DNA of 41,199 nt from Desulfobulbaceae bacterium (GTDB lineage: Bacteria > Desulfobacterota > Desulfobulbia > Desulfobulbales > BM004): assembly GCA_002868955.1 (NCBI GenBank), contig PKTW01000068.1:1-41199 (forward strand). The letters are read 5' to 3'. A program made the position numbers and the translations under genes. The notes under the pieces were generated by a model, which was not told where the DNA came from, searched no databases, and saw nothing but the letters and a program-made list of their open reading frames with translations. Below, piece after piece: positions 1-41,199 of the stretch. Numbering within the stretch: the stretch's first letter is position 1; every line of letters starts with the position of its first letter.

Positions 1-543
1 AAAAACATCACGGTATATACGCCATGACTCAAAAATTGTACCCCAGAACCACCCTCTTCCCGATGTTTGGGGACTGATTTCCTCAACAGTTTGCCGATCC
101 ATGCGGAATTTTGGCCGCACAAATATACCGTAGCCGGTATAGAGACCCTCCATCTCCTGTTTTGCAACTGTTTCTTCCCCCATTCCTGTTTCAGGCAGAA
201 GAATCCTCAACTGTTTGCCTTCATCTTCAATAGCCACAAGAACGCAGGCTTTACGGTTTTTCAGGAGTAGAATCACAGGAAGCTGCAGGTTCCCAATCTT
301 TTCAAGGGGCCTGTGGAGAACACGGGATGACAATCCCGTTCTGTCTGCAGCCCTTGAAAACAACTCTACGGTAAGCCTGTTGTGGACAAGGGGCAGGCCG
401 GAACTTAAACCCGCTCTGGTTGCCTGGCGGCCATGGAGTTTGGCGAGCTGCATGAGACAATCCAGAAGCGGATCATCATAAGTATCAGTATCCCCTCCAA
501 TATCCCATTGACTTGGAGGGGGCTGTTTGTCTTTTTCTGGCAT
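1..543 (-). CDS. lapB: Type I secretion ABC transporter, LapB-like (N-terminal part)
   Basis: Open frame read on the minus strand from the ATG at 543 to the window edge (181 codons, no stop), so only the N-terminal part is present. The translation begins MPEKDKQPPPSQWD and contains DPLLDCLMQLAKLHG, then LELFSRAA-like and RPLEKIGNLQLPVILLL segments. These match the C39-peptidase-like domain that precedes the membrane domain in LapB/LssB-type exporters. The visible C-terminus, GWFWGTIFESWRIYRDVF, is the classic junction to the first transmembrane helix. The family exports large RTX adhesins through a HlyD-type adaptor and TolC. The domain is normally degenerate and binds substrate rather than cutting it. 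No strong Shine-Dalgarno is seen before the start. Membrane and ATPase domains, and probably the adaptor gene, lie beyond the left edge. The context of lapD, lapG and tolC supports the assignment. Confidence 0.85.
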   Translation of the reverse strand, partial: MPEKDKQPPPSQWDIGGDTDTYDDPLLDCLMQLAKLHGRQATRAGLSSGLPLVHNRLTVELFSRAADRTGLSSRVLHRPLEKIGNLQLPVILLLKNRKACVLVAIEDEGKQLRILLPETGMGEETVAKQEMEGLYTGYGIFVRPKFRMDRQTVEEISPQTSGRGWFWGTIFESWRIYRDVF

Positions 544-736
544 TGATTTATTATGCTGGCTAAGAAAAGTACAGATAATGTTTAACTATTAACGACTTAC
601 CATATTTAACGTATTAATCTTACCAGGTAAATATATTTTAAGGTTAAAATAAAGATATGTTTGTTTTTTGTTGGATAACTTACCAAAATGGCTTATAAAA
701 TATAGTGAGATCAACTCATTTTAATGGAGCCAAGTT

Positions 737-1066
737 ATGCTGTACGTAGAAAGAGATGAAGCTGGAAACATAGTTTCTTTGCATAATAAACCAGAAACAG
801 GTGCTGACGAGCAAAAAACCGTAATGGATGAAGAGGTTATTAAATTTCTTGAAAAAAATATTGATACGGATCCCAGGATACAACTACTGTCGCTCTCTGA
901 TACCGGTATCATCCGCATACTTGAAGACCTGATAGATCTCCTTATCCGTAAAAACATTATTCTTTTTACAGAACTGCCTGAACAAGCACAGGCAAAGATC
1001 AGTGATCGTAAAATGTTGCGCGAGGGAATCGGGCCGGATCACCTGATGGTAGATGATATTCTTTAG
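737..1066 (+). CDS. Small conserved protein of the so-called tryptophan synthase beta-like family
   Basis: A 109-residue acidic soluble protein beginning MLYVERDEAGNIVSLHNKPE, with a helical middle around residues 48-85 (RIQLLSLSDTGIIRILEDLI) and a TELPEQAQAKI segment. From memory this resembles short proteins of gamma- and delta-proteobacteria that are annotated tryptophan synthase subunit beta like. That name is misleading: there is no PLP lysine and the length is a quarter of TrpB. A GGAG lies 7 bases before the ATG, which fixes the start. The gene is the only plus-strand gene inside the minus-strand Lap cluster. It diverges from the lapB-like gene and converges on the lapD-like gene. Function is unknown. 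Confidence 0.75.
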   Translation: MLYVERDEAGNIVSLHNKPETGADEQKTVMDEEVIKFLEKNIDTDPRIQLLSLSDTGIIRILEDLIDLLIRKNIILFTELPEQAQAKISDRKMLREGIGPDHLMVDDIL

Positions 1067-1125
1067 TCCCCTCTAAACAGAATTCCATTAACTCTACATT
1101 CTGTTTGTGAATCATTTCACTTTTT

Positions 1126-3093
1126 CTATATTTCATTAATGAGCGGTTTAGGCCTGTCAATGATATACCCTTGAATTGCATCAAGGTTAAGTTTCTTAAG
1201 ATGCTCCCATTGCTGCTCGGTTTCAACCCCTTCGGCAATTACTGTTATATCCAGGCTGTGTGCAACACTGCAGAGAGCACCGATAAAGAACCTGCTGTCG
1301 CTCTCTTCATCTTTCAACTCCACTGTGTAAGCCCTGTCAATCTTGACATAGTCCGGACGCAGTGACTTAAGATAGCCCAAATGGGAAAAACCCTGGCCGT
1401 AGTGATCCAGGCCGACAAGATGCCCATACTTCCTGACTGCTGAACTGAACTCTTTAATCCTGTCGAGATGCTGGACTGCGCCGAACTCTGGAAATTCAAA
1501 ATTAACCCGCGGGGCTTTTTTCGGCAGCCGTTCAATTTTATCTAAAAGCCAACGACGTAATGAATCATTCTGGAGCGATGCCGGCGACATATTTACTGCC
1601 ACCCGGTCAGCGCCTATACTAGCTACATCAAGCTGCATCACCTCTTCCAGAACTATACGATCTAGGTATGAAACAAGATGTAAATGTTCAGCAAAGGGCA
1701 TGAATAATCCGGCACTCAAAAGATTGCCGTCTTCCTGTATTATGCGGGCGAAAAGCTCACGATGAATTATCTTATCGCTGTCATGGGTATTGACAACGTT
1801 CTGGGCAAACAGGGTAATTTTGCGTTGTGCTAACGCCTGGTCAAGGATATTTTTCCACTGCTGCCGCCCCAGTGGAATTTCTTCTGTTTCATCTGTGACT
1901 GCACGAACTTCACATTTATTAGGACCAGCCTGCTGGGCCGAACGCAGGGCCAGGTCCGCCTCAGACAACAAACGTTCCAGCCTGGTGAAATTTTCATAAC
2001 ATACAACGCCGACATGGCCAACATTATCCGTCAATGTGAGTTGTTCAACAGCAAGCTGGTTCATTTCAGCGCATACTGCTTCAGCTATAGCTTCAGCATC
2101 CCATGACGAAACATCGGGTACAAAAATGCCGAAATCGCCTCCTGTTAAACGGGCCAGGGTAACATTTGCATGTTTTTTTGCAGCTTCCTGGAGTAAAACT
2201 CCGGCCCGTTTCAAAAGTTCGTCGCCTGCCTGAAAACCTTTCTGCTGATTCAATGCATGTAGATCATTGATCTGGACCAACATTAAAATACCTTGTGTTG
2301 TACTGTCCTGCCGATCAAGCCGGGCGTTTATCTGGCTTTCAAAATAACGCCTGTTACCCAACCCGGTCAGGGAATCATGATAGGCATGCTTACGAAGTCC
2401 TTCTGTAATGGCAACCTGCTCATCAAACATCACCTTGACCTTACCGGTCATGCGGTTCATGGCTTCAACGACACGACGCAGTTCTTTGGTTTTGGGCAGA
2501 TATTTCTGGATCTCATATTTTTTCTTACACAGAGCATCCGCCTGTCGTTCAACCAAAGACAATGGTTTCAACAGTAACCGCAAACCAAATCCTCCTGCAA
2601 AGAGAACGGCAATCCCGCAGACCAAAAACCATAGCGTCATGCGTACAACATTCTCCCACAGGGTCTTATAAGCATACCCGGGATGGCTTTTAACATAAAT
2701 GGTTCCGGCCTGGTTCCAGCCCGACATGACTTTTGCAGATATCTCAGGAGTTTTTAACGGGACCAGGCTGATAAACCATTGCGGCACATTTTCAATGGTG
2801 ACATCAAGCGCCCTGTCTATGAGAATATTACCGTTGGTGTCCGTATATCGAACAATCCGGTAATAGCCCCTGTCAAACACCGCATTGATCATACTTTCAA
2901 TAGCAGGCAAATCATTTTCAGTACTGTACTGCGATATAGACACCCCCAGGGAGGTGGCAGTATCCTGGGCATGCGATTCCAATTGGTCCATGAGAAAAGA
3001 CCTGGTACTCTCAAACTTTACCAGCAGAGTTCCTGTAAACAGGATCAAGAAAAGAACCAGCGTGAAGATAACGAGTTGCCTGTAAAGTGTCAT
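1126..3093 (-). CDS. lapD: LapD-like cyclic di-GMP receptor (degenerate GGDEF-EAL)
   Basis: 655 residues. A first transmembrane segment (about 6-26) is followed by a periplasmic LapD/MoxY-type domain (about 27-150) holding SGWNQAG at 124-130; its tryptophan lines up with the LapG-contacting Trp of Pseudomonas LapD. A second transmembrane segment is at 152-174, a HAMP region at about 175-228, a GGDEF domain at 235-400 and an EAL domain at 410-655. Both enzymatic motifs are broken: TGGDF (317-321) stands where GGDEF is expected, the EAL motif reads ELF (446-448), and the DDFG loop reads DHYG (563-566). This is the pattern of a receptor, not an enzyme. By family knowledge, c-di-GMP bound to the EAL domain makes the periplasmic domain hold LapG away from the adhesin. 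The start has only a weak GGTG Shine-Dalgarno. lapG is 168 bp upstream on the same strand. Confidence 0.9.
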   Translation of the reverse strand: MTLYRQLVIFTLVLFLILFTGTLLVKFESTRSFLMDQLESHAQDTATSLGVSISQYSTENDLPAIESMINAVFDRGYYRIVRYTDTNGNILIDRALDVTIENVPQWFISLVPLKTPEISAKVMSGWNQAGTIYVKSHPGYAYKTLWENVVRMTLWFLVCGIAVLFAGGFGLRLLLKPLSLVERQADALCKKKYEIQKYLPKTKELRRVVEAMNRMTGKVKVMFDEQVAITEGLRKHAYHDSLTGLGNRRYFESQINARLDRQDSTTQGILMLVQINDLHALNQQKGFQAGDELLKRAGVLLQEAAKKHANVTLARLTGGDFGIFVPDVSSWDAEAIAEAVCAEMNQLAVEQLTLTDNVGHVGVVCYENFTRLERLLSEADLALRSAQQAGPNKCEVRAVTDETEEIPLGRQQWKNILDQALAQRKITLFAQNVVNTHDSDKIIHRELFARIIQEDGNLLSAGLFMPFAEHLHLVSYLDRIVLEEVMQLDVASIGADRVAVNMSPASLQNDSLRRWLLDKIERLPKKAPRVNFEFPEFGAVQHLDRIKEFSSAVRKYGHLVGLDHYGQGFSHLGYLKSLRPDYVKIDRAYTVELKDEESDSRFFIGALCSVAHSLDITVIAEGVETEQQWEHLKKLNLDAIQGYIIDRPKPLINEI

Positions 3094-3126
3094 AATTTAC
3101 ACCATGTTTTACACAATTAATTCTTA

Positions 3127-3198
3127 TCAGAACGCATAAAATACAAAACTATATTGCCATTGGCACCCGAATATCCAGCTAGAATGGCTAAATTTCAT
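3127..3198 (-). CDS. Possible 23-residue leader or small protein before lapD
   Basis: A 23-codon frame starting at 3198 and ending 33 bp before the lapD-like start. The peptide begins MKFSHSSWIFGCQWQYSF and is rich in aromatic residues. The support is the ribosome-binding site: AAGGAGG lies 8 bases before the ATG, one of the best Shine-Dalgarno sequences in this window, while lapD itself has a poor one. It could be a translated leader that couples to lapD, an independent small membrane peptide, or a chance frame behind a good site. No homologue is recognised. Confidence 0.35.
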   Translation of the reverse strand: MKFSHSSWIFGCQWQYSFVFYAF

Positions 3199-3261
3199 TT
3201 GCGCTCCCTCCTTAGGCATTTTCATAAAATACGCGAACACCTTGCAACTTGGCTTGATTCC

Positions 3262-3936
3262 TTAAAAATTGTCATCGGACATCCTTTGCAGTAAATCCTG
3301 CCAGTATTGCAGCCGGTTGCTGCTCCCAGCCAGTTTGCCTCGTCCCCGCTGCTTGGCGAGCCACAAACCCGTGCCGTTAAAACTGTATATTGGAATTAAA
3401 TCTGTACGTTGTGATGCACTTTTTATTTCTCTTACAAGATTATCGAGAATGAGTGGCTCTGCATCTGCTGTACTGAAATATGTGAGAACCATATGGTGGA
3501 CATTTAAATTGAGGGATTTTACATATGTGAGATTTAATTTTTCTTCATCAACTCCCATTGTTTTAAGGGTGAAATATTTTGCAATTGCAAAATCTTCGCA
3601 GTCACCACCCTGGGTAGCTAAAAACTCTATGGGAGTTGCCCAATAATCTTCTTTTTTCCAGTGGATCCTATCATCAACAAATTCCATCTGGTTTAAAAAA
3701 TCATTGACCCGCTTAAGTTTATCCAGGTCCGTCATGCTCATATCCTGAATTATGAGACCTTCCCAGGCAACAAGGAGAGTATGTGCTTCCTTTCCATATT
3801 TGTGCTCTACCTTATTGAGAAGCTCTTTGTCGAGATGAAAATCACTTCCGCTGATAACCGGTGCAATACCGATCAGAAACAAAAAAATAACAAGAAAAAG
3901 CAGGGTAAGCTTTATTTTATCAGTATGTATGACCAC
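3262..3936 (-). CDS. lapG: LapG-like periplasmic transglutaminase-type cysteine protease
   Basis: 224 residues, the usual size of the bacterial transglutaminase-like cysteine proteinase family. A hydrophobic segment at about 9-29 serves as signal peptide or anchor. The catalytic triad is visible: Cys113 in GGDCEDFAIAKY, His148 in VHHMVLTY and Asp165 in PLILDNL. The acidic residues beside the cysteine (Asp112, Glu114, Asp115) fit the calcium-binding cluster of LapG. The family cuts large adhesins near their N-terminus and releases them from the cell surface unless LapD sequesters it. The start is a GTG at 3936 with no clear Shine-Dalgarno; no ATG, GTG or TTG precedes it in frame after the upstream stop. 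A terminator at 4021-4052 separates it from the tolC-like gene, so it probably has its own promoter. Confidence 0.9.
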   Translation of the reverse strand: MVIHTDKIKLTLLFLVIFLFLIGIAPVISGSDFHLDKELLNKVEHKYGKEAHTLLVAWEGLIIQDMSMTDLDKLKRVNDFLNQMEFVDDRIHWKKEDYWATPIEFLATQGGDCEDFAIAKYFTLKTMGVDEEKLNLTYVKSLNLNVHHMVLTYFSTADAEPLILDNLVREIKSASQRTDLIPIYSFNGTGLWLAKQRGRGKLAGSSNRLQYWQDLLQRMSDDNF

Positions 3937-4020
3937 AATGGTGTAATAACAGAAAACTCTATTTCTGGGTAAACTCCCCCTCGAAAATTGTTAGGATAGG
4001 CAGGAGCAGGTACAAAACAA

Positions 4021-4052
4021 AAATGGGGCAGCAAAAATGTGCTGCCCCATTT
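4021..4052 (-). terminator. Rho-independent terminator after the tolC-like gene
   Basis: A 12-bp perfect stem (AAATGGGGCAGC at 4021-4032 with GCTGCCCCATTT at 4041-4052) and an 8-base loop. Read on the minus strand it is followed by TTTTTGTTTTGT, which suits termination of the tolC-like transcript 120 bp after its stop codon. The A-run on the other side is short, so it should act mainly in the minus direction. Confidence 0.85.
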
Positions 4053-4171
4053 TAACTACTTACTGCTTGAATAAGCAACAATCTATAATCAATTCCGAGT
4101 CATGGTCTTGTTTGCACGTCAGACATTACGCCAATGCAGATATTTATCTTCTGTTGCTAAAGATATTCACC

Positions 4172-5497
4172 TTATGAAGCGTCATCATCCTGATTATCTT
4201 TTTCAACCTTGCTTTCCACAGGCCACTGCAATCCCATTGTATGAACCAGTTGTCCCATACCGTTTAAAATTCTATACTGCGCATAGAGTTTGTCATACTG
4301 AGCATTGACCAGGTCTATCTTGGCATTGACAAGTTCTGCTTCTATGTCCAGAACATCAAACATGGACCGTCTGCCAATATTCCATTGCTTGGAAAAGGCC
4401 TCTGCAGTCGCTCCTGTTGACTTGACATAATTCTGCAGGTAGACAATTGAGTTTTGGGATGCTTGATGGGCCATCCATGACAAACGGATGGATTCAATAA
4501 TCTGGCGTTCCGTGTTTTTCTGAATTTCACGTGCCTCTTTGATAAGGTAGCATGTTTCCGCAATGCGGGCCTTATCGCTGAAACCATTGAAAATGTTGAA
4601 ACGCGCAACGGCTGTAGCTCTTAGTTCCTCCTCGTACCCTGGAATATCGACATCCTCTTCCCATTTCTGGTCAACTACGATATCCAGCTTGGGATAATAG
4701 TTGCTCTTGGCAACAACGTACTGGGCTTCACGGGCTTGCACGTCTGCCTGGGCAGACTTGAGGATCGGATAGTTTTTCACGGCCAGTTGCTGGGCTTCTT
4801 CCAGTAATGCAGGGATAAAATCATCCACCGGCTGGGGCTTGACCAGATGCTCGGGTATACGTCCAACGACAAACTGATAATCGGTCTCAGCATCAGCAAC
4901 GTTTGCCTCGGCAATAACTAGACTAGATTCTGCCAGGGACAGACGTCCCATGACCTGGTCAAGATCTGCTTTTCGATCTATACCGGATTCGCTTCGCAGT
5001 TTGATCTGGTCATGAATCCGCTGGTGTATCGTAAGGTTCTCTTTTGCCAACTCAAGTAGCTCAAGTTGACGCAGGTAATTCAAATATACACGTGAGGTCA
5101 CTAAGGCGATGTTCTCTGATCTACCCTGCAGCAGATAAGCAGATGAATTGACCCGTGCTGTCTGCCTTTCCACCTCATATTGATCAGCAAACCCACGAAA
5201 TACATTTTGTCGCAGACTCAATACAGTTGATTGCGGATAGGAAGTATCGTCAAAGGGGTTCTTCTGGTCCGCGATGCCGGCACCGTAAGAAATGTCAAGG
5301 CTGGGCAGGTACCCTGCCCTTGCCTGCTTGACTTCCTCACCCCTTGCCAGCCGATTATAGGCAATTGATTTTACATCCGGATTGGTTTGCAGCATGTAAT
5401 GAACAGCATCCTGGAGTGTTTCAGCATGTGCGGAACCAGTTCCTGCGATTAGGGCTCCAAGAGTAAGCGCGCCCAAGTACCTGACTGTCAATTTCAT
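4172..5497 (-). CDS. lapE: TolC-family outer-membrane channel of the type I system (LapE-like)
   Basis: 441 residues. A signal peptide (MKLTVRYLGALTLGALIAGT, cleavage likely after AHA at about 25) is followed by two outer-membrane efflux repeats. These have the long alpha-helical, Ala/Gln/Glu-rich pattern of TolC and the typical NPDVKS, YLNYLRQLELLELAKENL and YPKLDI segments. It would form the trimeric outer-membrane duct through which the LapB-like ABC transporter exports its substrate. GGGAG stands 8 bases before the ATG. The C-terminus ends in an acidic tail (EKDNQDDDAS). It is the first gene of the Lap cluster on the minus strand and has its own terminator. The 176 bp upstream are very AT-rich, as expected for a promoter. 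Confidence 0.9.
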   Translation of the reverse strand: MKLTVRYLGALTLGALIAGTGSAHAETLQDAVHYMLQTNPDVKSIAYNRLARGEEVKQARAGYLPSLDISYGAGIADQKNPFDDTSYPQSTVLSLRQNVFRGFADQYEVERQTARVNSSAYLLQGRSENIALVTSRVYLNYLRQLELLELAKENLTIHQRIHDQIKLRSESGIDRKADLDQVMGRLSLAESSLVIAEANVADAETDYQFVVGRIPEHLVKPQPVDDFIPALLEEAQQLAVKNYPILKSAQADVQAREAQYVVAKSNYYPKLDIVVDQKWEEDVDIPGYEEELRATAVARFNIFNGFSDKARIAETCYLIKEAREIQKNTERQIIESIRLSWMAHQASQNSIVYLQNYVKSTGATAEAFSKQWNIGRRSMFDVLDIEAELVNAKIDLVNAQYDKLYAQYRILNGMGQLVHTMGLQWPVESKVEKDNQDDDAS

Positions 5498-5673
5498 CAG
5501 AATGCTCCCATTGTTAGATTAAATATACTCTTTTCCAAGAGAAAAAAAAAGGTTCTGCGCCCCAGGTCATGCAAACGTTTTTTTTACTACATTGAAGCAA
5601 AAAAAATCATTAAAACATTTAAAAATTATCATAGTAATATAATAATTTCAATTACTTTTATATAATATTTTAG

Positions 5674-6188
5674 GAACAATTTGCCAATACTGAGCCGCAT
5701 ATTGTCATTCAGTGGAAGACATTTGAGCTCAGAGCATATCCGATTCCAACTTTAGACCCGAATAGTGCGTACCTGACCAAGGCCTGGCAGGGAGATGTTT
5801 ATCATCTGACAGAAAAATGGGCTTTACCATGAAGCTCCCGTCTCTTCAACCCCGCACCAGGCTCGTCCATGCTGTTGCAAAATAGGCTGCAGACCATGGT
5901 AAGTTTGCTGCATTCAACCATGCGGTTTTCATGGCCCTTTTACAGGATGACCATGATATTGGCAAACTTGAAATTCTATTGCAGATTGCTGAAAAACTCG
6001 GCCTGAATTCAAAAGATCTTGCATCTGGTTCACAAGTGTATTTTTATATGCAAAAGGCAATTCACTACGAAGAAATGGCGATTCAGGCTAATGTCAGAGC
6101 AGTTCCTCCTTGTATGTCAAACAACAAAGTCCTGGCAATAGGTGTGCAAAATTTTTTACAATTGCAACAGTTGCTCCCTTTGCTCTGA
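5674..6188 (+). pseudogene. Decayed FrnE/DsbA-like thioredoxin-fold oxidoreductase
   Basis: Fragments in two frames add up to a DsbA-family (FrnE/2-hydroxychromene isomerase type) protein. Frame one (5674-5832) reads EQFANTEPHIVIQWKTFELR, then AYPIPTLDPNSAYL, and hits TGA at 5830. A minus-one shift at that point continues with MKLPSLQPRTRLVHAVAK, then a TAG at 5883. Reading on in the same frame gives KFAAFNHAVFMALLQDDHDI and ends GVQNFLQLQQLL at 6188. Family members have exactly this order of motifs. The N-terminal strand with the catalytic CxxC-type site is missing; the frame is closed by a TAG just before 5674. So three lesions are seen: 5-prime truncation, frameshift and nonsense. The gene is almost certainly non-functional. 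Confidence 0.8.
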
Positions 6189-6243
6189 TTTTAACTGAAT
6201 ATGAAAAAATAATAAAACATACAAAATACATTTGGAGGCCCTT

Positions 6244-6654
6244 ATGAAATTACGCCCTTTTATTTTTGCAATTATTGCGACCGTAACACTGTTCCTCTCT
6301 CTCATTTCTCCAGCTTCATCAATGGATGATCCGGGATTTATCATCAACCGCATGGTTATATGTGGAAAAATTATTGGCAAAGAGCCTGTTGCCATAGGAG
6401 AGACATTTTCTGCGGTTACTGAAAAAATTTACTGCTTTCTTGAGGCACAAGAGATCGAAGCGGACACCACGGTCAGTTTTGTCTGGTACTTTGAAGATAC
6501 TGAAATGGCAAGAGTGGCGCTGCCCCTAAATAAGGGCATGCGGTGGAGAACTTATTCCAGCAAGAAGCTTGCAGGTTTGAAAGGCAATTGGAAAGTTGAA
6601 TTGCAGGATTACTCAGGAATAGTGCTAAATACAGTTTCTTTCCAGGTACAGTAA
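6244..6654 (+). CDS. DUF2914 secreted or anchored protein
   Basis: 136 residues from the ATG at 6244, chosen because GGAGG lies 7 bases upstream. An upstream in-frame TTG would place the ribosome site inside the gene. A signal peptide or anchor (residues 1-22, MKLRPFIFAIIATVTLFLSL) precedes a single DUF2914-type beta domain. This shows the family signs: a VSFVWYF strand, an MRWRTYSSKKL segment, GNWKVELQDYSG and a final SFQVQ. The family is common in delta-proteobacteria and its function is unknown; the fold suggests a periplasmic binding or adaptor role. It is monocistronic, between the FrnE-like pseudogene and a shared terminator. Confidence 0.75.
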   Translation: MKLRPFIFAIIATVTLFLSLISPASSMDDPGFIINRMVICGKIIGKEPVAIGETFSAVTEKIYCFLEAQEIEADTTVSFVWYFEDTEMARVALPLNKGMRWRTYSSKKLAGLKGNWKVELQDYSGIVLNTVSFQVQ

Positions 6655-6692
6655 AAAAACACCCTCCGGTTTTGACCAGGAGGGTGTTTTTT
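6653..6692. terminator. Bidirectional terminator between DUF2914 and cytochrome c genes
   Basis: The hairpin AAAAACACCCTCC at 6655-6667 pairs with GGAGGGTGTTTTT from 6679. It is flanked by an A-run on the left and a T-run on the right, so it can stop transcripts of both convergent genes. Confidence 0.9.
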
Positions 6693-6702
6693 AATTTCTT
6701 AT

Positions 6703-7068
6703 CTATTTGCCTGCACCGGGGTCAGTCTGTGCGCTTAGCGACTTGATATAACTTACCAGTTCCTGCATCTCGACCGAATTGTCATCAATCGCATTTCCTT
6801 TATTGGCATTGACGATACAGACATTTATTACACTTTCCAGGCTGTTTTGTTCACCACCCATTATGTTAAATGCTGTTTTCGCCCCGGCACTTTCTAGTCC
6901 CCGGCCATTGGGATGACACGTACTGCAAGATTTCTTGCCGCCAGCAAATGCCGCATTCTCAAAATGTGCTTTCCCTCTGTCCTCCAGGGTGTGATGCTTT
7001 GCAAAAGCAAGCGTGAACGAAAAGACAAAAAACAGAAGTGCTAATATCAAAAATATTTTTGGGGACAT
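6703..7068 (-). CDS. Small periplasmic monoheme cytochrome c
   Basis: 121 residues with a signal peptide (hydrophobic 5-22, cleavage near AFA-KHH). The single heme site is CSTCH at 48-52. Met101 in NSVEMQELVSYIKSL, before the last helix, is the likely sixth ligand, with Met70 as an alternative. The short class I-like fold resembles small cytochromes with a CxxCHPNGRGLE site rather than multiheme cytochromes. It probably carries electrons in the periplasm. AAGGAGG lies 7-8 bases before the ATG, a strong ribosome site. No partner oxidoreductase is adjacent. Confidence 0.85.
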   Translation of the reverse strand: MSPKIFLILALLFFVFSFTLAFAKHHTLEDRGKAHFENAAFAGGKKSCSTCHPNGRGLESAGAKTAFNIMGGEQNSLESVINVCIVNANKGNAIDDNSVEMQELVSYIKSLSAQTDPGAGK

Positions 7069-7397
7069 AGATAGTTCCTCCTTATGTAAGGCTTTATAAT
7101 TGAAATTTAAGATTTTATAAAAAATATAATAGTAATCTTATATCCGCATCTGTCAAAAAGCAAACCTAAAATTCAGTTATACGTTTCCCTTTTTATTTCA
7201 TATAAACTTCTCATCGTGCAGGAGTATAATAACCTATGATAAGACTCGCAATTCTCTGTCCTGTTCCAGTGCTGACGCTGCGAGTAATTTTTCTTAATAA
7301 CAGTATGATATTTTGACAAAAAGTCTTTTACTATGGTAAAAATGCAATGTGCAATCCTTGATCTAGAGAAAAAATTTACGTTAAAAGGTGAAAATAT
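7069..7397. other. Divergent promoter region between cytochrome c and the ATPase gene
   Basis: AT-rich, 329 bp, no convincing gene. TTGACA at 7313-7318 with TAAAAA at 7337-7342 (18-base spacer) is a weak candidate promoter for the downstream ATPase gene. A TATAAT at about 7230 has no matching upstream hexamer. Confidence 0.35.
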
Positions 7398-9767
7398 ATG
7401 TCTGCAAATCCTGCCCAAAACCGTTCTTCTTCTGAAAAAGAACCTTTCACAGCCCGCTTCAAGGATGAGTTAAAGCTTGCCAATCTTTTCCGTTCTGCTT
7501 CGAACATCAATGAACTCCTCAATGGCTTGAAGCAAGAGATGAGAGATTATTTTGATGTCGCAGCCTTCACTATTTATTTTGCTGACAACAAGAAGAAGCA
7601 GATTGTTTCTAAAGTAAAAGCAGGACGACTCCGCAAGGAAATCCGCCTGCCCATTGACAAGACGAGCATAGCTGGCTTCGTTGCTGCCACCGGTGAAATT
7701 GTCAATATAATTGATGCCTATGACAAGGATGAACTACAACGGATTGATCCGGATCTCAAATTCAATCGTAAATGGGATGACCAAACCAAATTTACTACAA
7801 TACAGGTTCTATCTGCCCCGGTATACTGCAAAAAAAACCTGTTTGGGGTAATCCAGCTCATTAACAAAAAAGACAGTAATAAATTTTCCAGTGAAGATAT
7901 TGACAATTTAAAGGTAATTGCTGATGCTCTAGGACGTTTTATCCTGGAACACCTGCCGGCCCGCAATAAAGGGCAGGCTTCTACAGTGCAGAAGCTCACG
8001 GCAAGTGATAAAATTCCTGCCCCCTACAGCATTCTTACCCGGAACAACATCCTGTCTGAAGATAGATTACTAAAGGCTATCAATAAGGCGGAGAAAGATA
8101 AGAAAAACCTGGAAAAGGTCTTGCTGGATGATTTTGATCTGAGCCGAAAACAACTGGGAAAGGCCCTGGCGCAATTTTATGATGTTAAATTCGAGGATTT
8201 GACCACCACAATCTATAACCCAATTGAATATATCAAGGGCAAGAATTTAGATTTTTTTCTTCGCGGTCTCTGGGTTCCATTGCATTCAGACGGCGATGAA
8301 CTTCTGCTGGCCATAAACGATCCAAGCGACCACAGCAAAATCCAGGAGGTTCAGCAGTTGTATCGCACTCCTGATGTGGAACTGCGCTTTGCTTTAAAGG
8401 AGGATATAGAACAGTTCCTGCATAGCTTTCGGGGAGCAATGAAAAGCAAGAAAAGTTCCAAGTCGGTAGGTGACTTATCAGTTGGTGACTTACTCGATGA
8501 ATTAAAAGGACAAGATAGTGAGTCTTCCCTTCAAGATACAGATTTCCTGGAAGAAGAAGCAGATGTAAATGATAATACCGTTGTTCTCCTGGTCCGCAAA
8601 ATAATTGAGGATGCATACCACCAGATGGCCTCAGACATCCATATCGAGCCGTACAGTTTTGAAAAAGATGCCATTGTCCGCTACCGTATCGACGGCCGCT
8701 GCCAGCAAGCGTTAACCGTGCCCACGGCCTATATCCGTTCAGTTGTCTCCAGAATAAAAGTCCTGGCCAAGATGGATATTTCTGAAAAACGAAAACCCCA
8801 GGATGGTAAAATCCGTTTCAAAACCTCCAACAATAAAATTATTGAACTCCGCATTGCAACTATTCCTACGGCCAACAATAACGAAGATGTGGTCCTGCGT
8901 CTTCTGGCCACTGCCGAACCGCTCCCTCTTGACCAGATGATGCGCAAAGAGACCCTTGACCGGTTCGTAAATATCATTCAGAAGCCCTACGGCATTATCA
9001 TGGTCGTGGGCCCCACAGGTTCCGGCAAGACCACAACACTGCATTCAGCTCTTGCCCATATTAACAAACCGGAACGAAAAATCTGGACCGCGGAAGACCC
9101 GGTAGAGATTACTCAGTATGGTTTACGCCAGCTCCAGATAAACATGAAGGCCGGCCCCACCTTTGCCCAGGCAATGCGGGCCTTTCTGCGAGCTGATCCC
9201 GATGTTATCATGGTCGGAGAGATGCGGGACCGTGAAACTGTCAGGATGGGTATCGAAGCCTCCCTTACAGGCCATCTGGTCTTCAGTACCCTGCATACTA
9301 ATTCCGCCCCAGAAACCATTACCCGCCTTATTGACATGGGTATGGACCCCTTTAACTTTGCTGACGCCCTTTTAGGTATTTTGGCCCAACGCCTGACCCG
9401 TGTCCTCTGTCCCAAGTGCAAGGAAGCTTATCATCCGGAACAATTAGAATACGACCATATCAAGGATCTCTATGGCGTATATTTTGATGAACGGCTCAGC
9501 GTTCCCTATACAGATAATCTGGTCTTTTATCAGCCCCAAGGGTGCAAGGAATGCAATGATGTTGGCTACCGCGGCAGAATAGGGCTTTTTGAGTTGCTCA
9601 TCGGCGACCGCCCTATGAAAATGCAGATCATAGAAAGGTGCCTGGTTGAAGATCTTCGTGAAGTGGCAATCAGGGGCGGCATGACAACCCTGCTCCAGGA
9701 CGGTATTCATAATACGTTTCTTGGTAAAACAGACATGAAACAGGTCATGAGCGTCTGCTCGCGCTAG
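7398..9767 (+). CDS. GspE/PilB-family secretion ATPase with N-terminal GAF domain
   Basis: 789 residues. A GAF domain (about 27-185, with SAPVYCKKNLFGVIQLINKK) is followed by a MshEN/GSPII_E-N-like module (about 215-345), an acidic linker (355-390), and the T2SS/T4P ATPase core. The core has Walker A GPTGSGKT at 538-545, Walker B DVIMVGEMRD at 602-611, the His-box HTN in FSTLHTNSAPE (629-639) and a tetracysteine zinc site (CPKC at 671 and CKEC further on). All ATPase motifs are intact. The family drives pilus or pseudopilus assembly at the inner membrane. A GAF domain here suggests control by a small ligand. No pilin, platform or secretin gene is adjacent, so it is an orphan. AAGGTG lies 8 bases before the ATG. 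Confidence 0.85.
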   Translation: MSANPAQNRSSSEKEPFTARFKDELKLANLFRSASNINELLNGLKQEMRDYFDVAAFTIYFADNKKKQIVSKVKAGRLRKEIRLPIDKTSIAGFVAATGEIVNIIDAYDKDELQRIDPDLKFNRKWDDQTKFTTIQVLSAPVYCKKNLFGVIQLINKKDSNKFSSEDIDNLKVIADALGRFILEHLPARNKGQASTVQKLTASDKIPAPYSILTRNNILSEDRLLKAINKAEKDKKNLEKVLLDDFDLSRKQLGKALAQFYDVKFEDLTTTIYNPIEYIKGKNLDFFLRGLWVPLHSDGDELLLAINDPSDHSKIQEVQQLYRTPDVELRFALKEDIEQFLHSFRGAMKSKKSSKSVGDLSVGDLLDELKGQDSESSLQDTDFLEEEADVNDNTVVLLVRKIIEDAYHQMASDIHIEPYSFEKDAIVRYRIDGRCQQALTVPTAYIRSVVSRIKVLAKMDISEKRKPQDGKIRFKTSNNKIIELRIATIPTANNNEDVVLRLLATAEPLPLDQMMRKETLDRFVNIIQKPYGIIMVVGPTGSGKTTTLHSALAHINKPERKIWTAEDPVEITQYGLRQLQINMKAGPTFAQAMRAFLRADPDVIMVGEMRDRETVRMGIEASLTGHLVFSTLHTNSAPETITRLIDMGMDPFNFADALLGILAQRLTRVLCPKCKEAYHPEQLEYDHIKDLYGVYFDERLSVPYTDNLVFYQPQGCKECNDVGYRGRIGLFELLIGDRPMKMQIIERCLVEDLREVAIRGGMTTLLQDGIHNTFLGKTDMKQVMSVCSR

Positions 9768-10018
9768 TTGCAATTTGTAGAGCCGCCGTCAAATACGATT
9801 CCATCTGGAATTGAAGCTTCCCGCGGCAGATAAGGGCAGACTTCGAGCCGCGGTGAATGTACGCGCTGTTCCTGTTCAACAATTTATTCCGGCAGTGGTG
9901 CTGCAATGGCTTCCTGGCTGAAATGAAACCGGAGATCCTGCCACAAACTCAAGCGTTCAGCCCCTCCCAGTCTATCCGAGCTATGCTTCTTTGCTTTATG
10001 TAAATGGGAGGCTTTCAT
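9764..10018 (-). pseudogene. Possible small-gene remnant with one in-frame stop
   Basis: A minus-strand frame from an ATG at 10018 reads 44 codons (start MKASHLHKAKKHSSDRLGG, end AAPLPE) to a TAA at 9886-9884. It then runs open for another 39 codons (VEQEQRVHSPRLEVCPYLP) to a TAG at 9764, just inside the ATPase stop region. The composition is protein-like and more GC-rich than surrounding spacers, with a weak GGAAG ribosome site. I do not recognise the family. It could be a broken gene or a chance frame. Confidence 0.25.
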
Positions 10019-10259
10019 GTATCGCTTCCAGTGTAAAGATTATATAATTCAAAAAATATGCCTCTCTTTCTGCTTATGGCATACTTTATAAACAACAAGA
10101 GAAATATCATTTTTGAATTGCATTTACACAGTATATTCCATGCATAATTTAACAAAAATAAATATAACCCAAGTGTATGCTTTCCGAACTTTTTTGTATA
10201 TATTACGCTGACTTTACAAGTTGATGATTATCATAATGCCCCCAAAAGGAGTATATGTT
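9774..10259. other. Spacer upstream of the coiled-coil gene
   Basis: The left half is GC-richer and overlaps the possible minus-strand remnant. The right half (from about 10020) is AT-rich and should hold the promoter of the coiled-coil gene. CCCCTCCCA at 9961 and TGGGAGG at 10005 form a weak stem with a 40-base loop. No other structure is seen. Confidence 0.3.
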
Positions 10260-11177
10260 ATGAAAACCTGCCCAAAATGCAAATACGAAAGAACTGTACA
10301 GGACGATCTGCTTTTCCCGGATTATGAATGTCCATCATGTGGCATTATCTTTGAAAAAGATAAAGCCAGGCAGGAGTTGGCCGAGTTGGAAAAACAACGC
10401 GAAAATGAACGGAAAGCCAAGCTGGAAAGACTCAAGAAAGAGGAAGAACGGAAGCGTAAAGAAGAACAAGAGCGGCTGCAGAGAGAAGAACAGAATAGAA
10501 AAAAACAAATAGAAACCGAAAGACGTCAGATACTCGAAGCAGAAAGAGCACGCCAAGAAAAGGAAGAACGGAAGCGCAAAGAGGAAGAAGAACGGCTGCA
10601 GAAAGAAGCGCTGGAGAAAAAAGAAAAAGAGGAAAAAGAAAGACTTCTGAAACTTGAAGCAGAAAGAATGCGCCAAGAAGAGGAAGAACGGAAACGCAAA
10701 GAGGAAGAAGAGCTGCTGCAAAGAGAGGCGGATGAAAAACTGAAGCAGAAGCTGGATGATGAGAAAAAGCAGGCAGAAGAGGCAACAAAACTCCTCCAGC
10801 AGCGGCTGCAAAAAATCGAGCAAATCGCCCAGGAGAATCCTGGTAAAATTATTTCTTCAACTGAAACAGAACAAACTTATCAGCTCTTTGATATGTGCCC
10901 GTTTAATATGGCACAAACCGGCAAAAGCCTTTCCATTGTCGGTTTTGGAGAAACAAAAAACAAATGGCAGCATGCTCGCTGCATGCAAAAGTACTGCAGG
11001 CTCTGGACTTGGAAAACCGATGATACTGGTGCTGTTTATGGCCAAGGCTGTTCCCTGCAATTCCTGGGATTAAAAAAAGGAGAAATTGAGAAGAATTTTT
11101 TACTCAAAAACAGGCAGATTCTCGAGGGTACATATCCCCCGCCTGATCCAAATAACATACCTGACGACGAGAAATAA
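10260..11177 (+). CDS. Zinc-ribbon protein with long charged coiled coil and Cys-containing C-terminal domain
   Basis: 305 residues from the ATG at 10260, chosen because AAAAGGAG lies 8 bases upstream; an upstream in-frame TTG/ATG pair lacks a ribosome site. Residues 3-36 form a zinc ribbon (CPKC then CPSC, 24 residues apart). About 40-195 is an extremely charged single alpha helix or coiled coil (RKRKEEEERLQKEA and variants) encoded by 120-bp DNA repeats. Residues 205-305 form a globular domain (YQLFDMCPFNMAQTG, ARCMQKYCRLWTWK, GCSLQFLGLKKGEIEKNF) with four cysteines that could bind a metal. No signal peptide or membrane segment, so cytoplasmic. I do not recognise the C-terminal domain. The modular layout, a ribbon at one end and a Cys-containing domain at the other of a rod, suggests a spacer or scaffold, which is inference. 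Confidence 0.75.
   Translation: MKTCPKCKYERTVQDDLLFPDYECPSCGIIFEKDKARQELAELEKQRENERKAKLERLKKEEERKRKEEQERLQREEQNRKKQIETERRQILEAERARQEKEERKRKEEEERLQKEALEKKEKEEKERLLKLEAERMRQEEEERKRKEEEELLQREADEKLKQKLDDEKKQAEEATKLLQQRLQKIEQIAQENPGKIISSTETEQTYQLFDMCPFNMAQTGKSLSIVGFGETKNKWQHARCMQKYCRLWTWKTDDTGAVYGQGCSLQFLGLKKGEIEKNFLLKNRQILEGTYPPPDPNNIPDDEK
10441..10740 (+). repeat. Imperfect 120-bp tandem repeats inside the coiled-coil gene
   Basis: GAGGAAGAACGGAAGCG-type blocks begin at 10441, 10561 and about 10681, an exact 120-bp (40-codon) period. The third unit is partial. The copies differ by scattered synonymous and conservative changes, and each unit includes an alanine-rich QAEAERAR-like segment. Confidence 0.75.
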
Positions 11178-11269
11178 CAGGGGTTTGTTCGCCTTTTACA
11201 GTTCATTTGTGTTTTCTTTGTGCACCCAGTGATTGAACTTACTATCGGGCAAAATTTATAAATGAAACT

Positions 11270-11340
11270 CCCCGCGGCAAGCCACGGGGTATTTTTACAA
11301 GTGTTGCTACCCAACAAACGCGGCAAGCCGCGGGGTATTT
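11270..11340. repeat. Pair of REP-like palindromes, likely also terminating the coiled-coil gene
   Basis: Copy one (11270-11294) is CCCCGCGGCAAGCCACGGGG followed by TATTTTT. Copy two (11319-11340) is CGCGGCAAGCCGCGGGG followed by TATTT. The two share the CGCGGCAAGCC core and the CGGGGTATTT end, 49 bp apart. Each folds into a GC stem with a minimal loop. The T-run behind copy one makes it a plausible rho-independent terminator for the gene ending at 11177. Shared sequence between the copies suggests a genome-wide intergenic repeat family. Confidence 0.6.
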
Positions 11341-11357
11341 ACCCTAAGAGAGAATAA

Positions 11358-11388
11358 AAAAACCCCTCAGAATTAACTGAGAGGGTTT
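11358..11388. terminator. Hairpin with flanking A and T runs
   Basis: AAACCCCTCAG and CTGAGAGGGTTT form a stem with a small internal mismatch around a 6-base AATTAA loop. An A-run lies on the left, so on the minus strand the stem is followed by a T-run. It could end transcripts of the minus-strand small gene at 11502. Confidence 0.6.
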
Positions 11389-11501
11389 CATGTCCCTTGG
11401 TACTTAAGCTTTCAGGGATCATTCATACTTCGTGATTGATAGCAAACAATTTGATTATGGCGGCTTTCAGTGGTTTAAATTTTTTACATATCTCCACCCT
11501 G

Positions 11502-11771
11502 CTATTTCCCATTTATTTTTAATTTTATTTCTTTTTTGGTGCATATATAAATCTTTTTTAAAGCTAGAAACTTTCCTTTTCCGAGATATTCTTCTGATAC
11601 TTTAAATTGTCTAGAATCATATTCTCCTTTATCTTTTTTGGACAACCAATAAACCACAGCCGCGAATTTTTCCGCTTCCTCTCTGGTTTTACATACTTTT
11701 AGACCCTTGTATTTTAATTTTTCAGAACCGGGTCTATTATAAGAATATTCTACTTCATACCAAGTTTCCAT
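11502..11771 (-). CDS. Small hypothetical protein downstream of the c-di-GMP riboswitch
   Basis: 89 residues, METWYEVEYSYNRPGSEKLK at the start, rich in Lys, Glu and Tyr, with a TREEAEKFAAVVYWLSKK helix and a beta-rich tail. No signal peptide or membrane span. The DNA is clearly more AT-rich than the housekeeping genes nearby. AGAGGA lies 11 bases before the ATG. A candidate terminator follows at 11358-11388, and the c-di-GMP-I riboswitch is about 190 bp upstream on the same strand, so it is the first sizeable gene the riboswitch could control. I do not recognise the family. Confidence 0.55.
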   Translation of the reverse strand: METWYEVEYSYNRPGSEKLKYKGLKVCKTREEAEKFAAVVYWLSKKDKGEYDSRQFKVSEEYLGKGKFLALKKIYICTKKEIKLKINGK

Positions 11772-11827
11772 TTTCAGTGTTATCCTCTGAATGCTAATAA
11801 AATTTTGTTATGTTGGATTAAAAACAA

Positions 11828-11878
11828 TCAAGGCGTTTGGTTGTAATGATTGAATAGTAAATCTGTAATTACATCCAT
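11828..11878 (-). CDS. Possible 16-residue peptide directly after the riboswitch
   Basis: The frame MDVITDLLFNHYNQTP starts at 11878 with GGTGGAGG 6 bases before the ATG, a near-ideal ribosome site. It sits between the riboswitch terminator (11921-11955) and the 89-residue gene, and stops 56 bp before that gene starts. It may be a short regulatory leader peptide, a real micro-protein, or a relic of a longer gene. Confidence 0.4.
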   Translation of the reverse strand: MDVITDLLFNHYNQTP

Positions 11879-11920
11879 TTCACACCTCCACCGATATGTA
11901 ATCGTTTCTAATTGTAAAAC

Positions 11921-11955
11921 AAAAAAACCGAGAAACCTCTCAAGAGGCAGCTCGG
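11921..11955 (-). terminator. Riboswitch expression-platform terminator
   Basis: On the minus strand CCGAG (11955-11951) pairs with CTCGG (11932-11928), and CCTCT (11947 side) pairs with AGAGG across a short loop, with a 3-base internal loop. Seven T follow (11927-11921). It begins 6 bases after the P1 stem of the riboswitch. Confidence 0.85.
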
Positions 11956-11961
11956 CTCCGA

Positions 11962-12037
11962 TGTAAATGGCAACCCAGCTATCTCGATGAGACCTGTGGC
12001 TTTCCGTCCCTGCCTCGCAACAGGTTTGGCTTTTACA
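11962..12037 (-). promoter_or_regulatory. Cyclic di-GMP-I (GEMM-I) riboswitch aptamer
   Basis: Minus-strand RNA shows the full GEMM-I layout. P1 is TGTAAA (12037-12032) with TTTACA (11967-11962). Next come GCCAAACCTG, a hairpin capped by a GCGA tetraloop (12018-12015), the conserved GGGACGGAAAGCC, then P3 (CACAGGTCTC with GAGATAGCTG) and the closing GGGTTGCC. The GNRA loop and P3 receptor are the known docking pair. The base three positions before AAACC, equivalent to G20 of the Vc2 aptamer, is G (12030), pointing to c-di-GMP and not to the cGAMP-selective GEMM-Ib variant. That assignment rests on alignment by eye. It controls the terminator at 11921-11955 and the small genes beyond. Confidence 0.9.
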
Positions 12038-12208
12038 ATTATTAAAATATGCTCAGCTTCTTTTAAAATACCTTTGCAGTTGCTTTCAGTAAAATAGAAA
12101 TCCAACTAACATTATTACAATAACTTTTCCAGAGATATTTTTCAAGTTACTATTACATAAGGACATTTAACCTGCCACAATATTGTATATGAAAGGCATG
12201 CCATACAA

Positions 12209-12400
12209 TTACTCCGGATCATCCCTCTCGTTATTTTCATCACCGAATTTCTCGATATGTCCAGGAAACAGTTTCTGAAAGATAAATATGAGCCACGCGC
12301 ACATCCAAAGGAGTGCTCCAAGCTGCCAGTTAATTAACGGCAACCCAATAAGGAGAACGAGGAGGATTACTGCAAAAAATTTTCTTGTACTTTGGGACAT
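12209..12400 (-). CDS. Small inner-membrane protein
   Basis: 63 residues with a hydrophobic stretch at 8-42 (FFAVILLVLLIGLPLINWQL then LLWMCAWLIFIFQKLF) that forms two closely spaced membrane helices. The C-terminal tail is acidic (EKFGDENNERDDPE). It follows the SRPBCC gene by 51 bp on the same strand and is probably cotranscribed. No family recognised. Confidence 0.55.
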   Translation of the reverse strand: MSQSTRKFFAVILLVLLIGLPLINWQLGALLWMCAWLIFIFQKLFPGHIEKFGDENNERDDPE

Positions 12401-12451
12401 AACCTATGCTATTGCTTTCAAAACGGATAAACATAACGACCGGCAAATAAT

Positions 12452-12904
12452 TTATTCGCTGAATAATTCCGTAAATTTTTCAGCCCTGTAATCAAAAATT
12501 CGTTGCAGCGTTTTGTGTATGACAAAAAAATGCAGCAGCTTACCAAGTATTCCATACGGAACTTCATAATATACCCTGTCAATAACCCGTATACCTTTAT
12601 CCGTTTTAATGAGTTCATGATAGTGATACCAGAATTTATAGGGCCCTGCCCTCTGTTCATCGACAAAAGAGAACGGTTCCCGTATATGTTTTATCTCGGC
12701 AACCCATTTTCGCCTGCCGAAAAAAGGGATAGTGATGATATACTCGATAATAAGCCCATTAAACATGCTGTCTGGGACATCAGAGATAATTTCAAATCCA
12801 AGTTCTGGCGGAGTTATCCTGTTAAGATTTCTCGGGTTTCTGATGAAATCCCAGGCTTTCTGGATTGTGATGCAAATTTCCTGTTCCCGTTCTAATCGAT
12901 ACAT
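12452..12904 (-). CDS. SRPBCC (START-like) domain protein
   Basis: 150 residues covering one helix-grip domain. It shows the N-terminal strand MYRLEREQEICITIQKAWDF, the RNPRNLNRITPPELGFEI segment typical of the ligand-binding SRPBCC/CoxG-like group, central strands (IEYIITIPFFGRRKWVAEI), and a long C-terminal helix (GKLLHFFVIHKTLQRIFDYR). The fold binds hydrophobic ligands in a cavity; the ligand is unknown. It is the first gene of a two-gene minus-strand unit and diverges from the QueG-like gene. No clear ribosome site before the ATG. Confidence 0.8.
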   Translation of the reverse strand: MYRLEREQEICITIQKAWDFIRNPRNLNRITPPELGFEIISDVPDSMFNGLIIEYIITIPFFGRRKWVAEIKHIREPFSFVDEQRAGPYKFWYHYHELIKTDKGIRVIDRVYYEVPYGILGKLLHFFVIHKTLQRIFDYRAEKFTELFSE

Positions 12905-13060
12905 AATATAGCAACAAATGGCTGTTTAAATTTTTCTGTGAGCCCAACCGGGTCTTTACTTAAATAAATAATTTGTACGCAACTGGGATATTTTATATAA
13001 GTTATTAATATATAGCACATTATATAATAACCGAAAAAAACTGTTAAACAGGGGAGTAAA

Positions 13061-13915
13061 ATGGATAAAGGTTTCTGGATAACAGATGTAATCAAGGATT
13101 TTGTAGAGAAATCACCGCTCAATGACATGGGATTTACGGTGCGCGAAAAAATTTTCGCCACCCCGCTCGTCGGTTTCTCCAGCGGTGCCGACCCGCTCTA
13201 CGACGAATATAAAGCCCATATAGGCTCTTTTTATTTTTCTCCCCTTGAAATGTTTGCTAAAACTTTTCCGGACAATAAGCTTGCTGCCGATGATATATCG
13301 GTCATAAGCTGGATCATCCCATCCACTGCTGCCACCCGTAAGGAGCAGGCTGAGCAGGATCGCTACCCGTCGGAACGTTGGGTACGGACCCGCGATATTG
13401 GTGAGAAATTCAATAATGCAATCCGCTCACATGTGGTGGAACAGCTTGAGGCAGCATCCATCCTTGCGCTGGCACCGCTCCTCTCGCCGCATTGGGCCAG
13501 ATCGGATAAAGGGCCCTATGCCCCCTGCTCGAACTGGTCCGAGCGTCATGGAGCCTATGCTGCCGGCCTTGGAACCTTTGGGCTGTGCGACGGCCTCATA
13601 ACGCCTGTCGGCAAGGCAATGCGCGTAGGCTCCGTCATCGCTGCACTTAAGATCCCGCCAAGCACCAGACCTTATAACGATCATCATGCCTATTGTCTGC
13701 ATTTTACTGAAAACATCTGCAGGAAATGCATACCCCGCTGCCCTGTCAATGCTCTCAGCGAAGAAGGGCATAATAAAAAACGGTGCATGCAGTATACGGA
13801 GAAGGTTATGCATGACTATATTAAAGAAAAATACGGGTTTGAGACTTATGCCTGCGGCCTGTGCCAGAGCTGGGTGCCATGTACGGACAAGATCCCGACC
13901 AGCGATGATGTATAA
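13061..13915 (+). CDS. QueG-like iron-sulfur protein
   Basis: 284 residues related to epoxyqueuosine reductase but shorter than QueG (about 380). An N-terminal domain (1-200) contains VISWIIPST and an AAGLGTFGL loop that matches the AGLGWIGK region of QueG. A ferredoxin-like C-terminal part has Cys212, Cys220, Cys223 and Cys227 (CRKCIPRCPVNAL), Cys242 (CMQY, compare CISY) and Cys265, Cys268 and Cys274 (CGLCQSWVPC), enough for two 4Fe-4S clusters. The HEAT-repeat C-terminus of long QueG is missing. A role in queuosine or another two-electron reduction is possible but unproven. GGGGAG lies 5 bases before the ATG. Confidence 0.7.
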   Translation: MDKGFWITDVIKDFVEKSPLNDMGFTVREKIFATPLVGFSSGADPLYDEYKAHIGSFYFSPLEMFAKTFPDNKLAADDISVISWIIPSTAATRKEQAEQDRYPSERWVRTRDIGEKFNNAIRSHVVEQLEAASILALAPLLSPHWARSDKGPYAPCSNWSERHGAYAAGLGTFGLCDGLITPVGKAMRVGSVIAALKIPPSTRPYNDHHAYCLHFTENICRKCIPRCPVNALSEEGHNKKRCMQYTEKVMHDYIKEKYGFETYACGLCQSWVPCTDKIPTSDDV

Positions 13916-14023
13916 GCATTTTAACAAGCAGGATGGTTCTTAAAAATTCTCATTAAAAGTAAATTATGGCACCGGTAGTGCAATTTTTCAAAGCTACAGG
14001 TCGCTTCGCTAAATTAAAAAACT

Positions 14024-14806
14024 ATGACTCTCAATTTGAAAAACAATCCTGTCTCCAATTTTTCCCAGGGATTCCTCTACCCTTTCCGGGCAGGAAAATT
14101 CATTAAAGGCCATCCCGTTCTTTTCAAGTACATCATTGTGCCTTTTCTTATCAACTTCGTAATTTTGAGTGTCGCTGTCTTCTGGGGACTCTCTTTTTTC
14201 AACTCCGTAGTTGTGCATTACATACCCCAGGGTGATGCCTGGTACTGGGTGATCCTTTCCTATTTCCTCTGGACAGTAGCCATCCTCATGACAATGGTCC
14301 TGGTTTTTTTCGGTTTTACGGTCACCGGCGCTATCATCTCCTCGCCGTTCAATGACATTCTCTCTGAAAAAACCGAGGAACTGCTTACAGGAATCCACAA
14401 TGAAGAGCCTTTTGTTTTCAAAGTATTTCTCAGGGATGCCATGCATACGGTGATGGATGAAAGCAAAAAGATCATAATCTTTGTTGCCCTTATGGCTTTT
14501 CTGTTACCCCTGAACCTGTTTCCGGGCGGCTCCCTGCCCTACTCCATTCTTTCGGTGCTCCTGACCATTTTTTTCCTGGTGGTGGAGTATACGGGGTACG
14601 TATTCTACCGCAAACATTTGACTTTCCGGGATCAGCGGAACTTCATCTATTCGCAGAAATTTCTGATGCTGGGATTTGGTACCGGTGTAATGGGCGTGCT
14701 GGCTGTCCCTTTTCTGCAGTTTTTCTGCATTCCTCTTGGGGTTGTTGGGGCTACCCAGCTTTGGCATGACCTTTCCGGACTAAAAAAAATAAAGCAGGAT
14801 GAATGA
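14024..14806 (+). CDS. EI24/CysZ-like membrane protein
   Basis: 260 residues with the EI24-domain layout: FSQGFLYPFRAGKFIKGHP at the start, then about four to six hydrophobic segments (around 33-60, 75-105, 145-175, 178-195, 215-240). The conserved SSPFNDILSEKTEELL stretch follows the second. The C-terminal part, VPFLQFFCIPLGVVGATQLW, is the usual last helix. CysZ in enterobacteria moves sulfate; other EI24 proteins are uncharacterised. Sulfate import would suit a sulfate reducer but cannot be read from the sequence. No clear ribosome site; spacing to the QueG-like gene is 108 bp. Confidence 0.8.
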   Translation: MTLNLKNNPVSNFSQGFLYPFRAGKFIKGHPVLFKYIIVPFLINFVILSVAVFWGLSFFNSVVVHYIPQGDAWYWVILSYFLWTVAILMTMVLVFFGFTVTGAIISSPFNDILSEKTEELLTGIHNEEPFVFKVFLRDAMHTVMDESKKIIIFVALMAFLLPLNLFPGGSLPYSILSVLLTIFFLVVEYTGYVFYRKHLTFRDQRNFIYSQKFLMLGFGTGVMGVLAVPFLQFFCIPLGVVGATQLWHDLSGLKKIKQDE

Positions 14807-14926
14807 TACTGGAAAAACGATCATTCCATGAATGGGCGTGTAATCACGAAATAGCTCTTTCTATTTGGCTGCCGGACAAATTATGCCCGGCCAGCTTGAT
14901 GGGGATATCCTGATCCATTGGATGAA

Positions 14927-16042
14927 TCAGTGTAACTGGTATCCTTTCTTTGTAAACAAATCAATTGAAGCATCCACGACATCGGGGTCATACAGTATTC
15001 CTCTCTTCATGGTAATTTCCTCAAAGGCGTCATCAATACCAAGTGCAGGCCGATATGGACGATGAGAGGCCATTGCCTCAATAACATCGGCAACCCCGAG
15101 AATTTTTGCTTCTAGGAGAATTTCTTCGCCTTTGAGGCCGTATGGATAACCTGAACCGTTAAGCCTTTCATGGTGTTGCAGCACAATATCTGCAACGGGC
15201 CATTTAAAATCTATGCCTTTCAATATCTCATAACCTGCCTGGGGATGCTGCTTGATCAAGGAAAATTCCGATTCATTAATCTTACCCGGTTTGCTTAAAA
15301 TCTCAGCTGGAACAGAAATCTTGCCCAGGTCATGTATGACTCCAGCCATGCGAATACCGTCTATCACCTGTTTGGACAGACCCATTCCATAGGCTACTGC
15401 TCCGGCAATATCAGTCGTCCGACGCTGATGACCGGCAGTATAGGCATCCCTTGTCTCAACAGTTCTTGCAATTGCCTGGATTGTACCGTCTAGATTCTTA
15501 CGCATCTGCTTCATATTATTGCGTAATTTTTCTTCAGCAAGCTTGCGTTCGGTAATATCCTTATAGATTTTTACAACTACAGAAGGCTTGCCGTCATTAT
15601 CCCAGGAAACGACCCGGGCGGTACCCTCAAAGTACATACCGGTACCATTCTTGGATTTCATCTTCATTGAATGGCGCTTGGCAGTATTGCCATTGCGAAA
15701 GGCCTGGCGGGTCAGGCATGAAGAGGGATCACAACAGAGCTCTTTCTTGCCGTACAGGGCTTCACAGCAGGATTTTCCCAAAATATCATGGCCGAAATTT
15801 ATTTTTGCCTTCTCATTGGCCCACAGAATTATTAAATTCCTGTCGACGAGTGTCATGTGCGCATCAACTGACTCAAGCATTGCCTTATACTGTGCTTCAC
15901 ATTTGTGCAGACTCTCCTTTGCGGCAAGCCCGCATTCGGCTTTTTCCTTCTCCAACAGTTCTATACGCCTGATCAGTTCATACTTCTCCACTTTTTCACT
16001 CACAATAAAGCTCTCCAATTCCGCAATTTTGGCTGTTTTCAT
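14927..16042 (-). CDS. PAS-HD-GYP cyclic di-GMP phosphodiesterase
   Basis: 371 residues. A short coiled coil (1-45) leads to a PAS domain (about 50-165) and an HD-GYP domain (185-371). The catalytic set is complete: His205, HD at 237-238 (VIHDLGK), HH at 290-291 and the GYP motif at 298-300 in HERLNGSGYP. The family opens c-di-GMP to pGpG or GMP with a metal centre. The PAS domain carries five cysteines within 18 residues (CCEALYGKKELCCDPSSC, 92-109), which could bind a metal or sense redox. AAGGGA lies 9 bases before the ATG. It begins 15 bp after the MerR-cyclase stop, so the two are almost certainly one operon. Confidence 0.9.
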   Translation of the reverse strand: MKTAKIAELESFIVSEKVEKYELIRRIELLEKEKAECGLAAKESLHKCEAQYKAMLESVDAHMTLVDRNLIILWANEKAKINFGHDILGKSCCEALYGKKELCCDPSSCLTRQAFRNGNTAKRHSMKMKSKNGTGMYFEGTARVVSWDNDGKPSVVVKIYKDITERKLAEEKLRNNMKQMRKNLDGTIQAIARTVETRDAYTAGHQRRTTDIAGAVAYGMGLSKQVIDGIRMAGVIHDLGKISVPAEILSKPGKINESEFSLIKQHPQAGYEILKGIDFKWPVADIVLQHHERLNGSGYPYGLKGEEILLEAKILGVADVIEAMASHRPYRPALGIDDAFEEITMKRGILYDPDVVDASIDLFTKKGYQLH

Positions 16043-16057
16043 TGGTCGTTGTCCCTT

Positions 16058-17818
16058 TTAACCAGCAATATCTATTGTGCCTGAATCCTGTACCATCGGG
16101 CCCTGAAATACTTTTTCCCTGATCTCTGTTATTGGAAGTCCTGCAATTGACGATAAATGGCGGTAATCGAAAGTATCATTATCAATTATATCTCCTATCC
16201 TGGAAAAGGAATTGCGGATGAAGGTCCTTCCTGCCTGGTTTTCCTGATGCACCCCAAAGCGGATCATATTCCGTTCATCATGTGTAAGCCGGCTGATAAG
16301 GTTCTTTGTTGTCCAGATCTCACCATTATGGGCAAGATCTGAAAGCCGGGCAGCAATATTGATGCTATCGCCCAGGGCTGTAAACTCAATATTATTTGAT
16401 GATTGAACGGTTCCAAAAAACTCCTGTCCCTCATTGATGCCGGTATTTAAAAACAGCTCAGTGTTCCAGCCCTTGCGAAGTTTCCACTTACTACTCAGTT
16501 CTTTCATGACCTCGCGTATTTCCAAAGCACAATTAACCGCATTCATTAAGTAATTTGCTCCGGGTCTGTGGATGAAATAATAGAGCATTCCATCACCAGC
16601 ATGTTTGCCATATATACCTTTATATTTTTCAAAGGTTGGGCCAACTGTCTGCCATAGTTCATTGATTAACTCAAAATAATGAGCCGGCAGCAATTCAGCA
16701 CTTATTTTCACCGAATCCTGGAGGTCTGCAATGAGTACGCAAAGTGATACCAGGGACGGCATTCTGTTTTTCAGGAGTTCATTAATTATTTTGTCTCGCT
16801 GGGATAGCATATCCAGCAAGGCCGTATTGACACTGTCTTGCGGCACATAGACAAAGAAAGTCCCTTCCCTGAATGACATGGTATGCACCCAGTAGGACAA
16901 ACTGGAATTGTCGGATTTCGTAATTGTTGCTGGAAGGTGATAGATATTTTCAACGGCAGATCTACTCTTTTCTACAAATAACTCATCCAGTATCGTTATT
17001 TCCCTTTCTTTAATACCATCAAATAATGAATGCAGATTATTTTTAGAAATCCTGTTTTGTAAAACGGTTAGATGAAGAAGTACGGACTCTCTCCAGTTAC
17101 GTACATCTTTGCATAGTTCCTCGTTGAGCAGCAGCTTAAAGATATTTCGAGACTCAATATCAACAATCGGCCTGATGTCACGATTAAAAATTAACTCTTC
17201 AGCCGGTTTATTGATCCATTCAATCTCGAAATTATGATTAATCAGATATGCCGGTGAACTGATATCACTGATAGTTACCTGCAGTTCATCGGTGATTACT
17301 CTGCGTTGGGTTTGTGGAAAAGGATTTTCAGGATGGCGAATTTGAATCTTAGGTTCTTCGATGTCTTTGATGATGTCTTCAATGTCGCCTTGGTCTTTTT
17401 CATCTGCCCGATCTGCTATGTCTTCTCGAACCGGAATGTCTAAAAGGTCGTCAAGGTTTTCTGAGATTTTATCGTCTAAATGAGCATCGAGGTCTTCTGT
17501 GTCTTTATCGTCTACACGGGCTTCAAAGTTTTCCATATCTTGTAAGTCTTGATCTGCAATTGCAGAACCCTCTTGAAACATATTGGCTATTTCGTCCATG
17601 GTATTGCCTTGCTGCTTCAACAGTTTAACTTTTAAAATATTCTCCAAGACACTTACAGGGAAATAGCCGATTTGTTTTACGCCTTTCTGATCAGGACCCG
17701 GTCGTCTTACAATAGGCTTGGGCAGAATACCCATCTTTATGTAATTATTGAGGGTAGCCCGTGAAATACCTGTTTGTTGCATTAGGTCTTTGCTGGTAAT
17801 TAAATTGCTAGTGCTCAT
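16058..17818 (-). CDS. MerR-type HTH fused to class III adenylate/guanylate cyclase
   Basis: 586 residues. A MerR-like winged helix (1-85: KDLMQQTGISRATLNNYIKM, with a GYFP wing and LLKQQGNTMDEI) is followed by a very acidic linker (90-155, DLDAHLDDKISENLDD), a PAS-like segment (about 175-325) and a class III cyclase domain (350-545). Both metal aspartates (Asp365 in LIADLQDS, Asp409 in HAGDGM) and the Asn487/Arg491 pair in GDSINIAARL are present, so the cyclase looks active. Cytoplasmic, no membrane span. GGGAG stands 4-5 bases before the ATG. The gene leads an operon with the HD-GYP protein. Palindromes at 17970-18201 upstream may be its own operators. Substrate (ATP or GTP) cannot be decided by eye. 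Confidence 0.9.
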   Translation of the reverse strand: MSTSNLITSKDLMQQTGISRATLNNYIKMGILPKPIVRRPGPDQKGVKQIGYFPVSVLENILKVKLLKQQGNTMDEIANMFQEGSAIADQDLQDMENFEARVDDKDTEDLDAHLDDKISENLDDLLDIPVREDIADRADEKDQGDIEDIIKDIEEPKIQIRHPENPFPQTQRRVITDELQVTISDISSPAYLINHNFEIEWINKPAEELIFNRDIRPIVDIESRNIFKLLLNEELCKDVRNWRESVLLHLTVLQNRISKNNLHSLFDGIKEREITILDELFVEKSRSAVENIYHLPATITKSDNSSLSYWVHTMSFREGTFFVYVPQDSVNTALLDMLSQRDKIINELLKNRMPSLVSLCVLIADLQDSVKISAELLPAHYFELINELWQTVGPTFEKYKGIYGKHAGDGMLYYFIHRPGANYLMNAVNCALEIREVMKELSSKWKLRKGWNTELFLNTGINEGQEFFGTVQSSNNIEFTALGDSINIAARLSDLAHNGEIWTTKNLISRLTHDERNMIRFGVHQENQAGRTFIRNSFSRIGDIIDNDTFDYRHLSSIAGLPITEIREKVFQGPMVQDSGTIDIAG

Positions 17819-18351
17819 GATTCTCCCTCATACAATTTACACATGTTCTAATTAATCTGTCTAAACTCAGTAGCCTACTGAATAAACGCAATATAAACCA
17901 AAAGCAAAACCGTTAAATTGCATTTCCAAAATGGACAGTATAGTAAGAAATTATATCTGTCAAGTAAAAAATTATACAGTCTAAAATTATTTTACACGCA
18001 AATTTATACTGTATAAATCTTGTTTATTTGAGGTGCTTGAGGAAAACCATAATTTATTTTAATAATTAATCAAATAAATACAGGTATTTATTTATAAAAA
18101 ATGTGATAAGGTCATCACGAACTTATAATGGTATAAAGTTAAACTTTAGCTGTTATAATGAATTTATACAGTATAAATATAGCTAATTATACAGCATAAA
18201 TTAGTATTTCCACTATTTTTGCCTGTTTTAGCTCTATGAATTATTTGTATCTTTGAAATGAATTGGAGAGGATATACGGTGATCCCCTCTTCTTTGTTCA
18301 GAGGATCAAATTGAATAAAAAAAAGAACTGTGCAGTAGTTGAAATAATGAA
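17819..18351. other. Long AT-rich regulatory region upstream of the MerR-cyclase operon
   Basis: 533 bp with no gene on either strand. It holds the palindrome cluster at 17970-18201 and a GTGAT/ATCAC dyad with a 6-base spacer at 18103-18118. The last 150 bp before 18351 are plain AT-rich sequence downstream of the CofD-like gene, with no clear terminator. Confidence 0.6.
17970..18201. promoter_or_regulatory. Cluster of four ATTTATAC-N-GTATAAAT palindromes
   Basis: Two perfect 17-bp sites, at 18002-18018 (centre T) and 18162-18178 (centre A), share arms ATTTATAC and GTATAAAT. Two near copies lie at 17970-17986 (AATTATAC-A-GTCTAAAA) and 18185-18201 (AATTATAC-A-GCATAAAT). Centres are 32, 160 and 23 bp apart. 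The size and symmetry fit MerR-type operators, and the closest gene start is the MerR-cyclase at 17818. That they bind this protein is inference. Confidence 0.65.
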
Positions 18352-20703
18352 TTATGAATCAGTACTGTTGCCTGACATTGTATCATAATTAGGAGATGAA
18401 TAGCGGAATACCGAACGGCGAAAAAACTCCACAAGGGTTTTGCGCCTTATATGCACCTTTACCTGCTCCGGTATAAGATCAGAAATATCTGTCCGCATCA
18501 CAGCCATTTTGTACTCCACATGTGCAGCAAAACGATTATCCAGGTACCAGGCATATATAAGACCAAAAAGCATCCCCGGCGGGGTAAAGCCTTCATTCCC
18601 ATTTATAAGCCTGGTGTACAGCAAGGCCTTTGATTCGGATTTTATCATTCTAGCCAACACTAAATACTGTGACAATTCCTCGTCCGAAAGAAATGTGTTC
18701 CGGTCTTCCGGAGGCCGAACTGTGAGCTTGAACAACTTACCAACAGCTTCTCCCCCCTTTTCAACAGGTTCCATTTCTTTGCTGGCTGCATAATTGCCTA
18801 AAAGAGCCTGCCCCAGTGCGACCAGAAAAGCCTGCTCAAAGTGAATTTTTCCGGCAAGGACATCATGGCAGATCTTTATTGTGCCTTCTTCCGGATCGTA
18901 AAACGAATATACGTTATCCCATTCCTGACTGCGTGACCAAGTTGCCCGGTCTATAATCTGTATAGCCTTTATATTAGACAGATGCCCCAAGCTTATATCC
19001 TGATGGAACCAGAGAATTTCCAGCAGTCTCAATGAAATCTCTTCCCTGCCAGAATCTTGCCTTATGCGAATTTCTTTCAGCCATTTTTCCAGCGCCGCAT
19101 ATCTCTCACAGGGATACAGGTTGTCCTTTTGCACCAGGGTCTGTTTCATGTAGAAGCTTTTAGGCAGGAGGTTTGCAGGCTCTTCAGGAAGATCATACAG
19201 CGGCAGGATTTTTCGTTGCAGGGAAGTAACTGCCACTAGAGTTCGTATAGCCCGGGCAAGCATCATTGGATCATGCTGAATGACGTTGCGTTCACGCAGT
19301 GCAGCCTGAGAAAAAATACCTGCCTCAAGGGACTTGAACCCCATGGCTGCAACCTTTTCCCTATCCATGAATATTGGGATCTTGTCTTCCATGGCATAAT
19401 TCTGCAGAATAGAACCGGATATATCCTGCAGTCCCAATGACATCACATGCCGGAAAAGTCCCCTGACTCCTCCTGGAATATTGCGTTGATATGCCTTTAT
19501 AAGGTCAGAGACATAAAAACGCCTTTTAGGGTCTTCGCGTACTACATCGGTTTCCCCTTTCTGGACCCAAAGGTTTGCAACAAGGATCTTCAGTGCTTTT
19601 TCATTATTACGCACCGCATCAGCCAATCCAGGTACTTGGAAAATTGGAATTGTACTTGTATAAAGACTGCCCGGAGCCAGGATAATAATATCTGCTGTTT
19701 CCAGAGATTTTATCAGTTCATCCGGCACGTTAGGTTTTTCCACGAAACTGACAAACAAGCGATCGACAGGATACCCTCGCCGGGCATAACTTGACTTGTA
19801 CTCACCTGTCACCAGGGTGCCGTTGCTGTATAATACCTGTAGAGCAGCCGGGGTCAAGGAACAGGGCATAACAGCATCTTCAGCAAGCGCCATTATGCGG
19901 TATAAATGCTTCAACCCTTCATAGTCATTGGAATGGGAGAAATAACAGACCTCGGTTGTTAGAACTTTTTGACGCAGTTCTTCAGCATACTGCCATATTG
20001 CTGCTGCCAGCAAAAGATTCCCCAAACAGTGCGGCCTGAATAACAGTTTTGCCAATACCGGATCAGTAAAAATTGTCTCCAGAAGTCCAGTCAGGTATTC
20101 ATACATGGGCCCTGGCAGCACTGCAGGGTCTAATCCTGCTGCAGCGCTCAGTTTTCCTAATGATCCCGGATGCCTTGTAAAACGGTAATTAAACAGTCTA
20201 TGCAGTATATTTGCTACCTGGAAACATTCGGACCTATTTAAACCGTACATGTCCTGCAGGCTTTTTTCCCTTATTGATGAAAGCAGGACATGCCTAAGGT
20301 CACCCAGGGCAATAAAAGGTAAATCCTTTAAAAGTTCCCCGGTGGAACCTCCGTCATCGGTTACACAGACTATGGCCTTTGTTTGCGGGAAAATCTCCTT
20401 CAGGCCGCTGAAAGGATTCTCAGGCCAATGTTCCTTTCTACTGTCACCCCCGATAATGTTTGAGAGTCCAGTGCCGCCCCCAAGGACAACTACTTTGGTG
20501 TTTTGCACATCAAACTGCGACAGGGAGGACGCCAGATCACCCAATGCTGCCGCTACTTTGTTGGGTAAACCTTCTGGCGGGCCCTGCAATTCAAGGTATA
20601 TGAGCTTTTCGGCATATTCCTGATGCGGAAGTATATCAAGAGATGACTGGATAAGATTATCCAGGAAAGTCAAACTGTCTTCAATTGCCTTTGTGGAATT
20701 CAT
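18352..20703 (-). CDS. CofD/YvcK-like protein with large C-terminal extension
   Basis: 783 residues. After a 70-residue lead, the CofD/YvcK fold runs to about 510. Its signs are VVVLGGGTGLSNIIGG (71-86), CVTDDGGSTGELL (113-125), ALGDLRHVLLSS (132-143), LGNLLLAA (227-234) and APGSLYTSTIPIFQVPGLAD. YvcK proteins bind UDP-sugars and affect carbon use and cell-wall balance; CofD makes F420. B. subtilis YvcK is only about 317 residues, so the last 270 residues here, mostly helical with no motif I know, are an extra domain. CofD-like proteins of similar type occur in delta-proteobacterial gene sets. It is the third gene after kdsB and mdh (37-bp gap). No clear ribosome site. Confidence 0.75.
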   Translation of the reverse strand: MNSTKAIEDSLTFLDNLIQSSLDILPHQEYAEKLIYLELQGPPEGLPNKVAAALGDLASSLSQFDVQNTKVVVLGGGTGLSNIIGGDSRKEHWPENPFSGLKEIFPQTKAIVCVTDDGGSTGELLKDLPFIALGDLRHVLLSSIREKSLQDMYGLNRSECFQVANILHRLFNYRFTRHPGSLGKLSAAAGLDPAVLPGPMYEYLTGLLETIFTDPVLAKLLFRPHCLGNLLLAAAIWQYAEELRQKVLTTEVCYFSHSNDYEGLKHLYRIMALAEDAVMPCSLTPAALQVLYSNGTLVTGEYKSSYARRGYPVDRLFVSFVEKPNVPDELIKSLETADIIILAPGSLYTSTIPIFQVPGLADAVRNNEKALKILVANLWVQKGETDVVREDPKRRFYVSDLIKAYQRNIPGGVRGLFRHVMSLGLQDISGSILQNYAMEDKIPIFMDREKVAAMGFKSLEAGIFSQAALRERNVIQHDPMMLARAIRTLVAVTSLQRKILPLYDLPEEPANLLPKSFYMKQTLVQKDNLYPCERYAALEKWLKEIRIRQDSGREEISLRLLEILWFHQDISLGHLSNIKAIQIIDRATWSRSQEWDNVYSFYDPEEGTIKICHDVLAGKIHFEQAFLVALGQALLGNYAASKEMEPVEKGGEAVGKLFKLTVRPPEDRNTFLSDEELSQYLVLARMIKSESKALLYTRLINGNEGFTPPGMLFGLIYAWYLDNRFAAHVEYKMAVMRTDISDLIPEQVKVHIRRKTLVEFFRRSVFRYSSPNYDTMSGNSTDS

Positions 20704-20740
20704 AATGGAATTTCTGTTTCTTTCTACAAAACATCACACT

Positions 20741-21667
20741 TTAGAGGCCGGTAGCAGCCATCTGATTCTGCACCGCAGCCACGGATTCATTTAATGCCGC
20801 CTTCTCCTCATCGGTAAGTTTGAACTCCAAAATACGTTCGACACCCTTGTCGCCAAGGACCACCGGCACACCTAAAAAACAGCCTGATATGCCGAATTCC
20901 CCTTCCAGGTAAGCGGCACAGGGGAGGACCCTTTTGGTGTCCTTGACAATAGCCTCTGCCATTTCAACAGCAGAAAGGCCTGGTGAATAAAAAGCGCTTC
21001 CGGTCTTCAGGTGGTTCACAATCTCTATACCTCCCATCTGGGTGCGCTTGACAACTTCATTGATCTGTTCTTCAGAAAGGAGATCAATAATAGGCACGCC
21101 TGCAACATTGGCCAACCGGACCATCGGCAGCATATTATCGCCGTGTATCCCCATAACCATGGCATTGACATCCATTGGTGCCACGCCAATTGCATCGGCA
21201 AGAAAGGTTCTGTAACGGGCTGAATCAAGAACCCCGGCCATGCCGATCACCCTGTTGCGCGGAAACCCTGAAACTTTGAAGGAGGTATACACCATGGCAT
21301 CGATCGGATTCGTGACAACTATAAGAACGCAATCCGGCGAATATTTTACTGCCTCCTCTGTGCATGTTTTCACAATGGCGACGTTCTTGGTCAGTAGATC
21401 ATCCCTGGACATCCCCGGTTTTCTTGCGAGTCCGGCTGTAATGATAACAATATCTGAGCCTGCTGAGTCAGCATAATCGTTGCTGCCCTTCACGGACCAG
21501 GCAAAATTTTCAACCGGCCCGGACTGCCAGAGATCAAGAGCTTTCCCCTGCGGCACACCCTCCACAACATCCAGTAAAACCACATCACCAAGACCTCGTA
21601 CAACAGCCCAATGGGCTGCAGTCGCCCCAACATTACCTGCACCAATGATCGTAATTTTCTTTCGCAT
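20741..21667 (-). CDS. mdh: Malate dehydrogenase, LDH-like type
   Basis: 308 residues of the LDH-like malate dehydrogenase group that interconverts malate and oxaloacetate with NAD. The Rossmann motif GAGNVG is at 9-14. The substrate loop ARKPGMSRDDLL (81-92) carries the malate-specific arginine pair (Arg82, Arg88). VTNPIDAMV is at 118-126, and the catalytic His175 lies in GIHGDNM, where GGHGD is more usual. Asp148 and Arg151 complete the site. Length is normal. AAGGA lies 7 bases before the ATG. It sits between kdsB (44-bp gap) and the CofD-like gene in an apparent operon. Confidence 0.95.
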   Translation of the reverse strand: MRKKITIIGAGNVGATAAHWAVVRGLGDVVLLDVVEGVPQGKALDLWQSGPVENFAWSVKGSNDYADSAGSDIVIITAGLARKPGMSRDDLLTKNVAIVKTCTEEAVKYSPDCVLIVVTNPIDAMVYTSFKVSGFPRNRVIGMAGVLDSARYRTFLADAIGVAPMDVNAMVMGIHGDNMLPMVRLANVAGVPIIDLLSEEQINEVVKRTQMGGIEIVNHLKTGSAFYSPGLSAVEMAEAIVKDTKRVLPCAAYLEGEFGISGCFLGVPVVLGDKGVERILEFKLTDEEKAALNESVAAVQNQMAATGL

Positions 21668-21711
21668 TATTCAATCCTTTTCCCTTTTATTTATTCTCAA
21701 TAGCATTTATT

Positions 21712-22491
21712 CTAGTCATTCTGCATCTGCCGGAGCAGAATTTCTTCAACTCGTCTCAAGTCATTTAGGGTGTCAACTTCCACTGAATCGTATTCAGTTA
21801 GTACAACCTTGATCCTGTAACCAAATTCAAGGGCCCGCAGCTGCTCCAGTTTTTCAAAACGCTCCCATTCACCTTCAGGCAGACTCACAAATGTAAGGAG
21901 AAACCCCTTGCGATATCCATAAAAACCAAGATGTTTGTAATAGGTGGGCTCAACAACCTCGGTCGGATCTCTCTGAAATGGGATGGGTGAACGTGAAAAA
22001 TAAAGGGCATAGCCGTTCCGGTCAAAAACGGTTTTCACATGATTGGGATCCCCTATTTCCTCCTTGCGGATAATTTTATAGATCAGGGTGGACATAGGCA
22101 GGGCCGGGTCGATAAGAAGCGGACGGGCAACCTGCTCAATCACTTCTGCCGGGAAAAGGGGTTGGTCTCCCTGGATATTGACTACAACGTCCTGCTCGGG
22201 AATGTTCAGTTTCGTGGCAGCTTCTGCCAGCCTGTCTGTCCCAGAGGCATGATCCGGCCTCGTCATGACTACCTCGCCGTTAAAGGACCTTACACATTCT
22301 GCTATGCGCTCATCATCGGTGGCTACGACAACCCTGGAAAGCAATGGCACGGAAAGAGCCCTTTCGTATACGTGCTGTATCATTGGTTTTCCCAGTATGG
22401 GCGCAACCGGTTTACCCTCGAAACGGTTTGAGTGATAACGGGCCGGGATAATTGCCACAACACCTGGTTCTTCCATATCGTGATGATCCAT
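21712..22491 (-). CDS. kdsB: CMP-Kdo synthetase (3-deoxy-manno-octulosonate cytidylyltransferase)
   Basis: 259 residues. It has all KdsB signatures: IIPARYHSNRFEGKPV near the N-terminus, VVVATDDERI, the TSGTDR-equivalent HASGTDRLAEAA, and VVNIQGDQPLF. It activates Kdo, or the 8-amino form Kdo8N, as the CMP sugar for lipid A-core assembly in the cytoplasm, which shows an LPS-bearing Gram-negative. AAGGA is 5 bases before the ATG at 22491; a second in-frame ATG (MEEPGVV) 15 bp on is less likely. First gene of the kdsB-mdh-cofD-like operon. It diverges from rsmJ, and a KdnA-like gene lies 0.9 kb away. Confidence 0.95.
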   Translation of the reverse strand: MDHHDMEEPGVVAIIPARYHSNRFEGKPVAPILGKPMIQHVYERALSVPLLSRVVVATDDERIAECVRSFNGEVVMTRPDHASGTDRLAEAATKLNIPEQDVVVNIQGDQPLFPAEVIEQVARPLLIDPALPMSTLIYKIIRKEEIGDPNHVKTVFDRNGYALYFSRSPIPFQRDPTEVVEPTYYKHLGFYGYRKGFLLTFVSLPEGEWERFEKLEQLRALEFGYRIKVVLTEYDSVEVDTLNDLRRVEEILLRQMQND

Positions 22492-22601
22492 GCTTTCCTT
22501 ATAGACTTCTTACGGGTATTATAGGTCCAAATCAATCTGATTATATGCAGCCCTTTTAACAAATATTTATATCACTTGATACTTTTTTATACAAAATCAT
22601 C

Positions 22602-23384
22602 GTGATTGATAGCAACAAATCATTTTCCATAGCTGTCTGCCTCGCTGTCCCTGACCAGCATGACAAGTCCATGAGGCTTTCCCAAAAGCTGTCCATCCCA
22701 CTTGTATCGCATGATACCGATGAGTACGAGTTTCTGCTCTTATACTCGGCGGATGGCCTGACCCTGAAGCATACAGGGGAAAACGGATTTGAACCGATCA
22801 TGGTGAGCTTTACAAGTCCCACAATGACATATCGAATAAAATATGGTGGTGGACGCAGCCAGGCCCTGGCGCGGGCGGTGGGCTTAAAAAAAGGCTGGCA
22901 GCCGACTGTAATTGATGCGACCGCCGGACTGGGACGGGACGGTTTTATTCTTGCCTGTTTGGGTTGTCATGTGCACATGCTTGAACGATCGCCTATCCTG
23001 GCTGCCCTGCTTGAAGATGCTTTGCAGCGTGCATCAGGATCAGAACAACTATCTGAAATTATAGAAAAAAGTATGCGATTTTCCGAGACGGACAGTATAG
23101 ATTTTTTGCAGAAACTTCAGCAGGAAGATTATCCTGATGTTATCTACCTGGACCCAATGTACCCTGAACGTATTAAAAGCAGCCTGGTCAAAAAGGAAAT
23201 GCGAATACTTCGTGGACTGGCCGGCAATGACAAGGATGCAGAAGAACTCTTGACGATTGCCCTCGTACGTGCCCGAAACCGTGTAGTGGTCAAAAGGCCA
23301 CGCCTGGCACAGACCTTAGGCAGCAGAGCGCCATCCCATCAAATAATAGGAAAAACTAGCCGTTTTGATGTCTATCTGATCTGA
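22602..23384 (+). CDS. rsmJ: 16S rRNA (guanine1516-N2)-methyltransferase
   Basis: 260 residues of the RsmJ/YhiQ family, which methylates G1516 of 16S rRNA using SAM. The SAM-binding DATAGLGRDGFILACLG segment and the catalytic-type DPMYPER motif are both present, as are the family-specific YRIKYGGGRSQALARAVG block and the SRFDVYLI ending. The start is a GTG at 22602; there is no good ribosome site and no better upstream start. It diverges from kdsB and converges on kdnA, with only 19 bp between the two stop codons. Confidence 0.9.
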   Translation: MIDSNKSFSIAVCLAVPDQHDKSMRLSQKLSIPLVSHDTDEYEFLLLYSADGLTLKHTGENGFEPIMVSFTSPTMTYRIKYGGGRSQALARAVGLKKGWQPTVIDATAGLGRDGFILACLGCHVHMLERSPILAALLEDALQRASGSEQLSEIIEKSMRFSETDSIDFLQKLQQEDYPDVIYLDPMYPERIKSSLVKKEMRILRGLAGNDKDAEELLTIALVRARNRVVVKRPRLAQTLGSRAPSHQIIGKTSRFDVYLI

Positions 23385-23403
23385 ACAATCATGAGGAGTA
23401 AAG

Positions 23404-24612
23404 CTAGCTGATCTCAGAAGCAGCCTTATCCATGGCTGCATTTATCTGTTGCAGTCGCTCATCAGATATCCTGACCGGCACCTGATAGACAAGGAGCCTG
23501 TTCATTATTTCAGCAGAATTGGGCAGGATCTCTGGATCATAGACAACCTTTCTTCTGCCATCCAGGTATTTAAACGGCCAACCGCTGTTGCAGAGTGTAG
23601 AACCCTCAAGCAGGTGCTCCCACTTTGGATAGTAATGCCATGTATTATCGGCAAAAAATATCGCCCCTGCCCCGTTATCCTGCAAAACACGATTAACAGC
23701 CTGGGCCTTTTCACGGCTCGGCAGCAAAAAAGCCAGAAATGTAGCGGAATCGCCTTCTTCATCCACCAGAGTCCGGAATGTCACCCCCGGTAGCTTACTG
23801 ACAGCATCCCGCATGGCGGCCTTGTTCTTCTTCTGGGATGCGACTATATAGTCCAACTGCGCCAGCTGGCCTATGCCGATTGCACCCTGGAGTTCCATCA
23901 TACGGTAATTGAAACCGATAAAGCTCCTCCCTTCTCCGCCCCTGCCGCCCGGATTTGGTAGATGGTCATGGCCGTGATCATGGTATTCCGACATGTTACG
24001 CCAGATCTTTTCATCATCGGTTATGACCATGCCGCCCTCGCCGGTGGTCATAGTCTTGACCGCATCAAAAGAAAAAGTGCCGCATTTCCCGAACGTCCCC
24101 AGATGCCTGCCGCGCCATCTTCCGCCTACTGCCTGGGCTGTATCTTCGATCACCGGAATATTATACTTGTCTGCAATGGCCATAATCTCATCTATTCTGG
24201 CTCCCGAACCAAGCATGTGCACAGGTATTATGGCTTTTGTCCTGTCATTAATCTTTTTTTCCAGATCAACGGGATCCATGTTGAGAGTTGTATCAATTTC
24301 AGTGAATACAGGTGTGGCTCCAATGTCGAATATTGCCTCCCAGGTGGCTACAAAGGTGAAGCCCTGGGTAATTACCTCATCTCCCGGACCAACACCGAGC
24401 ACAGCCAGTGCCACTTTCAAGGCCACGGTTCCCGAAGTCACTGCCTGGGCATATCCTGCCCCGGTGTACTTGGCAAAATTTTCCTCAAAGGTACGGACCT
24501 TATATATTCCCTTGCGCTGCTCGCCGAACTCATAGCGGAACAGCACTCCGGTTTCCAGTACATCCATGATCTCCTGTTTTTCTTTATCACCAAACACTTC
24601 AAAGCCTGGCAT
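23404..24612 (-). CDS. kdnA: Kdo 8-aminotransferase, KdnA-like (DegT/DnrJ family)
   Basis: 402 residues, a DegT/DnrJ/EryC1-type PLP aminotransferase. PLP-site features are SGTVALK (60-66), EDTAQAVGG (156-164) and Lys186 in SFDAVKTMTTGEGG. The opening MPGFEVFGDKEKQEIMDVLE and the YHDHGHDHLP segment fit KdnA of Shewanella, which transfers an amino group to 8-oxo-Kdo to form 8-amino-3,8-dideoxy-octulosonate (Kdo8N). kdsB nearby supports an LPS role. The companion oxidase KdnB is not in the window. AAGGAG lies 8 bases before the ATG. The alternative is another sugar aminotransferase of the same family. Confidence 0.75.
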   Translation of the reverse strand: MPGFEVFGDKEKQEIMDVLETGVLFRYEFGEQRKGIYKVRTFEENFAKYTGAGYAQAVTSGTVALKVALAVLGVGPGDEVITQGFTFVATWEAIFDIGATPVFTEIDTTLNMDPVDLEKKINDRTKAIIPVHMLGSGARIDEIMAIADKYNIPVIEDTAQAVGGRWRGRHLGTFGKCGTFSFDAVKTMTTGEGGMVITDDEKIWRNMSEYHDHGHDHLPNPGGRGGEGRSFIGFNYRMMELQGAIGIGQLAQLDYIVASQKKNKAAMRDAVSKLPGVTFRTLVDEEGDSATFLAFLLPSREKAQAVNRVLQDNGAGAIFFADNTWHYYPKWEHLLEGSTLCNSGWPFKYLDGRRKVVYDPEILPNSAEIMNRLLVYQVPVRISDERLQQINAAMDKAASEIS

Positions 24613-24715
24613 CTCACCCTCTCCTTGCTACTCTGAATATTTTTAATTTATTAGACTAAACTGTTTTTCTGCCTTCTTTACTTTAAATAAGCCCTTGTAC
24701 ACGGGTTTTTAAAAC

Positions 24716-25078
24716 TTATTTGCGCAGCCATTTTTTTATCTGATTTGATTTGTTCAAAAGTATGATTTTGGGGCTGTAGTCAATTAATTCATCTTCGGAA
24801 AAGAAGGCGTAACTGACAATGATGATCTGGTCTCCAATCATACCCTTACGGGCTGCGGCGCCGTTCAAACCGATGACCCCGGAGCCCGCCTTGCCCTCAA
24901 TGGCATAGGTGTCAAACCGTTCGCCATTATTAATGTTATAAACCATGACCCTTTCATAGGGGTGCAGGTCTACAGCCTCCATGAGCTCTTTATCAACAGT
25001 CAGGCTGCCCTCATAGTTCAGGTCTGCCTGTTTGATGGTCGCCCTGTGTATCTTTGATTTTAACATGTGCCGTTGCAT
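24716..25078 (-). CDS. panD: Aspartate 1-decarboxylase precursor
   Basis: 120 residues. It makes beta-alanine from aspartate for pantothenate. The self-cleavage site Gly24-Ser25 in DLNYEGSL is present; Ser25 becomes the pyruvoyl group. MLKSKIHRAT, the YERVMVYNINNGERFDTY stretch and GAAARKGMIGD match the family. The four-residue lead MQRH gives the same numbering as E. coli PanD. It follows panC by 15 bp and is the last gene of the operon; kdnA starts 103 bp further on. Confidence 0.95.
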   Translation of the reverse strand: MQRHMLKSKIHRATIKQADLNYEGSLTVDKELMEAVDLHPYERVMVYNINNGERFDTYAIEGKAGSGVIGLNGAAARKGMIGDQIIIVSYAFFSEDELIDYSPKIILLNKSNQIKKWLRK

Positions 25079-25093
25079 TGTCGTTCACCACTG

Positions 25094-25957
25094 TCAGTTG
25101 CTTATTTGAGAATCACTTCCCATAAAACAATTATCTATTAACCTGGTTCCGCCAACTTTGATGGCAAGGGCCAGAACCGACTGTGAATCAATTACTTCCT
25201 TATCAGAAAGTGTATCCTTATCAACTACAGAAATATAGTCAATATTAACCCCTGAATTAGCTGAAATAATATCACGGATCTCGGATATCAATAGGTCTGA
25301 ATCATCTAGTCCGTCAGCAAACCTGGCTTTGGCATGCTGAATAGCTTTATTAAGGCACAGAGCTTTACTGCGTTCTTCGCTGGAAAGGTAGGTATTGCGT
25401 GAACTCATGGCCAGACCGTCTTCCTCCCGTACAATGGGATGGGCAAAAATCTCAATATCCCAGTTCAACTCCCTTACCATCTTGCGAATGACACTTAACT
25501 GCTGGAAATCCTTCTGACCAAAAACAGCGCAATGAGGTTTAATGATGTTGAACAACTTTGCAACCACAGTGGTCACACCCTCAAAATGGGTTGGCCTCTG
25601 TTGGCCGCAAAGAGTATCTGTTATACCATTGACTCTGACACGGGTATTGAAGTCAGGTGCATACATTTCCTCGCTGGTCGGTACGAAAAGAATATCCACT
25701 TTTTCATTTTCAGCCAGCCTGGCATCCCTCTGCAAATCTCTGGGATACCTGCTGAGGTCCTCACGTGGGCCAAACTGCAGAGAGTTGACAAAAAGGCTGA
25801 CAACGACATGATCAGCCAGCCGGCCGGCCTGACGCATCAGGCTTAAATGGCCGGCATGAAAATAACCCATAGTAGGTACCAGGGCCAAGGCTTTACCGCC
25901 GGCAATAACCTCATTGGACCAGCGGGTCATATCAGCCAAATGATGTATGATTTGCAT
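25094..25957 (-). CDS. panC: Pantothenate synthetase
   Basis: 287 residues. It joins pantoate and beta-alanine with ATP. The HIGH-like nucleotide motif PTMGYFHAGHLSLM, the pantoate-binding FVNSLQFGPREDLSRYPR, GQKDFQQL and the KMSKS-equivalent EEDGLAMSSRNTYLS are all present. The family usually has FVNPTQF, so Ser-Leu here is a small change. It follows the TPR gene by 14 bp and precedes panD by 15 bp. The ribosome site is weak, consistent with translational coupling. Confidence 0.95.
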   Translation of the reverse strand: MQIIHHLADMTRWSNEVIAGGKALALVPTMGYFHAGHLSLMRQAGRLADHVVVSLFVNSLQFGPREDLSRYPRDLQRDARLAENEKVDILFVPTSEEMYAPDFNTRVRVNGITDTLCGQQRPTHFEGVTTVVAKLFNIIKPHCAVFGQKDFQQLSVIRKMVRELNWDIEIFAHPIVREEDGLAMSSRNTYLSSEERSKALCLNKAIQHAKARFADGLDDSDLLISEIRDIISANSGVNIDYISVVDKDTLSDKEVIDSQSVLALAIKVGGTRLIDNCFMGSDSQISN

Positions 25958-25971
25958 GCGGACGTCAGCAG

Positions 25972-26706
25972 TTATTCCTTGTTTTCTTCAGGTTGGGATG
26001 AAATGACCGGTTTACCTGCATCAAGTGAGGCCAGCTTGGCCTCAACCTGGGACCTGAGCAATGGATCTAGTGTATCATCATCCAGGCTGTTCAAGAGCTC
26101 CTCATAAGCCTTGCGGGCCTGAACCTGGTCTTCTTTGGCCATATATATCCTGCCAAGAGCTAAATAGGCTTGATTATTAAATCCCGGGGATTTCTTCAAG
26201 ATATTGTATTGGGTAATGGCCTGATCGTACTGGTCTGCCTGCTCATAACTTTGCGCCAGGTTCAGCCTGGTTAATGGAACCAGGGAAGTGTCGGCCGAAA
26301 GTGCATCAAGTACCTCTTCATATTTAGCGGCTGCCGCGGCAAACCTTCCTTCCTTGTAGTCCAGGTGCGCCAGTTCAAGCTTGGCCCAGCGGGCTCCGTC
26401 GGTTCTTCCATAGTCCCTGATGACACTCTCAAGTACATATACCCGCTGATCAGTCGCTTCTGTCTGCAGTCCGGAAGCCAGAAGGGATGCCCCCTTCTTC
26501 TCCTGCATTTAAGAGTAATAATTATAAAAAACAAAGGAAAGAATCACAAGCACAACACATATCAGGCCGATCTGCAGATTCCTGGAATTTTTTCTGATAA
26601 AGGCAATCAACCCTGGGGGAAGGTTCAGTTCTTCCAGCAGGCCTCTGTGTGTATCAAGTTGTTGTGACTCAATATTTTTTTTGCTGAATAAACTCTTTGT
26701 ACTCAT
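25972..26706 (-). pseudogene. Membrane-anchored TPR protein split by a single in-frame TAA
   Basis: One continuous frame of 244 codons is interrupted only by TAA at 26511-26509. The first part (65 codons, start MSTKSLFSKKNIESQQLD, good AGGGA ribosome site) ends in one membrane helix, LQIGLICVVLVILSFVFYNY. The second part restarts at an ATG immediately after the TAA in the same frame (178 codons). It carries about four TPR-like helical pairs (RWAKLELAHLDYKEGRFAAA, TRLNLAQSYEQADQYDQAI, AYLALGRIYMAKEDQVQARK). Joined, this is the YfgM/ancillary TPR layout: N-terminal anchor plus periplasmic TPRs. No ribosome site precedes the internal ATG. Either a recent nonsense mutation, a sequencing error, or readthrough/restart. 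First gene of the operon with panC and panD. Confidence 0.65.
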
Positions 26707-27033
26707 TCTGTATCCCTGTTTAACTCCGTATAGGCCCAGTAATATCTTCTCAAGCCAATTTTTTTGTTATCGCTTTATGCAATAGATAACTTTTTAGGAA
26801 AACCCGCTTATCAGATTCCGATCAGCAGGTTCTCCTGCCAGGTTAAAGCCGATTACTATAATATCGACTGCTAAAAAAAGCATCCGGCTTTTCACAATAA
26901 TTTCCATAAATATAAAAAAACATTTTATGACAGATTATTTAGAGGTTACAATAATTCTATATATTTTTTAAGGTCTACATAATCGAACAACGCCAGGAAA
27001 ACACCCGGAGAAAACTGTAGCTATCCTTATCCA
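26707..27033. other. Divergent promoter region between the TPR gene and xseA
   Basis: 327 bp, AT-rich. It contains a GCAGG-TTCT-CCTGC hairpin at about 26826-26840 inside a larger AACCCGCT/AGCAGGTT dyad (26802-26832), which may be a regulator site. No gene is seen. Confidence 0.35.
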
Positions 27034-28407
27034 ATGCTTGATTTATCAACACCGAGAATACTCACGGTTACAGAGCTCACAAGGTCCATTCGTGGCATCC
27101 TGGAGACTGAATTTCCATTTGTTACAGTCACTGGTGAGATTTCCAACCTGCGTCAGCCCTATTCAGGACACCTGTACTGTACCCTCAAGGACGAAGACTC
27201 GCAGCTGAAAGCTGTGCTATTTAAAACTCAGCAAAAATATCTCAGGGAACTGCCGGAAGAAGGCCAGAAGATAATTTGTCGGGGGCGCATCTCAGTCTAT
27301 GAGCCAAGAGGTGAATACCAACTGATTATTGATTATATAGAGCGACTGGGTACAGGGGAACTGCAGATCGCCTTTGAAAATCTTAAATTAAAACTAGCCA
27401 GAGAGGGGCTTTTTGACCAGGAGCCCAAAAAAGAAATACCCCGGTTCCCTGCTTCGGTGGCCCTTATCACCTCCCCTGAGGGTGCTGCCTTATATGATTT
27501 TCTAAAAGTTGCCTTACAGCGCTTTCCAGCACAGCCCATTGAGATCTACCCTGTCAGGGTTCAGGGGAAAGAGGCTGCACCGGAAATATGCGAGGCCCTG
27601 GCAGCACTAAACCGGCTCAAACGATCCGATGTCATCGTCTTGTGCCGCGGAGGAGGTTCCATAGAAGATCTCTGGCCCTTTAACGAAGAAAGTGTCGCTC
27701 GGGCCATCTTTCAGTCCGACATTCCTGTTGTTTCGGCCATAGGGCATGAAATAGACTTCACCATTGCTGATTTCGTCGCTGATTTACGGACTGCTACACC
27801 GACCGCTGCTGCTGAGGCTGTTGTCCCCAATAAACAGGTGCTCGCTGAGCATATCCAACGGCTCACGCTTATACTGTCGAGAACTGTTCTCCAGTCGATC
27901 CGTGAAAAAAGGCATCAGGTTCGTCTGCAGCAGCGTATGCTTGGTGATCCCAGATCACTTATCAGCCATTTCTTCATGTATCTGGACAATGTGCACTCTT
28001 CCATGGCGCATGCCTATAAAAGCTTTCTCTACAGGCGGACCATGGAACTTGAGTCACTCTCCGGCAGGTTGCATAAGCTCAGCCCGGTTCAGCAACTTTC
28101 CTATAAGCAGCAGTGGACCAGGGAAGTTTCCCGGAGGTTGCAGTCCATGATGCTGCAAGACCTGCAAAGAAAGAGGGACAGGCTCAGTGCCGCAACTACT
28201 CTACTTGATGCCATGAGCCCCCTTGGTGTTCTGGGTCGGGGTTATGCGGTAGTCAGGTCAGGACAGCTGGAAAAACCACCGGGTGAACTGATACGCTCCA
28301 GCAAACAGGTGGCAGTCGGCAAAAACCTGGAGGTCATTCTGCAGGAAGGAAAAATTGGCTGTAAAGTAACTGAAATCAAAGAAGATGGTCGGGACGAGAG
28401 GATTTGA
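27034..28407 (+). CDS. xseA: Exodeoxyribonuclease VII large subunit
   Basis: 457 residues, normal length. An N-terminal OB fold (ITGEISNLRQ-like VTVTGEISNLRQPYSGHLYC) is followed by the catalytic domain with ALITSPEGAALYDFL, DVIVLCRGGGSIEDLWPFN and PVVSAIGHEIDFTIADFVAD, then a long coiled coil and the C-terminal LGRGYAVV strand. With XseB it degrades single-stranded DNA. The small subunit is not adjacent. No ribosome site stands close to the ATG. The last 22 bp overlap the antisense strand of the tRNA-Pro gene. Confidence 0.93.
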   Translation: MLDLSTPRILTVTELTRSIRGILETEFPFVTVTGEISNLRQPYSGHLYCTLKDEDSQLKAVLFKTQQKYLRELPEEGQKIICRGRISVYEPRGEYQLIIDYIERLGTGELQIAFENLKLKLAREGLFDQEPKKEIPRFPASVALITSPEGAALYDFLKVALQRFPAQPIEIYPVRVQGKEAAPEICEALAALNRLKRSDVIVLCRGGGSIEDLWPFNEESVARAIFQSDIPVVSAIGHEIDFTIADFVADLRTATPTAAAEAVVPNKQVLAEHIQRLTLILSRTVLQSIREKRHQVRLQQRMLGDPRSLISHFFMYLDNVHSSMAHAYKSFLYRRTMELESLSGRLHKLSPVQQLSYKQQWTREVSRRLQSMMLQDLQRKRDRLSAATTLLDAMSPLGVLGRGYAVVRSGQLEKPPGELIRSSKQVAVGKNLEVILQEGKIGCKVTEIKEDGRDERI

Positions 28408-28462
28408 ACCTCCGACCCCAGCGTCCCGAACGCTGTGCTCTACCAGACTGAGCCACGTCCCG
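28386..28462 (-). tRNA. tRNA-Pro (anticodon CGG)
   Basis: The minus-strand cloverleaf starts CGGGACGTGGCTCAGTCTGG and ends CGTCCCG-A-CCA. The acceptor stem is a perfect 7 bp, the anticodon stem CAGCG/CGCTG closes the loop TTCGGGA (anticodon CGG), and the T arm has GGTTCAAATC. CCA is encoded. The 3-prime end overlaps the end of xseA on the other strand. Confidence 0.95.
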
Positions 28463-28495
28463 ACCCGGTAATAGGAACTACTGTATAAAAAGAAG

Positions 28496-28543
28496 AAAAA
28501 AAACGGCAGGTGCTGTTTCCGCATTGCGGAATTACACCTGCCG
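28496..28543 (-). terminator. Rho-independent terminator of the HU gene
   Basis: On the minus strand CGGCAGGTG (28543-28535) pairs with CACCTGCCG (28512-28504), with an inner TTCCGC/GCGGAA hairpin, followed by TTTTTTTTCTT. It lies 29 bp after the HU stop and before the tRNA gene. Confidence 0.9.
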
Positions 28544-28571
28544 GAATTTTACGTAAATTTGGTTCAGCAGA

Positions 28572-28847
28572 TTACTTCTTTACAGCATCAGCAAGTTTGC
28601 TGCCGGCTTTAAACTTGGCAACTTTCTTGGCAGCAATCTTGATCATCTTGCCGGTCTGAGGATTACGGCCTTGCCTTGCAGCTCTCTTGGCAACAGAAAA
28701 AGTACCGAAACCAACCAATGTTACCTTGTCACCTTTTTTCAGTGCTTTGGTGACTGCGTCCAACATACCGTTCAAACCTTTTTCTGCAGCTGCTTTGCTT
28801 ATTCCTGCGGCTTTAGCCATGCTTTCTACTAAATCACTTTTATTCAT
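28572..28847 (-). CDS. hup: HU-family DNA-binding protein
   Basis: 91 residues, the exact size of [22 protein letters not shown] begins the helical dimer part; [20 protein letters not shown] with NPQTGK is the beta-arm with the conserved RNPQTG tip, and the tail [11 protein letters not shown] is canonical. It bends and packs chromosomal DNA. AAGGAGG lies about 9 bases before the ATG. Monocistronic with a strong terminator. Confidence 0.97.
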
Positions 28848-29064
28848 GCCCCTTGCTCCTCCTTGTTTTGATGATTGGATTATTTAACAAGTTCCCTTGT
28901 TGTAGTTGGCTGTTTAATACTTCAAATTCATATGCGATTTAACGAACTCTCACTTGATTGTCAAACAAAAAATTGCCTCTATACTTAAAAAAAATGGCTA
29001 TTTTCAAAAAAACTAAAAAGAAAATTACTGATTACAGACTATCTTTCCTGCTGAAGAAAATATT

Positions 29065-29865
29065 TTAAGAACAAATCCCCTTCCGACCGCACACATTAAG
29101 AAAAACCTTCTTTATGTTGAAATTGTTGAACTTATTATAAACTGCGACTCTGGTTCCTTGCTCAGCAAAGCGCTTGATATCATCCTCAAGCACTTCGATA
29201 ACTGCTGAATCATTTGTTATTCTTACTCGGCAGCCCCAAAAATCAAGTTCCTCTAGAAAATTCTCGCATTTTTTTATGAGCTCGAGCTTTTCCTCACTTA
29301 TTTGCTCACCTGTGGCAATGCGCGTAGCCAGGCAAGATGATGATAGCTTATCCCAGTTGGGCAGATTCAGATCCCTGCTGAGCTGGCGGATCTCATCTTT
29401 TGTCAACCCGGCATCGGCCAGTGGTGTTTTCACGTTCAGTTCACGCAGCGCTTTGAGGCCGGGCCGAAAATCACTCAGGTCATCCAGGTTGGTTCCGTCC
29501 ATGAGCGTACTGAATTGAAGCTCTGCCAGTTTTTCCAGGAATGTCTGGTAGATTTTCTTTTTGCAGAGGTAGCATCTTGCCTGGGGGTTTTTGATAAATT
29601 CCGGCCAGACAAGGGGATTGAGGCTGACATTGAGCAGGCGACTGCCAACAGAATTTACAACTTCCCTGGCTGCTTTTGCTTCACCGGGAGGCAGCAATGG
29701 TGTCTCGGCAAAAACCGCAATGGTATTATCATGACCCAGGATATCATGGGTGAACTTCAGCAGCAATGTACTGTCAACGCCGCCGGAACAGGCAACGGCA
29801 GCCCTGGTTTCCCGACTGATTATTGCTTCGAGTTTCTTTTGCTTATCAGAGAGCACTGCAGACAA
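29065..29865 (-). CDS. larE: LarE-like ATP-dependent sulfur transferase
   Basis: 266 residues, PP-loop family. SGGVDST is at 27-33. Cys178 in SSSCLATRI matches the sacrificial cysteine of Lactobacillus LarE. Cys98 and Cys101 (ARCYLCKKK) add a CxxC, so this has the three-cysteine pattern reported for LarE forms that hold a 4Fe-4S cluster. LarE thiolates the pyridinium dinucleotide of the nickel-pincer cofactor of lactate racemase. No larA, larB or larC is nearby. It starts 22 bp after the DUF39 gene, an operon that could mean a wider sulfur-transfer role. Confidence 0.85.
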   Translation of the reverse strand: MSAVLSDKQKKLEAIISRETRAAVACSGGVDSTLLLKFTHDILGHDNTIAVFAETPLLPPGEAKAAREVVNSVGSRLLNVSLNPLVWPEFIKNPQARCYLCKKKIYQTFLEKLAELQFSTLMDGTNLDDLSDFRPGLKALRELNVKTPLADAGLTKDEIRQLSRDLNLPNWDKLSSSCLATRIATGEQISEEKLELIKKCENFLEELDFWGCRVRITNDSAVIEVLEDDIKRFAEQGTRVAVYNKFNNFNIKKVFLNVCGRKGICS

Positions 29866-29887
29866 TTCTATACCTTATAATGTATTC

Positions 29888-31078
29888 TTATTCCTCTCCC
29901 CCATCAGGTTCAGCTGTGGGGAGCATCTGCAGCGGCTCATTAAGCGTAAATTTCTTTTGCTGTATCCATTTCTTCAGGGTTTCAGCTATTTCCCTCGCCT
30001 TGATGTAACTTGACAGAGGGGCTGTCTGTACTGGCTTACCGTTCACTTCAATTTCACCGCTCAGCAACTGGCCGTAACTCACTTCCCCGTAATTCCTGGC
30101 AACCCTGTTGGGATAATCATAGGCATAATCCACAACCTGGGTGAAAAGTTCATTGTTTGAAACTCCGGTGTAGGCTGCCATCTCAGCATTTAATATAGGT
30201 ATGGGTATGCCCAGCCCCACTGCAATGGTTGTACCATATCCCAGCATACTGATGCCCTTCAGCCACTGGGCTGACATCTGCTTCAGATCGCCCTGCACCA
30301 TGAGCGTCCCGGCGGGACGGGTGGGCGCTCCGCCTTCTGTCCGCGGCACATTAGGATTATGCTGGGTACCATTCCAGGTTACGAAACCAACGCCCCCCCC
30401 CAGAAATATCTTGGTGCCCAGTCCGATAGTCTTATATAAAGGATCATTCATCAGTGGTGATAATTCTCCTGCACTGCAATAATTTGCATTCTTAGCATTG
30501 GGCTTCAGGGTTCCCATATATGTATAAATTGTTTTATCGGATAAGTTCACTGCACAGTTGTAATTCTGGTAACCGTTCCTTGGGTTTGTAAGCAGGGCAA
30601 AAGGCAATTCCTCCAACGTTATCTCCCTGGAGATTTTCTTGGCCGGATAACAGTCAGTACCATAGGCAATTGCCTCCAGAGCTACCTTTCTGCCCGCAAC
30701 GAGGTCCTCAATAACATGGCCGCCGCCATACCGAAACTCTCCTGGATAGACCTTGTTAAGCGGATCATCCTCGGTTGGCTCAGTAGCTCCAAGGTAAATA
30801 TCAACGGCAGCAAGACCCGCATAGGCAGGTACGTTATTGATCAGCACCCTGGAAGCCTTAAGTGTTGGCGTGGTATGACCGAAATTGATAAAGGCACCGG
30901 ATGAACACATGGGTGAAAAAGTGCCGGTGGTAACGACATCAACCTTGCTCGCGGCCTTTTCCGGACCCTGCTTACGGACGATAGAAACCATCTCCTCAGC
31001 GGTCACAACCACCGCCTCGCCCGCCTTGATCCTGGCGTTAATTTCCTCGTAGGTCTTACTTACCTTCCGTTTGCCCAT
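29888..31078 (-). CDS. Homocysteine biosynthesis protein (DUF39/HcyBio)
   Basis: 396 residues matching the DUF39 family, known in methanogens and Desulfovibrio for direct sulfur insertion to make homocysteine from an aspartate-semialdehyde route. Visible family stretches are TYEEINARIKAGEAVVVTAE, VVTTGTFSPMCSSGAFINFG, the YGTDCYPAKKI segment, FLGGGVGFVTWNGTQHNP and RPAGTLMVQGDLKQMS. Cysteines at about 58, 143, 174 and 201 include ones expected to carry the sulfur. The usual partner, a NIL-ferredoxin protein, is not next to it; larE is. GAGGGA lies 5 bases before the ATG. Confidence 0.88.
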   Translation of the reverse strand: MGKRKVSKTYEEINARIKAGEAVVVTAEEMVSIVRKQGPEKAASKVDVVTTGTFSPMCSSGAFINFGHTTPTLKASRVLINNVPAYAGLAAVDIYLGATEPTEDDPLNKVYPGEFRYGGGHVIEDLVAGRKVALEAIAYGTDCYPAKKISREITLEELPFALLTNPRNGYQNYNCAVNLSDKTIYTYMGTLKPNAKNANYCSAGELSPLMNDPLYKTIGLGTKIFLGGGVGFVTWNGTQHNPNVPRTEGGAPTRPAGTLMVQGDLKQMSAQWLKGISMLGYGTTIAVGLGIPIPILNAEMAAYTGVSNNELFTQVVDYAYDYPNRVARNYGEVSYGQLLSGEIEVNGKPVQTAPLSSYIKAREIAETLKKWIQQKKFTLNEPLQMLPTAEPDGGEE

Positions 31079-31380
31079 AAGATCCCTCGTTTAATATGCA
31101 CCAGATTGTCGTGTCATAATTTGGCGCCAATTTTGATACACAGGTAAAAAGTCTCATAGTCAGCTACATGGTCTAATAATATCATTAGGTTACAGTGGAG
31201 AAACCAGTTCGTCGAGTGCTTTTTACAAGATCGCCAATTGTAGCAGTATCCGGGTTGGCAAGGCAACCTTTTTGCTGCAAAAATCCCTTTTTTCTTTTCT
31301 TCTGCCAAGAGATGCTTTAAGTTCACTTCTTTTCCGGAGAAAAAACACAAGATCATATATATCAAGGAAGCAGAACACTG
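31079..31380. other. Divergent promoter region between DUF39 and pheA genes
   Basis: 302 bp, without a credible gene. A minus-strand frame of 83 codons covers it but has low-complexity content and no ribosome site. No clear attenuator or leader peptide for pheA was found. Confidence 0.4.
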
Positions 31381-32487
31381 ATGAAAAGTGCAAAAAAAAT
31401 TGACAACAAGGCTGAACTTGAGAAAATCCGCAAAAAGATAGACGCCATTGACAATAATTTTCTTGAACTCCTGAAACAGAGAATTCAGTATGCCCAGGCC
31501 ATAGGTCGCATCAAGTCATTAAACAAGAGGGCCAAGTATGACCCGCTGCGGGAAAGACAGATATATGCGCGTCTGCTGGAAAACAACCAGGATGAATTCC
31601 CGGAACAGGCCCTGCGCTCGATCTTTCATGAGATCATAACAACGTGCCGCCTGTCGCAGAAGAGACCGATTGTCTCCTATCTTGGTCCTGAAGCGACTTT
31701 TACACATCTGGCCGGAGTAAAATACTTCGGACACTCGGCCGACTACCAATCCATTGAATCTATTGAAGATATTTTCTCCGAGGTTGAGCGGGCCAGGACC
31801 ACTTTTGGTGTTGTGCCTGTTGAAAATTCTATAGAGGGAGCCGTATTCTCAACGCTTGATTCTTTCATGAAGCACAAGGTCAAGATTTGCGGTGAGGTAA
31901 ACCTGGAAATCAGTCACAACCTCGTCTGCCAGTCAGGCAACATCGAGGACATCAAGACCGTTGCCTCGCATTCCCAGCCCCTGGCCCAATGCCGCGAATG
32001 GCTCAAAAAAAATCTGCCGGGCATACCCACCCTGCCCGTTTTCAGCACCGGTGTTGCCGCCCAGATGGCAGCCAAGGACCACAGCATAGGAGCTATTGCC
32101 AGCTCCCTAGCTATTAAAACGTATCAACTCCAGGTTGTCGTAAGCGGCATTGAAGATTACCGTGGTAATACGACGCGCTTCCTGGTTATCGGCAAAAAAT
32201 CGCCTTCACGAAGCGGTAATGACAAAACTTCATTGCTCATAGGTCTCCTTGATCGTCCCGGTGCCTTGAATGAAGCTCTTTCAATCCTGGCTGATAAGGG
32301 TATTAACCTTGCCAAGATTGAATCGCGGCCTATTAAAGGTATGCAGTGGAAATATCTGTTCTTCATGGACATGGTAGGCCACATGGAAGATAAAAAAATC
32401 AAGGAAGGCTGCACTGATCTCCAGAAAGTCTGCTCGTATTATGAATGGTTAGGCTCTTACCCCATGACTGAAGACGATAACAATTGA
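31381..32487 (+). CDS. pheA: Bifunctional chorismate mutase / prephenate dehydratase
   Basis: 368 residues. An AroQ-type chorismate mutase (about 10-90: KIRKKIDAIDNNFLELLKQR) is joined to prephenate dehydratase (about 97-275: YLGPEATFTHLAGVKYFG, VPVENSIEGAVFSTLD, the catalytic-type NTTRFLVIG) and a C-terminal ACT domain (283-358: LLDRPGALNEAL, IESRPIKGMQWKYLFF). It converts chorismate to phenylpyruvate; the ACT domain allows phenylalanine feedback. AAGGA lies 12 bases before the ATG. tsaD follows after 37 bp. Confidence 0.95.
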   Translation: MKSAKKIDNKAELEKIRKKIDAIDNNFLELLKQRIQYAQAIGRIKSLNKRAKYDPLRERQIYARLLENNQDEFPEQALRSIFHEIITTCRLSQKRPIVSYLGPEATFTHLAGVKYFGHSADYQSIESIEDIFSEVERARTTFGVVPVENSIEGAVFSTLDSFMKHKVKICGEVNLEISHNLVCQSGNIEDIKTVASHSQPLAQCREWLKKNLPGIPTLPVFSTGVAAQMAAKDHSIGAIASSLAIKTYQLQVVVSGIEDYRGNTTRFLVIGKKSPSRSGNDKTSLLIGLLDRPGALNEALSILADKGINLAKIESRPIKGMQWKYLFFMDMVGHMEDKKIKEGCTDLQKVCSYYEWLGSYPMTEDDNN

Positions 32488-32524
32488 ATAACTTTCCACC
32501 TCATTCCCAATACCATTTTTCCCC

Positions 32525-33535
32525 ATGCTTTTACTGGCAATAGAGAGCTCCTGCGATGAAACGGCAGCGGCAGTGCTTGAAAATGGAACCAACTTACTTT
32601 CCAGCGTTGTAGATTCTCAGATCCAGGTCCACAGACCTTACGGCGGCGTTGTGCCCGAACTCGCCTCCCGCCGGCATATTGAAACTATTTTTCCTGTAGT
32701 CAATGAAGCCATGAAGCAGGCTCGCATCCGCCTGGACCAGCTGGATGCCATTGCTGTAACACAGGGACCAGGCCTCGTTGGTTCCCTGCTTATCGGCATG
32801 TCCTTTGCCAAGGCCCTGGCATATGTGGAAAATCTCCCCTGTCTTGGAGTGGATCATCTGGCCGGCCACCTGCTCTCAATCTTTTTGGGAGAAAAACACC
32901 CATGTTTTCCGTATATAGCCCTGGCAGCCTCGGGCGGCCATTCAAGCATTTACCTGGTTAATGATCCTGTATCATATAAGCTTCTCGGCCAGACAAGGGA
33001 TGACGCGGCCGGGGAGGCCTTTGACAAGGTTGCCAAACTGCTGGGTCTTGGGTATCCCGGCGGCCCAATAATTGCCAAGATCGCAGACAAGGGAAGCCCT
33101 GAAATTATCAGCTTCCCCCGGGCCTGGCTTGAGCCAGACAGTCTTGATTTCAGTTTCAGCGGAGTAAAGACAGCGGTAGTCAATTATGTCAACCAGGCAA
33201 AACGGAAAAAAGAAGAACTTCACATTCCCGATATCTGCGCCTCTTTCCAGGAAGCAATTGCTGATGTCCTGGTTGAAAAAACCCTGGCGGCCGCCAGAAC
33301 CTGCAGTGTCTCGCAAATTGTTCTAGCCGGCGGCGTTGCAGCCAATCAGCGATTACGCGATCTCATGAGCTCCAGGGGGCGAAAAGAAAACTTTTCTGTC
33401 TTTCTGCCGCCCATAGAATACTGCACTGACAATGCTGCCATGATAGCTGTTGCCGGTTACCATCTCTTTAAGAACAGGAAACAGTTAACGAGTACCATAG
33501 ATATGGATGTATACTCCAGAAGTCGCATGATATAA
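32525..33535 (+). CDS. tsaD: tRNA t6A threonylcarbamoyltransferase TsaD
   Basis: 336 residues, usual length. ESSCDETAAAV at 7-17, the ASRRHIETIFPVVNEA block and the metal-binding His111/His115 in VDHLAGHLLS mark the family. VLAGGVAANQRLRDL and EYCTDNAAMIA near the C-terminus are also present. It transfers threonylcarbamoyl to A37 of ANN-decoding tRNAs together with TsaB and TsaE. Probably cotranscribed with pheA. No ribosome site is seen before the ATG. Confidence 0.96.
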   Translation: MLLLAIESSCDETAAAVLENGTNLLSSVVDSQIQVHRPYGGVVPELASRRHIETIFPVVNEAMKQARIRLDQLDAIAVTQGPGLVGSLLIGMSFAKALAYVENLPCLGVDHLAGHLLSIFLGEKHPCFPYIALAASGGHSSIYLVNDPVSYKLLGQTRDDAAGEAFDKVAKLLGLGYPGGPIIAKIADKGSPEIISFPRAWLEPDSLDFSFSGVKTAVVNYVNQAKRKKEELHIPDICASFQEAIADVLVEKTLAAARTCSVSQIVLAGGVAANQRLRDLMSSRGRKENFSVFLPPIEYCTDNAAMIAVAGYHLFKNRKQLTSTIDMDVYSRSRMI

Positions 33536-33777
33536 TGGTACGGAAACGCCAGTAAAACAAAAGCTGACTGCCTAGGCAGGAAATCCTACAATGCAAAGGA
33601 TTTTAGTGGGAATACACTTTGAATTCCTTTTTGCTTCCGGCTTTGCTGTGACCAGTTACAGTACAACATGATCGTTGGCCAACACTTTTTCTCTTAGAAA
33701 TCTATTGTTTTTCATATCCCCTGCATACCTGAATATTTTGAAAATGGTTCAAAAGTCAGGATGGCAGCACTTTAAAA

Positions 33778-33812
33778 TTAAAAAAAAGCAGGACCATTTC
33801 TGGCCCTGCTTT
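33778..33812 (-). terminator. Rho-independent terminator of the two small genes
   Basis: On the minus strand AAAGCAGG (33812-33805) pairs with CCTGCTTT (33792-33785) around a loop that itself contains GCCA/TGGT. Eight T follow. It is 26 bp after the stop of the 65-residue gene. Confidence 0.9.
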
Positions 33813-33837
33813 AATACCTATTTTTTTATCTTTTCAT

Positions 33838-34035
33838 TCAAACAGTCTTTTTCGTACCATCAAAAAAAATTTCCTGTTGCAGCTTTATTTTTCCTATGTA
33901 GTTCACCAGTTCTTCTTCGGAAATAATCTTCTTGGTGATGAGGATATCTATTAGGGCCTGATTGATAATGCTCCCTATATTAAATTTTTCTTCGGTCGCA
34001 ATAACTTTATCTTGTAAATTCAAATGGTTAAACAT
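33838..34035 (-). CDS. Small hypothetical soluble protein (65 aa)
   Basis: Begins MFNHLNLQDKVIATEEKFNI and contains IINQALIDILITKKIISEEE, a helix-turn-helix-like pair of amphipathic helices; no membrane span. TGAGG lies 8 bases before the ATG, and the TGA of that site is the stop codon of the upstream 35-codon gene, so the two are translationally coupled. A strong terminator follows. These signals make it a real gene though I recognise no family. Confidence 0.6.
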   Translation of the reverse strand: MFNHLNLQDKVIATEEKFNIGSIINQALIDILITKKIISEEELVNYIGKIKLQQEIFFDGTKKTV

Positions 34036-34044
34036 ATTAAAACC

Positions 34045-34152
34045 TCAGAACATGAGTTTTATAATTATAGACCACAGTATGGCACTTACACAGAAATGAA
34101 TGGCCAGATGCTGTATTGGAATCGGTACTGTTCTCACTCTATCATCAGTCAT
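34045..34152 (-). CDS. Small single-span membrane protein (35 aa)
   Basis: From the ATG at 34152 (GAGGAG 9 bases upstream) it reads MTDDRVRTVPIPIQHLAIHF followed by CVSAILWSIIIKLMF, one membrane helix at the C-terminus. A longer form from an ATG 42 bp upstream lacks a ribosome site. Its stop overlaps the ribosome site of the 65-residue gene. A candidate sigma-54 promoter lies 67 bp upstream. No family recognised. Confidence 0.5.
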   Translation of the reverse strand: MTDDRVRTVPIPIQHLAIHFCVSAILWSIIIKLMF

Positions 34153-34218
34153 GTTGATTGGCTCCTCAGCACATTGATGTTTTGCAGGCGTCATAATGGA
34201 TTTTCTATGTTTAGAAAC

Positions 34219-34234
34219 AGCAAATTTAATGCCA
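34219..34234 (-). promoter_or_regulatory. Candidate sigma-54 promoter of the two small genes
   Basis: On the minus strand TGGCATTAAATTTGCT has the GG and GC elements at exact -24/-12 spacing, close to the consensus TGGCAC-N5-TTGCW (one difference, C to T). Transcription would start near 34207, about 55 bases before the ATG at 34152. Confidence 0.5.
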
Positions 34235-34322
34235 ATTCTAGAAAAAAAACCTGAGTTATTGGTTTGATTGAGAAAAAAAGCAAAAAAAAGAAAAACGCAA
34301 ACGTACACTCGGCTTTTATTAG

Positions 34323-34379
34323 TGTATGATAATCACTACAATTTGTTTAAATTTTTATACCCTTTGTAGCTATCATACA
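34323..34379. other. Imperfect long hairpin
   Basis: TGTATGATA (34323-34331) and CTACAA (34336-34341) pair with TTGTAG (34364-34369) and TATCATACA (34371-34379). That makes a 15-bp interrupted stem with a 22-base AT-rich loop. No T-run follows directly. It could be a small-RNA fold or two regulator half-sites. Confidence 0.4.
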
Positions 34380-34402
34380 ACCGCTGAAAACTCTCCTCAA
34401 TC

Positions 34403-34490
34403 GTATAAATTATACACAAATTCAAATAGAAGGGACACAATCCTCATGCAAGACATAAAGTAAATCACTACCACAATGTACAAGTTGTAC
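34403..34490. promoter_or_regulatory. Two 6-1-6 palindromes upstream of the MerR-type gene
   Basis: GTATAA-A-TTATAC at 34403-34415 and GTACAA-G-TTGTAC at 34478-34490 are both perfect and have centres 75 bp apart, about seven helical turns. They are candidate operators for the regulator at 34798. Confidence 0.45.
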
Positions 34491-34755
34491 CAGGTCTGCC
34501 TCAGCTATGACTTCCGGTGTTTACAATATCTGAAAACCGAAACAACTGGACACGCAATTCTAACTCCTGGTGAACTAGAACCTGCGAATAATTATTTGAA
34601 TATGTTCTCGCTTACGTTAAATAAACTAAAAAGTCAGTGCAATATCAATTAATTGGCAGGGTTTAGCCAGGTTTTAACAGTGATTTTTCCTGCTTAACAC
34701 CTGAATATATAATTATTTAAAAGAACATTGCGTAAATAATAAAAACATACTACTC

Positions 34756-34773
34756 AAACGAGAACTATCGTTT
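34756..34773. promoter_or_regulatory. AAACGA-N6-TCGTTT dyad before the MerR-type gene
   Basis: A perfect 6-bp dyad with a 6-base spacer ends 24 bp before the ATG at 34798, a position where a bound repressor would block transcription or translation start. Confidence 0.4.
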
Positions 34774-34797
34774 AACGTGGTTTCAAGAGGAGTAAAT

Positions 34798-35394
34798 ATG
34801 ATTAATGAAAGAGACGGGTGGACAATGCAGGATATCAAGAAAGAAATGCCTCTTTCTGATACGTGGTTACGCAGTATGGAGGATGCCGGTTTCTTAAAGT
34901 TGGAATCACCAAGAGTAAGAGGCCAGGTCAAGAGATTGTTTTCTCAAAGGGATGTTGTCAATGTGTTATGGCTTGCATCATTACGGATATTAGGCTATGG
35001 CCCGAAGTATTTAAGAAAATACAAAAAGGTAATTAATAATTTAAAAAAGATTGTCAGAAAGCATTTAAAGAAAGAATATAACGCACCAGCTGATCAGGTG
35101 TTTTTATTCGATACAGAGGATTTTTTTCCTAATGGCGACTTACATAATATTGACTGGGATAAAATTAACCCCCTGGATAAATTCCGACTAAGTGATGCAC
35201 TTTCTAATTTATACGAAGAAGCTTCTTGGCTTCAACTGAAAGCCCAAACCACTCAAAAACATTTAAAGAAAGTTGAAAAGAATATGGGGATATTCATGAA
35301 TCAAATAGAACAACTTGCCGACAATGTCCCATACATCGAGATTCATAGAGCCTTACTAAAAGGCAGGGCGCAACTACCCGAAAAGAAAGAGTAA
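34798..35394 (+). CDS. MerR-type HTH regulator with helical C-terminus
   Basis: 198 residues from the ATG at 34798, chosen because AAGAGGAG lies 5 bases upstream; a longer GTG-started form would begin before that site. The N-terminal 70 residues are a MerR-like winged helix (WTMQDIKKEMPLSDTWLRSM, then VKRLFSQRDVVNVLWLASLR, GYGPKYL). The rest is a charged helical region (KKVINNLKKIVRKHLKKE, later QTTQKHLKKVEKNMGIFMNQ) with no known effector domain or cysteine cluster. It stands alone between non-coding regions. The helical tail suggests dimerisation or protein contact. Confidence 0.7.
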   Translation: MINERDGWTMQDIKKEMPLSDTWLRSMEDAGFLKLESPRVRGQVKRLFSQRDVVNVLWLASLRILGYGPKYLRKYKKVINNLKKIVRKHLKKEYNAPADQVFLFDTEDFFPNGDLHNIDWDKINPLDKFRLSDALSNLYEEASWLQLKAQTTQKHLKKVEKNMGIFMNQIEQLADNVPYIEIHRALLKGRAQLPEKKE

Positions 35395-35940
35395 TATTTT
35401 TTACATTTTTAATCAAGATTTATTGTTTAATTGCAAGAATTCCCGTTTAAATTGTTCTGGAGATTATTCCTCAAATATTAAACAGCAGTATAATTTCTAC
35501 CAACGTGGAACTTCAAAATCGTTCAAGCAACATTTATCATGCCTGCAAATTATCAAAAACTGCGCCCCGAACAATGTACTAGTGCCGTTTTGTTACAAAA
35601 AAAAAGCAATGCAGCTGTTCTGCCCTTTAAAAGCCTTAAGGAGGTTCTCAAACTTTGCTGTAATGCACTAGACAAACATATTGATCACTAGATATGTTTC
35701 AATCCATTATGCGCATCAGGTGAGAATTTAAGGCCATTTATAGTGACAGTTTTTAATACAAGCTATGAGGCAAAGTAAATTACGAGAACTAAATTAATGT
35801 ATATTATGTGGTTGATTACCTGACGTCACAAATTTACATTTACTATCCTATTTCCTGTTATCCCTTAATTTGTTATCTTTTTTTTAATAATTTAGATCAC
35901 TGTAGAAAAATTTGCCCATCAAACTTTACTAGCAGAGCCG
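35395..35940. other. Non-coding region downstream of the MerR-type gene
   Basis: 546 bp, AT-rich. A 50-codon frame at 35539-35691 (MPANYQKLRPEQCTSAVLLQ at the start) lacks a ribosome site and is not recognised. The 10-mer ACGAGAACTA at 35782 also occurs in the dyad before the MerR-type gene (34758). A TGACGTCA palindrome lies near 35822. Confidence 0.4.
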
Positions 35941-36447
35941 ATGAAACTTGAGCTGCGCCGCGCCGCCAGATATTATTATCTGAGATTTGTCCGCCTTAAA
36001 GGTCATCCAGGCGTGCTGGCCCGTGGTGTTGCTATAGGCACATTTGTCGGCATAACCCCTACTATTCCCTTTCATACAATCCTGTCACTCCTATTTGCCT
36101 TTATATTGAGGGGCAGCAAAATTGCCGCCCTGTTTTCCACGATCATTGTCAGCAATCCCATTACTTTCTTGCCACAGTATTACCTTTCCTGGCAGATAGG
36201 CAACTGGCTGACACCGGGTAAACATTCCTGGAAGGACGTTTCAATCCTGATAGATGCGATCATAAATGGCGGCAAATTCGGTGAAACTTTGACGGCCCTG
36301 GGGCAAATAGGAATGGAATCACTCATAATCCTGCTTGCCGGCGGGATGGTTTTAGCCCTGCCGTTCACCCTGTTTTTTTACTGTCTGTCATACATGTTCT
36401 TCAGATCCATCCAGAAAAAACAGCTTGAAAAGAAAATACTCAAATAA
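35941..36447 (+). CDS. DUF2062 membrane protein
   Basis: 168 residues with the DUF2062 pattern: GHPGVLARGVAIGTFVGITP, TIPFHTILSLLFAFILRGSK, then SNPITFLPQYYLSWQIGNWL, and a final hydrophobic helix (LIILLAGGMVLALPFTLFFY). Three to four membrane segments. Function unknown; the family often neighbours glycosyltransferases or, as here, housekeeping genes. It precedes rsmA by 24 bp, probably in one operon. Confidence 0.85.
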   Translation: MKLELRRAARYYYLRFVRLKGHPGVLARGVAIGTFVGITPTIPFHTILSLLFAFILRGSKIAALFSTIIVSNPITFLPQYYLSWQIGNWLTPGKHSWKDVSILIDAIINGGKFGETLTALGQIGMESLIILLAGGMVLALPFTLFFYCLSYMFFRSIQKKQLEKKILK

Positions 36448-36471
36448 TACGACTTTCCGCATGGTATTCCT

Positions 36472-37332
36472 ATGCTGCCTGATAAGAAAATAAAAGATAT
36501 CCTGCAACAGCAGAAGCTTGCCCCTAAAAAACGGTTCGGGCAGAATTTTCTGATAAACAAGAATATTTCGGAAAAAATCGTAAAATTAACCGGAGTCAGC
36601 CCAGATGATACTATCATTGAACTAGGTGTTGGCTTTGGGGCACTGACCTTTCACTTGGCGAAAATCTGCAAAAGAGTCATCGGACTTGAGATAGATTCGG
36701 GTATTATCCGCTACCACCTGGAAGCAGGCAGCTTGCCAGAAAACGTGACTTTGGTGCACCAGGATATCCTGCAGGCTGATTTTGTAAAACTGGCTGATGA
36801 GTCTGGCGCCCGCCTCAAAATGATTGCCAACCTGCCCTATTCCATATCCAACCCCCTCCTCTTCAAACTTACCGGGTACAAGGACAAAATTGAATGGGCT
36901 GTTCTGATGCTGCAAAAAGAAGTAGCCCAAAGATTAACCGCAGAAATCGGCACAAAGGATTACGGTATCCTGACTGTGCGCATGGCAGCCTGTGCTTCTG
37001 TTAAAAAGCTGCTTAACCTTGGTCCGCAACATTTCCACCCCAGGCCCAAAGTGGATTCACAGGTTGTAAAGATCACCTTTTTTCCCAGGCCTGAACGTGC
37101 AGCAGCCCTTCCCCATTATGACCTGGAGCTTTTCAAAAATATAATTGATGCCGCCTTTCAACAGCGGCGCAAAACCTTGGTCAATGCCCTTTCTGCATCA
37201 AATCGGCTTGAAGCTGATAAAAAAACAATTGTACGATCACTTGAAAAACTGGGACTGGACAACAGGATTCGCGGCGAAAGGCTCAGTGTCGAAGACTATG
37301 TGGCCCTGACAAATATCCTGCAGCAACATTGA
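36472..37332 (+). CDS. rsmA: 16S rRNA dimethyladenosine transferase
   Basis: 286 residues. KKRFGQNFLINKNISEKIV, the SAM motif IELGVGFGALTFHL, the catalytic NLPYSISNPLLFKL (motif IV) and the C-terminal FQQRRKTLVNAL are all intact. It dimethylates two adenines of the 16S 3-prime hairpin, a late step in 30S assembly. Length normal. Between DUF2062 (24 bp) and the alcohol dehydrogenase gene (60 bp). Confidence 0.97.
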   Translation: MLPDKKIKDILQQQKLAPKKRFGQNFLINKNISEKIVKLTGVSPDDTIIELGVGFGALTFHLAKICKRVIGLEIDSGIIRYHLEAGSLPENVTLVHQDILQADFVKLADESGARLKMIANLPYSISNPLLFKLTGYKDKIEWAVLMLQKEVAQRLTAEIGTKDYGILTVRMAACASVKKLLNLGPQHFHPRPKVDSQVVKITFFPRPERAAALPHYDLELFKNIIDAAFQQRRKTLVNALSASNRLEADKKTIVRSLEKLGLDNRIRGERLSVEDYVALTNILQQH

Positions 37333-37392
37333 TGCATTTTTTAAAAAATATACTATTCTAACCACTTCAATATATTCCGGAGACTACAAGCC

Positions 37393-38556
37393 ATGAAAAA
37401 TTTCGTCTTTCATAATCCCACAAAAATTCTATTCGGCAAATATACCATTCGATCTATCGGCGATGAAACTGCAGCATTCGGCAAAACTGCCCTCCTGGTA
37501 TACGGCCAGAGCAGCATCAAGAATAACGGAATTTATGACCAGGTGACTAAATCACTCCAGGATGCAGGTGTTACAATAATTGAACTCAACGGAGTCCAGT
37601 CCAACCCTGTTTTAAGTCACGTACACCAGGGCATTACATTGGCCCAGGAAAACAACGTTGACGTGATAGTTGCTGTTGGGGGTGGCTCGGTTCTCGACAG
37701 TGCCAAAGCCATCTCAGCAGGTGCCCTGGTCGAGCATGATGTCTGGAAATTCTTTACCGGCAGAAAAAGCCTCAAAGCTGCCTTGCCCCTTACCTGTGTG
37801 CTCACACTTGCAGCTTCCGGCTCTGAAATGAACTCGAGCATGGTAGTTACCAACGAGGCAACAAAGCAGAAATTCGGTTTTGCCAACAAGCATCTTTACC
37901 CTAAAGTATCTATTCTTGATCCCACAGCCACCTTTTCAGTATCAACAGAATACACAGCCTATGGTGCTGTTGATGCCATTGCCCATGTTCTCGAATATTA
38001 CTTTACAAACCTGGAGCCCTATACCCCGGTGCAGGACCATTTTATGGAAGGTTTGGTCATCAGCTCCATGGACAGCTGCAATCGGGTCCTGCAGAACCTG
38101 GAAGATTATGATGCCCGGGCTGACCTCATGTGGGCTGCAACCCTGGCCTTAAACGGCCTGACAGGAGCAGGCCTTGGCAAGGTAGGATTCCCCATGCACA
38201 TGATCGAGCATTCCCTGAGTGCCTTATACAATGTGGCCCACGGGGCAGGTCTTTCCGTAGTTATTCCAGGATGGATGGCTTATCAGGCCCAACGGACCCC
38301 GGAAAAATTCGCCCAGTTCGCAGAACGGGTTTTTGGTATAATGTCAGGCTCCATTGAAAAGAAAGCTGCCGAAGGAAGACAGGCTCTGCTCTCCTGGTTT
38401 AAGAAAGTGCAAGCTCCAACCAGCCTTACAGCCTTGCATATCCCTGTACAGGATATACCGATGATAGCTGAAAATGCTGTCGCCCTGGCAAAAGTCTGGG
38501 GCATGAAGGATTATACTCAAGACAAAATTGAAGATATTTTAAAACTATGCGCCTAA
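37393..38556 (+). CDS. Iron-containing alcohol dehydrogenase, YqhD/BDH type
   Basis: 387 residues. The opening NPTKILFGKYTI and the NAD(P) motif AVGGGSVLDSAKAI (94-107) mark the butanol-dehydrogenase/YqhD group. Metal ligands fit E. coli YqhD almost residue for residue: Asp194, His198 (GAVDAIAHVLEYYF), His269 (MHMIEHS) and His283 (YNVAHGAG). It reduces aldehydes with NAD(P)H; substrate unknown. GGAG lies about 10 bases before the ATG. Its last 12 bp overlap the end of the convergent kinase gene. It is not the Kdo 8-oxidase KdnB, which has a different N-terminus and size. Confidence 0.9.
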   Translation: MKNFVFHNPTKILFGKYTIRSIGDETAAFGKTALLVYGQSSIKNNGIYDQVTKSLQDAGVTIIELNGVQSNPVLSHVHQGITLAQENNVDVIVAVGGGSVLDSAKAISAGALVEHDVWKFFTGRKSLKAALPLTCVLTLAASGSEMNSSMVVTNEATKQKFGFANKHLYPKVSILDPTATFSVSTEYTAYGAVDAIAHVLEYYFTNLEPYTPVQDHFMEGLVISSMDSCNRVLQNLEDYDARADLMWAATLALNGLTGAGLGKVGFPMHMIEHSLSALYNVAHGAGLSVVIPGWMAYQAQRTPEKFAQFAERVFGIMSGSIEKKAAEGRQALLSWFKKVQAPTSLTALHIPVQDIPMIAENAVALAKVWGMKDYTQDKIEDILKLCA

Positions 38557-41034
38557 AGGTGCTGACAGGGAATCGGTGCTTTCTGAATAAATAGGGAGCC
38601 TGATCTTAAAGGTTGCCCCTTTTCCCATTCCAGATTCACAGATAATTGTGCCTTTATGTTCCTGTATTATGCCATATACTATTGAAAGTCCAATACCTGT
38701 GCCTTTCCCAACTTCCTTCGTAGTAAAAAATGGTTCAAATATTTTCTCCTGCATCTTTGGGTCTATCCCATTTCCTGTGTCCGAGTAAGTTATTAACACT
38801 TCATTATTATCAACTTGCGCTGACAAAATTATTTCACCCTTTCCCTGCTCTTCTAGGGCGTCCATTGAGTTTTGGATCAGATTAACAAAAACCTGCTCAA
38901 GTTTGATATGATTTCCATACAACAGAGGTAAATATTCTTCTAATTGGATCTCAATTGTGATGTTTTTGATTCTCAGTCTTTCATTCATAAGAATTAAAGT
39001 GTCATCCAAAACCATGGATAGTTTGACAGGATTGAAAGAGGTCACATCACTTCTGCCAAAAGTCCGCAAATGTGAAATAATGTTTGTTATTTTCCCTACC
39101 TGACGCAGAGACTCATTAAAATCCCCTGACAGTTCTGCCCTGTTCAGTTTTTCATTCTCTATATCATTCAGTGTAGATTCAAGTATTATCTTGATATAGG
39201 ATAGTGGTTGGTTGATCTCATGTGCCACCCCTGTGGCAATTTCCCCTAGCGAAGCAAGTTTGTCTTGTGTAAGAGCTCTCATTGCCATTTCTTGACGTTT
39301 TGCTTCTTCTTTGTGCCTTCTTGTAATATCACGGGCAACACCAATTCTGCCGATCATTTGGCCCTTATTGTTTGTCAGGGGGGCCACATTTATTTCAACC
39401 GGAACAGCCTTATTATCCTTGCTGAGGATTTCTATCTCATATGTTGCAGTCTCCCCGGATTTAAGACCATCAGAAAACCTCTGCATCACTGTTTCTTTAT
39501 AGGGAGAAGTAATTATTTCAATAAAATCTCTGCCAAGCAATTCTTTATCAGTATACCCGGTAATGACTGCAATCATAGGACTTACATAGGTAAAGCGGCC
39601 GTCTAAATCTATTGTGTATACAATATCCCTGATAGTCTCAACAAAAGTACGATGTTTTTTCTCGCTTTCCTGCAATTTTTGAAAGGATCTGACATTAGCA
39701 ATACTCAAGGCTGTCTGGGATGCAACTGCCATGAGTAGATTTATGTCGCCCTCCCTGAATTCCTTTTGGGATTTCAGACTGTCAACTGCTATAAGTCCTA
39801 ATGATTCACTTTCATGAACAATCGGAACACATATCATGGAGTGCATTTTTAATTTCTTGGCTATCTCAAGATCATTTGAATCTAGGATATCATTACTTCT
39901 GCTCATATCCTCAATCAATATTGGTTCCTGTTTCTTAAAAACTCTTTGCCAGATACTTTCATTATTAGATTCGCCCCCTAACCAACTATTATTTATTACT
40001 GAAATTTCTTCATTGGTGAATCCGTAACTATTTGATAATGAGAAACATTTTAAAGAATCTACCAAGATGACAAAACCACGTTGGAAATCTAATTTTTGTT
40101 TCAGCTCTCTTGAAATAGCGTTTATTATCTCGCGTTCATTTTGTTTAACTGAAGTAACACGCCCAATTTCTTCAAAGAGTTTAGTGGTATTATAACGAAC
40201 ATTATACTCATACCAGTGACTTTCTGCCAAGTTACCCATTTCTTCAAGATTTCTTTTCAATCTTTTTTCTTCCAACAAATTCGCGTATTGAGTCACTCCC
40301 AAAATAATTGAAAGAAATGATGTTGATGATAATAGAAAATAATTAAAAGGTAGTTGGAACGAAATGAAACCTGAAATTGGTAGGCCTAGAAGAATTAAAT
40401 AATTTCTAATTCTCTTCCATTTAAAAGTTTCACCCGGCTTTTCCCAATAAACTAAATATCTACAATAGTTATCACCCTTATGATAACACGATGTGTGTTC
40501 AATAGTTGGGTAGTCATGTATTATAAATTTGAGAGTACCTTCAAGGCTACCTTTGCGATTTTTACACTGATAATACTCCTCTTTGACTCCTGGATTTGGT
40601 TTCGAAATAAATTCATATTTGTTTTCACCAATTTTTCTTACACTTACAGTTGCAGCCTTACTTGCTTTTGAGTAAATTTTTCCAATGGCACTTACAACTT
40701 TGCCAGCATTTTGAAAACTAAAGAGATACTGGGCAAAAACACTTTGAGATTTTATGAGATTCCGTCCTGCATCCAGTGCAATATTTTTATTTCCGGTTTC
40801 ACTTACTAAAATTTCTTGAAAACGATTTGCCTGTCGCTGGTTATACCAATAACCATCATCATTATATTGTAATTTGGATATACCGGCATGATCCAAGAGT
40901 TTGTCAATACTTATCTGGGGATAATTTTTATGCAAATGATCAATATAGGAGCGAATAATTCTTATACTATATAATGGAGTTTCTTCCTGGTAAGAAATAT
41001 CTGTATTTTTCATTGAGCTACAGTTTGTTTTCAT
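38545..41034 (-). CDS. Orphan hybrid-sensor histidine kinase (V4R-like/GAF/PAS)
   Basis: 829 residues. The N-terminal region (20-200: DKLLDHAGISKLQYNDDGYW, then CYHKGDNYCRYLVYW at 183-197) resembles the V4R-type sensor of XylR-like proteins. Two membrane helices lie at about 209-250. A GAF domain follows (285-450), then PAS (458-575), HisKA with His605 in GVAHEINQPLSY, and HATPase with Asn722 (NLIQNSMDAL), DTGNG (752-756) and GKGTGIGL (776-783). All kinase boxes are intact and there is no receiver domain. No response regulator is adjacent, so the partner is unknown. It ends 12 bp inside the dehydrogenase gene. The 165 bp upstream are AT-rich with no clear ribosome site. Confidence 0.88.
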   Translation of the reverse strand: MKTNCSSMKNTDISYQEETPLYSIRIIRSYIDHLHKNYPQISIDKLLDHAGISKLQYNDDGYWYNQRQANRFQEILVSETGNKNIALDAGRNLIKSQSVFAQYLFSFQNAGKVVSAIGKIYSKASKAATVSVRKIGENKYEFISKPNPGVKEEYYQCKNRKGSLEGTLKFIIHDYPTIEHTSCYHKGDNYCRYLVYWEKPGETFKWKRIRNYLILLGLPISGFISFQLPFNYFLLSSTSFLSIILGVTQYANLLEEKRLKRNLEEMGNLAESHWYEYNVRYNTTKLFEEIGRVTSVKQNEREIINAISRELKQKLDFQRGFVILVDSLKCFSLSNSYGFTNEEISVINNSWLGGESNNESIWQRVFKKQEPILIEDMSRSNDILDSNDLEIAKKLKMHSMICVPIVHESESLGLIAVDSLKSQKEFREGDINLLMAVASQTALSIANVRSFQKLQESEKKHRTFVETIRDIVYTIDLDGRFTYVSPMIAVITGYTDKELLGRDFIEIITSPYKETVMQRFSDGLKSGETATYEIEILSKDNKAVPVEINVAPLTNNKGQMIGRIGVARDITRRHKEEAKRQEMAMRALTQDKLASLGEIATGVAHEINQPLSYIKIILESTLNDIENEKLNRAELSGDFNESLRQVGKITNIISHLRTFGRSDVTSFNPVKLSMVLDDTLILMNERLRIKNITIEIQLEEYLPLLYGNHIKLEQVFVNLIQNSMDALEEQGKGEIILSAQVDNNEVLITYSDTGNGIDPKMQEKIFEPFFTTKEVGKGTGIGLSIVYGIIQEHKGTIICESGMGKGATFKIRLPIYSESTDSLSAPLGA

Positions 41035-41199
41035 TTTTTATAATGAAGATTTAATATTCTACAAGTAATTACAAAAAAAAGATTTAATAATCATAAATAC
41101 ATGTTATATCTATCCATAAACATTAATAAAAATTACTTTACATTATTTATAGAAAATTAAAAAATGAATCCTAATAAATATATTATGGAAAGTGACAGT

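Follow-up and report, generated by a model that had tools for sequence, protein, structure and literature searches.

What does a cyclic di-GMP-I (GEMM-I) riboswitch control when it is followed by a 16-codon frame and a gene for an 89-residue protein, and in which direction would it switch them? The locus lies on a contig of 41,199 nucleotides (C132; the whole stretch analyzed is here called the window) from an uncultured Desulfobacterales bacterium, whose 2.66-Mb genome is 93% complete in 189 contigs. We propose, with a probability of roughly 0.68, that it senses c-di-GMP and acts as a transcriptional OFF riboswitch for a short mRNA carrying the 16-codon frame and the 89-codon gene.

The aptamer and its attenuator strands

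The aptamer was confirmed as a genuine member of the known GEMM-I/c-di-GMP-I class. Positions 12039 to 11965 (-) matched RF03167 at 68.4 bits (E value, 2.9e-14; gathering cutoff, 59 bits) and RF01051, the c-di-GMP-I (GEMM-I) family, at 64.4 bits (gathering cutoff, 35 bits), and 21/21 consensus pairs were standard base pairs. A first-pass annotation of the window had called a GEMM-I aptamer with a GNRA tetraloop and a T-tailed terminator close behind it, and had suggested a covariance-model search as the check; the search gave a clear match at that place, the tetraloop is GCGA (12018 to 12015, -), and the T-tailed terminator (about 11960 to 11921) starts 5 to 8 bases past the end of the aptamer. 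The window shares with the RF01051 riboswitch the aptamer helices, the G20/A47/C92 pocket, the GNRA tetraloop, and a transcription attenuator, but the genes behind the window copy are species-specific small frames. The features of the leader are the following.

11965..12039 (-), c-di-GMP-I (GEMM-I) aptamer with P1, P1b, P2, and P3 (RF03167, 68.4 bits; RF01051, 64.4 bits)
12030 (-), G at the selectivity position, matching G20 of Vc2 and A14 of the cGAMP aptamer; J1/2 ends with it in the alignment, position per PMC6274999
12015..12018 (-), GCGA (GNRA) tetraloop of P2, from covariance alignment and sequence
12003 (-), A at the position of A47 (A41 in the cGAMP aptamer), which stacks between the ligand bases; alignment column 37, where the RF03167 consensus is G
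11970 (-), C equivalent to C92 (C75), which pairs with the ligand; alignment column 75 (PMC6274999)
11991..12002 (-), S0, 5' strand of P3
11972..11983 (-), S1, 3' strand of P3, partner of S0 (aptamer) or S2 (antiterminator)
11946..11959 (-), S2, switching strand and 5' arm of the terminator
11921..11939 (-), S3, 3' arm of the terminator with the U7 tract
11921..11960 (-), intrinsic terminator hairpin (S2:S3), from folding; 97.9% of its cells are paired across 12 copies

The pairings S0:S1, S1:S2, and S2:S3 are mutually exclusive and are kept across copies. In 12 copies or relatives from five genomes, the proportion of paired cells was 92.4% for S1:S2 and 97.9% for S2:S3, and sliding either helix by 1 to 3 columns lowered the pairing to 50% or less. 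S2:S3 showed clear covariation; that of S1:S2 was modest, with compensatory changes in two cells among sequences that are related to one another. The S1:S2 antiterminator of the copies contains an internal mismatch (G-G in the window), and the window has one further mismatch. Shuffling produced an equally strong S1:S2 duplex in 13/1000 cases for the window, 4/1000 for G001.C53, and 2/1000 for G008.C199; the value for G004.C29 (57/1000) is not exceptional. Folding was carried out in silico and ignores tertiary contacts and kinetics. In a transcript ending just before S3, S1:S2 had a pairing probability of ~0.99 and broke P3, with -28.2 kcal/mol for the free fold versus -17.1 kcal/mol with the aptamer enforced, about 11 kcal/mol in favor of S1:S2. 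The complete transcript was nearly balanced, at -40.4 kcal/mol free, with P2, P3, and the terminator formed, versus -39.7 kcal/mol with the antiterminator enforced. An antiterminator made of the 3' strand of P2 and the terminator, considered by eye, was dropped because folding favors S1:S2.

Predicted ligand and direction of switching

For the ligand pocket, we took A14, A41, and C75 of the cGAMP aptamer as equivalents of the Vc2 triad G20, A47, and C92 (PMC11218506). In the cGAMP aptamer structure, J1/2 ends with A14, P2 starts at C15-G40, A41 forms J2/3, and the ligand is contacted by C75 (PMC6274999). By alignment position, the corresponding bases of the window are G at 12030, A at 12003, and C at 11970; this is the c-di-GMP set, and c-di-GMP is the predicted ligand. 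With c-di-GMP bound, S0:S1 would be locked in P3 and S2 would be free, and the S2:S3 hairpin with its U7 tract would terminate transcription; with c-di-GMP absent, S1 would leave P3 and pair with S2, no terminator would form, and the polymerase would read on. An OFF switch would be expected because ligand-held S0:S1 frees S2 for termination, and by this logic the small frames would be made at low c-di-GMP.

A separate terminator, together with an antiterminator that takes an aptamer strand, is the layout of Cd1, a described c-di-GMP OFF switch (PMC9262584). As in Cd1, the aptamer and the terminator of the window can coexist; the two differ in bacterial group, sequence, and target. The pilM riboswitch of Geobacter metallireducens, a cGAMP ON switch (PMC9262584), has an aptamer homologous to that of the window, and several siblings in the host genome share its layout, but the window has G20 rather than A, carries S2 as an extra strand, and is predicted to switch in the opposite direction. 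The OFF architecture is well supported, and its direction in the cell is a prediction from the modeled pairings. The first-pass annotation had the aptamer and the terminator right but missed both this predicted direction and the sister copies, which bring the GEMM-I aptamers of the host genome to about ten.

Two other readings concern the ligand and the direction. The aptamer might bind another cyclic dinucleotide, 3',3'-cGAMP, or be a specificity variant as in the Rfam name c-di-GMP-I-GGC; indeed, RF03167, which bears that name, is the best-scoring Rfam model (68.4 bits against a cutoff of 59), and the G20 position influences selectivity without acting as a strict filter (PMC9262584). However, we reject the cGAMP (GEMM-Ib) reading on the G, not A, at the G20/A14 position (12030), and G20 is also retained in the other Rfam-detected copies of the host genome. 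The GGC variant is rejected likewise, since the window has A where RF03167 has G at consensus position 37, the A47 equivalent to which the name GGC presumably refers. The top RF03167 score likely reflects a related sequence background, and a different ligand is, in our judgment, improbable. The case for an ON switch comes from the host-genome siblings C112, C122, C91, and C175, which are without S2; there S3 pairs with S1, so that aptamer and terminator exclude each other, which is the pilM ON logic, and several such siblings are read as ON switches, in predicted direction. If the window worked in the same way, S3 would take S1 without ligand and the ligand would prevent termination. The S1:S3 complementarity does remain in the window (-12.3 kcal/mol), as in these four ON-type siblings, but S2:S3 is stronger (-19.0 kcal/mol) and nearer, terminator and aptamer can coexist, and ligand-bound P3 would leave S2:S3 free, all of which makes an ON switch unlikely here. 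The automatic ON/OFF calls for G000.C150 (OFF) and G006.C63 (ON) were ambiguous and were given no weight, and some copies received no call. The same aptamer appears to be wired both ways in one genome, the difference being an inserted S2 strand of about 20 nt, and through this clean natural comparison of the window with its siblings, how ON/OFF polarity evolves can be tested directly.

The small frames behind the riboswitch

12088..12093 (-), -35 element TTTACT, with a 17-nt spacer to the -10 element; aligns with TTGACT of G004.C29
12065..12070 (-), -10 element TATTTT; aligns with TATCAT of G004.C29
11883..11892 (-), Shine-Dalgarno sequence GGTGGAGGTG of the 16-codon frame, -10.6 kcal/mol with the anti-Shine-Dalgarno sequence
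11828..11878 (-), 16-codon frame MDVITDLLFNHYNQTP
11502..11771 (-), 89-residue gene, with orthologues in G005 and G007 (dN, 0.13 to 0.17)
11356..11385 (-), intrinsic terminator closing the transcript

The window promoter, TTTACT-17-TATTTT, was aligned with TTGACT-17-TATCAT of the homologous copy G004.C29; its -35 element was absent from the list of a consensus promoter scan. The short mRNA would start near 12058 and end near 11356. The strong ribosome site that had been pointed out for the 16-codon frame (11878..11828, -) ranks among the best 8 of the 1505 ATGs of the window in duplex energy, and -10.6 kcal/mol was reached in 2/2000 shuffled leaders, a test that was applied post hoc. This rarity makes initiation at the 16-codon start likely, as judged from sequence. 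We infer that the frame is translated and that it is cotranscribed with the 89-codon gene; no terminator was found between the two.

The 89-residue gene, first described as AT-rich and without a recognized family, bears out that description. Its frame has 29.6% G+C versus 43.5% in the window, and the protein had no match in Pfam, NCBIfam, or PDB, with all PHROG matches below threshold. Orthologues in two genus-mates (G005 and G007) showed 79% and 75 to 76% identity, with dN of 0.13 to 0.17 and changes mostly at third codon positions, which indicates a real gene under purifying selection. An AlphaFold model (pLDDT, 73.8; pTM, 0.62) gave nothing significant in fold searches of PDB (best E value, 0.53) or of viral structures (best E value, 0.0096); the PDB search returned several weak, nonsignificant matches to archaeal ribosomal proteins. 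Plasmid, phage, and named-genome searches for the gene recovered only the same two relatives (Deltaproteobacteria and Desulfobacterales MAGs).

The link between riboswitch and gene did not extend to the relatives. No GEMM aptamer precedes the gene in either genus-mate that has it, the 150-residue gene that lies upstream in the window is present in five relatives, in none of which an aptamer follows it, and the 16-codon region had no DNA match in eight genus-mates, whereas the aptamer-terminator part did. Searches by protein (89 and 150 residues), DNA, and covariance model in the genus and the family found no conserved linkage of riboswitch and gene. Such linkage is detectable where it is present, since three species of the genus have kept a 216-residue isochorismatase-like gene, named by eye, behind an ON-type GEMM-I (L004, L048, and L057). 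The small frames had been put forward as the target of the riboswitch, with their conservation behind it in relatives as the test. That conservation was absent for the gene link, although the riboswitch itself recurs, and the small frames are unsupported as an established target; the idea of a special small-protein target comes from one genome and is weakened by the relatives. With no riboswitch at the gene in the genus-mates, the pairing of riboswitch and 89-residue gene is local and probably recent, and the G+C contrast makes the gene look acquired, an AT-rich gene behind a dispersed riboswitch cassette.

These observations also fit a reading in which the original target gene was lost and left the 16-codon frame as its stub, whereas the AT-rich 89-residue gene, unrelated to it, came in later and is under no meaningful regulation. 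Synteny is lacking, relatives have no aptamer before the gene, its G+C content stands apart (29.6% versus 43.5%), and the strong ribosome site leads into no conserved peptide; purifying selection on the 89-residue gene and the lack of a terminator between the two frames speak against it. We hold a lost target to be a serious minority possibility, about half as probable as the regulated short mRNA. A leader peptide that adds a second, translation-dependent layer of control on the 89-residue gene is much less probable. The position and the ribosome site of the 16-codon frame suggest it, as do the short first frames of the OFF-type copies G008.C199 (28 codons) and G004.C29 (29 codons), but these peptides have no common sequence, the next start lies 56 nt away, so that coupling is unlikely, and a full gene follows G001.C53, which is of the same OFF type as the window. 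The locus also shows that a riboswitch can stand before a gene that came in only recently, which urges caution in inferring gene function from riboswitch linkage in a single genome. Elsewhere in the host genome, GEMM-I copies L002, L003, and L008 stand before small proteins of 79, 65, and 66 to 68 residues, respectively, two of which have CxxC pairs and are zinc ribbon-like.

RNAs derived from the 3' half of the cassette, and neighboring genes

The DNA search also matched stretches with the 3' half of the cassette only, and a model of that half found more. Four leaders, L077 (G000:C147:6862-6954), L078 (G000:C134:6735-6823), L081 (G001:C305), and L079 (G006:C216), are without P1b-P2 but keep S0-S1-S2-S3 and the terminator; the first three precede genes for exported proteins or lipoproteins. 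A further class of ~105-nt RNAs from the GEMM 3' half comprises seven copies in four species (G004:C37:3367-3480, C37:9080-9189, C54, and C5; G008:C6; G007:C152; and G002:C179). Most have a TTGACA promoter; the leader reads CGTTGTGTG...ACAGAAAGTCAAAGG, and no obvious gene lies behind. Across the order (194 genomes), this class gave strong matches in this genus only. The G008:C6 copy lies between 15-bp inverted repeats, GGAACACAATACTTA on one side and TAAGTATTGTGTCCC on the other, with a spacing of about 260 bp. The aligned half-GEMM RNAs keep S1:S2 and S2:S3, with S1:S2 weaker in G006:C216 and G008:C6, and the G002:C179 member is without S2. By eye, a decayed half-GEMM (L122, G004:C37:506-592) lies ~190 nt before an IS110-type transposase-like frame, and the G004:C5 copy is followed by a flank similar to that of L122.

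Loss of P1b-P2 removes the c-di-GMP contact G20, and the half-GEMM RNAs may be relics or functional. One tentative account, which we consider somewhat doubtful, is that the riboswitch cassette is an element dispersed in the genus, whose intact copies, that of the window included, were the source of RNAs in which P1b-P2, and G20 with it, was lost and the S0-S1-S2-S3 attenuator kept, one class standing before exported-protein genes and the other being a stand-alone RNA on a MITE-like repeat. If the P1b-P2-less RNAs still switch, they would respond to something other than c-di-GMP. They may be more novel than the window riboswitch, and the role of an attenuator after loss of the ligand pocket is a question worth its own study.

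The nearby c-di-GMP proteins named in the first-pass annotation check out: a LapD-like protein (1126..3093, -), which scored 546 bits to the LapD model, below the 1020-bit cutoff of that model, and a protein with an HD domain and PAS (14927..16042, -). Next to the HD-domain gene is a gene for a 586-residue protein (16058-17818, -) with a nucleotide-cyclase domain and a weak MerR-like helix-turn-helix match. Between converging genes at 11270-11345, the window contains two near-identical G+C-rich hairpins of the CGCGGCAAGCCGCGGGGTATTT type, an apparent repeat.
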